A stretch of 39,757 nucleotides of DNA from a virus: IMG/VR virus record IMGVR_UViG_3300017991_000207, positions 1-39,757 of that record. One strand, given 5' to 3'. The notes beneath the pieces are model-generated. The model did not search any database and had not been told where the DNA came from. It saw only the letters and a list, made by a program, of their open reading frames with translations. Shown one piece after another: positions 1-39,757 of this stretch. The position numbers were made by a program, and so were the translations under genes. The first letter of the stretch is position 1. Every line of letters starts with the position of its first letter.

Positions 1-162
1 AACCGGGAGACCGGCGTTAGGTACCGGATCTGCGGGTGCCTGCAGATCTTCCGGGACGAGGAGGCAGCAGTCGAGCATTGCAAGGTGTTCACCAGCGGCG
101 ACCCGGAGGAGTGGGAGGCCGTGCCGGTCGAGGTGGTCGACAAGGAGGACTTGAATGACTAG
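1..162 (+). CDS. C-terminal end of an unidentified phage protein (partial)
   Basis: The frame is open from the first base to TAG at 160-162, giving the last 53 residues of a protein whose start lies outside the window. Two cysteines form a CGC motif near residues 11-13 and the tail is acidic, ending KEDLND. I recognise no family. Its last bases belong to a 47-bp sequence repeated at 520-566, so the next ORF (243-542) ends in the same KEDLND tail. This gene is probably the original upstream neighbour of the methyltransferase at 535. Confidence 0.6.
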   Translation, partial: NRETGVRYRICGCLQIFRDEEAAVEHCKVFTSGDPEEWEAVPVEVVDKEDLND

Positions 163-186
163 GGGCAAGAAGGCGGAGAAGGGCGG
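140..186 (+). repeat. 47-bp direct repeat, copy 1 (gene-junction duplication)
   Basis: Bases 140-186 are identical to 520-566. Each copy contains the end of one gene, a Shine-Dalgarno AAGGAGG, and the start ATGACTAGGGGC of the methyltransferase reading frame. The repeat period is 380 bp, and the intervening DNA carries the ORF at 243-542. Confidence 0.9.
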
Positions 187-211
187 TACGTTGGAACGGA
201 CAGCAGGATGA
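155..211 (+). pseudogene. Vestigial duplicated start of the methyltransferase gene
   Basis: An ATG at 155 opens a frame whose first 11 codons (MTRGKKAEKGG) are the same as the start of the gene at 535. It then diverges at the repeat edge and stops at TGA 209-211 after 18 codons. It keeps the same ribosome site as the real gene. I read it as the stranded original start left behind by insertion of the 187-566 segment. A very short peptide could still be made from it. Confidence 0.55.
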
Positions 212-242
212 TGGTCTGGAAAGAGGACAGGAGGAAGAGGAA

Positions 243-542
243 ATGACGGCAGAGAAGTGCGATTGGTTCAAGCCGGCGTTTGACAGCCGGTGGAAATATA
301 TCTTGGCGTGCGTTAGGCAGCGCAGGGTGAAGATACTCTGGCGCATGGGCTGGTGGTGGCTGACTGATCGGAAGAGGTATCGAATAGCGTGGAACTGGGC
401 GCTATTTCTTGGCGTGTACAACGCGCCGAAGAAGCCGGCTAGCCTGCTGGAGTCGATTCCTTCTGTGCAGCCGCAAAGGGAACCGCTGAAGAACGCGACG
501 TTCAAGTTGGAGTATGAACACAAGGAGGACTTGAATGACTAG
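243..542 (+). CDS. Hypothetical protein inside a repeat-bounded cassette
   Basis: This ORF of 99 codons starts at ATG 243 after GGAAGAGGAA. The product is basic and rich in tryptophan (a WRMGWWW stretch near residue 35), with no domain I recognise. Its last residues, KEDLND, are supplied by the 47-bp repeat and match the tail of the ORF ending at 162, so the C-terminus may be a fusion made by the insertion. It overlaps the methyltransferase start at 535 by 8 bp. Role unknown; a small accessory (moron-like) gene is the simplest reading. Confidence 0.55.
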   Translation: MTAEKCDWFKPAFDSRWKYILACVRQRRVKILWRMGWWWLTDRKRYRIAWNWALFLGVYNAPKKPASLLESIPSVQPQREPLKNATFKLEYEHKEDLND

Positions 543-566
543 GGGCAAGAAGGCGGAGAAGGGCGG
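520..566 (+). repeat. 47-bp direct repeat, copy 2
   Basis: Identical to 140-186. This copy supplies the functional start region of the methyltransferase at 535. Together the two copies bound a 333-bp unique segment. Confidence 0.9.
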
Positions 567-1806
567 AGCGAAGGTCGCGAGCGTCGAGGTGGACCGGATG
601 CCATTGGCGGAAATCATTCCCGCGGCATACAACCCGCGGACGATTGACGAGGCCAGCTTGGCCGGCCTGTCGCGCAGCGTGGACGAGTTCGGGTACGTCG
701 AGCCGCTGATCTATAACAAGCGGTCAGGCCGGCTGGTCTCCGGGCACCAGCGTCTGAAGGTCCTCGCAAGGCAGGGCGTTGAGGAAGTCGACGTTGTCAT
801 GGTGGATCTCGATGACACGCAGGAGAAGGCGCTCAACGTGACGATGAACAACCGGGCGATTCAGGGCGAGTGGGATCACGCCGTGCTCTCGGATTTGCTG
901 GGCGACTTGAAGGAGTCAACGGCATTGGAGGGGTTGTTTGGTGATTTGCGGATGGATGTGTTACTGGAAGATGTTGGGAAGGAGTTGCCGAAGAAAGAGG
1001 TTGAACAGGATGAAGTGCCGGATGTGCCGAAGAAGGCGGTGACGAAGCGAGGGGATTTGTGGGAGTTGGGGAGACATCGGTTGTTGTGTGGGGATTGTCA
1101 AAAGGATATGGGCGTTCTTTTCGATGTTGAAAAATATAATTTGCTCATAACTGATCCACCGTATGGAGTTTCGTATGCTTCAAAAAATGAGTTTCTGAAT
1201 GCGGTTTCCCCTGGAAACCGCATTCAGACGCCGATTGAGGGAGATCACAAGTCTCCTGGGGAGATGTTTGATTTTTGGTTGAAATCATTTTCAGCAGTTC
1301 GATTATTTGCCGACAAAGGTTCGTGTTACTATGTAACTGGGCCTCAAGGGGGGGATCTTCTTCTTCTTCTTACTGCGCTTCGTGATTCTGGATTCCCACT
1401 TCGGCACATGTTGATTTGGGCGAAAAATGTTCATGTTTTAGGTCGTTCGGATTATAATTATCAACATGAGCCGATCATTTACGGTTGGGTCGAAGGTGCT
1501 GGTCATAAATTTTATGGAGAGGCAGGTGAAACTTCTCTATGGAAGATTGCAAAAACTCATCAAGCAAAGTTACATCCAACAATGAAGCCAATGGAGTTGT
1601 ATGCTCGTGCAATGCGGAATAGTTCAAAGAAAAATGAAGTTGTTTGTGATCCATTTGTTGGAAGTGGTACAATGCTCATTGTGGCTGAAGAATTGGAGCG
1701 TGTGGGAAGGGGAACAGAAATAACTCCAGAATATTGTGATGTCACCATTGAACGGTGGCAGAATCTAACTGGCAAGAAGGCGAAGCGGATCAAGAAGGGA
1801 AAGTAA
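535..1806 (+). CDS. ParB-like nuclease domain fused to adenine-type DNA methyltransferase
   Basis: The 423-residue product has two parts. Residues about 20-140 look like a ParB/sulfiredoxin-type domain, with NPR near residue 33, SGHQR near 69, and a helix-rich tail. Residues about 165-420 are a beta-class amino-methyltransferase: DPPYG begins at D207 (catalytic motif IV) and DPFVGSGT at D372 (SAM-binding motif I). DPPY points to N6-adenine rather than cytosine, though N4-cytosine cannot be excluded. This fusion is common in phages and is thought to protect DNA from restriction. The start overlaps the previous ORF and has AAGGAGG upstream. The N-terminal half is GC-rich (62% in 601-660) and the methyltransferase half is AT-rich (37% in 1141-1200), so the catalytic domain seems recently acquired or swapped. 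Confidence 0.9.
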   Translation: MTRGKKAEKGGAKVASVEVDRMPLAEIIPAAYNPRTIDEASLAGLSRSVDEFGYVEPLIYNKRSGRLVSGHQRLKVLARQGVEEVDVVMVDLDDTQEKALNVTMNNRAIQGEWDHAVLSDLLGDLKESTALEGLFGDLRMDVLLEDVGKELPKKEVEQDEVPDVPKKAVTKRGDLWELGRHRLLCGDCQKDMGVLFDVEKYNLLITDPPYGVSYASKNEFLNAVSPGNRIQTPIEGDHKSPGEMFDFWLKSFSAVRLFADKGSCYYVTGPQGGDLLLLLTALRDSGFPLRHMLIWAKNVHVLGRSDYNYQHEPIIYGWVEGAGHKFYGEAGETSLWKIAKTHQAKLHPTMKPMELYARAMRNSSKKNEVVCDPFVGSGTMLIVAEELERVGRGTEITPEYCDVTIERWQNLTGKKAKRIKKGK

Positions 1807-1808
1807 TC

Positions 1809-2450
1809 ATGCCAAGATCACATAAGCGCATCGATCGGGACAAGTACGTCACGCCAATGTGGTGTGTCGACCTGGTCGCGGCAGCGATCGAGCAGGTGAC
1901 GCCGTCCCCGGACTGGGTGGTCGACCTCGGGGCGGGCGACGGCAGGATCGGCCTGAAGGTGAGGGATGCGGTCCAAGGAAGGAACGGCATGGCCGACCTC
2001 ATGTTGATCGACGTCGAGCGGGGATGGTCTGACGACGACTTGGAGAAGGTCGACAACCTGTACCTACATAGGCACGGCGACGTCGAGTTCGTCTGCAAGC
2101 TGGAGGACTGCGGGCATCGGATGGACCCGATTCTCCGGGACAAGCGCGTCCTGTACGTGTCGAACCCGCCGTTCAGCCTGTCGGAGGAGTGGGTGCGGAA
2201 GGCGGTCGGGGTGGTCAAGAACATCCACCAGCCCGGGTCTGCGGCCGTGTTTCTGCTGAGGGCGGACTGGCTCGCCACGAAGCGCCGGTCCGACCTCGTC
2301 GAGAAGTACCCGCCCGACCGGATCGACTACATCTCGCCGCGGCCCAGCTTCGCGCACGGGGCGACCGACATGCGGGAGTACTGCTGGTTCTGGTGGGGAC
2401 ACGGGCCGTACCGGGGGACCGAGGTCAAGAGCATGCGGAGGGAATCATGA
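1809..2450 (+). CDS. SAM-dependent DNA methyltransferase, NPPF type
   Basis: The start is ATG 1809, two bases after the previous stop. An upstream in-frame ATG at 1755 lies inside the preceding gene and is unlikely. The 213-residue protein has DLGAGDG from D39 (SAM-binding motif I) and SNPPFS around N119 (catalytic NPPF, as in N6-adenine enzymes). It resembles phage N-6-adenine methyltransferases that follow ParB-methyltransferase fusions. No separate target-recognition domain is visible, which fits a small phage enzyme. It may add a second protective modification. Substrate sequence cannot be told from the DNA. Confidence 0.75.
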   Translation: MPRSHKRIDRDKYVTPMWCVDLVAAAIEQVTPSPDWVVDLGAGDGRIGLKVRDAVQGRNGMADLMLIDVERGWSDDDLEKVDNLYLHRHGDVEFVCKLEDCGHRMDPILRDKRVLYVSNPPFSLSEEWVRKAVGVVKNIHQPGSAAVFLLRADWLATKRRSDLVEKYPPDRIDYISPRPSFAHGATDMREYCWFWWGHGPYRGTEVKSMRRES

Positions 2451-2629
2451 ACGCGTCAGGCAACGGAGGCAAGCGCCGCAAGACCGTCGGAGGAGTCGTC
2501 GCCGGCTTCCTGATTACCGCGGCGCTCGTGTCGCTCATTTGGGCGGGGTTCTCGCTGTCGTCGATCGCCGAGTCGATGGAGAGCGTCGCCGCGAGCATGC
2601 GGTCAATCGCACACATAGGAGGCGAGTGA
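2447..2629 (+). CDS. Small single-span membrane protein
   Basis: The start ATGA at 2447 overlaps the previous stop, which indicates translational coupling. The 60-residue product has a basic N-terminus (GGKRRK) and one hydrophobic segment at about residues 16-36. An amphipathic tail with repeated SIAESM/SVAASM/SIAHI heptads follows and may self-associate. No family recognised. It is likely an inner-membrane peptide with the N-terminus inside. Confidence 0.65.
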   Translation: MNASGNGGKRRKTVGGVVAGFLITAALVSLIWAGFSLSSIAESMESVAASMRSIAHIGGE

Positions 2630-2630
2630 G

Positions 2631-2975
2631 ATGCCACGCGCGAAGTCAACCAGATTCGACGTCGAGGCCGCGGCGGTCCGGGTGGTGGAGGCGCTCATGG
2701 GGCGCGAAGTGCCGGACGGCGAGGACTGGCGGAAGCAGACGTACTTCAGCGACGCGCTCGACCAGGTGGACCACCTAAAGGCCGAGAACTCTGCGTTCGA
2801 GGAGCGGGTCGGCGAGCTGGAGGAGAAGGTCGGCGTCGAGGAGGAGTCGACGAAGGAGGCGATGGACGAGCGCGACAAGGCGGATGAGAAGTTGAAGGTT
2901 CTGGAGCGGATGAAGGAGGCCGTGGTCGAGGCGGCCGACCAGGCCGACACTGATCTCAACTCGATTGGAGGCTGA
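2631..2975 (+). CDS. Coiled-coil hypothetical protein
   Basis: The start ATG 2631 follows AGGAGGCGAGTG. The product has 114 residues. Residues about 45-110 are almost entirely charged heptads of Glu, Lys, Leu and Val, a long coiled coil. The N-terminal 40 residues are mixed. No catalytic motif is seen. It sits in a run of small early-type genes between a membrane peptide and a zinc-binding protein; function unknown. Confidence 0.7.
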   Translation: MPRAKSTRFDVEAAAVRVVEALMGREVPDGEDWRKQTYFSDALDQVDHLKAENSAFEERVGELEEKVGVEEESTKEAMDERDKADEKLKVLERMKEAVVEAADQADTDLNSIGG

Positions 2976-2977
2976 AC

Positions 2978-3250
2978 ATGCAAGGCGCGAGTAATAGTAG
3001 GGAGACGATGAAGCGGGCTGCCGGCGGCAAGGTGAAGCTGCACGGCGACATCGGGTATGTGCGGAGCCTGCGATGCGGGAAGTGCGGCAGGATGCTTCCC
3101 CCGGTCCACCACGGCATGAGCAACGACGACTCGGTCAAGAAGTGGGGGACGAGCGGGCGCCGGCACTACTGCGACGACTGCTGGCCCAAGAAGCTGCTGG
3201 AGTTCTGGCAGGTGGCCGGGGCGATGCTGCGGGCCGCCGGGAGGATGTGA
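2978..3250 (+). CDS. Zinc-ribbon-like small protein
   Basis: A 90-residue basic protein starting at ATG 2978, just after the previous TGA. Four cysteines in two CxxC pairs (C33/C36 and C65/C68), with HH at residues 44-45 between them, are typical of a structural zinc site. Possibly a DNA- or RNA-binding accessory factor; no specific family recognised. The last base of its stop is the first base of the next start. Confidence 0.65.
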   Translation: MQGASNSRETMKRAAGGKVKLHGDIGYVRSLRCGKCGRMLPPVHHGMSNDDSVKKWGTSGRRHYCDDCWPKKLLEFWQVAGAMLRAAGRM

Positions 3251-3486
3251 TGGGTAAGTGGGTGCGTGAGATGAACGAGGATGTTCTGCACTATTTCAAG
3301 GATGATAAGGAGGCTGACAGGCACGTCAACACGGGGGTGCCATTGTTTGGTGACGTGCTGGTGGAGCGCGGGCGGTTTTCCGCGGCGGGACCTTTCTGGT
3401 ACGCCGTCAGGTGGGGAACGGATAGTAAGACTGGTCATTTTTTCAGGCTACACGATGCCAAGAAGTGGGCCGAGGAGAACGCGTGA
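3250..3486 (+). CDS. Hypothetical protein
   Basis: The start ATG 3250 overlaps the previous stop by one base (TGATG). The product has 78 residues with aromatic-rich segments (FWYAVRW near 50) and a C-terminal DAKKWAEENA helix. That helix resembles the ends of small phage proteins that hold one alpha/beta domain. Family and role unknown. Confidence 0.65.
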   Translation: MGKWVREMNEDVLHYFKDDKEADRHVNTGVPLFGDVLVERGRFSAAGPFWYAVRWGTDSKTGHFFRLHDAKKWAEENA

Positions 3487-3770
3487 TGGGCTGGTTCGCC
3501 GAGCATCACCGACGCAGGCGCGAGCGGATCCGCCACATGATCAAGGCGGGGTTCTCGAACCGGGAAATGTACGCGCAGGGGTGTGCTGAGACGACGGTCC
3601 TGAAGCTGCGCAAGGAGCTTGGCATCCCCGATCCTGGCGACGCGCTCAAGATCGGCGAGGCCGAGGAGGGCATGCGCAGAGCGGGCGTGAGGGGTCGTGC
3701 CAGGCACGCGCTGTTCGGCAAGGCGGCGGGGGATGTCCCCGCGTACGAGTTGTACGTCGACGACGAGTGA
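3486..3770 (+). CDS. Small putative helix-turn-helix protein
   Basis: The start is ATG 3486, overlapping the previous stop (TGATG). An earlier in-frame ATG at 3465 would overlap more deeply and lacks support. The 94-residue product is basic at the N-terminus. Residues about 15-45 (ending TTVLKLRKELGI) have the pattern of a helix-turn-helix in which the second helix contacts DNA. It could regulate the promoter directly downstream at 3771, but that is inference. Confidence 0.6.
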   Translation: MGWFAEHHRRRRERIRHMIKAGFSNREMYAQGCAETTVLKLRKELGIPDPGDALKIGEAEEGMRRAGVRGRARHALFGKAAGDVPAYELYVDDE

Positions 3771-3794
3771 CTTTGTATTAATTCGATATACAGG
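3771..3794 (+). promoter_or_regulatory. Candidate promoter with short leader and Shine-Dalgarno
   Basis: CTTTGTATTAATTCGATA is followed at once by TACAGGAGG and the start at 3805. It matches the TTTTGTATaAT...AAACAaaGGAGG layout seen at 10121, 12704 and 38040. No good -35 is visible at 17 bp, so this is the weakest member of the set. An extended TG motif precedes the -10-like TATTAA. Confidence 0.4.
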
Positions 3795-3804
3795 AGGCGA
3801 GCGA

Positions 3805-4017
3805 ATGACGATCCTGCAGATGAAGGCTGAGATCGAGGACATCGACAAGCAGATCAACACTCTGACAAAAACGCGCGAGGAGCTTCGCATGAAGATCGCC
3901 AAGAGGGTCTGCCCGCACAAGCCCGGCGACCGGTTCAGGTCCGCGGCGGAGGCGGCGGGGGCGAAAGCGAATAGAACCTTCTGCCGCAAGCTGATCAAAC
4001 TTCTGGAGGGAAAATGA
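3805..4017 (+). CDS. Small coiled-coil/basic hypothetical protein
   Basis: ATG 3805 has a strong AGGAGG ten bases upstream, while the longer frame from 3697 would run through the previous gene. The 70-residue product has an N-terminal coiled coil (residues 1-35, Ile/Leu heptads) and a basic C-terminal half with two isolated cysteines. No family recognised. Its stop overlaps the next start by ATGA. Confidence 0.65.
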   Translation: MTILQMKAEIEDIDKQINTLTKTREELRMKIAKRVCPHKPGDRFRSAAEAAGAKANRTFCRKLIKLLEGK

Positions 4018-4178
4018 ACCAACCCATCACCGATGGCCCGCACGAACCGCAACCGCTACCGGACAAGCCGGTGGCAATAGCCCTGCATGAAGCGATCCGA
4101 CAACTCGCGGATCTGCGGCTGGAAGTGGTGGAGCTGAAACGCCGGGTGGAAGCACTGGAAGAAGAGGGGAAGAAATGA
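4014..4178 (+). CDS. Small coiled-coil hypothetical protein (island start)
   Basis: The start ATG 4014 overlaps the previous stop (ATGA). The product has 54 residues: a proline-rich N-terminus (residues 4-19) and a C-terminal coiled coil with VVELKRRVEALEEE. From here to about 8131, codon choice shifts towards AAA, GAA and CAA, unlike the GAG/AAG-rich backbone. I take this as the first gene of an accessory island. Function unknown. Confidence 0.6.
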   Translation: MNQPITDGPHEPQPLPDKPVAIALHEAIRQLADLRLEVVELKRRVEALEEEGKK

Positions 4179-4741
4179 AAGTCTACAAGCTCACCAACAA
4201 AAACAATCAAACTTATGACGACTGTCAGTGGGGACCGGGCGTTACCCACGAGACCAGCGGCAAAGGAGATCTGTGCGGACCCGGCTGGCTACATGCCTAT
4301 TCCGACCCGCTGGTCGCCGTGCTGCACAACCCGATACACGGAGATTACGATCTCGCCACGGCCCATCTGTGGGAGTGTGAGGCGGAAGGGAAGATCAAAG
4401 ATGATCGCGGCCTGAAGCTGGGCAGCACAAAACTCACGACGTTGCGCCGGATCGATGTGCCCGTCTTTACCCCGGAACAAAAAACTGCTTACGGGATTTT
4501 GTGCGCCTGGATGGTGGAGAGAGATCCTAAGTGGCGGGCTTGGGCGCGAGCCTGGTTGAGCGGGGAGGATCGGTCTGAGGCGGCGGCGGAGGCGGCGGCG
4601 TGGGCGGCGGCGGCGGCGTGGGCGGCGGAGGCGGCGGCGTGGGCGGCGTGGGCGGCGGCGAGGGCGGCGTGGGCGGCGAGAGAGGCGAGGAGAACGCTCA
4701 ATTTCCCCCATCTTGCCCGGGCAGCCAGGAGAGTGAAATGA
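4175..4741 (+). CDS. DUF7666-like protein with Ala/Trp repeat tail
   Basis: The start ATGA at 4175 overlaps the previous stop. Residues about 1-95 resemble the small phage domain I know as DUF7666: GPGWLHAYSDPL near 37, then an acidic AHLWECEAEGKI strand and a TKLTTLRRI strand. Residues about 125-175 are a low-complexity run of WAA and AAE units encoded by repeated GCGGCG/TGGGCGGCG. The Ala/Trp tail is probably helical. Its function is unknown and its length is probably unstable between relatives. The last bases overlap the nuclease start at 4738. Confidence 0.6.
   Translation: MKVYKLTNKNNQTYDDCQWGPGVTHETSGKGDLCGPGWLHAYSDPLVAVLHNPIHGDYDLATAHLWECEAEGKIKDDRGLKLGSTKLTTLRRIDVPVFTPEQKTAYGILCAWMVERDPKWRAWARAWLSGEDRSEAAAEAAAWAAAAAWAAEAAAWAAWAAARAAWAAREARRTLNFPHLARAARRVK
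4576..4683 (+). repeat. GCG/TGG-rich microsatellite-like tract
   Basis: About 108 bp made almost only of GCG, GGC, GAG and TGG triplets, read in the gene as alanine, glutamate and tryptophan. It is a likely replication-slippage site where copy number can change by whole codons without breaking the frame. Confidence 0.7.
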
Positions 4742-5076
4742 AAGCCTACCGAACCGACGAACCCAGCGACAAAGAGAAGGCGGCGAGTAAGAAGGGCAAG
4801 CGATCTGTCAAGAAGGGCAAGCGCGAGAGTGAAGTGCTTGACCTCGTGCGGGCGAAGCTCGAAGAAATAAAAGAGACATTTTGGGCCTACAGAATGTCAC
4901 AACAGGTCGGGGGAGATAAGCGCCCGGACATCAACGTCTGCATGACTGGCAATCTGCATGACCAGCTATTCCACATCGAGGCAAAGCACGACGAGAAACG
5001 GAGCTTACGAGTAGCCTTCAAGCAAGCAGTCAGACAATGCAAGACCGGCACCCGACCCGTTGCAGTCTGTAAGTGA
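4738..5076 (+). CDS. PD-(D/E)XK nuclease (VRR-NUC-like), ending at an in-frame TGA
   Basis: The start ATGA at 4738 overlaps the previous gene; a longer frame from 4600 runs in the repeat tract and is rejected. The 112-residue product has a Lys/Arg-rich N-terminus. It then follows the phage PD-(D/E)XK endonuclease plan: RPDINV near residue 62 supplies the catalytic Asp, IEAK near 80 the Glu/Lys pair, and RQCKTGTRPVAV near 100 the last core strand. The frame stops at TGA 5074-5076. The next 28 codons in the same frame read like the family's usual C-terminus (a W-F-D-D-F-L-D-L-L element). The gene is therefore either truncated by a nonsense mutation or read through. Likely role: recombination or DNA processing. 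Confidence 0.7.
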   Translation: MKAYRTDEPSDKEKAASKKGKRSVKKGKRESEVLDLVRAKLEEIKETFWAYRMSQQVGGDKRPDINVCMTGNLHDQLFHIEAKHDEKRSLRVAFKQAVRQCKTGTRPVAVCK

Positions 5077-5163
5077 TCCCACGAACCAAGGATCGCCGTT
5101 CTTTGGTTCGATGACTTCTTGGATCTGCTGACGGCTTACCTGAAAGAACAGACGGAGGAATGA
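5077..5163 (+). other. In-frame C-terminal extension of the nuclease beyond TGA
   Basis: Directly after TGA 5074-5076 the same frame stays open for 28 codons to TGA 5161-5163. It encodes SHEPRIAVLWFDDFLDLL and a short charged tail. In related nucleases as I know them, this strand-helix unit closes the fold. One base change (CGA to TGA) would explain the break. The real stop overlaps the next start by ATGA, as at most junctions here, which argues that the longer product was the ancestral one. Confidence 0.6.
5082..5110 (+). promoter_or_regulatory. Stem-loop just downstream of the in-frame TGA
   Basis: CGAACCAAGG (5082-5091) pairs with CTTTGGTTCG (5101-5110) over 10 bp, including one G-U, with a 9-base loop. 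It begins 5 bases after TGA 5074-5076. RNA structures in this place can promote readthrough or selenocysteine insertion. It could also be a chance hairpin, and there is no U-tract to make it a terminator. Confidence 0.45.
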
Positions 5164-5264
5164 TGCTAGACCGCATGGTAACAGATAGAGACTTGCTGAT
5201 CATCGTGATCTTGCTATGGGGGATTTCCCTGTTGGCGATCTTGGCGATCCTGCTGATGGACTGA
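5160..5264 (+). CDS. Tiny single-span membrane protein
   Basis: ATG 5160 (or ATG 5163 next to it) overlaps the nuclease extension stop and is preceded by ACGGAGGA. The 34-residue product has a charged N-terminus (DRMVTDRD) and one continuous hydrophobic helix to the C-terminus (from LLIIVILLWG). Too short for automatic ORF calling, but well placed between genes. Function unknown; an inner-membrane peptide such as a lysis or superinfection accessory is possible. Confidence 0.55.
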   Translation: MMLDRMVTDRDLLIIVILLWGISLLAILAILLMD

Positions 5265-5267
5265 GGC

Positions 5268-6212
5268 ATGAATGAGCTTTCACTTTTCACTGGCGCTGGT
5301 GGAGGAATTCTCGGATCGGTCTTGCTTGGATGGCGAACTGTGTGCGGAGTTGAAATCGATCCGTACTGCCGAGAAGTCTTGCTTCGACGGCAAGAAGAAG
5401 GCCACCTCCCGCCCTTCCCCGTCTGGGATGGCATCAAGACTTTTGACGGGACCGTATGGCGAGGACGGGTTGACGTGGTTACGGCAGGTTTTCCCTGTCA
5501 GCCCTGGTCAGTCGCAGGAAAACGAGAGGGAGAAGCAGACGACCGCAACCTTTGGCCCGACACCATCCGGGTCATTCGCGAGGTGGGACCGAGATTCTGC
5601 CTGCTGGAAAACGTACCAGGTCTCCTTGCTCACGCATACTTTGGAACCATTCTCGGAGACCTGGCCGAAGCGGGGTTCAATGCGGAATGGTGTGTGCTGG
5701 GAGCGGACGATGTTGGAGCACCGCACAGAAGAAAACGGTTGTGGATACTGGCCTACGCCCAGGGCTTGCGATGGGGACAAGGGCGGGAACCCCAGGCCGA
5801 AGCAGAGGGGGGATCTTCAGGCAGCGGTGCGTGGTGGTCACAAGACCCGGCAGACGTGGCCGACGCCTGCAACTCGGGACTGGAAAGATTTAGGCAACGA
5901 ACCATCAGCGCAAACGAGAAAGTCCCCCTGCCTTCCGGCACGGGTCAGGATGTGGGCAACGCCGAACGTGCCGAACGGCGACCGCAGCACGAAGAGTGCG
6001 ACGAAGAGGGGCAACACCTTCTACAAGGACGGGAAGAAAGTGCAGGAGGGGTTGAAGTCTCAAGTCAGACCTGGGGCATTGAATCCCGATTGGGTCGAGT
6101 GGTTACAGGGTGTCCCAATCGCGTGGACCGCCTTAGATCCCTTGGCAACATGCAGGTTCCAGGCGTGGTGCAAGCTGCATGGCATTTACTCACAAGAGGA
6201 CTGATGGACTGA
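5268..6212 (+). CDS. C5-cytosine DNA methyltransferase (Dcm-like)
   Basis: ATG 5268 begins a 314-residue enzyme. FTGAGGG at residues 7-13 is the SAM-binding motif I. GFPCQPWS holds the catalytic Cys77 of motif IV, ENV at 114-116 is motif VI, and APHRRKRLWI at 151-160 is motif VIII. RLRSLGNMQVP near 288-298 is the C-terminal motif X region. It would transfer a methyl group to C5 of cytosine in a short DNA site, probably for anti-restriction. The stretch between motifs VIII and X (about 165-275) has unusual composition (Gly, Glu, Ser, Arg). It is exactly where the overlapping +1 frame carries its repeated WPTP/WATP blocks. The start is 4 bp upstream of the overlapping ORF. Confidence 0.9.
   Translation: MNELSLFTGAGGGILGSVLLGWRTVCGVEIDPYCREVLLRRQEEGHLPPFPVWDGIKTFDGTVWRGRVDVVTAGFPCQPWSVAGKREGEADDRNLWPDTIRVIREVGPRFCLLENVPGLLAHAYFGTILGDLAEAGFNAEWCVLGADDVGAPHRRKRLWILAYAQGLRWGQGREPQAEAEGGSSGSGAWWSQDPADVADACNSGLERFRQRTISANEKVPLPSGTGQDVGNAERAERRPQHEECDEEGQHLLQGREESAGGVEVSSQTWGIESRLGRVVTGCPNRVDRLRSLGNMQVPGVVQAAWHLLTRGLMD
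5272..6204 (+). CDS. Overprinted protein in the +1 frame of the methyltransferase
   Basis: ATG 5272 lies 4 bp inside the methyltransferase (ATGAATGAG carries both starts) and the +1 frame stays open for 310 codons. The product is not methyltransferase-like. It has FHFSLALVEEFSD at the start, LTWLRQVFP near 68, FSETWPKRGSM near 127, WPTP/WATP blocks near 159, 196 and 228, and ALNPDWVEWLQGVPIAWT near 270. From memory these features match a widespread phage protein family that also occurs apart from methyltransferase genes. The family may have originated by overprinting. Function unknown. Both frames appear to be under protein-level constraint, but the possibility that this one is a passive shadow remains. 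Confidence 0.6.
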   Translation: MSFHFSLALVEEFSDRSCLDGELCAELKSIRTAEKSCFDGKKKATSRPSPSGMASRLLTGPYGEDGLTWLRQVFPVSPGQSQENEREKQTTATFGPTPSGSFARWDRDSACWKTYQVSLLTHTLEPFSETWPKRGSMRNGVCWERTMLEHRTEENGCGYWPTPRACDGDKGGNPRPKQRGDLQAAVRGGHKTRQTWPTPATRDWKDLGNEPSAQTRKSPCLPARVRMWATPNVPNGDRSTKSATKRGNTFYKDGKKVQEGLKSQVRPGALNPDWVEWLQGVPIAWTALDPLATCRFQAWCKLHGIYSQED

Positions 6213-6223
6213 GGGAGGTTGAG

Positions 6224-6364
6224 ATGAGCAAATCAAAACACGCCTACAACACAGGCAAGAAACACTGTCCCCTCGGTCACTGCCCAGACGGTTGGACGTG
6301 GTATCGGTATTGCAGGACCGTGGAGAGTTTTCGGAAACAACAAAGACTGGAGGGTGTAGCATGA
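6224..6364 (+). CDS. Small Cys/His-rich protein
   Basis: ATG 6224 follows GGGAGGTTGAG at good spacing; the longer frame from 6179 runs inside the methyltransferase. The 46-residue basic product has HCPLGHC near 14-20 and a further cysteine near 30, a possible metal site. The stop overlaps the next start by ATGA. No family recognised. Confidence 0.55.
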   Translation: MSKSKHAYNTGKKHCPLGHCPDGWTWYRYCRTVESFRKQQRLEGVA

Positions 6365-6564
6365 TCGGCAATTACTACATGTGCAAGCCTCCGGCAAGCG
6401 AATGGAACAAACGCCCAAAGGCAAACACTACGGTCAAGCTGATAGCTCGCTGGAATGGGCAGAAGGCGAAGCGGAACGTATTGGTTGAGTGTTGTTGTTG
6501 CGGTCATAGATGGACAAGGCCGTTTAGAGGAATGCGGCGGCTAATAGAAGGGAGACGGGGATGA
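6361..6564 (+). CDS. Small zinc-finger-like protein
   Basis: The start ATG 6361 overlaps the previous stop by ATGA. The product is 67 residues, basic, with a cluster ECCCCGHRW near residues 43-51 that may bind zinc. Its 3' third lies in the 93-bp repeat (6473-6565). The same bases recur at 8002, where they are read in a different frame. Function unknown. Confidence 0.6.
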   Translation: MIGNYYMCKPPASEWNKRPKANTTVKLIARWNGQKAKRNVLVECCCCGHRWTRPFRGMRRLIEGRRG

Positions 6565-6565
6565 G
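6473..6565 (+). repeat. 93-bp direct repeat, copy 1
   Basis: Bases 6473-6565 are identical to 8002-8094. The repeat spans the end of the gene at 6361, the ribosome site GGGAGACGGGG and the first five bases (ATGAG) of the gene at 6561. The period is 1,529 bp. Confidence 0.9.
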
Positions 6566-7499
6566 TGATCTACTGGAAGAGTTGGAAGCCCTACACAAGT
6601 TTTTGGCAGGGGAGGGATGGGAAGAGGACGCCGAGACGGTGGAACAAGCCGTCCAAGAGATCCGGCGACTGAGGGAGGAGGTGGAAGAGATGCAAGAAAG
6701 GGAGAAGTTTTTGGAAAGCCGCTGTCCGTTGGATCGGCACCCAAAACAGCATGGATTCAGCCAGCATGAGGCATATTTCTGGTATGGGCAAGCTGGCAAA
6801 CTCCAGCAGCAACTCACCGAGGCACGGGAGGCGCTGGAGAAGATAAGGGAAGAGGCAGACAGCCACACGGTAAGCAAGCCAGAGTTGAGAACTGTTAGAA
6901 GTCCCGGGTTCTCTGGCATCTGGGCCATAGCCAACCAAGCCTTATCTGGGGGAGAGTGTGGGGAGCGGAACAACGCAAGCCCTACATCCCAAGTGTGTAT
7001 TGACCGACGTGAAGTTGACATACACGCTTACCACCAACCCCCCAAGAAAGATCCTCAACAGAGACAAGAAGGGGTGTGTCCCGAATGTGAGAGATGCGAG
7101 TACGCTCAACTAGATTATGACGAGGTAATTGACTGCAACCACCCGGAACACACGGATGATGACCTGAGACAGGTAGACAAGATGGTGATGGAAGAGTACA
7201 CGCCAGAAGAAAAAGTCGAGCAGATGAGGAAAGCGGTGGGCCAGGAAGAGATCATGCGAGTGAGTATGGTGATTCCCAATCAGTGCCGGGAGGCGACGAC
7301 AATCTATATGATCAAGCGAGAACGTGATAGGTTCCGCAATGCTCTGACAGCAATATCCCGACAGCCAAAACCGCCAAATGTTGCACTTGCCGACGTGGAG
7401 AATCTTATCACCTGGTTGGTAGAGCAAGCGGAAGAGGCGCTGAACCCGCCCGAACCATGTCAGGCAAAAACCCCAAGGATCAAGTTGAAGGAGGGATGA
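6561..7499 (+). CDS. Coiled-coil and Cys-cluster hypothetical protein
   Basis: ATG 6561 overlaps the previous stop (ATGA) and lies behind GGGAGACGGGG. The 312-residue acidic product has an N-terminal coiled coil (residues about 1-55), a second helical region near 75-105, and a CPECERCEY cluster near 175 followed by a Cys/His pair (CNHPEH near 190). A helical C-terminus follows. It looks like a patchwork of small phage domains joined end to end. No enzyme motif is visible; function unknown. Confidence 0.65.
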   Translation: MSDLLEELEALHKFLAGEGWEEDAETVEQAVQEIRRLREEVEEMQEREKFLESRCPLDRHPKQHGFSQHEAYFWYGQAGKLQQQLTEAREALEKIREEADSHTVSKPELRTVRSPGFSGIWAIANQALSGGECGERNNASPTSQVCIDRREVDIHAYHQPPKKDPQQRQEGVCPECERCEYAQLDYDEVIDCNHPEHTDDDLRQVDKMVMEEYTPEEKVEQMRKAVGQEEIMRVSMVIPNQCREATTIYMIKRERDRFRNALTAISRQPKPPNVALADVENLITWLVEQAEEALNPPEPCQAKTPRIKLKEG

Positions 7500-7500
7500 T

Positions 7501-7785
7501 ATGACAGCACAGTTCAAAAAGGGAACGGTGTTTGACTTCGCCTGGGTAGACTTCGAGAAGTGTGAGGGCTTTTGGGACTGCTCTCCGCGCTACCGGGTGA
7601 TGCTACACAGCACCGACAAGTTTGTGATCACCGACTGCTGGATAGACGACGAGACAGGACAGCCAAGATTTCGCTTCAGGGAAACGAGCAAGTCACCCCA
7701 GGACAGCGCCCGCGATTGGGAAATTGATGGCCTGCTCGCGTACTTTGGTAGAATCTTAGAATCCCCCAACTCCCAGGGAGAATAG
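7501..7785 (+). CDS. Hypothetical protein
   Basis: ATG 7501 sits one base after the previous stop (TGATATG) and behind GGAGGGA. The 94-residue product is rich in Trp, Phe and Asp and looks like a single beta-rich domain (FDFAWVDF near 10, FVITDCWIDD near 40). No family recognised. It belongs to the accessory island. Confidence 0.6.
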   Translation: MTAQFKKGTVFDFAWVDFEKCEGFWDCSPRYRVMLHSTDKFVITDCWIDDETGQPRFRFRETSKSPQDSARDWEIDGLLAYFGRILESPNSQGE

Positions 7786-7787
7786 GT

Positions 7788-7907
7788 ATGTGTGGCTTTA
7801 GTTTGCCAAAAGATAGCGGACGATTCAGAGTGGACTGGGTTGACAAGAGCACCCTAAAATGGACGCCGTGTACATCCAGAAGCACGAAGTCACCACCATC
7901 ACCATGA
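7788..7907 (+). CDS. Small ORF of uncertain status
   Basis: ATG 7788 behind CAGGGAGAATAGG gives 39 residues starting MCGFSLPKDSG and ending in a Ser/Pro-rich tail. It overlaps the ORF at 7859 in another frame. The two could be remnants of one gene separated by a frameshift near 7855-7865, or the tail may simply be untranslated. Confidence 0.3.
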   Translation: MCGFSLPKDSGRFRVDWVDKSTLKWTPCTSRSTKSPPSP

Positions 7908-7987
7908 CCTCGGAAGAAATAGACGAAGCCTACATCAAAGACCTTGAGGCCAGAGGCTATAAGGTGATCCCGCCGGAGGGGAAATGA
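7859..7987 (+). CDS. Small hypothetical protein
   Basis: ATG 7859 gives 42 residues ending at TGA 7985-7987. The C-terminal half (TSEEIDEAYIKDLEARGYKV) has a clear helix followed by a strand, as in small phage proteins. No strong ribosome site precedes the ATG, so it may be translated by coupling or be the 3' part of a longer broken gene beginning at 7788. The next start overlaps its stop by ATGA. Confidence 0.5.
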   Translation: MDAVYIQKHEVTTITMTSEEIDEAYIKDLEARGYKVIPPEGK

Positions 7988-8073
7988 GTGGTCAAGACCT
8001 GGGAACGTATTGGTTGAGTGTTGTTGTTGCGGTCATAGATGGACAAGGCCGTTTAGAGGAATGCGGCGGCTAA
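7984..8073 (+). pseudogene. Truncated gene start fused to the 93-bp repeat
   Basis: ATG 7984 overlaps the previous stop (ATGA), like a normal gene in this island. After six codons (MSGQDL) the sequence enters the second repeat copy at 8002. It is then read in a different frame from copy 1 for 23 more codons, to TAA 8071-8073. I take it as a gene cut off by the recombination that placed the repeat. Confidence 0.5.
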
Positions 8074-8094
8074 TAGAAGGGAGACGGGGATGAG
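8002..8094 (+). repeat. 93-bp direct repeat, copy 2
   Basis: Identical to 6473-6565. This copy no longer leads into the 312-residue gene. Its ATGAG start opens a 13-codon peptide before the small terminase. Confidence 0.9.
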
Positions 8095-8131
8095 CTTGTG
8101 TGAGTTCAATCTTGAAAAGAAGGAGAACTGA
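8090..8131 (+). pseudogene. Thirteen-codon leader from a duplicated start
   Basis: The duplicated ATGAG at 8090, with its ribosome site GGGAGACGGGG intact, now reads MSLCEFNLEKKEN and stops at TGA 8129-8131. That is six bases before the small terminase start at 8138. It may act as a coupled leader peptide, or be only debris. The AAGGAG of the terminase lies inside it. Confidence 0.4.
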
Positions 8132-8137
8132 CCGCTA

Positions 8138-8842
8138 ATGCCTAGAGGTAAGAAAGGCGATGCCGAGAAGTCGGAGCGGCCGAATGGATTTTATCCGACT
8201 CCGGACGTCGAGTACGTCTGCAGCCCCGAGCCAGTGTCTCTCGAAACCTTGTCCAAGAGATGGGCCGGACTTAAAGGATGCACAGTCGGCAATTTAATGA
8301 GGAGGTCGAGGAAAGAGAACTGGGTCAAGCGTAGGAAGTCGTACCAGGCGAAGGTGCACGAGGATGTCGAGCGCAGGCTGCTCGACCGGCAGTCTGAGGA
8401 GCGCAGCCGGCAGATCGAGGAGGCGTCCAAGCGGCACGCCGACATTGGCAAGGAGATGCAGCAGCTCGGCCGCGGGTTCGGCAAGACCGCCGCGGTGCTA
8501 CTGACAGGCAAGGTGAGGTGTCCGCACTGCGGCAAGGACGTCGAGGTGCCCGCCCCGGAGATGAAGCCCGGGGACGCGGGGAGGACGTACGCCAGGCTCG
8601 GCAAGGACGGGGTGGAGACCGAGCGCAAGGCGCTGGGCATTGCTGAGAAGTATGAGGTGCTGTACCAGGCTGAGACGTACGTGGCGTTCGTGTACCAGAT
8701 TCTGGAGAAGCACGTCATGCAGTTCCCCGACATATTCAGGGCCATGTCGGAGAACCTGGCGAGGTTCCACGAGGTCGAGTCGTCGAAGGTCAGGGCGGAG
8801 ATCGGGCCGGTGATCGACGTGCCGGGGAAGAAGGGGAGTTGA
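8138..8842 (+). CDS. Terminase small subunit (putative)
   Basis: ATG 8138 gives 234 residues. Residues about 33-68 have a helix-turn-helix of the small-terminase kind (SLETLSKRWAG, a turn, then NLMRRSRKENWVKRR). A charged coiled coil follows at 70-110, and then a CPHC pair near 128-131. The helical C-terminus would make the oligomer core. Such proteins bind the packaging site and stimulate the large terminase, found here at 13770. The zinc-like CPHC insert is unusual; only one pair is visible. The assignment rests on layout and synteny and is fairly likely. Confidence 0.65.
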   Translation: MPRGKKGDAEKSERPNGFYPTPDVEYVCSPEPVSLETLSKRWAGLKGCTVGNLMRRSRKENWVKRRKSYQAKVHEDVERRLLDRQSEERSRQIEEASKRHADIGKEMQQLGRGFGKTAAVLLTGKVRCPHCGKDVEVPAPEMKPGDAGRTYARLGKDGVETERKALGIAEKYEVLYQAETYVAFVYQILEKHVMQFPDIFRAMSENLARFHEVESSKVRAEIGPVIDVPGKKGS

Positions 8843-8867
8843 TCTGGTCGGTTGGATTTTGTATAAT
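8839..8867 (+). promoter_or_regulatory. Sigma70-type promoter after small terminase
   Basis: TTGATC (8839-8844), a 17-bp spacer, then TATAAT (8862-8867) preceded by TTTTG. The -35 overlaps the stop of the small terminase. Transcription would start near 8874, inside the twin-dyad region. This is the best-matching promoter in the window. Confidence 0.75.
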
Positions 8868-8878
8868 GCTTAATACAA

Positions 8879-8914
8879 TATCGAAGGATCGATAAACTTA
8901 TCGGGAGGCCGATA
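8879..8914 (+). promoter_or_regulatory. Twin 16-bp dyads over leader and ribosome site (operator or RNA switch)
   Basis: TATCG-N6-CGATA occurs twice, at 8879-8894 and 8899-8914, exactly 20 bp apart. The second loop is GGAGGC, the Shine-Dalgarno, and its right arm runs into the ATG at 8914. Two helical turns between centres suggest paired repressor sites. In RNA, the pair could form two small hairpins that expose or hide the ribosome site. Confidence 0.6.
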
Positions 8915-9057
8915 TGATAGAGACGAACAAGATTCCACTGAAGCCGCTGTCGAGGATGGTCCACGAGGGCAAGGATGTTCAGATGGGTCCGAGTGGTGTT
9001 AGGATAGAGGAAGCTGATGAGGCCAAGGTCTATAATGGGCTGCCCGGAGTGCGATAA
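8914..9057 (+). CDS. Small hypothetical protein under the dyad control region
   Basis: ATG 8914 follows GGGAGGCCGAT and ends at TAA 9055-9057, giving 47 residues. The protein is short and polar, with EADEAKVYNGLPGV near the end, and has no recognised motif. It is the first gene after the promoter at 8839 and abuts the next gene, so the two are likely co-transcribed and coupled. Confidence 0.6.
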   Translation: MIETNKIPLKPLSRMVHEGKDVQMGPSGVRIEEADEAKVYNGLPGVR

Positions 9058-9876
9058 GTGATAGATTCGATAAAGAGGCAGAGGCGAGCGGACGCGCTTT
9101 GTAATTTATTCGCTTGGGTTGTGGTGGTGGTGGCGACGAGCTGTCTGTTGGGACTGTTTTTCTGTTCCTGCCACTGCGACTATCCTCGCACGACCACCTC
9201 GTACGACGAGCTGGTCGAGGCGGAGGCGAGGGGAGGCGTGCTCGCTCCCGTGCTAGGCGCGTGGGGCCAGATCGCGACTCGCGGGGCGTGTTGGTCGAGG
9301 CCGGACGGATCGACCTGCGACGACGGGTACTGGTGCAACGGAGTCGAGCGGTGCGTCGCCGGTTGGTGCGTCCAAGGGGATCCGCCGTGCGAGACTCCTT
9401 GCGATGAGATGCACCAGATTTGCGCTGCGGAGTGCGTGTTCGACTCGGACTGCGACGACGGGATAATGTGCAACGGCGAGGAGTGGTGCTGCACTTGGGA
9501 GAAGTCGGATCTGCATTGCGAGAAGTACCATTGCTACGACGGGGTCAGCCCGTGCGGGACCCCGATCTGGGGCGTGCTCACCGTTTGCGACTGCGAGTAT
9601 GACTTGCCGTGTTTCGACGTGTGCCGGCCGTGTCGGGAGGACCGCGAGTGCGACGACGGGTGCTGGTGCAACGGCAGGGAGCGGTGCGGGCGTAAGGACG
9701 AGGGGCATCACTGGGGCATCTGTTTGAAGGTCCCCGGGTCGAGGCCGTGCGGGGATGGCGAGGTCTGCCAGGAGGAGTGGATGCGATGTGTACCCGAGCC
9801 GGAGTGTTGGCGGGACGCGGACTGCACCGGGCTTGAGGAATACTGCAATGAGGACGGCAAATGTCAAAAATTTTGA
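9058..9876 (+). CDS. Membrane-anchored or secreted Cys-rich repeat protein
   Basis: GTG 9058 follows the previous stop directly. The 272-residue product has a basic start, a hydrophobic segment at about 15-37, and then about 230 residues with roughly 33 cysteines (38 in the whole protein). Four units follow the pattern CDDGxxCNGxExC or a variant, near residues 83, 142, 200 and 260. Repeats like these occur in secreted proteins of Myxococcota-like bacteria and in some animal proteins, and form disulfides outside the cytoplasm. No clean lipobox is present. This is unusual cargo between the terminase genes; an anti-superinfection or surface role is possible but unproven. Confidence 0.7.
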   Translation: MIDSIKRQRRADALCNLFAWVVVVVATSCLLGLFFCSCHCDYPRTTTSYDELVEAEARGGVLAPVLGAWGQIATRGACWSRPDGSTCDDGYWCNGVERCVAGWCVQGDPPCETPCDEMHQICAAECVFDSDCDDGIMCNGEEWCCTWEKSDLHCEKYHCYDGVSPCGTPIWGVLTVCDCEYDLPCFDVCRPCREDRECDDGCWCNGRERCGRKDEGHHWGICLKVPGSRPCGDGEVCQEEWMRCVPEPECWRDADCTGLEEYCNEDGKCQKF

Positions 9877-9889
9877 CAAGGAGGCAGAG

Positions 9890-10105
9890 ATGGGTGACGG
9901 AGTGAACGAGGAGAGATCCCCGAAGGCTATTATCGCCGGACGGTTCTGGGCGGACTCGGATCGGAGTTGGAAAGGGTACGTCGACCTCGGCATACTGGGC
10001 CGGGTGAAGTGCAAGATCGTGTACAACAACAAGCGCAGGCCGGGCGAGATGGACGCCGACCTGAACCTGCTGGTCCTCGACAAGAACATGGTGACGAACA
10101 GGTAG
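9890..10105 (+). CDS. Hypothetical protein
   Basis: ATG 9890 follows ACAAGGAGGCAGAG at ideal spacing; the longer frame from 9755 overlaps the Cys-rich gene. The 71-residue product is beta-rich (GYVDLGILGRVKCKIVYNNKRR), which suggests a small barrel-like domain. Family unknown. The promoter at 10103 overlaps its stop codon. Confidence 0.65.
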   Translation: MGDGVNEERSPKAIIAGRFWADSDRSWKGYVDLGILGRVKCKIVYNNKRRPGEMDADLNLLVLDKNMVTNR

Positions 10106-10131
10106 ACTTCGCACGGGGGTTTTTGTATAAT
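10103..10131 (+). promoter_or_regulatory. Sigma70-type promoter with near-minimal leader
   Basis: TAGACT (10103-10108), a 17-bp spacer, then TATAAT (10126-10131) in TTTTGTATAAT. It is followed by GAAAATAAACAAAGGAGG and the ATG at 10156. The predicted start near 10138 leaves a leader of about 18 bases holding only the ribosome site. Confidence 0.7.
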
Positions 10132-10155
10132 GAAAATAAACAAAGGAGGCGGGCG

Positions 10156-10392
10156 ATGAGTTCTTCGAGTAGTTCTTCAAGTGGAGGAATGGGGCTTGGC
10201 GGGGTACTGCTGATCGTTTTTATCGTACTCAAGCTGTGCGACGTAATCGGCTGGTCGTGGTGGTGGGTGCTGTCGCCGTTGTGGATCGGGTTCGCGCTGG
10301 GCATCTTGATTTTTTCAGCGTTCGCAGTCATTTCAAACGTCGCCGATGTCCGGGAGCGCAGGCGGCGCATGAAGCAGATACTAGGTGACTGA
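10156..10392 (+). CDS. Ser-rich small membrane protein
   Basis: ATG 10156 has AAAGGAGG upstream. The 78-residue product begins with eight serines, then has a hydrophobic segment near 15-29 and a second near 33-60 (GWSWWWVLSPLWIGFALG), with a basic cytoplasmic tail. This Ser-then-two-helix design with a WSWWWVL element is common among small phage membrane proteins, as I remember them; the function is not known. Its stop overlaps the next start. Confidence 0.7.
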   Translation: MSSSSSSSSGGMGLGGVLLIVFIVLKLCDVIGWSWWWVLSPLWIGFALGILIFSAFAVISNVADVRERRRRMKQILGD

Positions 10393-10670
10393 TGCCGGAC
10401 ATCAGCATGTGCCTAGATGACACCTGCCCGATTCGCGAGAGCTGCTACCGCTACCGGGCGGTTCCCAACCCGCGGTGGCAGTCGATGCTGACCGGCCGGC
10501 CGTGGAATAACGCTCACATGGAGTGTGGGTTGCGCATGCCGCTCATGGAGGGCGATCGGGTTAGGCCGTTGGAGGAGTGCGACGAGGTGGCGAAGCGGTG
10601 GTGGGAGCGGGCGCACAGCAAGTCGCGGGCGAAGCGGCTCGCGACGATGGAGGGGCTCAGGGACAAATGA
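10392..10670 (+). CDS. Small Cys-containing phage protein
   Basis: ATG 10392 overlaps the previous stop by one base. The 92-residue product starts MPDISMCLDDTCPIRESCYR, with cysteines at 7, 12 and 18, then Pro/Trp-rich and basic helical parts. I recognise this N-terminus from other phage genomes (small proteins with a CPxRxxCYR motif), possibly metal-binding, but their role is unknown. Confidence 0.65.
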   Translation: MPDISMCLDDTCPIRESCYRYRAVPNPRWQSMLTGRPWNNAHMECGLRMPLMEGDRVRPLEECDEVAKRWWERAHSKSRAKRLATMEGLRDK

Positions 10671-11275
10671 AAATCTTCCACCGACGGGTTACGGTCTCCA
10701 CTGAGGTCGAGGTCAGCACCACCCACCTCGACGACTTCCTCAAGTCAAGGTGCGCGCTCGACGTCCTGCCGTTCTTCCAGTGCAACGAGCCGGCGAAGGA
10801 GGTCACCGAGAGTATGGCCGCCTTTAGGTGGGCGAAGAAGGCGCTGTGGGAGGAGGGCGCCGACAATCCGGCCAAGTGCGAGGACGTCGTCTGCCTGGTG
10901 GTCGGCGACGGGGTGCTACCGCGCACGGGCGCGCTTGTGGCGCACAAGAGTAGGTGGCACGTAGTTAGCGTCGACCCGCTTCTCAGGATACACGATTCGC
11001 GCATTAGAAATGTCAAGAGACTTTCTTGTATCCAGGCGAAGATCGAGGACGTTCAGGGTGACGCGTGTTGGGCGAACGTCGGCGTCATCCTGGCGGTCCA
11101 CTCGCACGCTCCGCTGCAGGTCGCGTGGGACAAGGTGAGGGCCGAGCGCAAGGTGTGCGTCGCGATGCCCTGTTGCGTGGAGCAGGACCTGAAGGGCTTG
11201 GAGCCGTGGAAGGAGGTGCGCGACCCCGGCGTGCTCAGCGACAAGAATCTGGTCAGGATCTGGAGGACCTGGTAA
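10667..11275 (+). CDS. Rossmann-like (SAM-methyltransferase-like) protein
   Basis: ATG 10667 overlaps the previous stop by ATGA; the longer frame from 10577 is rejected. The 202-residue product has VVCLVVGDGVLPRTGAL near 83-99, a glycine loop after a beta strand, and WHVVSVDPLLR near 107-117, where the acidic residue follows the second strand. That is the layout of a SAM-binding fold. No DPPY or PC catalytic motif is seen, so it may be a degenerate or non-DNA methyltransferase. Moderate confidence in the fold, low in the function. Confidence 0.6.
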   Translation: MKIFHRRVTVSTEVEVSTTHLDDFLKSRCALDVLPFFQCNEPAKEVTESMAAFRWAKKALWEEGADNPAKCEDVVCLVVGDGVLPRTGALVAHKSRWHVVSVDPLLRIHDSRIRNVKRLSCIQAKIEDVQGDACWANVGVILAVHSHAPLQVAWDKVRAERKVCVAMPCCVEQDLKGLEPWKEVRDPGVLSDKNLVRIWRTW

Positions 11276-11344
11276 TAGAACCGCGGTCGGTAACTGTTGG
11301 GTTTATGTTGGTTTGGTCGTCGATTCGTGATAGAAGGGTGATAG

Positions 11345-11557
11345 ATGCCGGTCAAGGGAACAGTTACGCGTCACGTAATGGACCGTCGCCGTAGGGTTAG
11401 ACGGTTGTGGGTTGATGGCTTTACATTGCGCGAGCAGTCTGATATGCTTGGCGTCAACAGACACGTGCTGTGGGACGACTGGAAGGCGCTCGGTTTGAAC
11501 GGCAGACGCCGGCCGGGCCACAGCGAGTTCATGAAACGGAAACGGAGGCAAGGATGA
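11345..11557 (+). CDS. Helix-turn-helix DNA-binding protein
   Basis: ATG 11345 is preceded by GAAGGGTGATAG. The product is 70 residues and very basic. Residues about 15-50 (VRRLWVDGFTLREQSDMLGV, then a basic recognition helix) fit a resolvase- or sigma-type helix-turn-helix. It is likely a small regulator. The preceding 69 bases (11276-11344) hold no clear promoter. The stop overlaps the next start. Confidence 0.65.
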   Translation: MPVKGTVTRHVMDRRRRVRRLWVDGFTLREQSDMLGVNRHVLWDDWKALGLNGRRRPGHSEFMKRKRRQG

Positions 11558-12126
11558 TTGATAACGAATTGGCGAAGGGGAACCCCGAGCGAAGGGGCGA
11601 CTGGTTTCAGACGTACACGGGCAAGGAGTTCTACATTCTCGACCCGCGGCCGGAGGACATCTGCATCGAGGACATCGCGCACGCGTTGAGCCTGCAGTGC
11701 CGGTTCAATGGGATGATCTCCCAGTTCTACAGCGTCGCGCAGCACTCCGTGCACGTGTCGCAGCTCGTGCCGAGGGAGTTCGCGCTGTGGGGTTTGATGC
11801 ACGACGCGGCCGAGGCGTACATGGGCGACATCGTCATGCCGCTGAAGCGGTCGATCAGGGAGATCGTCAAACCCATCGAGATGGGCTTGATGAAGTGCGT
11901 GTGCGAGCGGTTCGACATGGAGGCTGGGTGGTTTCCAATGCCGGCCGTTGTATTGGGTGCCGACCAACGCATGCTGCTTAGTGAGGCGCGCGATCTGCTC
12001 GGACCGCAGACGAGGCCGTGGGGCGTGAAGGCAGAGCCGGTGGAGTGGAAGGTCGAGCCGTGGGACGCGCCGTTCGCGGAGAAGGCGTTACTGCTGGCGT
12101 TCGACATGCTGGGCGGAAAGCGGTAG
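11554..12126 (+). CDS. HD-domain phosphohydrolase (YfbR-like nucleotidase)
   Basis: ATG 11554 (ATGA overlap) is chosen over the longer frame from 11470. The 190-residue product shows the HD superfamily pattern: QHSVHV with H64, HD at H83-D84 in LMHDAAEAYMGDI, and a later Asp at 137 in GADQRML. The family binds a divalent metal and removes phosphate from nucleotides. Phage members are thought to act on deoxynucleoside monophosphates, shaping the dNTP pool. The active site looks intact. Confidence 0.8.
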   Translation: MIDNELAKGNPERRGDWFQTYTGKEFYILDPRPEDICIEDIAHALSLQCRFNGMISQFYSVAQHSVHVSQLVPREFALWGLMHDAAEAYMGDIVMPLKRSIREIVKPIEMGLMKCVCERFDMEAGWFPMPAVVLGADQRMLLSEARDLLGPQTRPWGVKAEPVEWKVEPWDAPFAEKALLLAFDMLGGKR

Positions 12127-12666
12127 ATGGAGGGAGACTTCTACGACATGGCCGACGACAAGCGCAAGAGATGTCCCGTCTGTGACGGAGAAGACGAGTC
12201 CTGCCAAACCTGCGGGGGCAAGGGCTGGGTGCCGGTCGACAAGTGGGACGAGGCGATCGACAAGGGCCACGAGAAGATCATGACCGAGGTCAAGGAGGAG
12301 CGGCGCCAGGAGGCGCAGCTTCAGCGCGAGTCGCTGGACAAGGTCGCGCTCGCCTTCCAGAACGGCATGAACGCCGTCGCACAGGAGTGGGAGCGCGTCG
12401 CGAATGACATGCTCGCCACCGGGGTCGACGCGGGCGTGTACGCGCGGATCGTCGGGGGCCTGCTGACCGGGTACGTGATCGACCTGTCGGAGCAGATGAA
12501 GCTGGGCCGGCACGCGATGCTTGCTCGCATGTTCGTCGGGGTGCTGTCGTTCCTGGAGCGGGTTGGAGACTACGAGGCCGTTCGCATCCTGGCGGCTCAG
12601 TCGGCTGAGTTGCTTGGGAGCATGAATATGTTCAAGAAGGCGGTCGACGAGGGGGAGATGAACTGA
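12127..12666 (+). CDS. Zinc-ribbon helical hypothetical protein
   Basis: ATG 12127 follows the previous TAG directly; an internal ATG at 12148 is also possible. The 179-residue product has a DnaJ-like CxxC pair near 16-19 and CxTCGGKGW with C26 and C29, a rubredoxin-type zinc site. A long acidic helical region (about 40-90) and a helical C-terminal domain follow. Role unknown; an assembly or DNA-binding accessory is possible. Confidence 0.65.
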   Translation: MEGDFYDMADDKRKRCPVCDGEDESCQTCGGKGWVPVDKWDEAIDKGHEKIMTEVKEERRQEAQLQRESLDKVALAFQNGMNAVAQEWERVANDMLATGVDAGVYARIVGGLLTGYVIDLSEQMKLGRHAMLARMFVGVLSFLERVGDYEAVRILAAQSAELLGSMNMFKKAVDEGEMN

Positions 12667-12683
12667 CTGTACTCCGTTTTCTG

Positions 12684-12719
12684 TTGATTGCTTGACAGGC
12701 AATAATGTATAATTAGAAT
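12684..12719 (+). promoter_or_regulatory. Promoter region for the lipoprotein gene
   Basis: TTGATT (12684-12689), 18 bp, then TATAAT (12708-12713) in ATGTATAAT. An overlapping alternative is TTGACA (12692-12697), 16 bp, then TAGAAT (12714-12719). AATAAACAAAGGAGG follows directly. The first pair matches the layout at 10103; the second has the better -35 but would start inside the ribosome site. Confidence 0.7.
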
Positions 12720-12737
12720 AAACAAAGGAGGCACAAG

Positions 12738-13124
12738 ATGAAAAGGTTGAATTTCGCATTCACGCTTGGAGGGGCGACTGTTCTGGCGCTCGTCCTCGCG
12801 CTCTGCCTGTCGTCGTGCGGGTCGGACGGCAAGGACGGAATCGACGGGACCTGCTCTTGTGACTGGTACGCCGAGTATTACGCCGAGTGTGTGGACGCAT
12901 GCTCGGCCGCGCGCGAGTGGGGCCAGCAGTGCGGGCACGCGTCGATGGCGGACGATTGTGTGCAGTTCCTATGGTACCACGGCGAGGAGCCGTCCAGGTG
13001 CGAGATGGTCGCGGCTTGCTACCGGACGCTGACTGAGCAGTCGGACTGCCTCGACACGATGGACCGGTTCAAGGAGGACGGCTGGCAACCGCCGACGTGG
13101 AACGGTGGATGTCCGGCGGAGTGA
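12738..13124 (+). CDS. Cys-rich lipoprotein
   Basis: ATG 12738 has AAAGGAGG upstream and its own promoter. The 128-residue product has a signal peptide with KR at 2-3, a hydrophobic core at 10-23 and a lipobox LSSC at 24-27, so Cys27 should be lipidated. GSDGKDGIDG follows, a short run of collagen-like triplets, then about ten cysteines that may form disulfides in the periplasm. Phage lipoproteins often block superinfection or act as outer spanins; no spanin partner is evident. Expression of a lipoprotein from its own promoter fits an exclusion factor. Confidence 0.7.
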   Translation: MKRLNFAFTLGGATVLALVLALCLSSCGSDGKDGIDGTCSCDWYAEYYAECVDACSAAREWGQQCGHASMADDCVQFLWYHGEEPSRCEMVAACYRTLTEQSDCLDTMDRFKEDGWQPPTWNGGCPAE

Positions 13125-13133
13125 GGTGAGCGC

Positions 13134-13376
13134 GTGAGAAAGATCAAGGTAGGCAGGCTTCTGCTGAGCGGGATCGTCTACCGGCTGCACATAGTCATAA
13201 TTCAGTCGGTGTTCTGGTACGTGTTCAACGGCGTGACGCTGGACGTCTGGGAGTGGAAGTGGGCGATCAGCTCGTCAATCGCGTGGAATGTTCTGAACAC
13301 GATTTTGTATTACAACTACCACTACTGGTTCGCCAGATTGTTCAAGCTGGGCAGGAGGGGAGACGGCGATGACTGA
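13134..13376 (+). CDS. DUF2061-like membrane protein
   Basis: GTG 13134 lies nine bases after the lipoprotein stop, behind GAGGTGAGCGC. The 80-residue product has two hydrophobic segments (about 18-35 and 42-60) separated by WEWKW, and a YYNYHYWF end. This pattern fits the DUF2061 family of small two-span membrane proteins as I know it. Its function is unknown. Adjacent to the lipoprotein, it may act in the same envelope process. Confidence 0.6.
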   Translation: MRKIKVGRLLLSGIVYRLHIVIIQSVFWYVFNGVTLDVWEWKWAISSSIAWNVLNTILYYNYHYWFARLFKLGRRGDGDD

Positions 13377-13668
13377 TGACACCAAGAAGTGCCCGCTCGG
13401 CAAGGAGTGCGTCGGCGGCCAGGGTTACTGGGAGCACGACAAGGCGTTCTGCGAGTGTCTGCCTCCGCGTGCGTGCGACGACGTCGACCGGCGCAGGCGG
13501 GTCACGCAGGAGAGCATCGACTCGAACGGGTCGGTCGCGGGGGGCAGGTGGAGGCCGCTCATCGAGTGCGGACACTGCGGCAATTCATTCCATCTCATGC
13601 GCATGGGCGCGAGCGAGTGGAAGAGCGGGTGTGGTTACTGCCCGTTCTGCGGATACGTGATCGAATGA
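13369..13668 (+). CDS. Zinc-ribbon protein
   Basis: ATG 13369 overlaps the membrane-protein gene by 8 bp. The product has 99 residues. Cysteines occur at 8 and 14, 28 and 30, then ECGHC (C67, C70) and GCGYCPFCG (C88, C91, C94). The C-terminal set is a clear treble-clef or rubredoxin-like zinc ribbon. It ends with ATGA, overlapping a start in the frame of the large terminase. Function unknown. Confidence 0.65.
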   Translation: MTDDTKKCPLGKECVGGQGYWEHDKAFCECLPPRACDDVDRRRRVTQESIDSNGSVAGGRWRPLIECGHCGNSFHLMRMGASEWKSGCGYCPFCGYVIE

Positions 13669-13769
13669 GTCAGACGATGCAACGGGCGAGGGAGGCGGCA
13701 AGGTAGTCTGACCTGGGCAGTTGGCGGGACACCTACGGCGACCTGGCGAACAGGCGTCACGAGGAGGCG
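13665..13769 (+). other. Candidate N-terminal part of large terminase broken by an amber codon
   Basis: ATG 13665 overlaps the previous stop by ATGA, the normal junction here. It reads MSQTMQRAREAAR, then TAG at 13704-13706, then SDLGSWRDTYGDLANRRHEEA directly into the terminase frame. Between TAG and ATG 13770 there is no ATG, GTG or TTG in frame. The amber may be a nonsense change (CAG to TAG), a suppressed stop, or a real end followed by reinitiation at 13770. Confidence 0.5.
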
Positions 13770-15848
13770 ATGCAGCGCCTCCGGGAGCGAGAGGCCCGGA
13801 AGCGTGGTGAGGAGCTTGCGCGCGAGGAGAGCGAGCGCAGGGTGAAGGAGGACCGCCAGTCCATCAAGGCGCAGCACTGGATCGAGAACGAGTACTTCGC
13901 GGGCAGCTTCGCCCGTGCCATGTACCCCGGCCTCAAGCACCACTTCGTAGACATAGTTGAGCGCGGCATTCACGTCGTGCTTCTTCGCGGCGCAACTCGA
14001 TATGGGAAGACCTACTTGGCGAACGCGCTGCAGGGCCGCAGCGTGTACGAGGTCGGCCAGTACGGCAGCCCGCAGCGCACGTTCGGCCTCGACGAGGCCG
14101 GCTCCATCCTCTACCTGAACATGAACACGACCGAGAAGAAGGCGCGCGACGCGTACTTCACCAGGTTCGGCACGTGGGCGAGGTCGACGCCGTACTTCCA
14201 GAAGGAGTTCGAGCCGGAGCCGCGGGTCATCACGCAGCTCAGGTTCCCGAAGCACGTCCTGTGCAAGTACAGCGGAGCGGTCGTCACGGCGGCCGAGTCC
14301 GAGGACCTGTTCTTCTACGTCGGGGACGAGGTCAACAAGTACGAGGTGGTCGAGAAGTCGCTGCGGTCCCACAGTGGCGACAGGTATGACGCGGCGGCCG
14401 AGATCGAGATGGCGGTCGTGCGCCGCATGGAGGGCACGTTCATGCGGCCGGACGGGACGTACCCGAGCGCGTGCAAGATTGTCTGGCTGTGCAGCGAGAC
14501 GTACCCGGACAGCTTCACCTGCAGGAAGGCGGCGGAGATTGAGCGCAACAACCTGGAGGCGCGCGGCATTGCCAAGGTCATCGAGTCAACCGAGTGGGGG
14601 TTCAAGCCGCGGCCGAAAGAGGTCAGCTATTTCTGGATCAGGACGGCGAGCAGGACGGCGAGCGCGAAGATAATAGATGACGAGGCGGAGGCGGACGGAG
14701 AGCGGGCGAGGTTGCGCGAGCTTGAGGAGCGGGGCGCTCCAGGCGATGAGGTGTTTCGGCTCATCGACGTACCCAACATGAAGGCGTACCGAGAGACGGC
14801 GGAGTCCAACCTGGAGGGCTTCATCCGGGACATGTGCGGCGTGCCGACGGAGGCGATCAGCGTGTTTTTCAGGGAGCGGGAGCCGATCTTCAAGGCGGTC
14901 AGGAAGCCGAGCGACGAGATGCCGGGGGCGAAGGGCGTGGAGATACCCGGCGAGGTGTGCGTGCACCCGCTCAGCGGGCAGGTGACCACCACGCAGGACG
15001 GCGTGAGGGTGGTGCCGGAGCGGCTGTCGCGCAGGGTGGCGACGGGGAATCGGGTACTCAACCAGCGAACCGGGCAGGAGGAGGACGAGGAGGTCTGGAG
15101 GCCGATCGTCAACCCGTCGGTCTCCAGGTACGTCGGCATTGACGCCGGCCTGACCGGGGACGCGTGCGGGTTCGCGGTCGGCCACCGGGCCGGGTGGGTG
15201 CCGGTGGTGCGCCGGGGGCAGGACAACGAGGCGGTCGAGGAGATGGCGCCGGTTGTCTGGTTCGACCTGCTCCTGCGTATCGCGCCTCCGCCAAACGGGC
15301 AGATCCCGTTCGCGGGGATCCGCGCGCTGATCTACTACCTCGCCAAGATCGGGTTCAGCTTCGGGGGTGGCATGTGCGACTCGTTTCAGCACGTCGCCAT
15401 TACGCAGCCGTTGAACGAGCGGGGGTACCCGATGGACGTCGGCAGCACCGTCAAGACCCCGGACGCGTACAACGCGCTCAAGGCGGCGTACCTGGAGGGC
15501 CGGGTCAGCCAGTATGCGTACCAGCTGTACGAGGAGGAGCTGGTCGAGCTGGAGCGCATCGTGACCGGCGAGGTGCGGAGCGGCCGGCCGATCGAGAAGA
15601 TAGACCACCGCCCGGGTGGCGCGAAGGATGTCGCGGATGCCGCTGCGCTCGTGGCGTACCAGATCGAGCTGGCGTCCGCGGGGGTCGCCAGGGTCGCCGA
15701 CATCTCGGCGACGACCATCGAGTCGAAGAAGAAGATCAGGGAGGTCGAGACGCACAGGCGCGAGCACTCGAAGTACCGGGCGTTCGAGGAGAACCGGTTC
15801 GAGGACATGATGGAAATGGAGCGCGAGGATGAGGGGAGCGAGTGGTGA
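13770..15848 (+). CDS. terL: Terminase large subunit
   Basis: The frame from ATG 13770 gives 692 residues. GATRYGKT at 74-81 is the Walker A loop, and LFFYVGDE with D186-E187 is Walker B and the catalytic glutamate. The C-terminal RNase H-like nuclease has VGIDAGLTGD with D458 and D463, and HRPGGAKDVADA with D620 and D623. It uses ATP to drive DNA into the prohead and cuts concatemers. GAGGAGG is only two bases from ATG 13770, too close to be ideal, which supports an original start at 13665 upstream of the TAG. It lies about 5 kb downstream of the putative small subunit rather than next to it. Confidence 0.9.
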   Translation: MQRLREREARKRGEELAREESERRVKEDRQSIKAQHWIENEYFAGSFARAMYPGLKHHFVDIVERGIHVVLLRGATRYGKTYLANALQGRSVYEVGQYGSPQRTFGLDEAGSILYLNMNTTEKKARDAYFTRFGTWARSTPYFQKEFEPEPRVITQLRFPKHVLCKYSGAVVTAAESEDLFFYVGDEVNKYEVVEKSLRSHSGDRYDAAAEIEMAVVRRMEGTFMRPDGTYPSACKIVWLCSETYPDSFTCRKAAEIERNNLEARGIAKVIESTEWGFKPRPKEVSYFWIRTASRTASAKIIDDEAEADGERARLRELEERGAPGDEVFRLIDVPNMKAYRETAESNLEGFIRDMCGVPTEAISVFFREREPIFKAVRKPSDEMPGAKGVEIPGEVCVHPLSGQVTTTQDGVRVVPERLSRRVATGNRVLNQRTGQEEDEEVWRPIVNPSVSRYVGIDAGLTGDACGFAVGHRAGWVPVVRRGQDNEAVEEMAPVVWFDLLLRIAPPPNGQIPFAGIRALIYYLAKIGFSFGGGMCDSFQHVAITQPLNERGYPMDVGSTVKTPDAYNALKAAYLEGRVSQYAYQLYEEELVELERIVTGEVRSGRPIEKIDHRPGGAKDVADAAALVAYQIELASAGVARVADISATTIESKKKIREVETHRREHSKYRAFEENRFEDMMEMEREDEGSEW

Positions 15849-15884
15849 CGTGTCGAGGTAGTTTGCAACGTGCGGGCGCGCGAC

Positions 15885-15917
15885 ACGCTAGACCAGGGCG
15901 GACATCTTGTGTATATG
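15885..15917 (+). repeat. 33-bp repeat A, copy 1 (promoter-like)
   Basis: Matches 25401-25433 at 32 of 33 bases. It contains TAGACC (15889-15894), a 17-bp spacer and TATATG (15912-15917), the same geometry as the promoter at 10103. A start near 15924 would yield a short RNA ending at the terminator at 15968-16013. Read as codons it gives TLDQGGHLVYM, and the only mismatch between copies is synonymous (CAT/CAC), so a conserved mini-ORF is an alternative. Confidence 0.6.
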
Positions 15918-15967
15918 TTGAACGGCGATCGGCATGCTCGCGCTGGCGCTGTTCGCCTCCTGTTTTC

Positions 15968-16013
15968 CGGCCCGCCGCTGGACTAAATCACCGGCGGCGG
16001 GCCGTTTCATTTT
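15968..16013 (+). terminator. Strong rho-independent terminator after large terminase
   Basis: CGGCCCGCCGCTGG (15968-15981) pairs with CACCGGCGGCGGGCCG (15989-16004 region) as a 14-bp stem with one G-U, a 9-base loop, and TTTCATTTT directly after. It should end transcription from the terminase or from the promoter-like repeat at 15885. The next gene's ribosome site lies just beyond. Confidence 0.8.
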
Positions 16014-16026
16014 GCAAGGAGGACTG

Positions 16027-16218
16027 ATGTCGGACCTGCCTTATTACTGTCCAGAAGCAGGCGGAGACGCCAAAGACGGGATAATCACAATCAGGGGACT
16101 GTTCGGAGAGACGAAGCGCAGGCGGTGCACCAAGTGGGCGAACCACGAGTGCAGCGCCTGCGCGTCTGACACCGACGACCAGGAAGAATCCGGGGAGCCC
16201 CGTGAGCTTTTTGAATGA
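16027..16218 (+). CDS. Small Cys-rich hypothetical protein
   Basis: ATG 16027 follows AAGGAGGACTG just after the terminator; a longer frame from 15934 would run through the hairpin and is less likely. The 63-residue product has CTKW and CSAC patterns (near 37 and 45) and an acidic tail. Possibly metal-binding; family unknown. Confidence 0.6.
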   Translation: MSDLPYYCPEAGGDAKDGIITIRGLFGETKRRRCTKWANHECSACASDTDDQEESGEPRELFE

Positions 16219-16237
16219 ACGAACAAGGAGGCGGATC

Positions 16238-16759
16238 ATGAGCGAGCAAGAGAAGAACCTCAAGCGAGTGCTGGAGCACGTGAACGACCTGCTGGCGGAG
16301 GACAGGCCCCCGCTGCAGGGCGACATGGCAGTTCTGCGCGGCGCGTACGGCAAGGCGAACAACAACGCGGCGTGCCCGTGCGGGAGTGGTCGCAACTTCG
16401 CCGACTGCTGCAAGCAGTTGTGGCAGGTCGCCGAGCGCGGCGAGAAGGCCATCAAGAAGGGCGTCAAGCGGGAGGCGAAGCGGCAGGCCAAGGAGGAGAA
16501 GCGCGCGGCCAAGAACGACGTCTGGTTCTGCAAGCTGGGTGTTGACGAGAAGGGCAGACCGATCGTCGACACGAAGGACATGGAGGGCGACAAGCTAGAC
16601 GGGTTCTCGCTCGCCGGCTTCGTGCTGTCCGCATACCACAGCCTGCTGATCGAGGGTCAGATCATGATGGTCAACGGAGCGTGCGGGAAGCTGCACCGGC
16701 ACATCCTGTCGCAGTTGGCCGGCCCGTCCAAGCCTCCGCTGGGGGTCGTCAAGCCGTAG
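16238..16759 (+). CDS. SEC-C motif protein
   Basis: ATG 16238 has AAGGAGGCGG upstream. The 173-residue product holds CPCGSGRNFADCC at 46-58, the SEC-C zinc motif with C46, C48, C57 and C58. SEC-C occurs in SecA tails and many metal-binding proteins. A Lys/Arg-rich helix follows (70-95), then a domain beginning VWFCKLGV. It may recruit or chaperone a partner. It stands directly before the portal gene. Confidence 0.75.
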   Translation: MSEQEKNLKRVLEHVNDLLAEDRPPLQGDMAVLRGAYGKANNNAACPCGSGRNFADCCKQLWQVAERGEKAIKKGVKREAKRQAKEEKRAAKNDVWFCKLGVDEKGRPIVDTKDMEGDKLDGFSLAGFVLSAYHSLLIEGQIMMVNGACGKLHRHILSQLAGPSKPPLGVVKP

Positions 16760-16768
16760 GGAGTCCAA

Positions 16769-18445
16769 GTGGCGAGAAAAAAGAAGCGCAGGAAGTGGCT
16801 GGACGCGAAGGTGACGCCGGAGGTCCTTCAGGACAAGGACGGGACGAGGTACTCCGTCGCGCTCGTGCCGAAGGCCGAGGCGGACGAGTGGGTGCAGGAC
16901 CAGAAGCACCTCGGCCTGGCGCAGCGAATGTGGGCGCGCATCCGGCCGGTCTTCAAGGGCCGGACCAGCGACGCCGACGACGAGACGACCACCGACGTCG
17001 GCGGTTCCAGCAGCATGTACGGCAGCAGCCAGGTGGCCGAGTCGTACTACGAGCAGATGAAGCTGGAGCAGAAGCGTGCAGCCATGTACGACGACTACCG
17101 TCGGATGTACAAGGAGTGCGTGCTCGCCCGTCGTGCGCTGAACGTCACGGTCGACAACGTGTTCGTCGCCAAAGAGGGGGACGAGAAGACGTGGGAGGTC
17201 AAGTCCGACGACTCGTCCGTGCAGAATGTTCTGGAGGGTCTGGACAAGCGGGTCGAGATGGAGGACTGGCTCCCGAAGTACGTTCGGGCCACGCTCAAGA
17301 ACGGGGACGGCATGCACGAGCGGGTGGCCGACCAGGCCGCGTCGATCGTGCGGCTCAAGTGGCTCGACCCAAAGTACGTCAAGCGCAACGAGGACAAGTA
17401 CGGTCGGCTCGACTCGCAGCGTGCTTTCACGATGCAGGACGAGACCGGGCAGGTCTACGCCGAGTTCATGTACTGGCAGGTCGGGCACACGAGGTTCGAC
17501 CACGAGATCGAGAACCGGTACGGCTCCAGCTTCTTCGTGACGGCCCGTCGGCCGTGGCGCCAGATCGAGATGATGAAGGACGGTGTCATAATCCGCCGGT
17601 TGACTAGGGCGTCGAAGCGGTACTCGTACATCGTGCCGTTCCCGGCCGGGACGCACCCGGACGAGCAGAAGAAGATCATCGAGCAGATGAAGGATAGCGT
17701 CCGGCGCACCAAGTTCGTCGACTCGGACGGCAAGCTGGACATCCGCAAGCGGCCGGCGCTTGACGACGAGGACATCTGGCTCGCGCAGGTCGGGGACAAC
17801 CAGGTCAAGGTCGAGATGTTCGACCCGGGCGGGATGAACGACAACCTGCTGGACATCAAGTTCTTCAACGACGAGATCGTCGTGTCGCTGGGCGTGCCAC
17901 CGGCCCACCTCGGGCTGGACAAGGAGGTCCGGGGCAGGGCGCACCTCGGCTGGGTGGACATTAACTTTGCGCGTCTGCTGAGGGCCGTGCAGAAGATGGC
18001 CGCCGGGGTGCAGCGCGGGGTTTACGACCTCCAGCTCGCTCTGCTCGGCATGAAGACGGTCGACAAGGACCAGTACAGGATCGTCTACCCTCCGATCAGT
18101 TTCGTGGACGAGAAGTTGAAGCTGGAGGTCGAGCAGTTGAAGTGGGAGGTTGCGTCGAATGCGCGCGCGACCCTCGGCATCCCGACGAGGTGGTTGCTTG
18201 AGAAGGTGGTCGGCCTGTCCGAGGATGAGATCGAGACCATCATGGGCGACCCGGACTACCGGACGGTCGAGCCCGGCGCCAGCAAGGGTGGGGGCTTCGG
18301 CGGGTTCGCCCCGTCGCCGACTGACATGCGGGCCGCTAGGGACGCCGCGTATGGCAACGAGCGGATCCGGGCGCAACTCCTCGACTTGAGGGACAAGTTC
18401 CAGGCCGTCGCGAGGTATGGGCTGAACCAGCCCGCGGAGTTCTAA
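16769..18445 (+). CDS. Portal protein (T4 gp20-like)
   Basis: GTG 16769 follows GGGAGTCCAA. The 558-residue product has the size and features of a portal subunit. They include a helical N-terminal region with YDDYRRM near 109, a strand-rich middle (VGHTRFDHEIENRYG near 236), and MMKDGVIIRRLTRASKR near 270-286. That last stretch resembles the T4 gp20 family segment before the clip domain. The C-terminus is helical. Twelve copies would form the DNA channel at the capsid vertex and bind terminase. The exact family is inferred. Confidence 0.8.
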   Translation: MARKKKRRKWLDAKVTPEVLQDKDGTRYSVALVPKAEADEWVQDQKHLGLAQRMWARIRPVFKGRTSDADDETTTDVGGSSSMYGSSQVAESYYEQMKLEQKRAAMYDDYRRMYKECVLARRALNVTVDNVFVAKEGDEKTWEVKSDDSSVQNVLEGLDKRVEMEDWLPKYVRATLKNGDGMHERVADQAASIVRLKWLDPKYVKRNEDKYGRLDSQRAFTMQDETGQVYAEFMYWQVGHTRFDHEIENRYGSSFFVTARRPWRQIEMMKDGVIIRRLTRASKRYSYIVPFPAGTHPDEQKKIIEQMKDSVRRTKFVDSDGKLDIRKRPALDDEDIWLAQVGDNQVKVEMFDPGGMNDNLLDIKFFNDEIVVSLGVPPAHLGLDKEVRGRAHLGWVDINFARLLRAVQKMAAGVQRGVYDLQLALLGMKTVDKDQYRIVYPPISFVDEKLKLEVEQLKWEVASNARATLGIPTRWLLEKVVGLSEDEIETIMGDPDYRTVEPGASKGGGFGGFAPSPTDMRAARDAAYGNERIRAQLLDLRDKFQAVARYGLNQPAEF

Positions 18446-18681
18446 TGGCCGCGCGGTACATCAGGAAGGGCTCGTGCAGGCGGTGCGGGAAGTGCTGCGA
18501 GGGGGAGGATTGCGAGCACTTCAAACCGGGCAATCCTGCGACGTGCTTGATTCACGATGGCGAGCGGCCGAATAAGTGTGAGTGGTTTCCGCAGGCACCT
18601 CCGATCATCTTCAAGGACTGTGGGTACTACTTTCTCGACACCTGGGAGAATAACCGGGTGGTCGGGCCAGGAGAGGTTTAG
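18445..18681 (+). CDS. YkgJ-like Cys-cluster protein
   Basis: ATG 18445 overlaps the portal stop by one base (TAATG). The 78-residue product has CRRCGKCC at 11-18, then cysteines at 23, 34 and 45. This spacing matches the YkgJ family of small metal or iron-sulfur binding proteins, whose function is not well defined. Translationally coupled to the portal and to the next structural gene, it may assist assembly or redox control. Confidence 0.7.
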   Translation: MAARYIRKGSCRRCGKCCEGEDCEHFKPGNPATCLIHDGERPNKCEWFPQAPPIIFKDCGYYFLDTWENNRVVGPGEV

Positions 18682-19400
18682 TGGCCGTTTCCATTTCAGG
18701 CAAGAACTACTCACTCATTGACAATTGCGAGAGTGACGCGGCGTGGACGGGGAACAAGGTCGGGCTGGTCGCGGACTATTACAAGCAGGGGTCGAACTCG
18801 GTCGGGTTCACGCTGACCACCAACGGGAACAACGACGTGTACGTCACTGGGAGTTGGAACCTGTCGTCCACGCCGCACCTGAGAATGTGGCTGATGACGG
18901 TCATCCTGAAGGAGATGGAGTCGGACGCCAACGGCGGGATCCAAATTTACTGCACTGGCGGGGGCGACAAGGACTGGACGGCACAGGAGCACGACGACAT
19001 TCTCTCCGACATCTCGACCATCAAGGGCAAGACCGCCAACCTGCCTGTCGACCCTGCGAGTGAGACTAGCATCGGTGAGTTGAACGACGTGTCGGCGAGC
19101 GAGGTGTGGACGCAAGTGGACGACGCGCTCGCCGCGTACGGTCCGCTTACCAGGGCGGAGGCGACGGCGGACAAGGCTGCGGTGCTGGCGGAGATCAACG
19201 ACATGGAGTCCGAGATCGAGGCCATGAGCGCGGTGATCGACAAGATATGGGGCGTCGAATCTGGCGAGTGGATTCTGTCTGGCACTCAGCAGATTTTCAA
19301 GACGAAGGCTGGCGTCGAGCTGGTGCGGGTGAACCTGTACGATGCGAGCGGCAACCTGACGTCGGACCTGTCGAAGGTCCGGAGGAGGGTGCCGGTGTGA
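18681..19400 (+). CDS. Putative virion structural protein
   Basis: GTG 18681 overlaps the previous TAG by one base. The 239-residue product begins with a beta-rich domain (residues 1-95, VYVTGSWNLSSTPHLRMWL near 51) that looks like half of a jelly roll. A long helical, coiled-coil region follows (about 105-190, with AEINDMESEIEAMSAVIDK), then a short beta tail. This beta-plus-coil layout is typical of trimeric neck or fibre proteins. Exact role unknown. Confidence 0.65.
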   Translation: MAVSISGKNYSLIDNCESDAAWTGNKVGLVADYYKQGSNSVGFTLTTNGNNDVYVTGSWNLSSTPHLRMWLMTVILKEMESDANGGIQIYCTGGGDKDWTAQEHDDILSDISTIKGKTANLPVDPASETSIGELNDVSASEVWTQVDDALAAYGPLTRAEATADKAAVLAEINDMESEIEAMSAVIDKIWGVESGEWILSGTQQIFKTKAGVELVRVNLYDASGNLTSDLSKVRRRVPV

Positions 19401-19549
19401 TAATGACTCGCGGCATGGGTGGCTGCCTGATAACCCGTGGCTACGGGTGGCTGGGCGAGGTTGCCAGGGTGCTCAAGCATGTGGTTGAGTTGTTCTCGCC
19501 GGTCAATTTGGTCGTGGAACTGGAGTCGGTGCTGTGGAACGAGAAGTAG
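19397..19549 (+). CDS. Small structural-type protein with one SPVN unit
   Basis: GTG 19397 overlaps the previous stop (GTGA); ATG 19403 two codons later is the alternative. The 50-residue product begins (V)IMTRGMGGCLITRGYG and ends with VVELFSPVNLVVELES, the same motif that is repeated in the next overlapping ORF. The TRG/TRGYG start is familiar from small proteins in phage neck regions; role unknown. Confidence 0.55.
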   Translation: MIMTRGMGGCLITRGYGWLGEVARVLKHVVELFSPVNLVVELESVLWNEK

Positions 19550-19713
19550 TAGAACTCTATTCGCCGGTCAACGGTTCGGTTGAGATCGAGTCTCCTGTGA
19601 ACGGCGCGGTCGAGATAGTCTCGCCGGTCAACGGTGCGGTCGAGATAGACTCGCCAGTGACGACCGAGGTTGAGTTGGAGACGTCGATGGGCGTTTCCGA
19701 AACTGAGGAGTAG
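19534..19713 (+). CDS. Ten-residue repeat protein overlapping its neighbour
   Basis: GTG 19534 starts inside the end of the previous gene and runs 59 residues to TAG 19711-19713. It is almost wholly built of four ten-residue units, SPVNGsVEIe and variants, encoded by perfect 30-bp periods. Strand-turn repeats of this kind would make a small beta solenoid or hairpin stack. It overlaps the previous ORF by 16 bp in another frame yet shares its SPVN motif, which suggests duplication across a frame change. Confidence 0.55.
   Translation: MEREVVELYSPVNGSVEIESPVNGAVEIVSPVNGAVEIDSPVTTEVELETSMGVSETEE
19561..19680 (+). repeat. Four 30-bp tandem repeats
   Basis: Units at 19561-19590, 19591-19620, 19621-19650 and 19651-19680 encode SPVNGxVEIx. 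Differences are mostly third-position changes in units 1-3; unit 4 (SPVTTEVELE) is more diverged. The protein sequence therefore appears to be conserved by selection. Confidence 0.8.
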
Positions 19714-19716
19714 ACG

Positions 19717-20022
19717 ATGGCGACTTCTTCGAGTAGAATTTACAAGAACGATATCGGGACCATTTTTAGGTTTGACATCGGGACGAGTGCGGCTGGCGCA
19801 AAGTTGATGATGGCGTACGTGCGCAAGCCGAATGGTAATGTCATGGAGTGGCCGTGCACGCTGGATCCGGAGGACAATAACAAGATCAGGTACGTCTCGA
19901 AGGCCGGCGATCTCGACGAGGTCGGGATGTATCTGGTACAAACCAAGGTGACGCAGCAGACATGGGGTCCGCTCAGGGGTGACACCGATGAGTTCAACGT
20001 CCTCGATGATTTTACAAATTAG
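19717..20022 (+). CDS. BppU-like N-terminal domain structural protein
   Basis: ATG 19717 lies three bases after the previous stop. The 101-residue product has an immunoglobulin-like beta layout: IYKNDIGTIFRFDIG near 8, AYVRKPNGNVMEWPC near 34, IRYVSKAGDLDEVGMYLVQ near 58. This resembles phage baseplate or neck proteins with a BppU-type N-terminal domain. Probably an attachment domain for fibres; assignment moderate. Confidence 0.6.
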   Translation: MATSSSRIYKNDIGTIFRFDIGTSAAGAKLMMAYVRKPNGNVMEWPCTLDPEDNNKIRYVSKAGDLDEVGMYLVQTKVTQQTWGPLRGDTDEFNVLDDFTN

Positions 20023-20031
20023 GAGGGCGAT

Positions 20032-20682
20032 ATGGGGTTCAAAGTGTGGGCGATGCGCAAGTTGACGTGGTTGACTCTCAGGCTCTGGTACTACCAGTTC
20101 AGCAAGAAGTACCAGGCGGTCGTGGAGCGCAGGTTCAGGGATTTCGACCTGCCCGAGTACAACAGCCTGGAGAGTTTGACCGCGACGCTTGGCGCGATGA
20201 AGTGGAGGCGCGACGGGTACCTCGAACTGTGGGACGCGATCAGCAGTCCGCGCGCGGCGTTCGCGAAGCATTGCCTCGGGCGCGCGGCCGGGGATTGCGA
20301 CGACATCAGCCTGTTCGCGGCCGACCGCATCAGGAACATGCGCGACCGCGGCGTGCTGCCGAACGTGCGGACGGTCGGCCTGCTGTCAATCCCGTGGATT
20401 GCGAAGGACGGCAAGGTCAGCGGACACAACGTTTGCGCGTTTTCGTACGTCGACCATGAGGTCGTGTCGAACCCGGACATCGGAGAGACGGGTGGTTTGT
20501 GCTGGGCGCACGTTAGCAATTGGTACGGCGGTGTGGTAAGATACGTTGGCAGGAACGGCTTGCACTTCGAGACGGTTGAGGACGTCGTGCGGGATGTTCT
20601 TGTTGGCAAGACTAGCCTTGGGTGGTCGCTCGCGGATCCGGACTTGAATCGGATCCGGCAGGGCACCGGGAGTGAGATTTGA
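20032..20682 (+). CDS. Transglutaminase-like cysteine protease-fold protein
   Basis: ATG 20032 follows AGGAGGGCGAT. The 216-residue product has AAGDCDDISLFA with Cys89 and GHNVCAF with His132. This matches the transglutaminase-like fold used by phage and bacterial cysteine peptidases, in which Cys, His and Asp form a triad. Asp139 in YVDHE is a candidate third residue. It may process a protein or crosslink during virion maturation. The stop overlaps the next TTG start. Confidence 0.6.
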   Translation: MGFKVWAMRKLTWLTLRLWYYQFSKKYQAVVERRFRDFDLPEYNSLESLTATLGAMKWRRDGYLELWDAISSPRAAFAKHCLGRAAGDCDDISLFAADRIRNMRDRGVLPNVRTVGLLSIPWIAKDGKVSGHNVCAFSYVDHEVVSNPDIGETGGLCWAHVSNWYGGVVRYVGRNGLHFETVEDVVRDVLVGKTSLGWSLADPDLNRIRQGTGSEI

Positions 20683-22172
20683 GGGTTGCGCTGGAAAGCG
20701 TCCTCGGCATGCCGGCCGAGGAGATCGACGCGGTCATACTCGGCCTTGCGCCGCTGGACGCGTCGATGCTGGCCGACGAGGTGGAGCGGTTGCTCGACGA
20801 CCTGGACTCCGGGTGCCGGGTGTTCGAGGGCGAGTTGAAGTTGCCGAACAAGGTCGGCAATGTGGTCGACAGCCACTACAAGACGATGGAATCGATCACG
20901 AGCGAACTTGAGGCCGGAAAGATCACGTTGGACCAGTACAACAAGAAGGCGCACGAGGCCATCAGCAACAACTTCCGTGAGGCGTACAGCCTTGGGCGCG
21001 GAAAGGCGCTCGATGCTGGCGATGAGGAATATATCCGCCGGGCGGTAGATCAGGAGCTGGTCTACGCTCGCAAGTTCGGGGAGGACGTCAACACCGGCAA
21101 CATCAAGATGCCGAGGGAGCGCCGGGCGCGCATGTATGGGGACACGTGCGAGGGCATCGCGTGGAATGGGAAAGTTGAGAGCCTGCCGGATAACGTCAGG
21201 ATCTATTGGAAGCTCGGGCAGGCCGAGCACTGCGTCGATTGCATCGTGCTCGCGAACTCGTCCCCGTTTACCAAGCGTAACCTGCCGACTACCCCGCGGG
21301 CCGGTGGTACTCGGTGCAAGTCAAACTGCAGGTGTCGGCTTGAGGTCCGCAAGGGTCGCATGACGGCGGCTGAGCGCGAGGAGGTCGGGGAGTACAGCCT
21401 GCACCGGGGCGAGAGTCTCGCGGAGATGCTCTCACCGTCGGAACCTCCGAAGGGCTTGCGCCTGCCGAGGACAGACCGAGTGGTCGAAGGCGTCATGTCG
21501 GAGCGCGAGTATATCGACGAGTTGCGGCATCGGATCGACACGAACCGCCGCAAGGTCGCGCTCGCCAAGACGGAGAAGGCTCGCAAGCAGGCGATCGTCG
21601 CGCGCAAGCAGGCGAACGCGGAGCTGATCGAGTTCCTGGAGAAGGAGGGAATTTGGGACGTGCCGCTGTGGAGCGTCGACGAGGTAATCAGCGAGGCGCA
21701 CATCGGCGCCAGGGCGGAGGCGGACATCTTCAGGCACGGCATCGACGGGGAGAGTCTGGAGATGATGTCGGAGCGCGAGGTGGCCGCGCTGGTTCGCAGG
21801 TACGAGAAGGAAATTGGGGAGGCGTACGAGGACCTTGAGCCGTACGTGAAGCCGAAGGCCACGAAGAAGACCGAGGCGGAGAATGTAAAAACAATTAATA
21901 CAAAGCAGGTGCTCATAGACTCGACGTTGGAGTCCGGCGAGGTGGTCCTGACGGCGGACTCGCTCGCTGACACGATGAGGCTTGCCGCGCGCGCGCTCGC
22001 GTACGCGCGAGGGCGCGCGGTGCAGGTCGGGCCGTTCTCCGATCAGCTTCTCCGTCGGGTGTATGCGTGGATGAAGGGTTCGCCGGGGGACGTGGCCGCT
22101 GTGTTGGAGGAGTTGTCGCGCGGCGACATTGGATTTTTGGCTGTGCCGGTCGAGATGAAGGGGGGGAAGTGA
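20679..22172 (+). CDS. Mu gpF/SPP1 gp7-like minor head protein
   Basis: TTG 20679 overlaps the previous stop (TTGA). The 497-residue product has a helical N-terminal half (residues 1-170). A Cys cluster follows, with AEHCVDCIVLAN near 186 and GGTRCKSNCRCRLEV near 208-222, diagnostic of the Mu F-type head morphogenesis domain. The helical C-terminus is rich in Arg, Lys and Glu. Such proteins enter the head with DNA or help start assembly, and usually follow the portal as here. Confidence 0.75.
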   Translation: MRVALESVLGMPAEEIDAVILGLAPLDASMLADEVERLLDDLDSGCRVFEGELKLPNKVGNVVDSHYKTMESITSELEAGKITLDQYNKKAHEAISNNFREAYSLGRGKALDAGDEEYIRRAVDQELVYARKFGEDVNTGNIKMPRERRARMYGDTCEGIAWNGKVESLPDNVRIYWKLGQAEHCVDCIVLANSSPFTKRNLPTTPRAGGTRCKSNCRCRLEVRKGRMTAAEREEVGEYSLHRGESLAEMLSPSEPPKGLRLPRTDRVVEGVMSEREYIDELRHRIDTNRRKVALAKTEKARKQAIVARKQANAELIEFLEKEGIWDVPLWSVDEVISEAHIGARAEADIFRHGIDGESLEMMSEREVAALVRRYEKEIGEAYEDLEPYVKPKATKKTEAENVKTINTKQVLIDSTLESGEVVLTADSLADTMRLAARALAYARGRAVQVGPFSDQLLRRVYAWMKGSPGDVAAVLEELSRGDIGFLAVPVEMKGGK

Positions 22173-22963
22173 TGCCGGTATATTCTTGTGGCGGGGGTTG
22201 TTGGAGAATCGGAAACGGGAAGTGCATTTACAAATCCAAGAAAAGTGCGATGGCGGCCTATCGTGGATACCTCGCCACGCACACTGAGGAGGATACAGTG
22301 GCGGAACCAAAGTTGACAAAGGTGGAGTTGAGGGCTATGCTGGACGCCAAGATCCGAAGGAGTGCGGGGTGGAAGTTGCGCGACAACTACAACTCGATCG
22401 GCGTGATGGCGGCGGACGAGGACGCGGTCGGAAGGGCGGCCAGCGACGTGTATGACGACATCGTGGCCGACTATGCGTACAGCGAGACCACCGTGAAGGC
22501 CACTCGGTCGGTGCGGTTCAACAAGTCGTACGTGGCGCGGGTCATCAAGGCGGGCCTGAAGGACGGGTCGGTCAAGACCGAGGCGATGTTCGCGAGAGCG
22601 GTTGCGGGCAAGGCGTTGGCGGTGGATGAGGCCGAGGGGTGCGACGACCCCGGCAAGAAGCGCCGGTCGAAGGGCAAGGGCAGGGGCTTGGCTCGCGGTA
22701 AGGGCAAGGGTCCAATGGGCGTGCCGTACAACGCGTCGTCGGCCGAGGAGGCATTTGTCGAGCGCGTGTTCAGCGCGGTTGATGGTATGGACGACGAGGG
22801 CCTGGACGAGAAGTACGTCGGCTTCAAGAAGTTGGTTCAGAAGCTGCGCAGTAAGAAGAAGTCCCCGCGCGACCCCGAGGCGGTGGCGGCTGCGATCGCT
22901 CGCAAGAAGTACGGCAAGAAGCGGTTGCAGAAGGCCGCCGCGTCCGGCAAGAAAATGAGGTAG
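22172..22963 (+). CDS. Basic structural or DNA-binding protein
   Basis: ATG 22172 overlaps the previous stop by one base (TGATG). The 263-residue product begins MPVYSCGGGCWRIGNGKCIYKSKKSA, a Cys/Gly-rich start that looks like a small zinc-binding or capsid-linked motif. It then has a helical middle, a GKGRG/GKGKG basic linker near 170-185 and a KKYGKKRLQKAA tail. The basic C-terminus suggests DNA contact inside the head. No family recognised. Confidence 0.6.
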   Translation: MPVYSCGGGCWRIGNGKCIYKSKKSAMAAYRGYLATHTEEDTVAEPKLTKVELRAMLDAKIRRSAGWKLRDNYNSIGVMAADEDAVGRAASDVYDDIVADYAYSETTVKATRSVRFNKSYVARVIKAGLKDGSVKTEAMFARAVAGKALAVDEAEGCDDPGKKRRSKGKGRGLARGKGKGPMGVPYNASSAEEAFVERVFSAVDGMDDEGLDEKYVGFKKLVQKLRSKKKSPRDPEAVAAAIARKKYGKKRLQKAAASGKKMR

Positions 22964-22964
22964 T

Positions 22965-23219
22965 GTGGAAGACGTCTCACAGAGGTTCCTTGAGGGCGTC
23001 CAGCGCGGAGTCAGGCAGAAGCAGGCACGGATGTCTAGACAGAAGCTCCGAGGCAAGTACGTGCGCCGCAATGGCGTCACGTACCTTGTCGTCGCGATCA
23101 GGGGGGAGCGGATGGTCGTGAGCGACGTGAAGACTCCGCCCGAGCAGGTGCAGGTCGTCAGCACGAAGGCGTTCCTGTCGAAGAAGGTCACCGTGTTGGG
23201 TGGAAAGCCAGGGGCGTAA
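22965..23219 (+). CDS. Hypothetical protein with small beta domain
   Basis: GTG 22965 lies directly after the previous TAG. The 84-residue product has a basic helical start (residues 1-30) and a barrel-like part with YVRRNGVTYLVVAIRGERMVV, similar in shape to small SH3-like phage domains. Function unknown. Confidence 0.6.
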   Translation: MEDVSQRFLEGVQRGVRQKQARMSRQKLRGKYVRRNGVTYLVVAIRGERMVVSDVKTPPEQVQVVSTKAFLSKKVTVLGGKPGA

Positions 23220-23233
23220 ACAGGAGGTGCCAC

Positions 23234-24397
23234 ATCGCAACGCGGTTAAGGTATTGGTGGAATCGTGAGAGGCTCGACAAGGTCATAGAGGTACTGGGAA
23301 GGCACGACAACATTCAGGACGCGCTGGCGGAGGTCACCAGAATTTTCGGAAGGCCGGTCAGCAGGCACGCGGTGTCGAAGGCGCTTCAGCGCAACGGCAT
23401 CGAGCATCATCTGACGCACTATATCCGGCAGGCTGGCACAACGGCGATCGTTCCAGAGGAGATGGCCGAGAGAGTCGAGCGCGTCGAGATAAAGCCGCCG
23501 GCTGAGAACTGGGCCGAGCCGCTCATGAAGGGGGAGGTCAAGACCCTTGTCATGAGCGACACGCACGTGCCGCTTCAGGACGAGTGGGCGATCCGCGAGA
23601 TGCTCAAGCGAGACGGGGACGCCGATCAGATAGTATGGGACGGCGACATATTCGACATCGACCAGATCAACAGCTTTGGGCAGAGCCGGGACGGGGTGCT
23701 GCGGAACGAGTACGGTACGGTCCTAGCGTACCTGATGGAACTCAACCTCATGTTCAAGCGGGTGTACGAACTTGGGGGCAACCACGAGTTCAGGATCACG
23801 AAGTACCTCCGGCAGCGGGTCAACCCGGCCCTACACTTCCGGTTTACCGACATCCTTGAGGACCTCGCGAACGGCATCCAGTTCGGTGACACCACTGGCC
23901 GGCCGACCGGGCAGGTAGATTTGCCGAACGTGTTCTATCGTGGAGGCCCTCACTATTGGTGGCTGCAGGTCGGTGACTGCGTCATCGCGCACCCGCGGTC
24001 GTTTAGCAGAGTGCCGAACCGGACTGCGTTCAGCGTGTTCGAGTATTTCGAGCAGCGGATCGAGGGCCTGCGGACGGTGATAATTGGGCACACGCACTTC
24101 CTGCGAAGCCTGTTGGTGCAGGAACGGGCTGGACCTCCGTGGTATGGGGTGATTGAGAAGAAGTCGGCGCAGATGACCGAGGACGATCTGGTCGGACGCA
24201 AGTGGAATTGGCGGGGCCAGGATTTCGACATGCTCGCGATCGAGTGCGGGTGCCTGTGCAAGGAGATGAACTACACGTCCGAGGGTAAGATCAGTTACCG
24301 GCAGAAGCGCGATGTCGGGTACGCGGTACTGTACCAGGTGGACGGGGTGACTGACTTCGAGCGGACTGAGTTCAAGATCCTAAAGGCGGGAGACTGA
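23234..24397 (+). CDS. Calcineurin-like metallophosphoesterase with an ATC start
   Basis: The frame is open well upstream of the GTG at 23372. AGGAGG at 23222-23227 lies six bases before ATC 23234, and the intervening codons encode a plausible helical domain (ATRLRYWWNRERLDKVIEVL). I therefore place the start at ATC, giving 387 residues. The catalytic part has SDTH (D109, H111), a GDIFD motif near 145, GGNHE near 183 and GHTH (285-288), the metal ligands of this superfamily. It would cleave phosphoester bonds in nucleic acid or nucleotides. The N-terminus (1-90) is helix-turn-helix-like. It is an unusual enzyme among head genes. Confidence 0.8.
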   Translation: MATRLRYWWNRERLDKVIEVLGRHDNIQDALAEVTRIFGRPVSRHAVSKALQRNGIEHHLTHYIRQAGTTAIVPEEMAERVERVEIKPPAENWAEPLMKGEVKTLVMSDTHVPLQDEWAIREMLKRDGDADQIVWDGDIFDIDQINSFGQSRDGVLRNEYGTVLAYLMELNLMFKRVYELGGNHEFRITKYLRQRVNPALHFRFTDILEDLANGIQFGDTTGRPTGQVDLPNVFYRGGPHYWWLQVGDCVIAHPRSFSRVPNRTAFSVFEYFEQRIEGLRTVIIGHTHFLRSLLVQERAGPPWYGVIEKKSAQMTEDDLVGRKWNWRGQDFDMLAIECGCLCKEMNYTSEGKISYRQKRDVGYAVLYQVDGVTDFERTEFKILKAGD

Positions 24398-24398
24398 C

Positions 24399-25001
24399 GT
24401 GCGGAGGATGGAGCGCGAGTTCAGGCGCCTGTGTTCGGAGATAAACTCCGAGGGCAAGGCCACTGTCACCGTGTTTTGGGAGCGGCAGTTCGCTGACGAC
24501 GCCAAGTATGCTGAGGCGTGGGTTGATTACAGCGTGCGGCCTCAGCGCATTTATATTCAGAAGAACCCGCGGTACTCGAAACCCCAGAGCTTCAAGGACA
24601 TGATATTTTGTCTGCTGCATGAATACGGGCACGTGATGGACGACATTGCGTACAGGGGCTGCAGGCGGTTAAGGACGTTCAACAAGTACAGGTTTGACGA
24701 CACGGAACTTGCTGATGTGGCTGAAAAGTATCCGAGGTGGGTCAAGTTGGCATTCTTGAAAACCGAGTACATCGCAGAGAAGTGGATCCGGCGTCTGCTA
24801 AACCGATTTGACGTGCCAAAGGATTTGATCTCTGAGAAGGACATAAACATCTGCAACATGTGGACCATGAAGATGAAAAAGTACCAGTGGAAGTATGGCA
24901 AGCACGCATCGCGGGCCGTGCAGCATGGGTGGGCGAAGCAGTTAAAGAGGCGCGCGCCGGTGTTGACGTGGGACTACGTCAAGGACCTAGAGAGGATCTG
25001 A
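24399..25001 (+). CDS. HEYGH zinc metallopeptidase
   Basis: GTG 24399 follows the previous TGA by one base; ATG 24408 is possible. The 200-residue product has LLHEYGHVMDD with H74, E75 and H78, the zinc-binding and catalytic motif of metallopeptidases. Aromatic-rich strands lie before it and a helical C-terminus after it. The third zinc ligand is not certain; Glu or Asp near residue 105 is a candidate. Related phage proteins sit near head genes and may process structural proteins or the envelope. Confidence 0.65.
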   Translation: MRRMEREFRRLCSEINSEGKATVTVFWERQFADDAKYAEAWVDYSVRPQRIYIQKNPRYSKPQSFKDMIFCLLHEYGHVMDDIAYRGCRRLRTFNKYRFDDTELADVAEKYPRWVKLAFLKTEYIAEKWIRRLLNRFDVPKDLISEKDINICNMWTMKMKKYQWKYGKHASRAVQHGWAKQLKRRAPVLTWDYVKDLERI

Positions 25002-25081
25002 GTTGACCACATTCACGAACTTTATCGCTTCCCAGAAACAGGAAGCGCAAAAAGAAAATCCGTCGCAAATATGGACCCTCG

Positions 25082-25180
25082 ATGCGGTTGCCGTCGGTTA
25101 TGGCCGGCAAGATTGACGACATGATTCGACGAGCGGCGAGGCGACTGCTTGAGGGCTTGTGCGAGAACCCCAGAAAATAA
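25082..25180 (+). CDS. Small basic ORF (uncertain)
   Basis: ATG 25082 gives 32 residues, strongly basic, with MRLPSVMAGKIDDMIRRAAR. The same frame upstream to 25007 is also Lys/Arg-rich (RNRKRKKKIRRK) but lacks a usual start. The true start may be an unusual codon there. It overlaps the next ORF in another frame. A TTG-started ORF at 25003-25116 in a third frame is the rival reading. Confidence 0.35.
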   Translation: MRLPSVMAGKIDDMIRRAARRLLEGLCENPRK

Positions 25181-25407
25181 TCGGACCGAATCCCAAGAAG
25201 GGCACCCGCTACCGGATCCAGGGACCGCGGACTGTCAGCGGCATGACCGTGTGGAACGTGGTTGACTTGCGGACCCGCGAGTCGATCGGGCCTCCTTGGA
25301 CTTGTTTCTCGTTGGACGAGGCCCGCCAGCGCGTTGAGGACGCGATCAAGGGTAAAAAGGTGATCTGGTTCGGCAATACCCGGCTGACTCGGCGCCGGGT
25401 ACGCTAG
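25159..25407 (+). CDS. Hypothetical protein
   Basis: GTG 25159 (GAGGGCTTGTG) gives 82 residues. It looks like a compact alpha/beta domain with RYRIQGPRTVSGMTVWNVVD near 18 and a basic tail ending RLTRRRVR. Its stop TAG lies inside the second copy of the 33-bp repeat. Function unknown. Confidence 0.55.
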   Translation: MREPQKIIGPNPKKGTRYRIQGPRTVSGMTVWNVVDLRTRESIGPPWTCFSLDEARQRVEDAIKGKKVIWFGNTRLTRRRVR

Positions 25408-25433
25408 ACCAGGGCGGACACCTTGTGTATATG
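25401..25433 (+). repeat. 33-bp repeat A, copy 2 (promoter-like)
   Basis: Matches 15885-15917 at 32 of 33 bases, with TAGACC (25405-25410), 17 bp and TATATG (25428-25433). The GGAGG of the next gene at 25436-25440 is so close that a transcript started here would lose it. The promoter reading is therefore weaker than for copy 1. Confidence 0.5.
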
Positions 25434-25450
25434 GTGGAGGTCTGCATATC

Positions 25451-25960
25451 TTGGCCAAGCCTGAGATGCCCACATTCACGAAAATTGAAGATGTCAAGCG
25501 GTACGGCCTGCCTGTCAAGATTGACGGGATCGCGCTCACGAGGCGGCAGGCGTGCGACGTTTTCCCGATGATTGTCGGGCGCATCATGGACGAGGCGGGC
25601 CACGATCTGAAGACCGCGCGGGGCCTGGCGGTTGGGGCTTTCAAGGTCATGTACGAGGCTAGCGGCGATCGGTGGATTGCCAAGAAGATGATCCGTCCGA
25701 ACAGGGGACACGGTCGGCCTTTCCGGAACAGGTTCCGCAGCGAGGAGGACGAGAGGATGCCACGTGGACGGGCAAGCGACGAGAAGAAGACACCCGCGCG
25801 CAGGCTGCGCGAGGTTTTGCAGGAAGCCGGGGCGCGCAACAGCAAGCGGGACAAGGCGGCCATCAAGGAGGTCGTGAAGTTGTCCCTGTCGCAATTGAGC
25901 AAGGACGATGTCGCACAGACCTTGAAGGATCTGGGCTTCAAGTTGAAGGAGCAGGGCTAG
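25451..25960 (+). CDS. Hypothetical protein before the prohead protease
   Basis: TTG 25451 is placed ten bases after GGTGGAGG; ATG 25468 is an alternative. The 169-residue product starts MAKPEMPTFTKIEDVKRYGL, has a helical middle, a basic linker (near 90-115, RPFRNRFRSEEDERMPRGR) and a charged helical C-terminus. It resembles small DNA-binding or assembly factors in shape, but no family is recognised. Its stop shares a base with the next GTG. Confidence 0.6.
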   Translation: MAKPEMPTFTKIEDVKRYGLPVKIDGIALTRRQACDVFPMIVGRIMDEAGHDLKTARGLAVGAFKVMYEASGDRWIAKKMIRPNRGHGRPFRNRFRSEEDERMPRGRASDEKKTPARRLREVLQEAGARNSKRDKAAIKEVVKLSLSQLSKDDVAQTLKDLGFKLKEQG

Positions 25961-27369
25961 TGCTTCCGTTCATCACCGAAGATTACCCGTTCATCACCGA
26001 AGATTATCGGGCCAGGTTCGAGGACATCACCGAGAAGGTCGAGGCGCTGCCCGAGAACATCCTCATGCGCGTGCGCGCGCTCGCGCATCGAGCCGGGCGC
26101 GTGACCAGTAACGGCAACCTCTATATGCCGACGCTGTACAAGCGCGAGGCGCAGACCATTCAGCCGAAGTTGGACGAGGGCGAGGTGCTAATGTATCCGC
26201 GGCACCCCCGGGTCGAGAAGGACAAGTCCGGGGAGATGCACGTCGAGTCGCTCAGCCCCGCGGACGCGGCAGCCATCATGCGCGGCATCGAGGTGGTCGA
26301 GAACGAGGACGGCACCGCGGACATCTTCATCGAGGCCGACATTCCGAAGGGTTCCACCATCGCCGGGAACCTTGCGGCTTTTATCAAGGGCGGTGCGAAG
26401 GTCCCGATCTCCAGCCGTGCTCGTGGGTCGAGCACGAAGTTGCGGATGACGGACGAGCACCCACTGGCGAAGGCGAACCCTGAGTGGGTTGGAAAAGAAG
26501 TTAACCTGATCAACGAGGACTTCTCCTTGCGCACGTACGATTTCGTCGAGGTTGGCGCTTCGGGCGGATCCAAGACACTGGACTGGCGCGAGGAGGACAA
26601 GGAGGAAGTAACCATGCTGGACCTGACCAAACTGACCGAGGAGGACTGGAAGGCCATCGCCGAGTCCGACCAGATCAAGAAGCTCGTCGAGGATGCTGTC
26701 AAGGCGCGCGAGGAAACGTTGAACAAGGAGTACGACGAGAACACCCAGAAGCTGGTCGACGGGCGCATCGAGGCGTTCATCAAGGGCGACGAGTTCGCCG
26801 AGATGGTCAAGAAGATGTACCCGGCCGAGGCCGAGGACAAGAACGAGGCCGCCATGAAGTGCTCCGAGTGCGGCGCGTCCATTCCTGCCGGCTCGAAGTT
26901 CTGCGCCGCTTGCGGCGCCAAGCAGGCCGTTGCCAAGCCCAAGAAGGAGGGCGACGACGAGAAGGACGCCAAGATCGAGGCCCTGGAGAAGAAGCTGGAG
27001 GACCAGGCCAAGGCGATCGAGGACCTGAAGGGCGAGAACAAGTCCATGAAGGACGAGCGCGACGCCGAGAAGGACGCCGAGGCCGTCGAGGCCGAGATCG
27101 AGAAGTCGCTGAAGGGCAAGCCCGCCCACGTGCAGGAGCAGGTGCGGGCCGACCTGGAAGGCCGCGTCCTGACCGAGGACAACGTCGCCGAGACCGTCAA
27201 GAAGGCCATCGGCCGCGTTGAGGTGATCTACGAGACCGCCGGGATCGACCCGGCCAAGATTCCCGCCGGCAAGGGCGAGGTGAACCCCGAGGACGTCGAC
27301 GACAACGAGAAGAAGGGCGACCTGACCGAGGGGCAGAAGAACCAGGCGCAGCGGCTGGTCGAAGGCTAG
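25960..27369 (+). CDS. Prohead protease fused to scaffold
   Basis: GTG 25960 shares its first base with the previous TAG; the long frame from 25672 is rejected. The 469-residue product has a protease part (residues about 1-215). That part includes GNLYMPTLYKREAQ near 50, MYPRHPRVE near 75, and VPISSRARGSS near 150 holding the likely catalytic serine of T4 gp21-type proteases. It ends in the typical RTYDFVEVGAS strand. Residues 219-469 are an acidic coiled-coil scaffold with a zinc ribbon (C301, C304, C315, C318). The N-terminus repeats PFITEDY twice. The protease would remove the scaffold and trim the capsid protein after assembly. Confidence 0.8.
   Translation: MLPFITEDYPFITEDYRARFEDITEKVEALPENILMRVRALAHRAGRVTSNGNLYMPTLYKREAQTIQPKLDEGEVLMYPRHPRVEKDKSGEMHVESLSPADAAAIMRGIEVVENEDGTADIFIEADIPKGSTIAGNLAAFIKGGAKVPISSRARGSSTKLRMTDEHPLAKANPEWVGKEVNLINEDFSLRTYDFVEVGASGGSKTLDWREEDKEEVTMLDLTKLTEEDWKAIAESDQIKKLVEDAVKAREETLNKEYDENTQKLVDGRIEAFIKGDEFAEMVKKMYPAEAEDKNEAAMKCSECGASIPAGSKFCAACGAKQAVAKPKKEGDDEKDAKIEALEKKLEDQAKAIEDLKGENKSMKDERDAEKDAEAVEAEIEKSLKGKPAHVQEQVRADLEGRVLTEDNVAETVKKAIGRVEVIYETAGIDPAKIPAGKGEVNPEDVDDNEKKGDLTEGQKNQAQRLVEG
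26614..27369 (+). CDS. Internal-start scaffold protein (nested)
   Basis: ATG 26614 inside the protease gene has AAGGAGG (26599-26605) eight bases upstream, far better than most internal methionines. It falls at the start of the scaffold half. Translation here would give a 251-residue free scaffold with the zinc ribbon at C83, C86, C97 and C100, the same logic as lambda Nu3 within the protease gene. This form is inferred, not proven. Confidence 0.6.
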   Translation: MLDLTKLTEEDWKAIAESDQIKKLVEDAVKAREETLNKEYDENTQKLVDGRIEAFIKGDEFAEMVKKMYPAEAEDKNEAAMKCSECGASIPAGSKFCAACGAKQAVAKPKKEGDDEKDAKIEALEKKLEDQAKAIEDLKGENKSMKDERDAEKDAEAVEAEIEKSLKGKPAHVQEQVRADLEGRVLTEDNVAETVKKAIGRVEVIYETAGIDPAKIPAGKGEVNPEDVDDNEKKGDLTEGQKNQAQRLVEG

Positions 27370-27404
27370 TTGCTGCCCAGGAGGCGAACGGCGACTGCCA
27401 GCGC

Positions 27405-27436
27405 GGCTGCGGGTCGCGAGCAAACAATCCGCAGCC
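27405..27436 (+). promoter_or_regulatory. Stem-loop upstream of major capsid gene
   Basis: GGCTGCGG (27405-27412) pairs with CCGCAGCC (27429-27436), an 8-bp GC-rich stem with a 16-base loop. It lies in the 90-bp gap before the capsid start. There is no U-tract, so it may stabilise mRNA or mark a processing site rather than stop transcription. Confidence 0.45.
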
Positions 27437-27459
27437 CCGAGGGGGCAGGAGAAAAAGGA

Positions 27460-28704
27460 ATGCTGGACTTTCTGACTGAGGAAGTGAAGAACGAACTGGT
27501 CGAGGTGGAGCGTGGACTCACCTGGACCCGGCGCGACGAGAGACGCGCGAAGCGGTGGGACCACATGTTCAACCCGGCCCTGTTCGAGGGTCAGGAGGAC
27601 GTGCAGGCCAGCGTCGACATGAGCAAGGACCCCGTCCTCGACCACTACAAGATGAGCGCGGCCGACCGCGTCCGTCTGCGGTGGGAGACCGAGTTCCTGA
27701 TGGACAACATGGTGGCGTACGCCCACGAGTCCGAGTCGGGCCAGGGCGTCCTGACCGAGACCACCACGACCAGCGGCATCGCCGCGTTCACCACGTGGGC
27801 GCTCCCGATGGTGCGCAAGTACCTGCCGCGGCAGTTCCTGCGGCAGATCGTGCCGTCGTACCCGATGAGCCAGCCCACCGGCAAGCTGTTCACCGCGGAC
27901 ACCACCTACGGATCCGGCGGGACCTACGCGTCCGGCACCAGCATCTACGACAGCTTCGACCCGACCTACGCTGCCGACCAGGGCGAGTGCGCCGCTCCGC
28001 ATGAGCTGAACTTCACCGTGACCGACACCGACATCACCGCCATCAGCAAGAAGCTGAAGGGCGTGTGGAGCATCGAGGCCGCGCAGAACCTGCAGAGCTA
28101 CCACCGGCTCGTGATGGAGAACGAGGTCATCCGGTCGCTCGGCGAGCAGATCAACCGGGAGATCGACCGCTACGGCATCAACGCGCTCGTGGCCGGCGCC
28201 ACCACCACCACGTACTGGAACAGCACCCAGCCGATGGCCGCCGCGAACGGGTGGAGCAACGCGACCCCGCGGCAGTACAACGAGAGCCTGTGGGATGCCA
28301 TCGAGGACGCGAACCGTGCCATCAAGGACAGCAAGTATGTCAACGGCAACTTCCTGCTCTGCGGCACGACCTTTGCGTCCCGCCTGCGGAAGCTGAACGG
28401 CTTCCGGCTGGCGCACAGCAACGACGAGGTCGAGGCCGACGTCGTGACCGGCCCCAACCTGTTCGGCACCCTGAACGGCCGGTACCGGCTGTACGAGGAC
28501 GTGGACTTCGCGGCCGACAAGTGCCTGATCGGTCACAAGCCGTCGTCCTGGAAGTACACCGGAGCGGCCCTGTCCATGTACGTGCCGGTGTGGCGGACCC
28601 CGATCATCCACACCACCACCATGTGCCCGGGCGTCGGTTACATGTCCCGGTTCGCATTCACCGTCGTGGACGGCGACTTCTACGGCATGATCATCGTGTC
28701 GTAG
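27460..28704 (+). CDS. Major capsid protein (T4 gp23-like, HK97 fold)
   Basis: ATG 27460 follows GAGAAAAAGGA; the in-frame region from 27370 is the leader. The 414-residue product has YLPRQFLRQIVPSYPMSQPTG near 122-142 and KLKGVWSIEAAQNLQSYHR near 202-220, with REIDRYGI near 240. These match the order of motifs in gp23-type capsid proteins. It should form the head lattice after cleavage by the upstream protease. A stem-loop before and a terminator after the gene fit its expected high, separately controlled expression. Confidence 0.85.
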   Translation: MLDFLTEEVKNELVEVERGLTWTRRDERRAKRWDHMFNPALFEGQEDVQASVDMSKDPVLDHYKMSAADRVRLRWETEFLMDNMVAYAHESESGQGVLTETTTTSGIAAFTTWALPMVRKYLPRQFLRQIVPSYPMSQPTGKLFTADTTYGSGGTYASGTSIYDSFDPTYAADQGECAAPHELNFTVTDTDITAISKKLKGVWSIEAAQNLQSYHRLVMENEVIRSLGEQINREIDRYGINALVAGATTTTYWNSTQPMAAANGWSNATPRQYNESLWDAIEDANRAIKDSKYVNGNFLLCGTTFASRLRKLNGFRLAHSNDEVEADVVTGPNLFGTLNGRYRLYEDVDFAADKCLIGHKPSSWKYTGAALSMYVPVWRTPIIHTTTMCPGVGYMSRFAFTVVDGDFYGMIIVS

Positions 28705-28733
28705 TTGACGTGGGCGCAGCAAAGCAGTAGAGT
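28705..28733 (+). promoter_or_regulatory. Candidate promoter after capsid gene
   Basis: TTGACG (28705-28710), 17 bp, then TAGAGT (28728-28733). The start near 28740 would place the following hairpin at the very 5' end of the RNA. The -10 is weak, so confidence is low. Confidence 0.35.
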
Positions 28734-28741
28734 AGCAAGGG

Positions 28742-28777
28742 CGGGGGCCGGACTAACCGGCCCCCGTCCATAACTTT
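28742..28777 (+). terminator. Rho-independent terminator after major capsid gene
   Basis: CGGGGGCCGG (28742-28751) pairs with CCGGCCCCCG (28757-28766), a perfect 10-bp stem with loop ACTAA. TCCATAACTTTTA follows, with only a weak U-run. It should stop or slow transcription beyond the capsid gene. Confidence 0.7.
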
Positions 28778-28804
28778 TACGGAAACAGGAACAGGAGGAA
28801 GGAA

Positions 28805-29437
28805 ATGCCGAGAGCAAAGAGCGAGCACAGAACCGAGTTCGACTACTACGAGACCGAGGATGTGAACGGCAACATCGTGCGTATTCCGATGAGCCGGAGC
28901 ATCGATCAGCGCGAACCCGTGAAGGACGACAAGGGCAACGTCAACGAGTTCGTCAACGTCAGCGGGAAGAAGCTGCAGCACTCTTTCGGTTGGCCGCAGG
29001 AGACCGACACCATGAAGGTCGAGCCCTTCGGGATCGTGAGGGGTGAGCAGTGGCGCGACAAGGCAGAGCCGGCACCCGCGTGGGGACTGTATCCCCCGTA
29101 TGTGGAGCGCAAGCGGATGAGCAACGGCAACTACGATTCCGTCTACCTGCTCACCGAGGATCAGGTGCTGCGGATCGTGGAGGGCGACAAGAAGTCCAAG
29201 GACCCCGCTGAGCGCGAGCCGTGGATCAAGTCCTGGAAGTACGGCCCGGAGCGGCTGGAGTTGTTCGAGAAGATCGCGAAGCTCCAGACCTTCGACAACA
29301 TCGGCCGGCCGCAGAAGGCTCCCGAGGAGTTGATGGAGGATCGTCCGAAGGTGTCCCAGGCGATCGCCAGGCTGAAGAACAAGCTGCTGGCTGATCGCAA
29401 AGAGGAGATGGCCATTCTGACCGGCAAGAAGCGGTAG
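28805..29437 (+). CDS. Hypothetical protein downstream of capsid
   Basis: ATG 28805 has ACAGGAGGAAGGAA upstream. The 210-residue product is charged and Pro/Trp-dotted (WGLYPPYVERKRMSNGNYD near 94), with a helical Lys/Glu C-terminus that contains RLKNKLLADRKEEM. Position suggests a head accessory or decoration protein; no family recognised. Confidence 0.6.
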   Translation: MPRAKSEHRTEFDYYETEDVNGNIVRIPMSRSIDQREPVKDDKGNVNEFVNVSGKKLQHSFGWPQETDTMKVEPFGIVRGEQWRDKAEPAPAWGLYPPYVERKRMSNGNYDSVYLLTEDQVLRIVEGDKKSKDPAEREPWIKSWKYGPERLELFEKIAKLQTFDNIGRPQKAPEELMEDRPKVSQAIARLKNKLLADRKEEMAILTGKKR

Positions 29438-29456
29438 CCGCAGGAAGGAGTGGGCG

Positions 29457-29969
29457 GTGGGCGACGAGGAACGGAACGAACTTCTGTCAGACGTCAAGAA
29501 GGTAGTCCACGAGACGCTGACGCTGCACCATCGGAACAACGGGTACGTGAACAAGGGCGTCTGCGACGCCAACACGCAGCTCTTGCGGCAGGGCATGGAG
29601 GCGGTCGCGGGAGCGGTCGAGCGCGTTCACGGCGAGGTGAAGGAGCAGCGCAAGGCGACCGACGACCTCAACAAGATTACCGGGAAGTTGAACACCGAGC
29701 TGGTCCGACACACGGCGGAGCATGCCGGCATTGAGAAGGCCGAGATGTCGCAGACCGACATCGAGCGGTTGAAGACCGGCAGGTGGAAGCGGTGGCTCGG
29801 GTTGGCGGCGGTGATTGTTGGGTTGCTCGGGTTGCTCGGGAGCGCGGGCGCGTGGTTCGTTTCGGAGATGAAGGACGCCGTCAAGCAGGACGTGAAGGTC
29901 GTCGTCACCAAGGAGGCGGCGAAGGAGATTGTCAGACTGAGCAACGGGGGCGGCGGCACCGCCCACTGA
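29457..29969 (+). CDS. Coiled-coil protein with one membrane span
   Basis: GTG 29457 is six bases after AGGAAGGAG. The 170-residue product has a long helical coil (about 40-100) and one hydrophobic segment near 119-138 (GLAAVIVGLLGLLGSAGAWF). An amphipathic tail follows. The layout recalls haemolysin XhlA or holin-accessory proteins (coil plus C-terminal helix), but the span is not terminal. A lysis or membrane-docking role is possible. Confidence 0.55.
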   Translation: MGDEERNELLSDVKKVVHETLTLHHRNNGYVNKGVCDANTQLLRQGMEAVAGAVERVHGEVKEQRKATDDLNKITGKLNTELVRHTAEHAGIEKAEMSQTDIERLKTGRWKRWLGLAAVIVGLLGLLGSAGAWFVSEMKDAVKQDVKVVVTKEAAKEIVRLSNGGGGTAH

Positions 29970-29983
29970 GGAGGAGAGGATCC

Positions 29984-31396
29984 ATGCTCTGTAAAAAGTC
30001 AATATACATTTTGGCCGCCGTCGCCTTGCTCATGGCCGGGACCGCCTCAGCGCAGCAGTTGAAGAACCGGGTCGCTCCGATCTGCACGGACGTGTCGAAT
30101 ACCGCGACCGCGCAGGAGGCTGGCTTCATCCCGTGCGACTGGTACCAGACCGGCACGAGCGCGGCGACCCCCGAGTACGTGCGCCTGGTGGATCAGACGA
30201 CCGCGCTGACGCTGGACGTGGAGCGGTTGAGCACGATAATCGCTGGCATCGCGACGAACTACAACGCGATCATCACGGCCGCGACCTCGTGGGTCTACAA
30301 CCCGACGACGGGCAACTTCATTCCGCGGCGGTACTACACGCCGGCCGACACCCTGACGAACGCGACGATGTCAGGGCCGGTGTCATTGTCCCCGACGTTG
30401 GTGTGGAACGGCACCTCGAACAGGTGGGAGAGGTGGGGGACCGTGGTTCCGGCCGACAACATCACAAACGACACGATGGACAAGCCGGGCATCGTGAACG
30501 CGAACCTGTTCTGGGACCTGAGCACCGGCCGGTGGATGCGCGACCGTGGCGACGAGGCTGGCTCCGACGCGGTGGTGAATACGACTATCGCTCCATATCG
30601 GCTGACGCTCGGTCATATTCAGTTGACGGACGGGGCGGTCTGGGCTCGTGATAGCGGAGAGACCGCGGACGGTGGTGCCATCGCAGTCACTAGGACTGCG
30701 GCGTACCGGTTCTCGCTTGGCTACGTGTGGGACGGCACCGACTGGGCACCCATCGGGGCGGACGCGAACGGAGACTTGACTGTCAACCAGACGACTACCA
30801 CACCCGGTTACGCGCGCCTGCAGGACGGTGATTCGACGGTACTCGGCGATGTGTTGGACGCGGTGGCGGACAACCTCGCGCTGACGTTGAACTGGACGGC
30901 GACCGCGAGCGTTATGATGGGGTACGACGGCTCGACGCTGGACATGCTGAGGGTCGGGGCGTCAGGCGAGCTGCAGGTGACCGACGTGGCGATCAGGGCC
31001 GGCGAGGACGCTGGCAACGACTGGCGCAAGGTGAAGAAGGAGGAGACTGCGGTCTACAACCCGGCGGTGACGGCCGGAACCGCGGTGGACGACTCGGCGG
31101 ACGACGTGGTGTGCGCGAGCACTTACGTGCTGAACTTGCCGAACTGGTCCGTGTTCGTGAAGAACGCGGGTGGGGGCACTGGTGACGCGCTGTCGGACGT
31201 GGACGTGCAGATCAGCTACGACGGAACGAACTGGTCCAGCGAGACCTCGACGGCCTGCGATACCTTGACCTCGGGCAACAGCGCGAGGTGCTACAAGGGT
31301 GCCAACGAGAGTGCGGCGTACGTCCAGGTCATCGCGACGTGCGGTGGTGGAGACGACACGACAGTCGACTGCGTCATCCAGGGGAACAAGAACTAG
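29984..31396 (+). CDS. Exported beta-rich surface or fibre protein
   Basis: ATG 29984 has GAGGAGAGGATCC upstream. The 470-residue product has a classical Sec signal (KKSIYILAAVALLMAGTASA, cleavage near residue 22-23). It then has a beta-rich body with repeated W-x-x-x-x-x-R-W/GTDW strands (near 140, 150, 245) typical of phage fibre-like proteins. Late cysteines (near 380-460) could make disulfides. A signal peptide on a structural-type protein is unusual. It may be a surface lectin of the infected cell or a virion protein loaded in the periplasm. Confidence 0.6.
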   Translation: MLCKKSIYILAAVALLMAGTASAQQLKNRVAPICTDVSNTATAQEAGFIPCDWYQTGTSAATPEYVRLVDQTTALTLDVERLSTIIAGIATNYNAIITAATSWVYNPTTGNFIPRRYYTPADTLTNATMSGPVSLSPTLVWNGTSNRWERWGTVVPADNITNDTMDKPGIVNANLFWDLSTGRWMRDRGDEAGSDAVVNTTIAPYRLTLGHIQLTDGAVWARDSGETADGGAIAVTRTAAYRFSLGYVWDGTDWAPIGADANGDLTVNQTTTTPGYARLQDGDSTVLGDVLDAVADNLALTLNWTATASVMMGYDGSTLDMLRVGASGELQVTDVAIRAGEDAGNDWRKVKKEETAVYNPAVTAGTAVDDSADDVVCASTYVLNLPNWSVFVKNAGGGTGDALSDVDVQISYDGTNWSSETSTACDTLTSGNSARCYKGANESAAYVQVIATCGGGDDTTVDCVIQGNKN

Positions 31397-31432
31397 GTTT
31401 GTTTCGGCAGGGCGAGAATCGCGGGGTGCTTC

Positions 31433-32083
31433 ATGTTGGAAAGGATCAGGGACGTAGCATTGACGCTGGCCGCTGTAACAGTCATGTCGGTATTCCTGAT
31501 GGCCGTGACCGGCCAGGGCGACATCGTCTTAATGCATGGATTCAACGGCACCGGGCCGGTACCTGTGAGGGCCGATCTGTCCACCAGGGCGCTCGTGGCC
31601 ATCGACTACGAGCATCACGAGGCACATGACAGCAATCTCTACATGGTATCCGACTACGCGACTGTCGATGACGGGAACACTCGGGAACTGCTGATCGAGA
31701 CTCCCGACTCTACTGAGTGGGCGCACTTTACGTTCGAGGTAATCGGGACCTACGAGACGACGGTGCAGTTTTATGAGTCCACCACCAAGACCACGGGCAC
31801 CAGCATAACTAAGATCAACCACGATAGGAACAGTTCCGACACGTCAGACGTGGTCGTGACTCACACGCCCGGCAGTTCTGGTGACGGCAACTTGATATTC
31901 CAGGCCAAGTTCGGAGGCGACACCGGGCCTGCTATGGCCGGCGGCATCCGTGGGAACATTCGGCCCGAACGGGAGTTGATGCTGAAGCAGAATACCAAGT
32001 ACCTTTTGAGGATCACCTCGGGCACGGACTCGAACAACATCACGACCCTGATGGGTTGGTACGACCACGTGAACGAGGACTAG
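31433..32083 (+). CDS. Membrane-anchored structural-type beta protein
   Basis: ATG 31433 gives 216 residues. A hydrophobic N-terminal helix (about 9-27) may be a signal or anchor, with GQGD after it. The rest is a beta sandwich (STEWAHFTFEVIGTYETTVQFYE near 94-116, then LKQNTKYLLRITSGT near 185-199). I recall this domain pattern in phage structural proteins lacking a signal. The anchor is thus an oddity shared with its neighbours. Confidence 0.6.
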   Translation: MLERIRDVALTLAAVTVMSVFLMAVTGQGDIVLMHGFNGTGPVPVRADLSTRALVAIDYEHHEAHDSNLYMVSDYATVDDGNTRELLIETPDSTEWAHFTFEVIGTYETTVQFYESTTKTTGTSITKINHDRNSSDTSDVVVTHTPGSSGDGNLIFQAKFGGDTGPAMAGGIRGNIRPERELMLKQNTKYLLRITSGTDSNNITTLMGWYDHVNED

Positions 32084-32173
32084 ATGGGTGTCAAGCCTAG
32101 CAAGTTGACCAAGAAGCAGAAGAAGCGGCGCAAGAAGAAGTCGAAGCGCAAGGGCAAGGGCAAGCGCCGCTGA
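32084..32173 (+). CDS. Tiny Lys/Arg-rich peptide
   Basis: ATG 32084 follows the previous TAG directly and ends at TGA 32171-32173, giving 29 residues with about 20 Lys or Arg. Such a basic peptide could bind DNA or RNA, for example condensing packaged DNA. It is too short for standard ORF calling. Similar short Lys-rich ORFs occur in phages, but no function is known. Confidence 0.5.
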   Translation: MGVKPSKLTKKQKKRRKKKSKRKGKGKRR

Positions 32174-32193
32174 CTTATCACAGGAGGAGAGGC

Positions 32194-32934
32194 ATGAATG
32201 TGGGACACGATGCGATCCGTTTTCGTAACGGCGTCGCCGCGCTGGCGGTTGTTCTCCTGGCGCTGGGCGTCGGCGGAGCTTGTGAGTGCGGAGGATGCGG
32301 TGAGCCAGCTGAGGCTCAGAGGGCCGATAAGGTGGTCCGCAGTAAGACTGGGCGTCTAGTCCGGGTGGTCGGGGCGGAGTTCGACAAGGACGACGCGGTG
32401 ACCTCCGGGACGGACCTCGGGAACGTGGTCGAGGTGCAGAAGGTGTCGCTCGACCGGGCGATCTGCAACGTGGTGATCGACGCAAGGCCGGTTCCGGGTT
32501 CCGAGTTGTACCCGGACGGCAACGAGTACGTGCGCAACTACCCGGACATTCCCGCGCTCGCGGACGCATTCAGGCGGTCCGGGTGCCGGCCGGTCATGAT
32601 TAGCGGGAGTTGTCTGCCTGAGCCAGTGGGGTCTTGCCTGTGGAACACCCAGCTCAAGGGCACCGACTGCGCCGACGTGGCGGACGAGCCCCAGTTTGTG
32701 TGCAGCGGAGTTCAGGACTGCTGGAGTCAGTCGCCTGAAATGAAGGCCAGGTTGTTCCGCACGAAGGGTGAGTGCGATGACGGCAAGGGCGGCAAGCAGC
32801 CGTGCACGGTCAGGTGGGGGGACGACCGGGCGGTCAACGGCGAGCGGGTCTACATTCCGCATGGGTGGGCCGGCCGGGACAACGACCTGAATTTCAGGGG
32901 GGTCGGCGGGTCTGGAGAGTTTGAGAGTCGGTAG
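32194..32934 (+). CDS. Exported lipoprotein-like Cys-rich protein
   Basis: ATG 32194 has ACAGGAGGAGAGGC upstream. The 246-residue product has a hydrophobic segment near 13-29, ending GVGGACECGGCGE. The AC pair could be a weak lipobox, but a Leu at -3 is missing. The mature part has about 12 cysteines (GCRPVMISGSC near 130; CSGVQDCW near 168) and a SCL/WNT-like middle. Probably periplasmic or surface-exposed; function unknown. Confidence 0.55.
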   Translation: MNVGHDAIRFRNGVAALAVVLLALGVGGACECGGCGEPAEAQRADKVVRSKTGRLVRVVGAEFDKDDAVTSGTDLGNVVEVQKVSLDRAICNVVIDARPVPGSELYPDGNEYVRNYPDIPALADAFRRSGCRPVMISGSCLPEPVGSCLWNTQLKGTDCADVADEPQFVCSGVQDCWSQSPEMKARLFRTKGECDDGKGGKQPCTVRWGDDRAVNGERVYIPHGWAGRDNDLNFRGVGGSGEFESR

Positions 32935-32943
32935 GAGGTCATC

Positions 32944-35427
32944 GTGAAGAAGGTCGCGCTGTCGCTGGTGCTGGTTCTGATTTGTGGGTCGGTGTTCGCC
33001 GAGGGGTTGAACGCCTCCTTCATCGGCAGCCGTTTTGACTGCCCCGACGATCCCTCTATCGTCGCTTGCTACAAGGGTGTTGTGGACGGAAGCAACAACC
33101 TGATCGACTTCACCGAGAACCTGCTGACCGACCGGACGGAGTTCGACGACTGGACGCAGAGCGGGACGTGCGCGGTCACAGCCGATCAGTGGCGTAACCC
33201 GGTAGACGGGTCGGTGGACGCGGACTATCTGGACAACACTGGCGGGGCGAACACCGATCACCGATATTTGTACAGCGCGAGCACGTCGTCGAACCAGCAC
33301 ACTGGCTCCGTCTGGGTTCGAGTAGATACCCCGCATAACATTACGGTCGTACTCAACGAGAACGGTGTGGGTGTCGTAGACACCAATACGTTTGCGGCCA
33401 CTACGTATTGGCGGAGGATTTCGGTGAGCGGCAGTGGTACGGGCGTCGGCGCGATTGGTCTTTTGTTATATCCGGGAGAGAACGGGACTGCTACAGGCAC
33501 CGCATACTTCTACGGTGCCCAGATTGTCGAGAACGACGAGTACCTCACCGGCATGGGCATCTTCATCAATCCGAGCGACCAGAGCATTACGAAGCCGAGG
33601 CACGATCTGGCAGCAGTAAATAGTCCGGTGTCAGTTCGGTCACATTATCAAGTGAATGGCAATAAAAGTGATGCTGTTCAAAATGATGGTACAAATTCGT
33701 GTCATAGTATTGCACATCATAATTCCTTCAATATATTTGACAATGACCACACAATCACAATGGCGTTAAAAGCAAATGCCGATGGTCAGGCAGACGGAAT
33801 AATTTCTCATCAGGCATGGAATATATCGGGCATCCTTGTATATAGCGACACTCTCAGTAATTGGTACTCTGCTAGATATATGTATAATGGTGGCAGTTAT
33901 GTAGTAAGTGGTTCTATTGACCCAAGTGATCTTGATTATCATTTTTTACAAATAGTCAGAGATACAAATTATGCTACTGTTTATACGGACGGTGATGCTG
34001 GAACCCCGGTAGATGTTACCGGTGCTGGCTTGGATGGGAACCAAACTTTTAATGTAGGTGCTGCCAATGGAGCGGGCGGCACATCATTTGATGGCGATTT
34101 TTCCTATCTAGTCATCCGCGAACGCGCTCTGTCCACCGACGAACTCGCGGCCGAGCGCGAGATGATTCTGGGCACCAAGACTAACTGGTCCGATGTCAAC
34201 GCCTGGACGTTCGACCGCAGCACGACCGCGTACAAGACGTTCTCCAACCAGTACGAAAACACCTATCCCTCGCACTCGATGGATCTGGTCGCGGCGGATC
34301 ATCCGCGAGTTGCGGGACAAGGTGGAGGATTGCTGGTTGAAGATGAGGACACGCAGCTTCATGGGCTGACAGAGGCGTTTGATAGTTGGTCACAAAGCGG
34401 AACGTGTGCGGTTACGGCTGATGATTACGTTGCTCCAAATGGGACTGCAACCGCTGATTTGCTTGACAACACGGGTGGGGGAAATCAAGATCACAGGACA
34501 GTCATGACTGATGATCTGGGGGACTTGACCGGGAGGACATTTACTGCGTCCGTGTGGATGAGGGCTGACACTCCGCATATATGCTCGTTCTATGTTTGGG
34601 AAAATGGCGTTGGACACGTAACAGGGATGCAGGACGTATATGTAACTACTGAGTGGCAAAGGTTTCATACGTCTGGTGCTTGTGCTGGTGGGGGCACTGG
34701 TGCGATGGCATTTTCAGTAGTTCCTGGTGATTGGAATACTGTGCAAGGAACTGCTCATTTCTGGGGAGCCAACCTTACCGAGACACCTTTCCCGGTTAGT
34801 TATATTCCAAATGCCGGTGTTGGAAATACTCAAGTCACTCGCACCGCCGACGACATCACGCTCGACCCGCATCCTGCCGGGACGAACGAGATCGTGCTGC
34901 CGCTCAGTTTCACCCCGACCGGGCCAGCATCCAAGTTGACCGTCTACGGGGAGTTCAAGTGCGAGTTCCACGACAATACCGAGATCAAAGTCAACCACAT
35001 GTTGCTGTCGATTAGCGGCGACACCGGCGCGGGAGAGCGGCAAGCCGATAGCGGCCACAACTGCGTGGTCGTGTACGTGGATGCCGGGTCACAGTTAGAG
35101 GCCAGCTTGCAGGATTCGGGCGGCACGGATCACATGGCTACGACCGTCGCGGGGAACCCGGTGGCTTTCGACGAGTGGTTCAGCGTCCGCGTGTTTTTCG
35201 ATCTTGCTGATTTCAGCAGGATGAACATGTGGGTCCAGCAGTGTCCCGGTGAGTGCTACGCTTCGGGAGAAGATGACTCCGGTATGACGTTTACCAATAA
35301 CACAGGCACCGGGAACTTCTACACCGACGACACACTGGTACGACCCGGCCAATGGCAGAACGGCACTGTCAATGCATACTGCAAAATCAGGAATCTCAGA
35401 ATTATACCAGCAGAGGTGACTCCATGA
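32944..35427 (+). CDS. Exported multidomain lectin-like fibre protein
   Basis: GTG 32944 has TAGGAGGTCATC upstream. The 827-residue product has a signal peptide (KKVALSLVLVLICGSVFA). Next come a carbohydrate-binding-like domain (about 58-203, FDDWTQSGTCAVTAD), a LamG/ConA-like domain (about 222-400, ending SYLVIRERALSTDELAAER), and a second copy of the first domain (about 475-630, FDSWSQSGTCAVTAD). A jelly-roll-like end follows (640-825). It may bind host or environmental glycans. Two inner stretches (33612-34110 and 34370-34840) are AT-rich (32% GC in 33661-33720), so domains were probably exchanged. Its stop overlaps the next ATGA. Confidence 0.65.
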   Translation: MKKVALSLVLVLICGSVFAEGLNASFIGSRFDCPDDPSIVACYKGVVDGSNNLIDFTENLLTDRTEFDDWTQSGTCAVTADQWRNPVDGSVDADYLDNTGGANTDHRYLYSASTSSNQHTGSVWVRVDTPHNITVVLNENGVGVVDTNTFAATTYWRRISVSGSGTGVGAIGLLLYPGENGTATGTAYFYGAQIVENDEYLTGMGIFINPSDQSITKPRHDLAAVNSPVSVRSHYQVNGNKSDAVQNDGTNSCHSIAHHNSFNIFDNDHTITMALKANADGQADGIISHQAWNISGILVYSDTLSNWYSARYMYNGGSYVVSGSIDPSDLDYHFLQIVRDTNYATVYTDGDAGTPVDVTGAGLDGNQTFNVGAANGAGGTSFDGDFSYLVIRERALSTDELAAEREMILGTKTNWSDVNAWTFDRSTTAYKTFSNQYENTYPSHSMDLVAADHPRVAGQGGGLLVEDEDTQLHGLTEAFDSWSQSGTCAVTADDYVAPNGTATADLLDNTGGGNQDHRTVMTDDLGDLTGRTFTASVWMRADTPHICSFYVWENGVGHVTGMQDVYVTTEWQRFHTSGACAGGGTGAMAFSVVPGDWNTVQGTAHFWGANLTETPFPVSYIPNAGVGNTQVTRTADDITLDPHPAGTNEIVLPLSFTPTGPASKLTVYGEFKCEFHDNTEIKVNHMLLSISGDTGAGERQADSGHNCVVVYVDAGSQLEASLQDSGGTDHMATTVAGNPVAFDEWFSVRVFFDLADFSRMNMWVQQCPGECYASGEDDSGMTFTNNTGTGNFYTDDTLVRPGQWQNGTVNAYCKIRNLRIIPAEVTP

Positions 35428-38039
35428 CATTCTGGGATCGCAACAAGGGTTGGATTATTTTCTTCGCCATCATCTTGCTGGTCGGTCTGTTGGTGAGCGA
35501 GGCGCGGGGGCAATCCTGCGACGGTGACTATGGATGCGCTCAATTCTACCGTTCCGACGCCTGGCCGCGTGATGGCCTGATCGAGCATTTCGTTCTCGAT
35601 CCCGGAGTGCAGGGCGACACGCTCAACGGCGACGGGGATTTCGAGTCGTGGACCGGCGCGGAGGGTGGATGCACCGACTGCCCTGCAAATTGGACATGCA
35701 ATTGCACGAGTTGGGGTGGTGACATAGACCAAGAAACGATACATCTATATGCTCACGATTCGTCGTTGGAGATAGAACCTGACGGTCTTTTGACAGGTCT
35801 GGTCTACAAAACATACAGCTTTGCGGCCAACGACGCATACCAGCTTTCTTTTTGCTATCAGGGCGAAGCCGGGACCGAGGATTTCCTTGTTGCGGTGTCG
35901 AATGTTGCGTTGAACGATTCATACAATTGGGATACTGACACGTGGACCGCGCCTGTGACGTATATCTCTATTACGAATATAGGAACAGGCTGGACGTGTG
36001 GTCGCGGATACATAACCGTGGGTGCAGTGGACAAGGTCAATTATTTGATCGCATTCGCCGCGCAGAGTGCTGACGGAACCGCAATACGGATCGACAATGT
36101 TAGGTTGGAACGGTTGAACGCGGTGAGTGTGACGGGCGCGAGGGGCAACATCCTTTCCGTTCCGGTTACCAGCGACCAACAGTGGGGTCACTCCGAAGTC
36201 GCCCAGCCTCGCGTCGGCACCGGGCCAGCGGGTTGGTGGGGAATGTGGCTGGACGGAGTGGACGACTACCTGAGTTGCGATGATGGTGATTGTGAGATGG
36301 ACCCGGTGAACTGGAATGGAGGAGGATACTTCTCATTTGGCTGTCGATTGATCACGAATACGGTGGCGGCAACAGTTAGTATGGTAACCTCTAAGTATGC
36401 TGGTGCTGGAACCCGAAGTTGGTTGATAAGGCGCAGCACCGCCGATTTAGAGTTTTTTGTCTCAGATGACGGAACCAACACCGACAGTAATTCAGTGACT
36501 GTATTTACGCAAGATGCGTTGCATAGTTTTGTGAGTACATTTGATCCGTCTGGTGGACCAGGAGCTTGTGAAAACAACATCTATTACAATGCGTATCAGA
36601 TAGACACCGATGCAACCATGACGGAGTGTGGACCGTTTGACACTGCGGCTGCGCTGGAGGTTGGCAGTTACAACACGGGCAATAATACCTGGTCCGGTTC
36701 AATCTTTGAATGCTCGCTCTGGGAAAAAGAGTTATCCGCAATCGAGGCCAACAAGTACATATCTCCGTATTTTCCCGCAACCAACCACGGCGACGGCTTC
36801 TACGTTGACACCTGCGACCAGGCTGCGAGCCACGCCACCTGCTCCACTCAGGTCTGCTGTGACGGGACTCCGAACGCTTGCCAGGCCGAGGGAACCGGGG
36901 TGATGGCCCTGTTTGATCAATACACTGAGTTGATTCAGAACAATTCATTCGAGACTAACGCGGGAACCGATGACAATCCAACATTCACAAATTGGACCGT
37001 GTACGCGGGTGCGGGTACGACGGACTTGACTGCTTACAGGGCGGATACGATACACGGCAATCTGTCGGCACGAATGTCTGCCGATGGTGCGATGTCGTAT
37101 TATTTCCTCGTCAGCGATTGTATCGCGGTGTCGGGTGGTGATCCATATTACGCTTACCTGAAGGCTCGGAGCCTGAAATGTTCTGGCGATTGTTACTTCT
37201 ATGTGCTCAATCATGAATACACTGACGGGGCTTGTACTAATCATGTTCACACGCACAATGTAGCAACAGAGTGGCCTGATGTTACATGGGGGGAGCAGGG
37301 ACAAGCGTTCACCGTTGACGCAGCGGCTAACAGCATGAAACTTGAGATATCCGTATACTGCATCGGAGGTGGTGAAGCTGAAGTGTTGGTTGATACCGTC
37401 AGCATTAAGGAGGCAAGTTATCGCACTCTTTGGGTTGAAAACCCTGCTGGAGCCGGTTTGACCACGTACAACAGTCGTTATTATATTCTCCACAACCCGC
37501 TGGCTGACTACTGCCAGAGTGAAGGCGACGATTGCTACGCTGATGGATTCTGCGCGAGCGCGTGGGTGTATACGGATTGGGCGGGGAATGATGGGAGCGT
37601 ACATAATATTTTATATGTTCCAGCTACCGTTGGAAGTAATAATCTGTGGCAAATAAAGAAAACGGGCGGCAACGACTTATATTTTAATTATTACGACGGT
37701 GCAGGCGTCAACAGATCGGTACATTTGGCAGTAACCAATACCAATTGGACATCTGCTAAATGGAAGTATGTAGAGTGGTGTTCAAACAATTCTGACAATA
37801 CGGTTGTTGCGCATCATTATAATGTGAACAATACAACTTGGTATGATTGGGGATCTTTAGCGGGCGCGGGAACTGGAATTCAAGATGGGCAAAGTTCAGA
37901 GTTGTATATTGGTCATGAAGGTGACGCCAACTACTGCGACTGCTACCAGTCCGAGATTCACATCAGTCCGTACTCAGCGATCTACCCAAACATAGGATTT
38001 AACGGTGGGATTCCACCGAGGAATCATGATCCGTACTAA
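35424..38039 (+). CDS. Exported large lectin-like fibre protein
   Basis: ATG 35424 overlaps the previous stop by ATGA; the frame from 35352 is its shadow. The 871-residue product has a hydrophobic N-terminal helix and possible cleavage near ARGQ (residues 9-30). Then come a Cys-rich carbohydrate-binding-like domain (about 65-235), a LamG-like domain (275-455), a second binding domain (507-675), and a final LamG-like domain (680-865). It ends NGGIPPRNHDPY. Its partner upstream has the same plan. AT-rich blocks lie at 36300-36780, 36905-37480 and 37570-37930. Likely a paralogous receptor-binding or surface-displayed protein. Confidence 0.65.
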   Translation: MTFWDRNKGWIIFFAIILLVGLLVSEARGQSCDGDYGCAQFYRSDAWPRDGLIEHFVLDPGVQGDTLNGDGDFESWTGAEGGCTDCPANWTCNCTSWGGDIDQETIHLYAHDSSLEIEPDGLLTGLVYKTYSFAANDAYQLSFCYQGEAGTEDFLVAVSNVALNDSYNWDTDTWTAPVTYISITNIGTGWTCGRGYITVGAVDKVNYLIAFAAQSADGTAIRIDNVRLERLNAVSVTGARGNILSVPVTSDQQWGHSEVAQPRVGTGPAGWWGMWLDGVDDYLSCDDGDCEMDPVNWNGGGYFSFGCRLITNTVAATVSMVTSKYAGAGTRSWLIRRSTADLEFFVSDDGTNTDSNSVTVFTQDALHSFVSTFDPSGGPGACENNIYYNAYQIDTDATMTECGPFDTAAALEVGSYNTGNNTWSGSIFECSLWEKELSAIEANKYISPYFPATNHGDGFYVDTCDQAASHATCSTQVCCDGTPNACQAEGTGVMALFDQYTELIQNNSFETNAGTDDNPTFTNWTVYAGAGTTDLTAYRADTIHGNLSARMSADGAMSYYFLVSDCIAVSGGDPYYAYLKARSLKCSGDCYFYVLNHEYTDGACTNHVHTHNVATEWPDVTWGEQGQAFTVDAAANSMKLEISVYCIGGGEAEVLVDTVSIKEASYRTLWVENPAGAGLTTYNSRYYILHNPLADYCQSEGDDCYADGFCASAWVYTDWAGNDGSVHNILYVPATVGSNNLWQIKKTGGNDLYFNYYDGAGVNRSVHLAVTNTNWTSAKWKYVEWCSNNSDNTVVAHHYNVNNTTWYDWGSLAGAGTGIQDGQSSELYIGHEGDANYCDCYQSEIHISPYSAIYPNIGFNGGIPPRNHDPY

Positions 38040-38062
38040 TTTTGTATTAAGAGAATAAACAG
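38040..38062 (+). promoter_or_regulatory. Candidate promoter with short leader and Shine-Dalgarno
   Basis: TTTTGTATTAAGAGAATAAA is followed by CAGGAGGAG and the ATG at 38072. The layout matches 3771, 10121 and 12704. No strong -35 is visible. It would separate the reductase gene from the fibre genes. Confidence 0.5.
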
Positions 38063-38071
38063 GAGGAGACG

Positions 38072-38767
38072 ATGGGCGAGTGTTTGCACAATCTGGTGGA
38101 CGATCTCAACTACTGCGAGAAGGTGGAGCGGTCCCTCGAACTGATTCGTAAGTTCAGAGACGAGCATGGCGACGGTTTGGTGGTCGCCAACAGTCTCGGC
38201 AAGGACAGCGTCGCGGTCTGGGCGTTGGCCAAGCAGGTCGACCCGGCGATCCGCGGGTTTGTGGTCACCACCAGGTACAAGCCCGAGGCGACTGTGCAGT
38301 TCATGCACGACGAGGTCGCCCGGTACCCGGAGATGCGGGTATTCTTCAATGACGAGGACATCCCTGATCGGTTGTACGAGACCGATCCGGACGAGTGCTG
38401 CAGGCGGCTCAAGGTAGAACCCGTCAGAGTGGCGATCGAGGAGATGAACGTCACCTGCTGGGTCACCGGACTGCGCTCGACCGAGGGCCGGACTCGCACT
38501 GACTATCAGGAGATCGAGCATCGGGACGAGGACCTCGTGAAGCTAAACCCGATCCTTTTGTGGACGGAGCGTGAGGTCTGGCAGTACCTCGCGCTGAACG
38601 GGATCAAGGTTAACCCGCTGTACGCTGAGGGGTACCGGTCGCTCGGCTGCGAGCCCTGTACGCGGCTGGGCTCCGAGGGCGAGAGTGAGCGGGCCGGCAG
38701 GTGGTCCAAGACCTCCAAGTGCGGAGGCGAGTGCGGCATTCACACTCGCCCGCTGAAGGGTAACTGA
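38072..38767 (+). CDS. cysH: APS/PAPS reductase (CysH family)
   Basis: ATG 38072 has AGGAGGAGAC upstream. The 231-residue product has the PP-loop SLGKDS (41-46), the substrate segment KVEP near 114-117 and RSTEGRTR near 137. The catalytic ECGIH is at 220-224 with C221. Cys109-Cys110 and C193-C196 match the CC and CxxC that hold a [4Fe-4S] cluster in APS reductases, so APS is the likelier substrate. The reaction yields sulfite and AMP with thioredoxin. Related phage genes are auxiliary metabolic genes for sulfur assimilation. Without other sulfur genes here, a link to DNA phosphorothioation is only a guess. Confidence 0.85.
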   Translation: MGECLHNLVDDLNYCEKVERSLELIRKFRDEHGDGLVVANSLGKDSVAVWALAKQVDPAIRGFVVTTRYKPEATVQFMHDEVARYPEMRVFFNDEDIPDRLYETDPDECCRRLKVEPVRVAIEEMNVTCWVTGLRSTEGRTRTDYQEIEHRDEDLVKLNPILLWTEREVWQYLALNGIKVNPLYAEGYRSLGCEPCTRLGSEGESERAGRWSKTSKCGGECGIHTRPLKGN

Positions 38768-38768
38768 C

Positions 38769-39470
38769 ATGTCTTTGGTAGTCGCGACAGAGGCCGCGAA
38801 GGTTCGGAGGCGGGTCGGCAGTCCGGACACGACCGAACTCCCCGAGGCCGACCTCCAGGCGTTTTTCACCGTGGACGCGCTGGACTGGCTCAACCGCAGG
38901 CGACCGAACAAGACCATCACCTCGCTCACCACGGTCAACGGGCAGCAGGATTACGACGTCAAGCCGAGCGGGGCGTACCGGATTATCGACGTGTGGTGGC
39001 TGGAGGCGTCGTGGCTGACGTTCTCCCCGAGCATGAAGGTCGTCCCGGGCGCGCTGGACATCGACGACCAGCTCGTCGACTTCAGCACCATCGACAACCC
39101 GGCGCTGGTCGAGGCGTTCTACAAGAAGGTCAGCCACTACCGGGACTTCTTCAAGGGCAAGGGCGAGGAGACGGCGGACGGCAAGGTTCGCCTCATACCA
39201 AATCCGACCAACAGCGACGACACCGTGTACTTTTGCTACACGTCGGCGCGGTGGTCGGCGGTGACGTCGGTGTCCGACGAGTACGTCGAGGCCGTGCGGT
39301 TCCATGCGATGGGCTGCGCGGCGGAGTACCTTTCGACGAAGCGCGGAGTGATAACGGGTGGCAGAAACTGGTCCGGCGGCGCGGGCAGGAACGAGGCCGA
39401 ACTTGCGAAGAAGTTCTTCACGCAGGCGGACGCGCTGGTGCCGGACATGCCGGTGATCTCCATCGGCTGA
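38769..39470 (+). CDS. Putative head-tail connector or adaptor protein
   Basis: ATG 38769 lies one base after the reductase stop (TGACATG). The 233-residue product has a helical start (residues 1-40), a beta part with NGQQDYDVKPSGAYRIIDVWW near 58-78, and a helical end with YVEAVRFHAMGCAAEYLSTKRG near 180-200. This helix-strand-helix plan is common in phage neck or connector proteins that sit on the portal. Family match is from layout, not sequence identity. Confidence 0.55.
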   Translation: MSLVVATEAAKVRRRVGSPDTTELPEADLQAFFTVDALDWLNRRRPNKTITSLTTVNGQQDYDVKPSGAYRIIDVWWLEASWLTFSPSMKVVPGALDIDDQLVDFSTIDNPALVEAFYKKVSHYRDFFKGKGEETADGKVRLIPNPTNSDDTVYFCYTSARWSAVTSVSDEYVEAVRFHAMGCAAEYLSTKRGVITGGRNWSGGAGRNEAELAKKFFTQADALVPDMPVISIG

Positions 39471-39478
39471 GGACGAGC

Positions 39479-39757
39479 ATGTACAAGGCGAAGTCGGAGC
39501 GGGTCGAGCAGGGCGGACGTGTGCTTCTAATGGGCGTGCCTGCTGAGGCGGGGGGTGAAGTACCCGCCAAGTGGGACCATTCCGGGGTGGTCGAGAAGTG
39601 GGCCGGGGTCAAGATCGACATTGTGGTTGCGGTCCACGACGACCCGGCGTACGCCAAGATGTGCCTGGAGGCGGTGCGGAACCGGACGCCGGAGGGTCTG
39701 GACTGGACCCTGACTGTCGTGGACAATGCGTCGGACGCGTTTACAAGCCGCCTGCTG
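39479..39757 (+). CDS. Family-2 glycosyltransferase-like protein (start only)
   Basis: ATG 39479 opens a frame to the window end (93 codons). After about 50 residues of extra N-terminus it reads VKIDIVVAVHDDPAYAKMCLEAV and then WTLTVVDNASD. This is the nucleotide-sugar binding start of GT-A glycosyltransferases, where the VDNASD segment would contact the sugar donor. It may add sugar to phage DNA, capsid or host glycan. The C-terminus, with the DxD metal motif, lies outside the window. Confidence 0.65.
   Translation, partial: MYKAKSERVEQGGRVLLMGVPAEAGGEVPAKWDHSGVVEKWAGVKIDIVVAVHDDPAYAKMCLEAVRNRTPEGLDWTLTVVDNASDAFTSRLL

Follow-up and report, generated by a model that had tools for sequence, protein, structure and literature searches.

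The analysed window spans the 39,757 bases of a virus record, in which portal, head and tail genes are situated downstream of the locus described here. At position 5268, the sequence ATGAATGAG opens two reading frames with starts four bases apart. As had been claimed in a preliminary description of this DNA, the frames comprise 314 and 310 codons and overlap almost completely; frame 1 is hereafter referred to as alpha and frame 2, which lies in the +1 frame, as beta (Table 1). The motifs named in that description were also recovered, namely PCQ, ENV and LGNMQVP in alpha, and two copies of WPTP, as well as WATP, ALNPDWVEWLQGVP and FSETWP, in beta. LGNMQV of alpha and LATCRF of beta are indeed two readings of the same DNA, and the conserved C-terminal end of beta thus shares its DNA with motif X of alpha.

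Table 1. Features of the alpha/beta locus (positions in the window).
Feature	Position	Strand	Remark
Alpha (frame 1), C5-methyltransferase with motifs I–VIII and X, without motif IX	5268..6212	+	314 aa
Beta (frame 2, +1), open frame with WPTP/WATP blocks and motif IX-like sequence	5272..6204	+	310 aa
GAGG, Shine-Dalgarno-like	5263..5266	+	1 nt 5' of start 1, 5 nt 5' of start 2
ATGAATG double start	5268..5274	+	
Alpha catalytic domain, motifs I–VIII (residues 1–170)	5268..5777	+	PF00145, hhalign, AlphaFold2
Beta N-core (residues ~101–150, WDRDSACWKTYQ...FSETWPKRGSMRNG)	5572..5721	+	conserved in beta; opposite alpha motifs VI–VIII
Beta block 1, WPTP	5749..5760	+	
Beta block 2, WPTP, followed by ATRDWKD	5857..5868	+	conservation 2.0x shadow expectation
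Beta block 3, WATP	5953..5964	+	
Alpha stretch facing the WPTP blocks (residues 182–293)	5811..6146	+	unconserved, mostly predicted disordered
Beta motif IX-like sequence LNPDWVEWLQGVPIAW	6079..6126	+	conservation 3.0x shadow expectation
Alpha motif X LGNMQVP; frame 2 reads LATCRF there	6141..6161	+	

Two further frames were observed upstream of the locus. Positions 535–1806 encode a protein in which a DNA methyltransferase domain follows a ParB-like N-terminus (phrog_498, E 5e-116), which makes this frame a second putative modification gene, located 3.5 kb upstream of alpha/beta. The frame just upstream of the locus (4738–5163, KRPDINV...FHIEAKHDEK) appears nuclease-like by eye and has no Pfam match; it contains an in-frame TGA at 5074–5076, continues as SHEPRIAVLWFDDFLDLLTAYLKEQTEE, and is possibly a broken gene or a sequence error.

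A C5-methyltransferase needs motifs I–VIII, a target-recognition region (TRD), motif IX and motif X. Bioinformatics analysis assigned alpha to PF00145 (E 7.7e-36) over residues 2–170 only, and its catalytic domain matches canonical methyltransferases by hhalign (E 4e-35). Motifs I–VIII, with PCQ and ENV, as well as motif X (GNxxVP, here LGNMQVP), are all present in this chain. Motif IX is absent from it, and LNPDWVEWLQGVPIAW is found in frame 2 instead, so that the complete set of motifs is reached by alpha and beta together only. The AlphaFold2 model of alpha is well folded at residues 1–170 and 298–309, and most of residues 182–293 fall below pLDDT 50, as expected if that part of the protein were mainly carried along.

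Beta itself matched no Pfam family. It falls into phrog_1008 (E 3.8e-25), as did all 56 frame-2 proteins scanned; this family is labelled DNA methyltransferase with no mention of the overlap. For a wider view, profile HMMs were used to survey 228 loci, 80 of them from bacterial genomes of many phyla and the others from phages and IMG/VR. The C-terminal domain of beta was located in the +1 frame relative to alpha at 222 of the 223 loci with a match, the exception being Mycobacterium phage ShiLan, where it lies in frame 0; among these 223 loci, it was never found in the +2 frame or without a methyltransferase. Thus, the earlier suggestion that frame-2 homologues recur as a family of their own stands (phrog_1008), and the accompanying claim that they sometimes occur without a methyltransferase does not, since none of the 222 loci harbors a homologue standing apart from its host gene. 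The motif IX pattern was found in frame 0 at none of the overlap-type loci and occurs in the +1 frame, the broad regular expression employed being suited for frame assignment only and not for counts of absence, as some of the known cases escaped it and one of its matches was false. Motif X lies in alpha (frame 0) at 198 loci and in beta (+1) at 24, and at the latter loci alpha usually ends shortly past motif VIII. On the alpha tree (rooted at its midpoint only), loci with motif X in alpha and loci with motif X in beta are interspersed, so that at least five frame changes are required.

To obtain a null expectation for stop codons, synonymous codons were shuffled inside the methyltransferase. 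In 69 non-redundant relatives, a comparison set partly recruited with beta itself, the +1 frame contains 63 stops versus 339 expected, while the +2 frame of the same relatives, used as a control, contains 945 versus 924 expected. In the 33 non-redundant loci recruited by the alpha N-terminus only, 38 stops were counted in the +1 frame versus 176 expected (the lowest of 300 shuffles gave 152), and in 18 loci with a GC content below 46%, nine versus 90 expected. The +1 frame stays open in phages of 29–44% GC; at locus L121 (29% GC), it is open over 224 codons, and the +2 frame has 14 stops. Five single-frame phage methyltransferases served as an additional control (72 +1 stops versus 83 expected), which is conservative, as three of them (L233, L235, L239) carry a shorter +1 frame themselves. 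For the window alone, a stop-free +1 frame of 310 codons arose in 0.145% of 20,000 shuffles (mean of 4.6 stops). Thus, because stops are depleted in the +1 frame and not in the +2 frame, frame 2 is, judged by these counts, a real gene, and both frames are held open by selection; it is not the shadow with frequent stops that had been named as the alternative in the preliminary description.

The expectation that frame 2 is conserved beyond the shadow of frame 1 was likewise borne out. Pairwise identity of frame 2, compared with that after synonymous shuffling of both partners, amounted to 0.308 versus 0.179 in the C-terminal half and to 0.271 versus 0.219 in the N-terminal half, although the stop counts are the cleaner evidence, since the +2 control was here also somewhat above the null, if raised less than frame 2. 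Protein-level selection in the second frame is thus evident above the shadow level. The excess conservation along beta is found at its very start, at the WPTP blocks and, mainly, at residues ~106–165 (WKTYQ...FSETWP occupying ~106–135) and at LNPDWVEWL.G.P, with the 3.0-fold peak at NPDWVEWLQGVPIAW, where frame 2 reaches 0.64 versus 0.47 for frame 1. Residues ~16–105 are near the shadow level, that is, open rather than conserved, which counts against beta being part of a split methyltransferase. The parts that look overprinted are the first ~100 residues of beta and the stretch of alpha that faces the WPTP blocks.

The start region was compared at 39 loci that share the 4-nt layout, a layout seen in isolates such as Acinetobacter phage ABMM1 and Pseudomonas phage phPA-G. 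The second start, at +4, is mostly ATG (36 loci), with GTG at the other three, the first start is variable (ATG, GTG or TTG), and the Shine-Dalgarno-like core, where found, is mostly located 3–6 nt 5' of start 1, which places it 7–10 nt 5' of start 2. Where a start is present at +4, the first 75 codons of the +1 frame contain 14 stops versus 68 expected; where it is absent, the counts are 21 versus 32. To judge from its sequence, the start region of the 4-nt-layout loci is arranged for double use, and at the window locus the single GAGG element may drive both starts.

As regards the identity of beta, gp70 of Mycobacterium phage ShiLan is, unlike the window locus, a single chain with all of its parts in one frame, and the LPTP blocks and motif IX (WMMGWPAGW) of gp70 are homologous to beta. 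The beta profile aligned with the in-frame C-terminus of ShiLan gp70 with an hhalign probability of 97.6 (E 2.8e-12), and the alignment spans the WPTP repeats and motif IX. ShiLan gp70 is nested among the overlap-type methyltransferases on the alpha tree (midpoint root only) and may therefore be a re-fused descendant of them. In addition, window alpha covers positions 211–386 of phrog_116 and the beta of phage Zaka covers positions 381–491 (E 8.8e-7), so that the two frames tile one methyltransferase profile. On the other hand, direct hhalign comparison of WPTP-type beta with single-frame methyltransferases gave no match, which counts against the split-enzyme reading. When ten betas were searched against Pfam and NCBIfam, the sole match was a weak one to dcm at the motif IX position of the L143 protein (E 0.15). 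A profile search of PDB with beta gave no match; the PDB matches of the L143 beta were weak, and 26 of the 27 were C5-methyltransferases. As the WPTP-type motif IX is recognized neither by Pfam nor by direct profile comparison, its identity rests on its position, its pattern, the ShiLan homologue and a natural cassette swap described below.

For the conserved C-terminal half of frame 2, the best explanation is that it represents the target-recognition region and motif IX of the methyltransferase itself. The proposal that a protein family of independent standing was born here by overprinting is not supported; rather than a newborn protein, the second frame most likely encodes the DNA-recognition subunit that the enzyme would otherwise lack. 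Modelled alone, beta gave a poor structure (pTM 0.21), with two hairpin-like strand pairs of low confidence in the N-core, and a comparison of its fold was dropped for this reason. The number of xPTP-like blocks in the beta proteins of 100 loci ranges from 0 to 7, a spread suggesting that recognition modules are gained and lost in lengths divisible by three, which would leave both frames intact.

Similar divisions of labor exist among known C5-methyltransferases. The beta polypeptide of M.EcoHK31I (YGGCCR) is reportedly encoded in an alternative frame inside alpha and is said to consist of 176 aa, being shorter than the window beta. It would start inside alpha, whereas in the window the beta start lies 4 nt past that of alpha and the overlap extends over the full gene. 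In M.EcoHK31I, motifs I–VIII and X are carried by the large subunit, and motif IX is found in the small polypeptide only (PMC3404938). Compared by motif layout, the window locus displays the same split, alpha being the chain that holds motifs I–VIII and X, and beta the one that holds motif IX. The TRD of M.EcoHK31I has been assigned, by prediction, to the large subunit, whereas the TRD-like blocks of the window are conserved in the +1 frame. M.AquI likewise consists of two polypeptides, the smaller of which carries both motif IX and motif X (PMC3404938); the window locus differs from it in having motif X in alpha, and the M.AquI-like split is found in the 24 relatives with motif X in the +1 frame, among them L056, L061 and Zaka gp91/gp90.

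Annotated counterparts of beta were also found. In Paenibacillus phage Diva (g49/g50) and in E. coli phage K1ind3 (ORF30/ORF29), an internal +1 gene has been annotated within the methyltransferase; it matches phrog_1008 and, unlike beta of the window, starts well inside alpha. Diva g49 is annotated as a hypothetical 'internal gene', an internal gene is also listed for K1ind3 ORF29 and Zaka gp90, 'Mte8-like protein' is another label in use, and the records of phages phPA-G and DosHalletts list beta only. None of the annotation records examined offers a functional explanation of the internal gene, no explanation of the 'Mte8-like' label was found, and the searchable literature yielded no description of overlapping or split phage methyltransferases.

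Considering the motif layout, the stop counts and the homology to ShiLan gp70, it is likely (with a probability of about 0.8) that the locus encodes one split, M.EcoHK31I-like C5-methyltransferase composed of alpha and beta, with beta nested in alpha; from the sequences we infer translation of beta, a heteromer, recognition by the WPTP blocks, and methylation. Alpha would supply the cofactor-binding and catalytic motifs I–VIII along with motif X, and beta, initiated 4 nt downstream of the alpha start and plausibly via the same ribosome-binding site, would contribute motif IX as well as the target-recognition-like WPTP blocks. Together, the chains would form one active enzyme protecting or marking phage DNA, whose specificity would shift as the WPTP blocks change.

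It might be argued instead that frame 2 encodes an overprinted phage protein with a separate function, such as anti-restriction or regulation, unrelated to methyltransferase catalysis. The N-core of beta shows conservation of its own, and a shorter +1 frame is open in Firmicute-phage methyltransferases that already have motif IX in their own frame, both of which would suit such a protein; it is nevertheless unlikely, as frame 2 was never found without a methyltransferase, holds the sole motif IX-like sequence of the locus and often motif X, and has its C-terminal half in-frame with the methyltransferase in ShiLan. Programmed +1 ribosomal frameshifting past motif VIII, which would produce one long fused methyltransferase and dispense with a separate beta start, appears quite unlikely as well. 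A single +1 shift would give the complete canonical order at loci with motif X in the +1 frame (e.g., L056 and L061), but at loci of the window type the ribosome would have to shift once more to reach motif X, and the +1 frame is held open as far upstream as the +4 start (14 versus 68 stops) and conserved upstream of any shift point.

The remaining explanation, according to which frame 2 is an untranslated shadow of methyltransferase coding constraints and base composition, could draw on the fact that the +1 frame of a GC-rich methyltransferase has few stops anyway (4.6 expected in the window). It is contradicted by the fivefold depletion of stops in the family and by the open +1 frames of AT-rich members; the +2 and single-frame controls are less depleted, and frame-2 identity exceeds the shuffle expectation. 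We regard such a shadow as highly improbable.

If alpha and beta are indeed two parts of one methyltransferase, a common phage enzyme is only half-annotated, as gene callers usually keep one of the frames, and alpha by itself would be predicted inactive. The overlapped beta gene appears to recur in phages and in bacteria of many phyla, with annotations that usually omit or mislabel it. The locus is a long same-strand overlap under clear selection and would be unusual in that its two products belong to a single enzyme. As this enzyme occurs in single-frame, in overlapping and in apparently re-fused form, the origin and upkeep of overlapping genes would be directly testable in this system. Changes of methylation specificity in phages are concerned too, because one cassette swap alters both subunits together.

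Such a swap is seen in two virus contigs, L138 (2190–2645) and L143, whose flanks are 90–100% identical and which carry unrelated cassettes of ~450 nt in the middle of the methyltransferase. Both frames are open over both cassette junctions; the +1 segment of one contig is of the LPTP type and ends in LNLNFVELIMGFPENW, while the other has a canonical-looking end, LTPEELEKIMGFPQGW. In a further contig, L292 (IMGVR_UViG_3300023171_000006), the +1 protein matches PF00145 with 30.1 bits (cut-off 22) over profile positions 179–294. L292 carries motif IX (LTPLECERLQGFPDYW) in the +1 frame and motif X in frame 0, unlike its nearest relatives, whose motif IX is in frame 0; L292 is a single contig, and its layout reflects either a genuine transfer between frames or two indels from assembly.

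Many C5-methyltransferases of Firmicute phages, in which motif IX is mostly in frame 0, contain the aforementioned shorter +1 frame of 140–190 codons, open over motifs III–VIII (44 loci, including L232, L233, L235, L239, L377 and L384). In 21 non-redundant loci, this frame has 0 stops versus 113 expected, and the +2 frame is not depleted. It corresponds to phrog_16143, which matches phrog_1008 weakly over the N-core, and it ends in SLSDILEExVDEKYFLS, a segment that single-frame methyltransferases (e.g., L241) carry in frame 0 after motif VIII. Gp51 of Streptococcus phage P0095 is such a shorter +1 frame. As motif IX of the Firmicute-phage enzymes is in frame 0, beta is not its carrier there, and the role of the N-core perhaps lies outside the split-enzyme model. 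There is, in our estimation, an even chance that phage C5-methyltransferases constitute a widespread frame-mosaic class, in which the connector, TRD, motif IX and motif X would move between overlapping frames through swapped cassettes and shifts of frame, with both frames remaining under selection, and in which a single piece of DNA would encode both subunits and one recombination would swap them; the shared +1 N-core opposite motifs VI–VIII would then be an undescribed subunit, even where the remaining methyltransferase is single-frame. In a prophage of E. coli PCP07014 (L231:1501-2262), alpha and beta are broken a few bases apart, by TGA and TAG, respectively, and the gene is annotated as a pseudogene with an internal stop.
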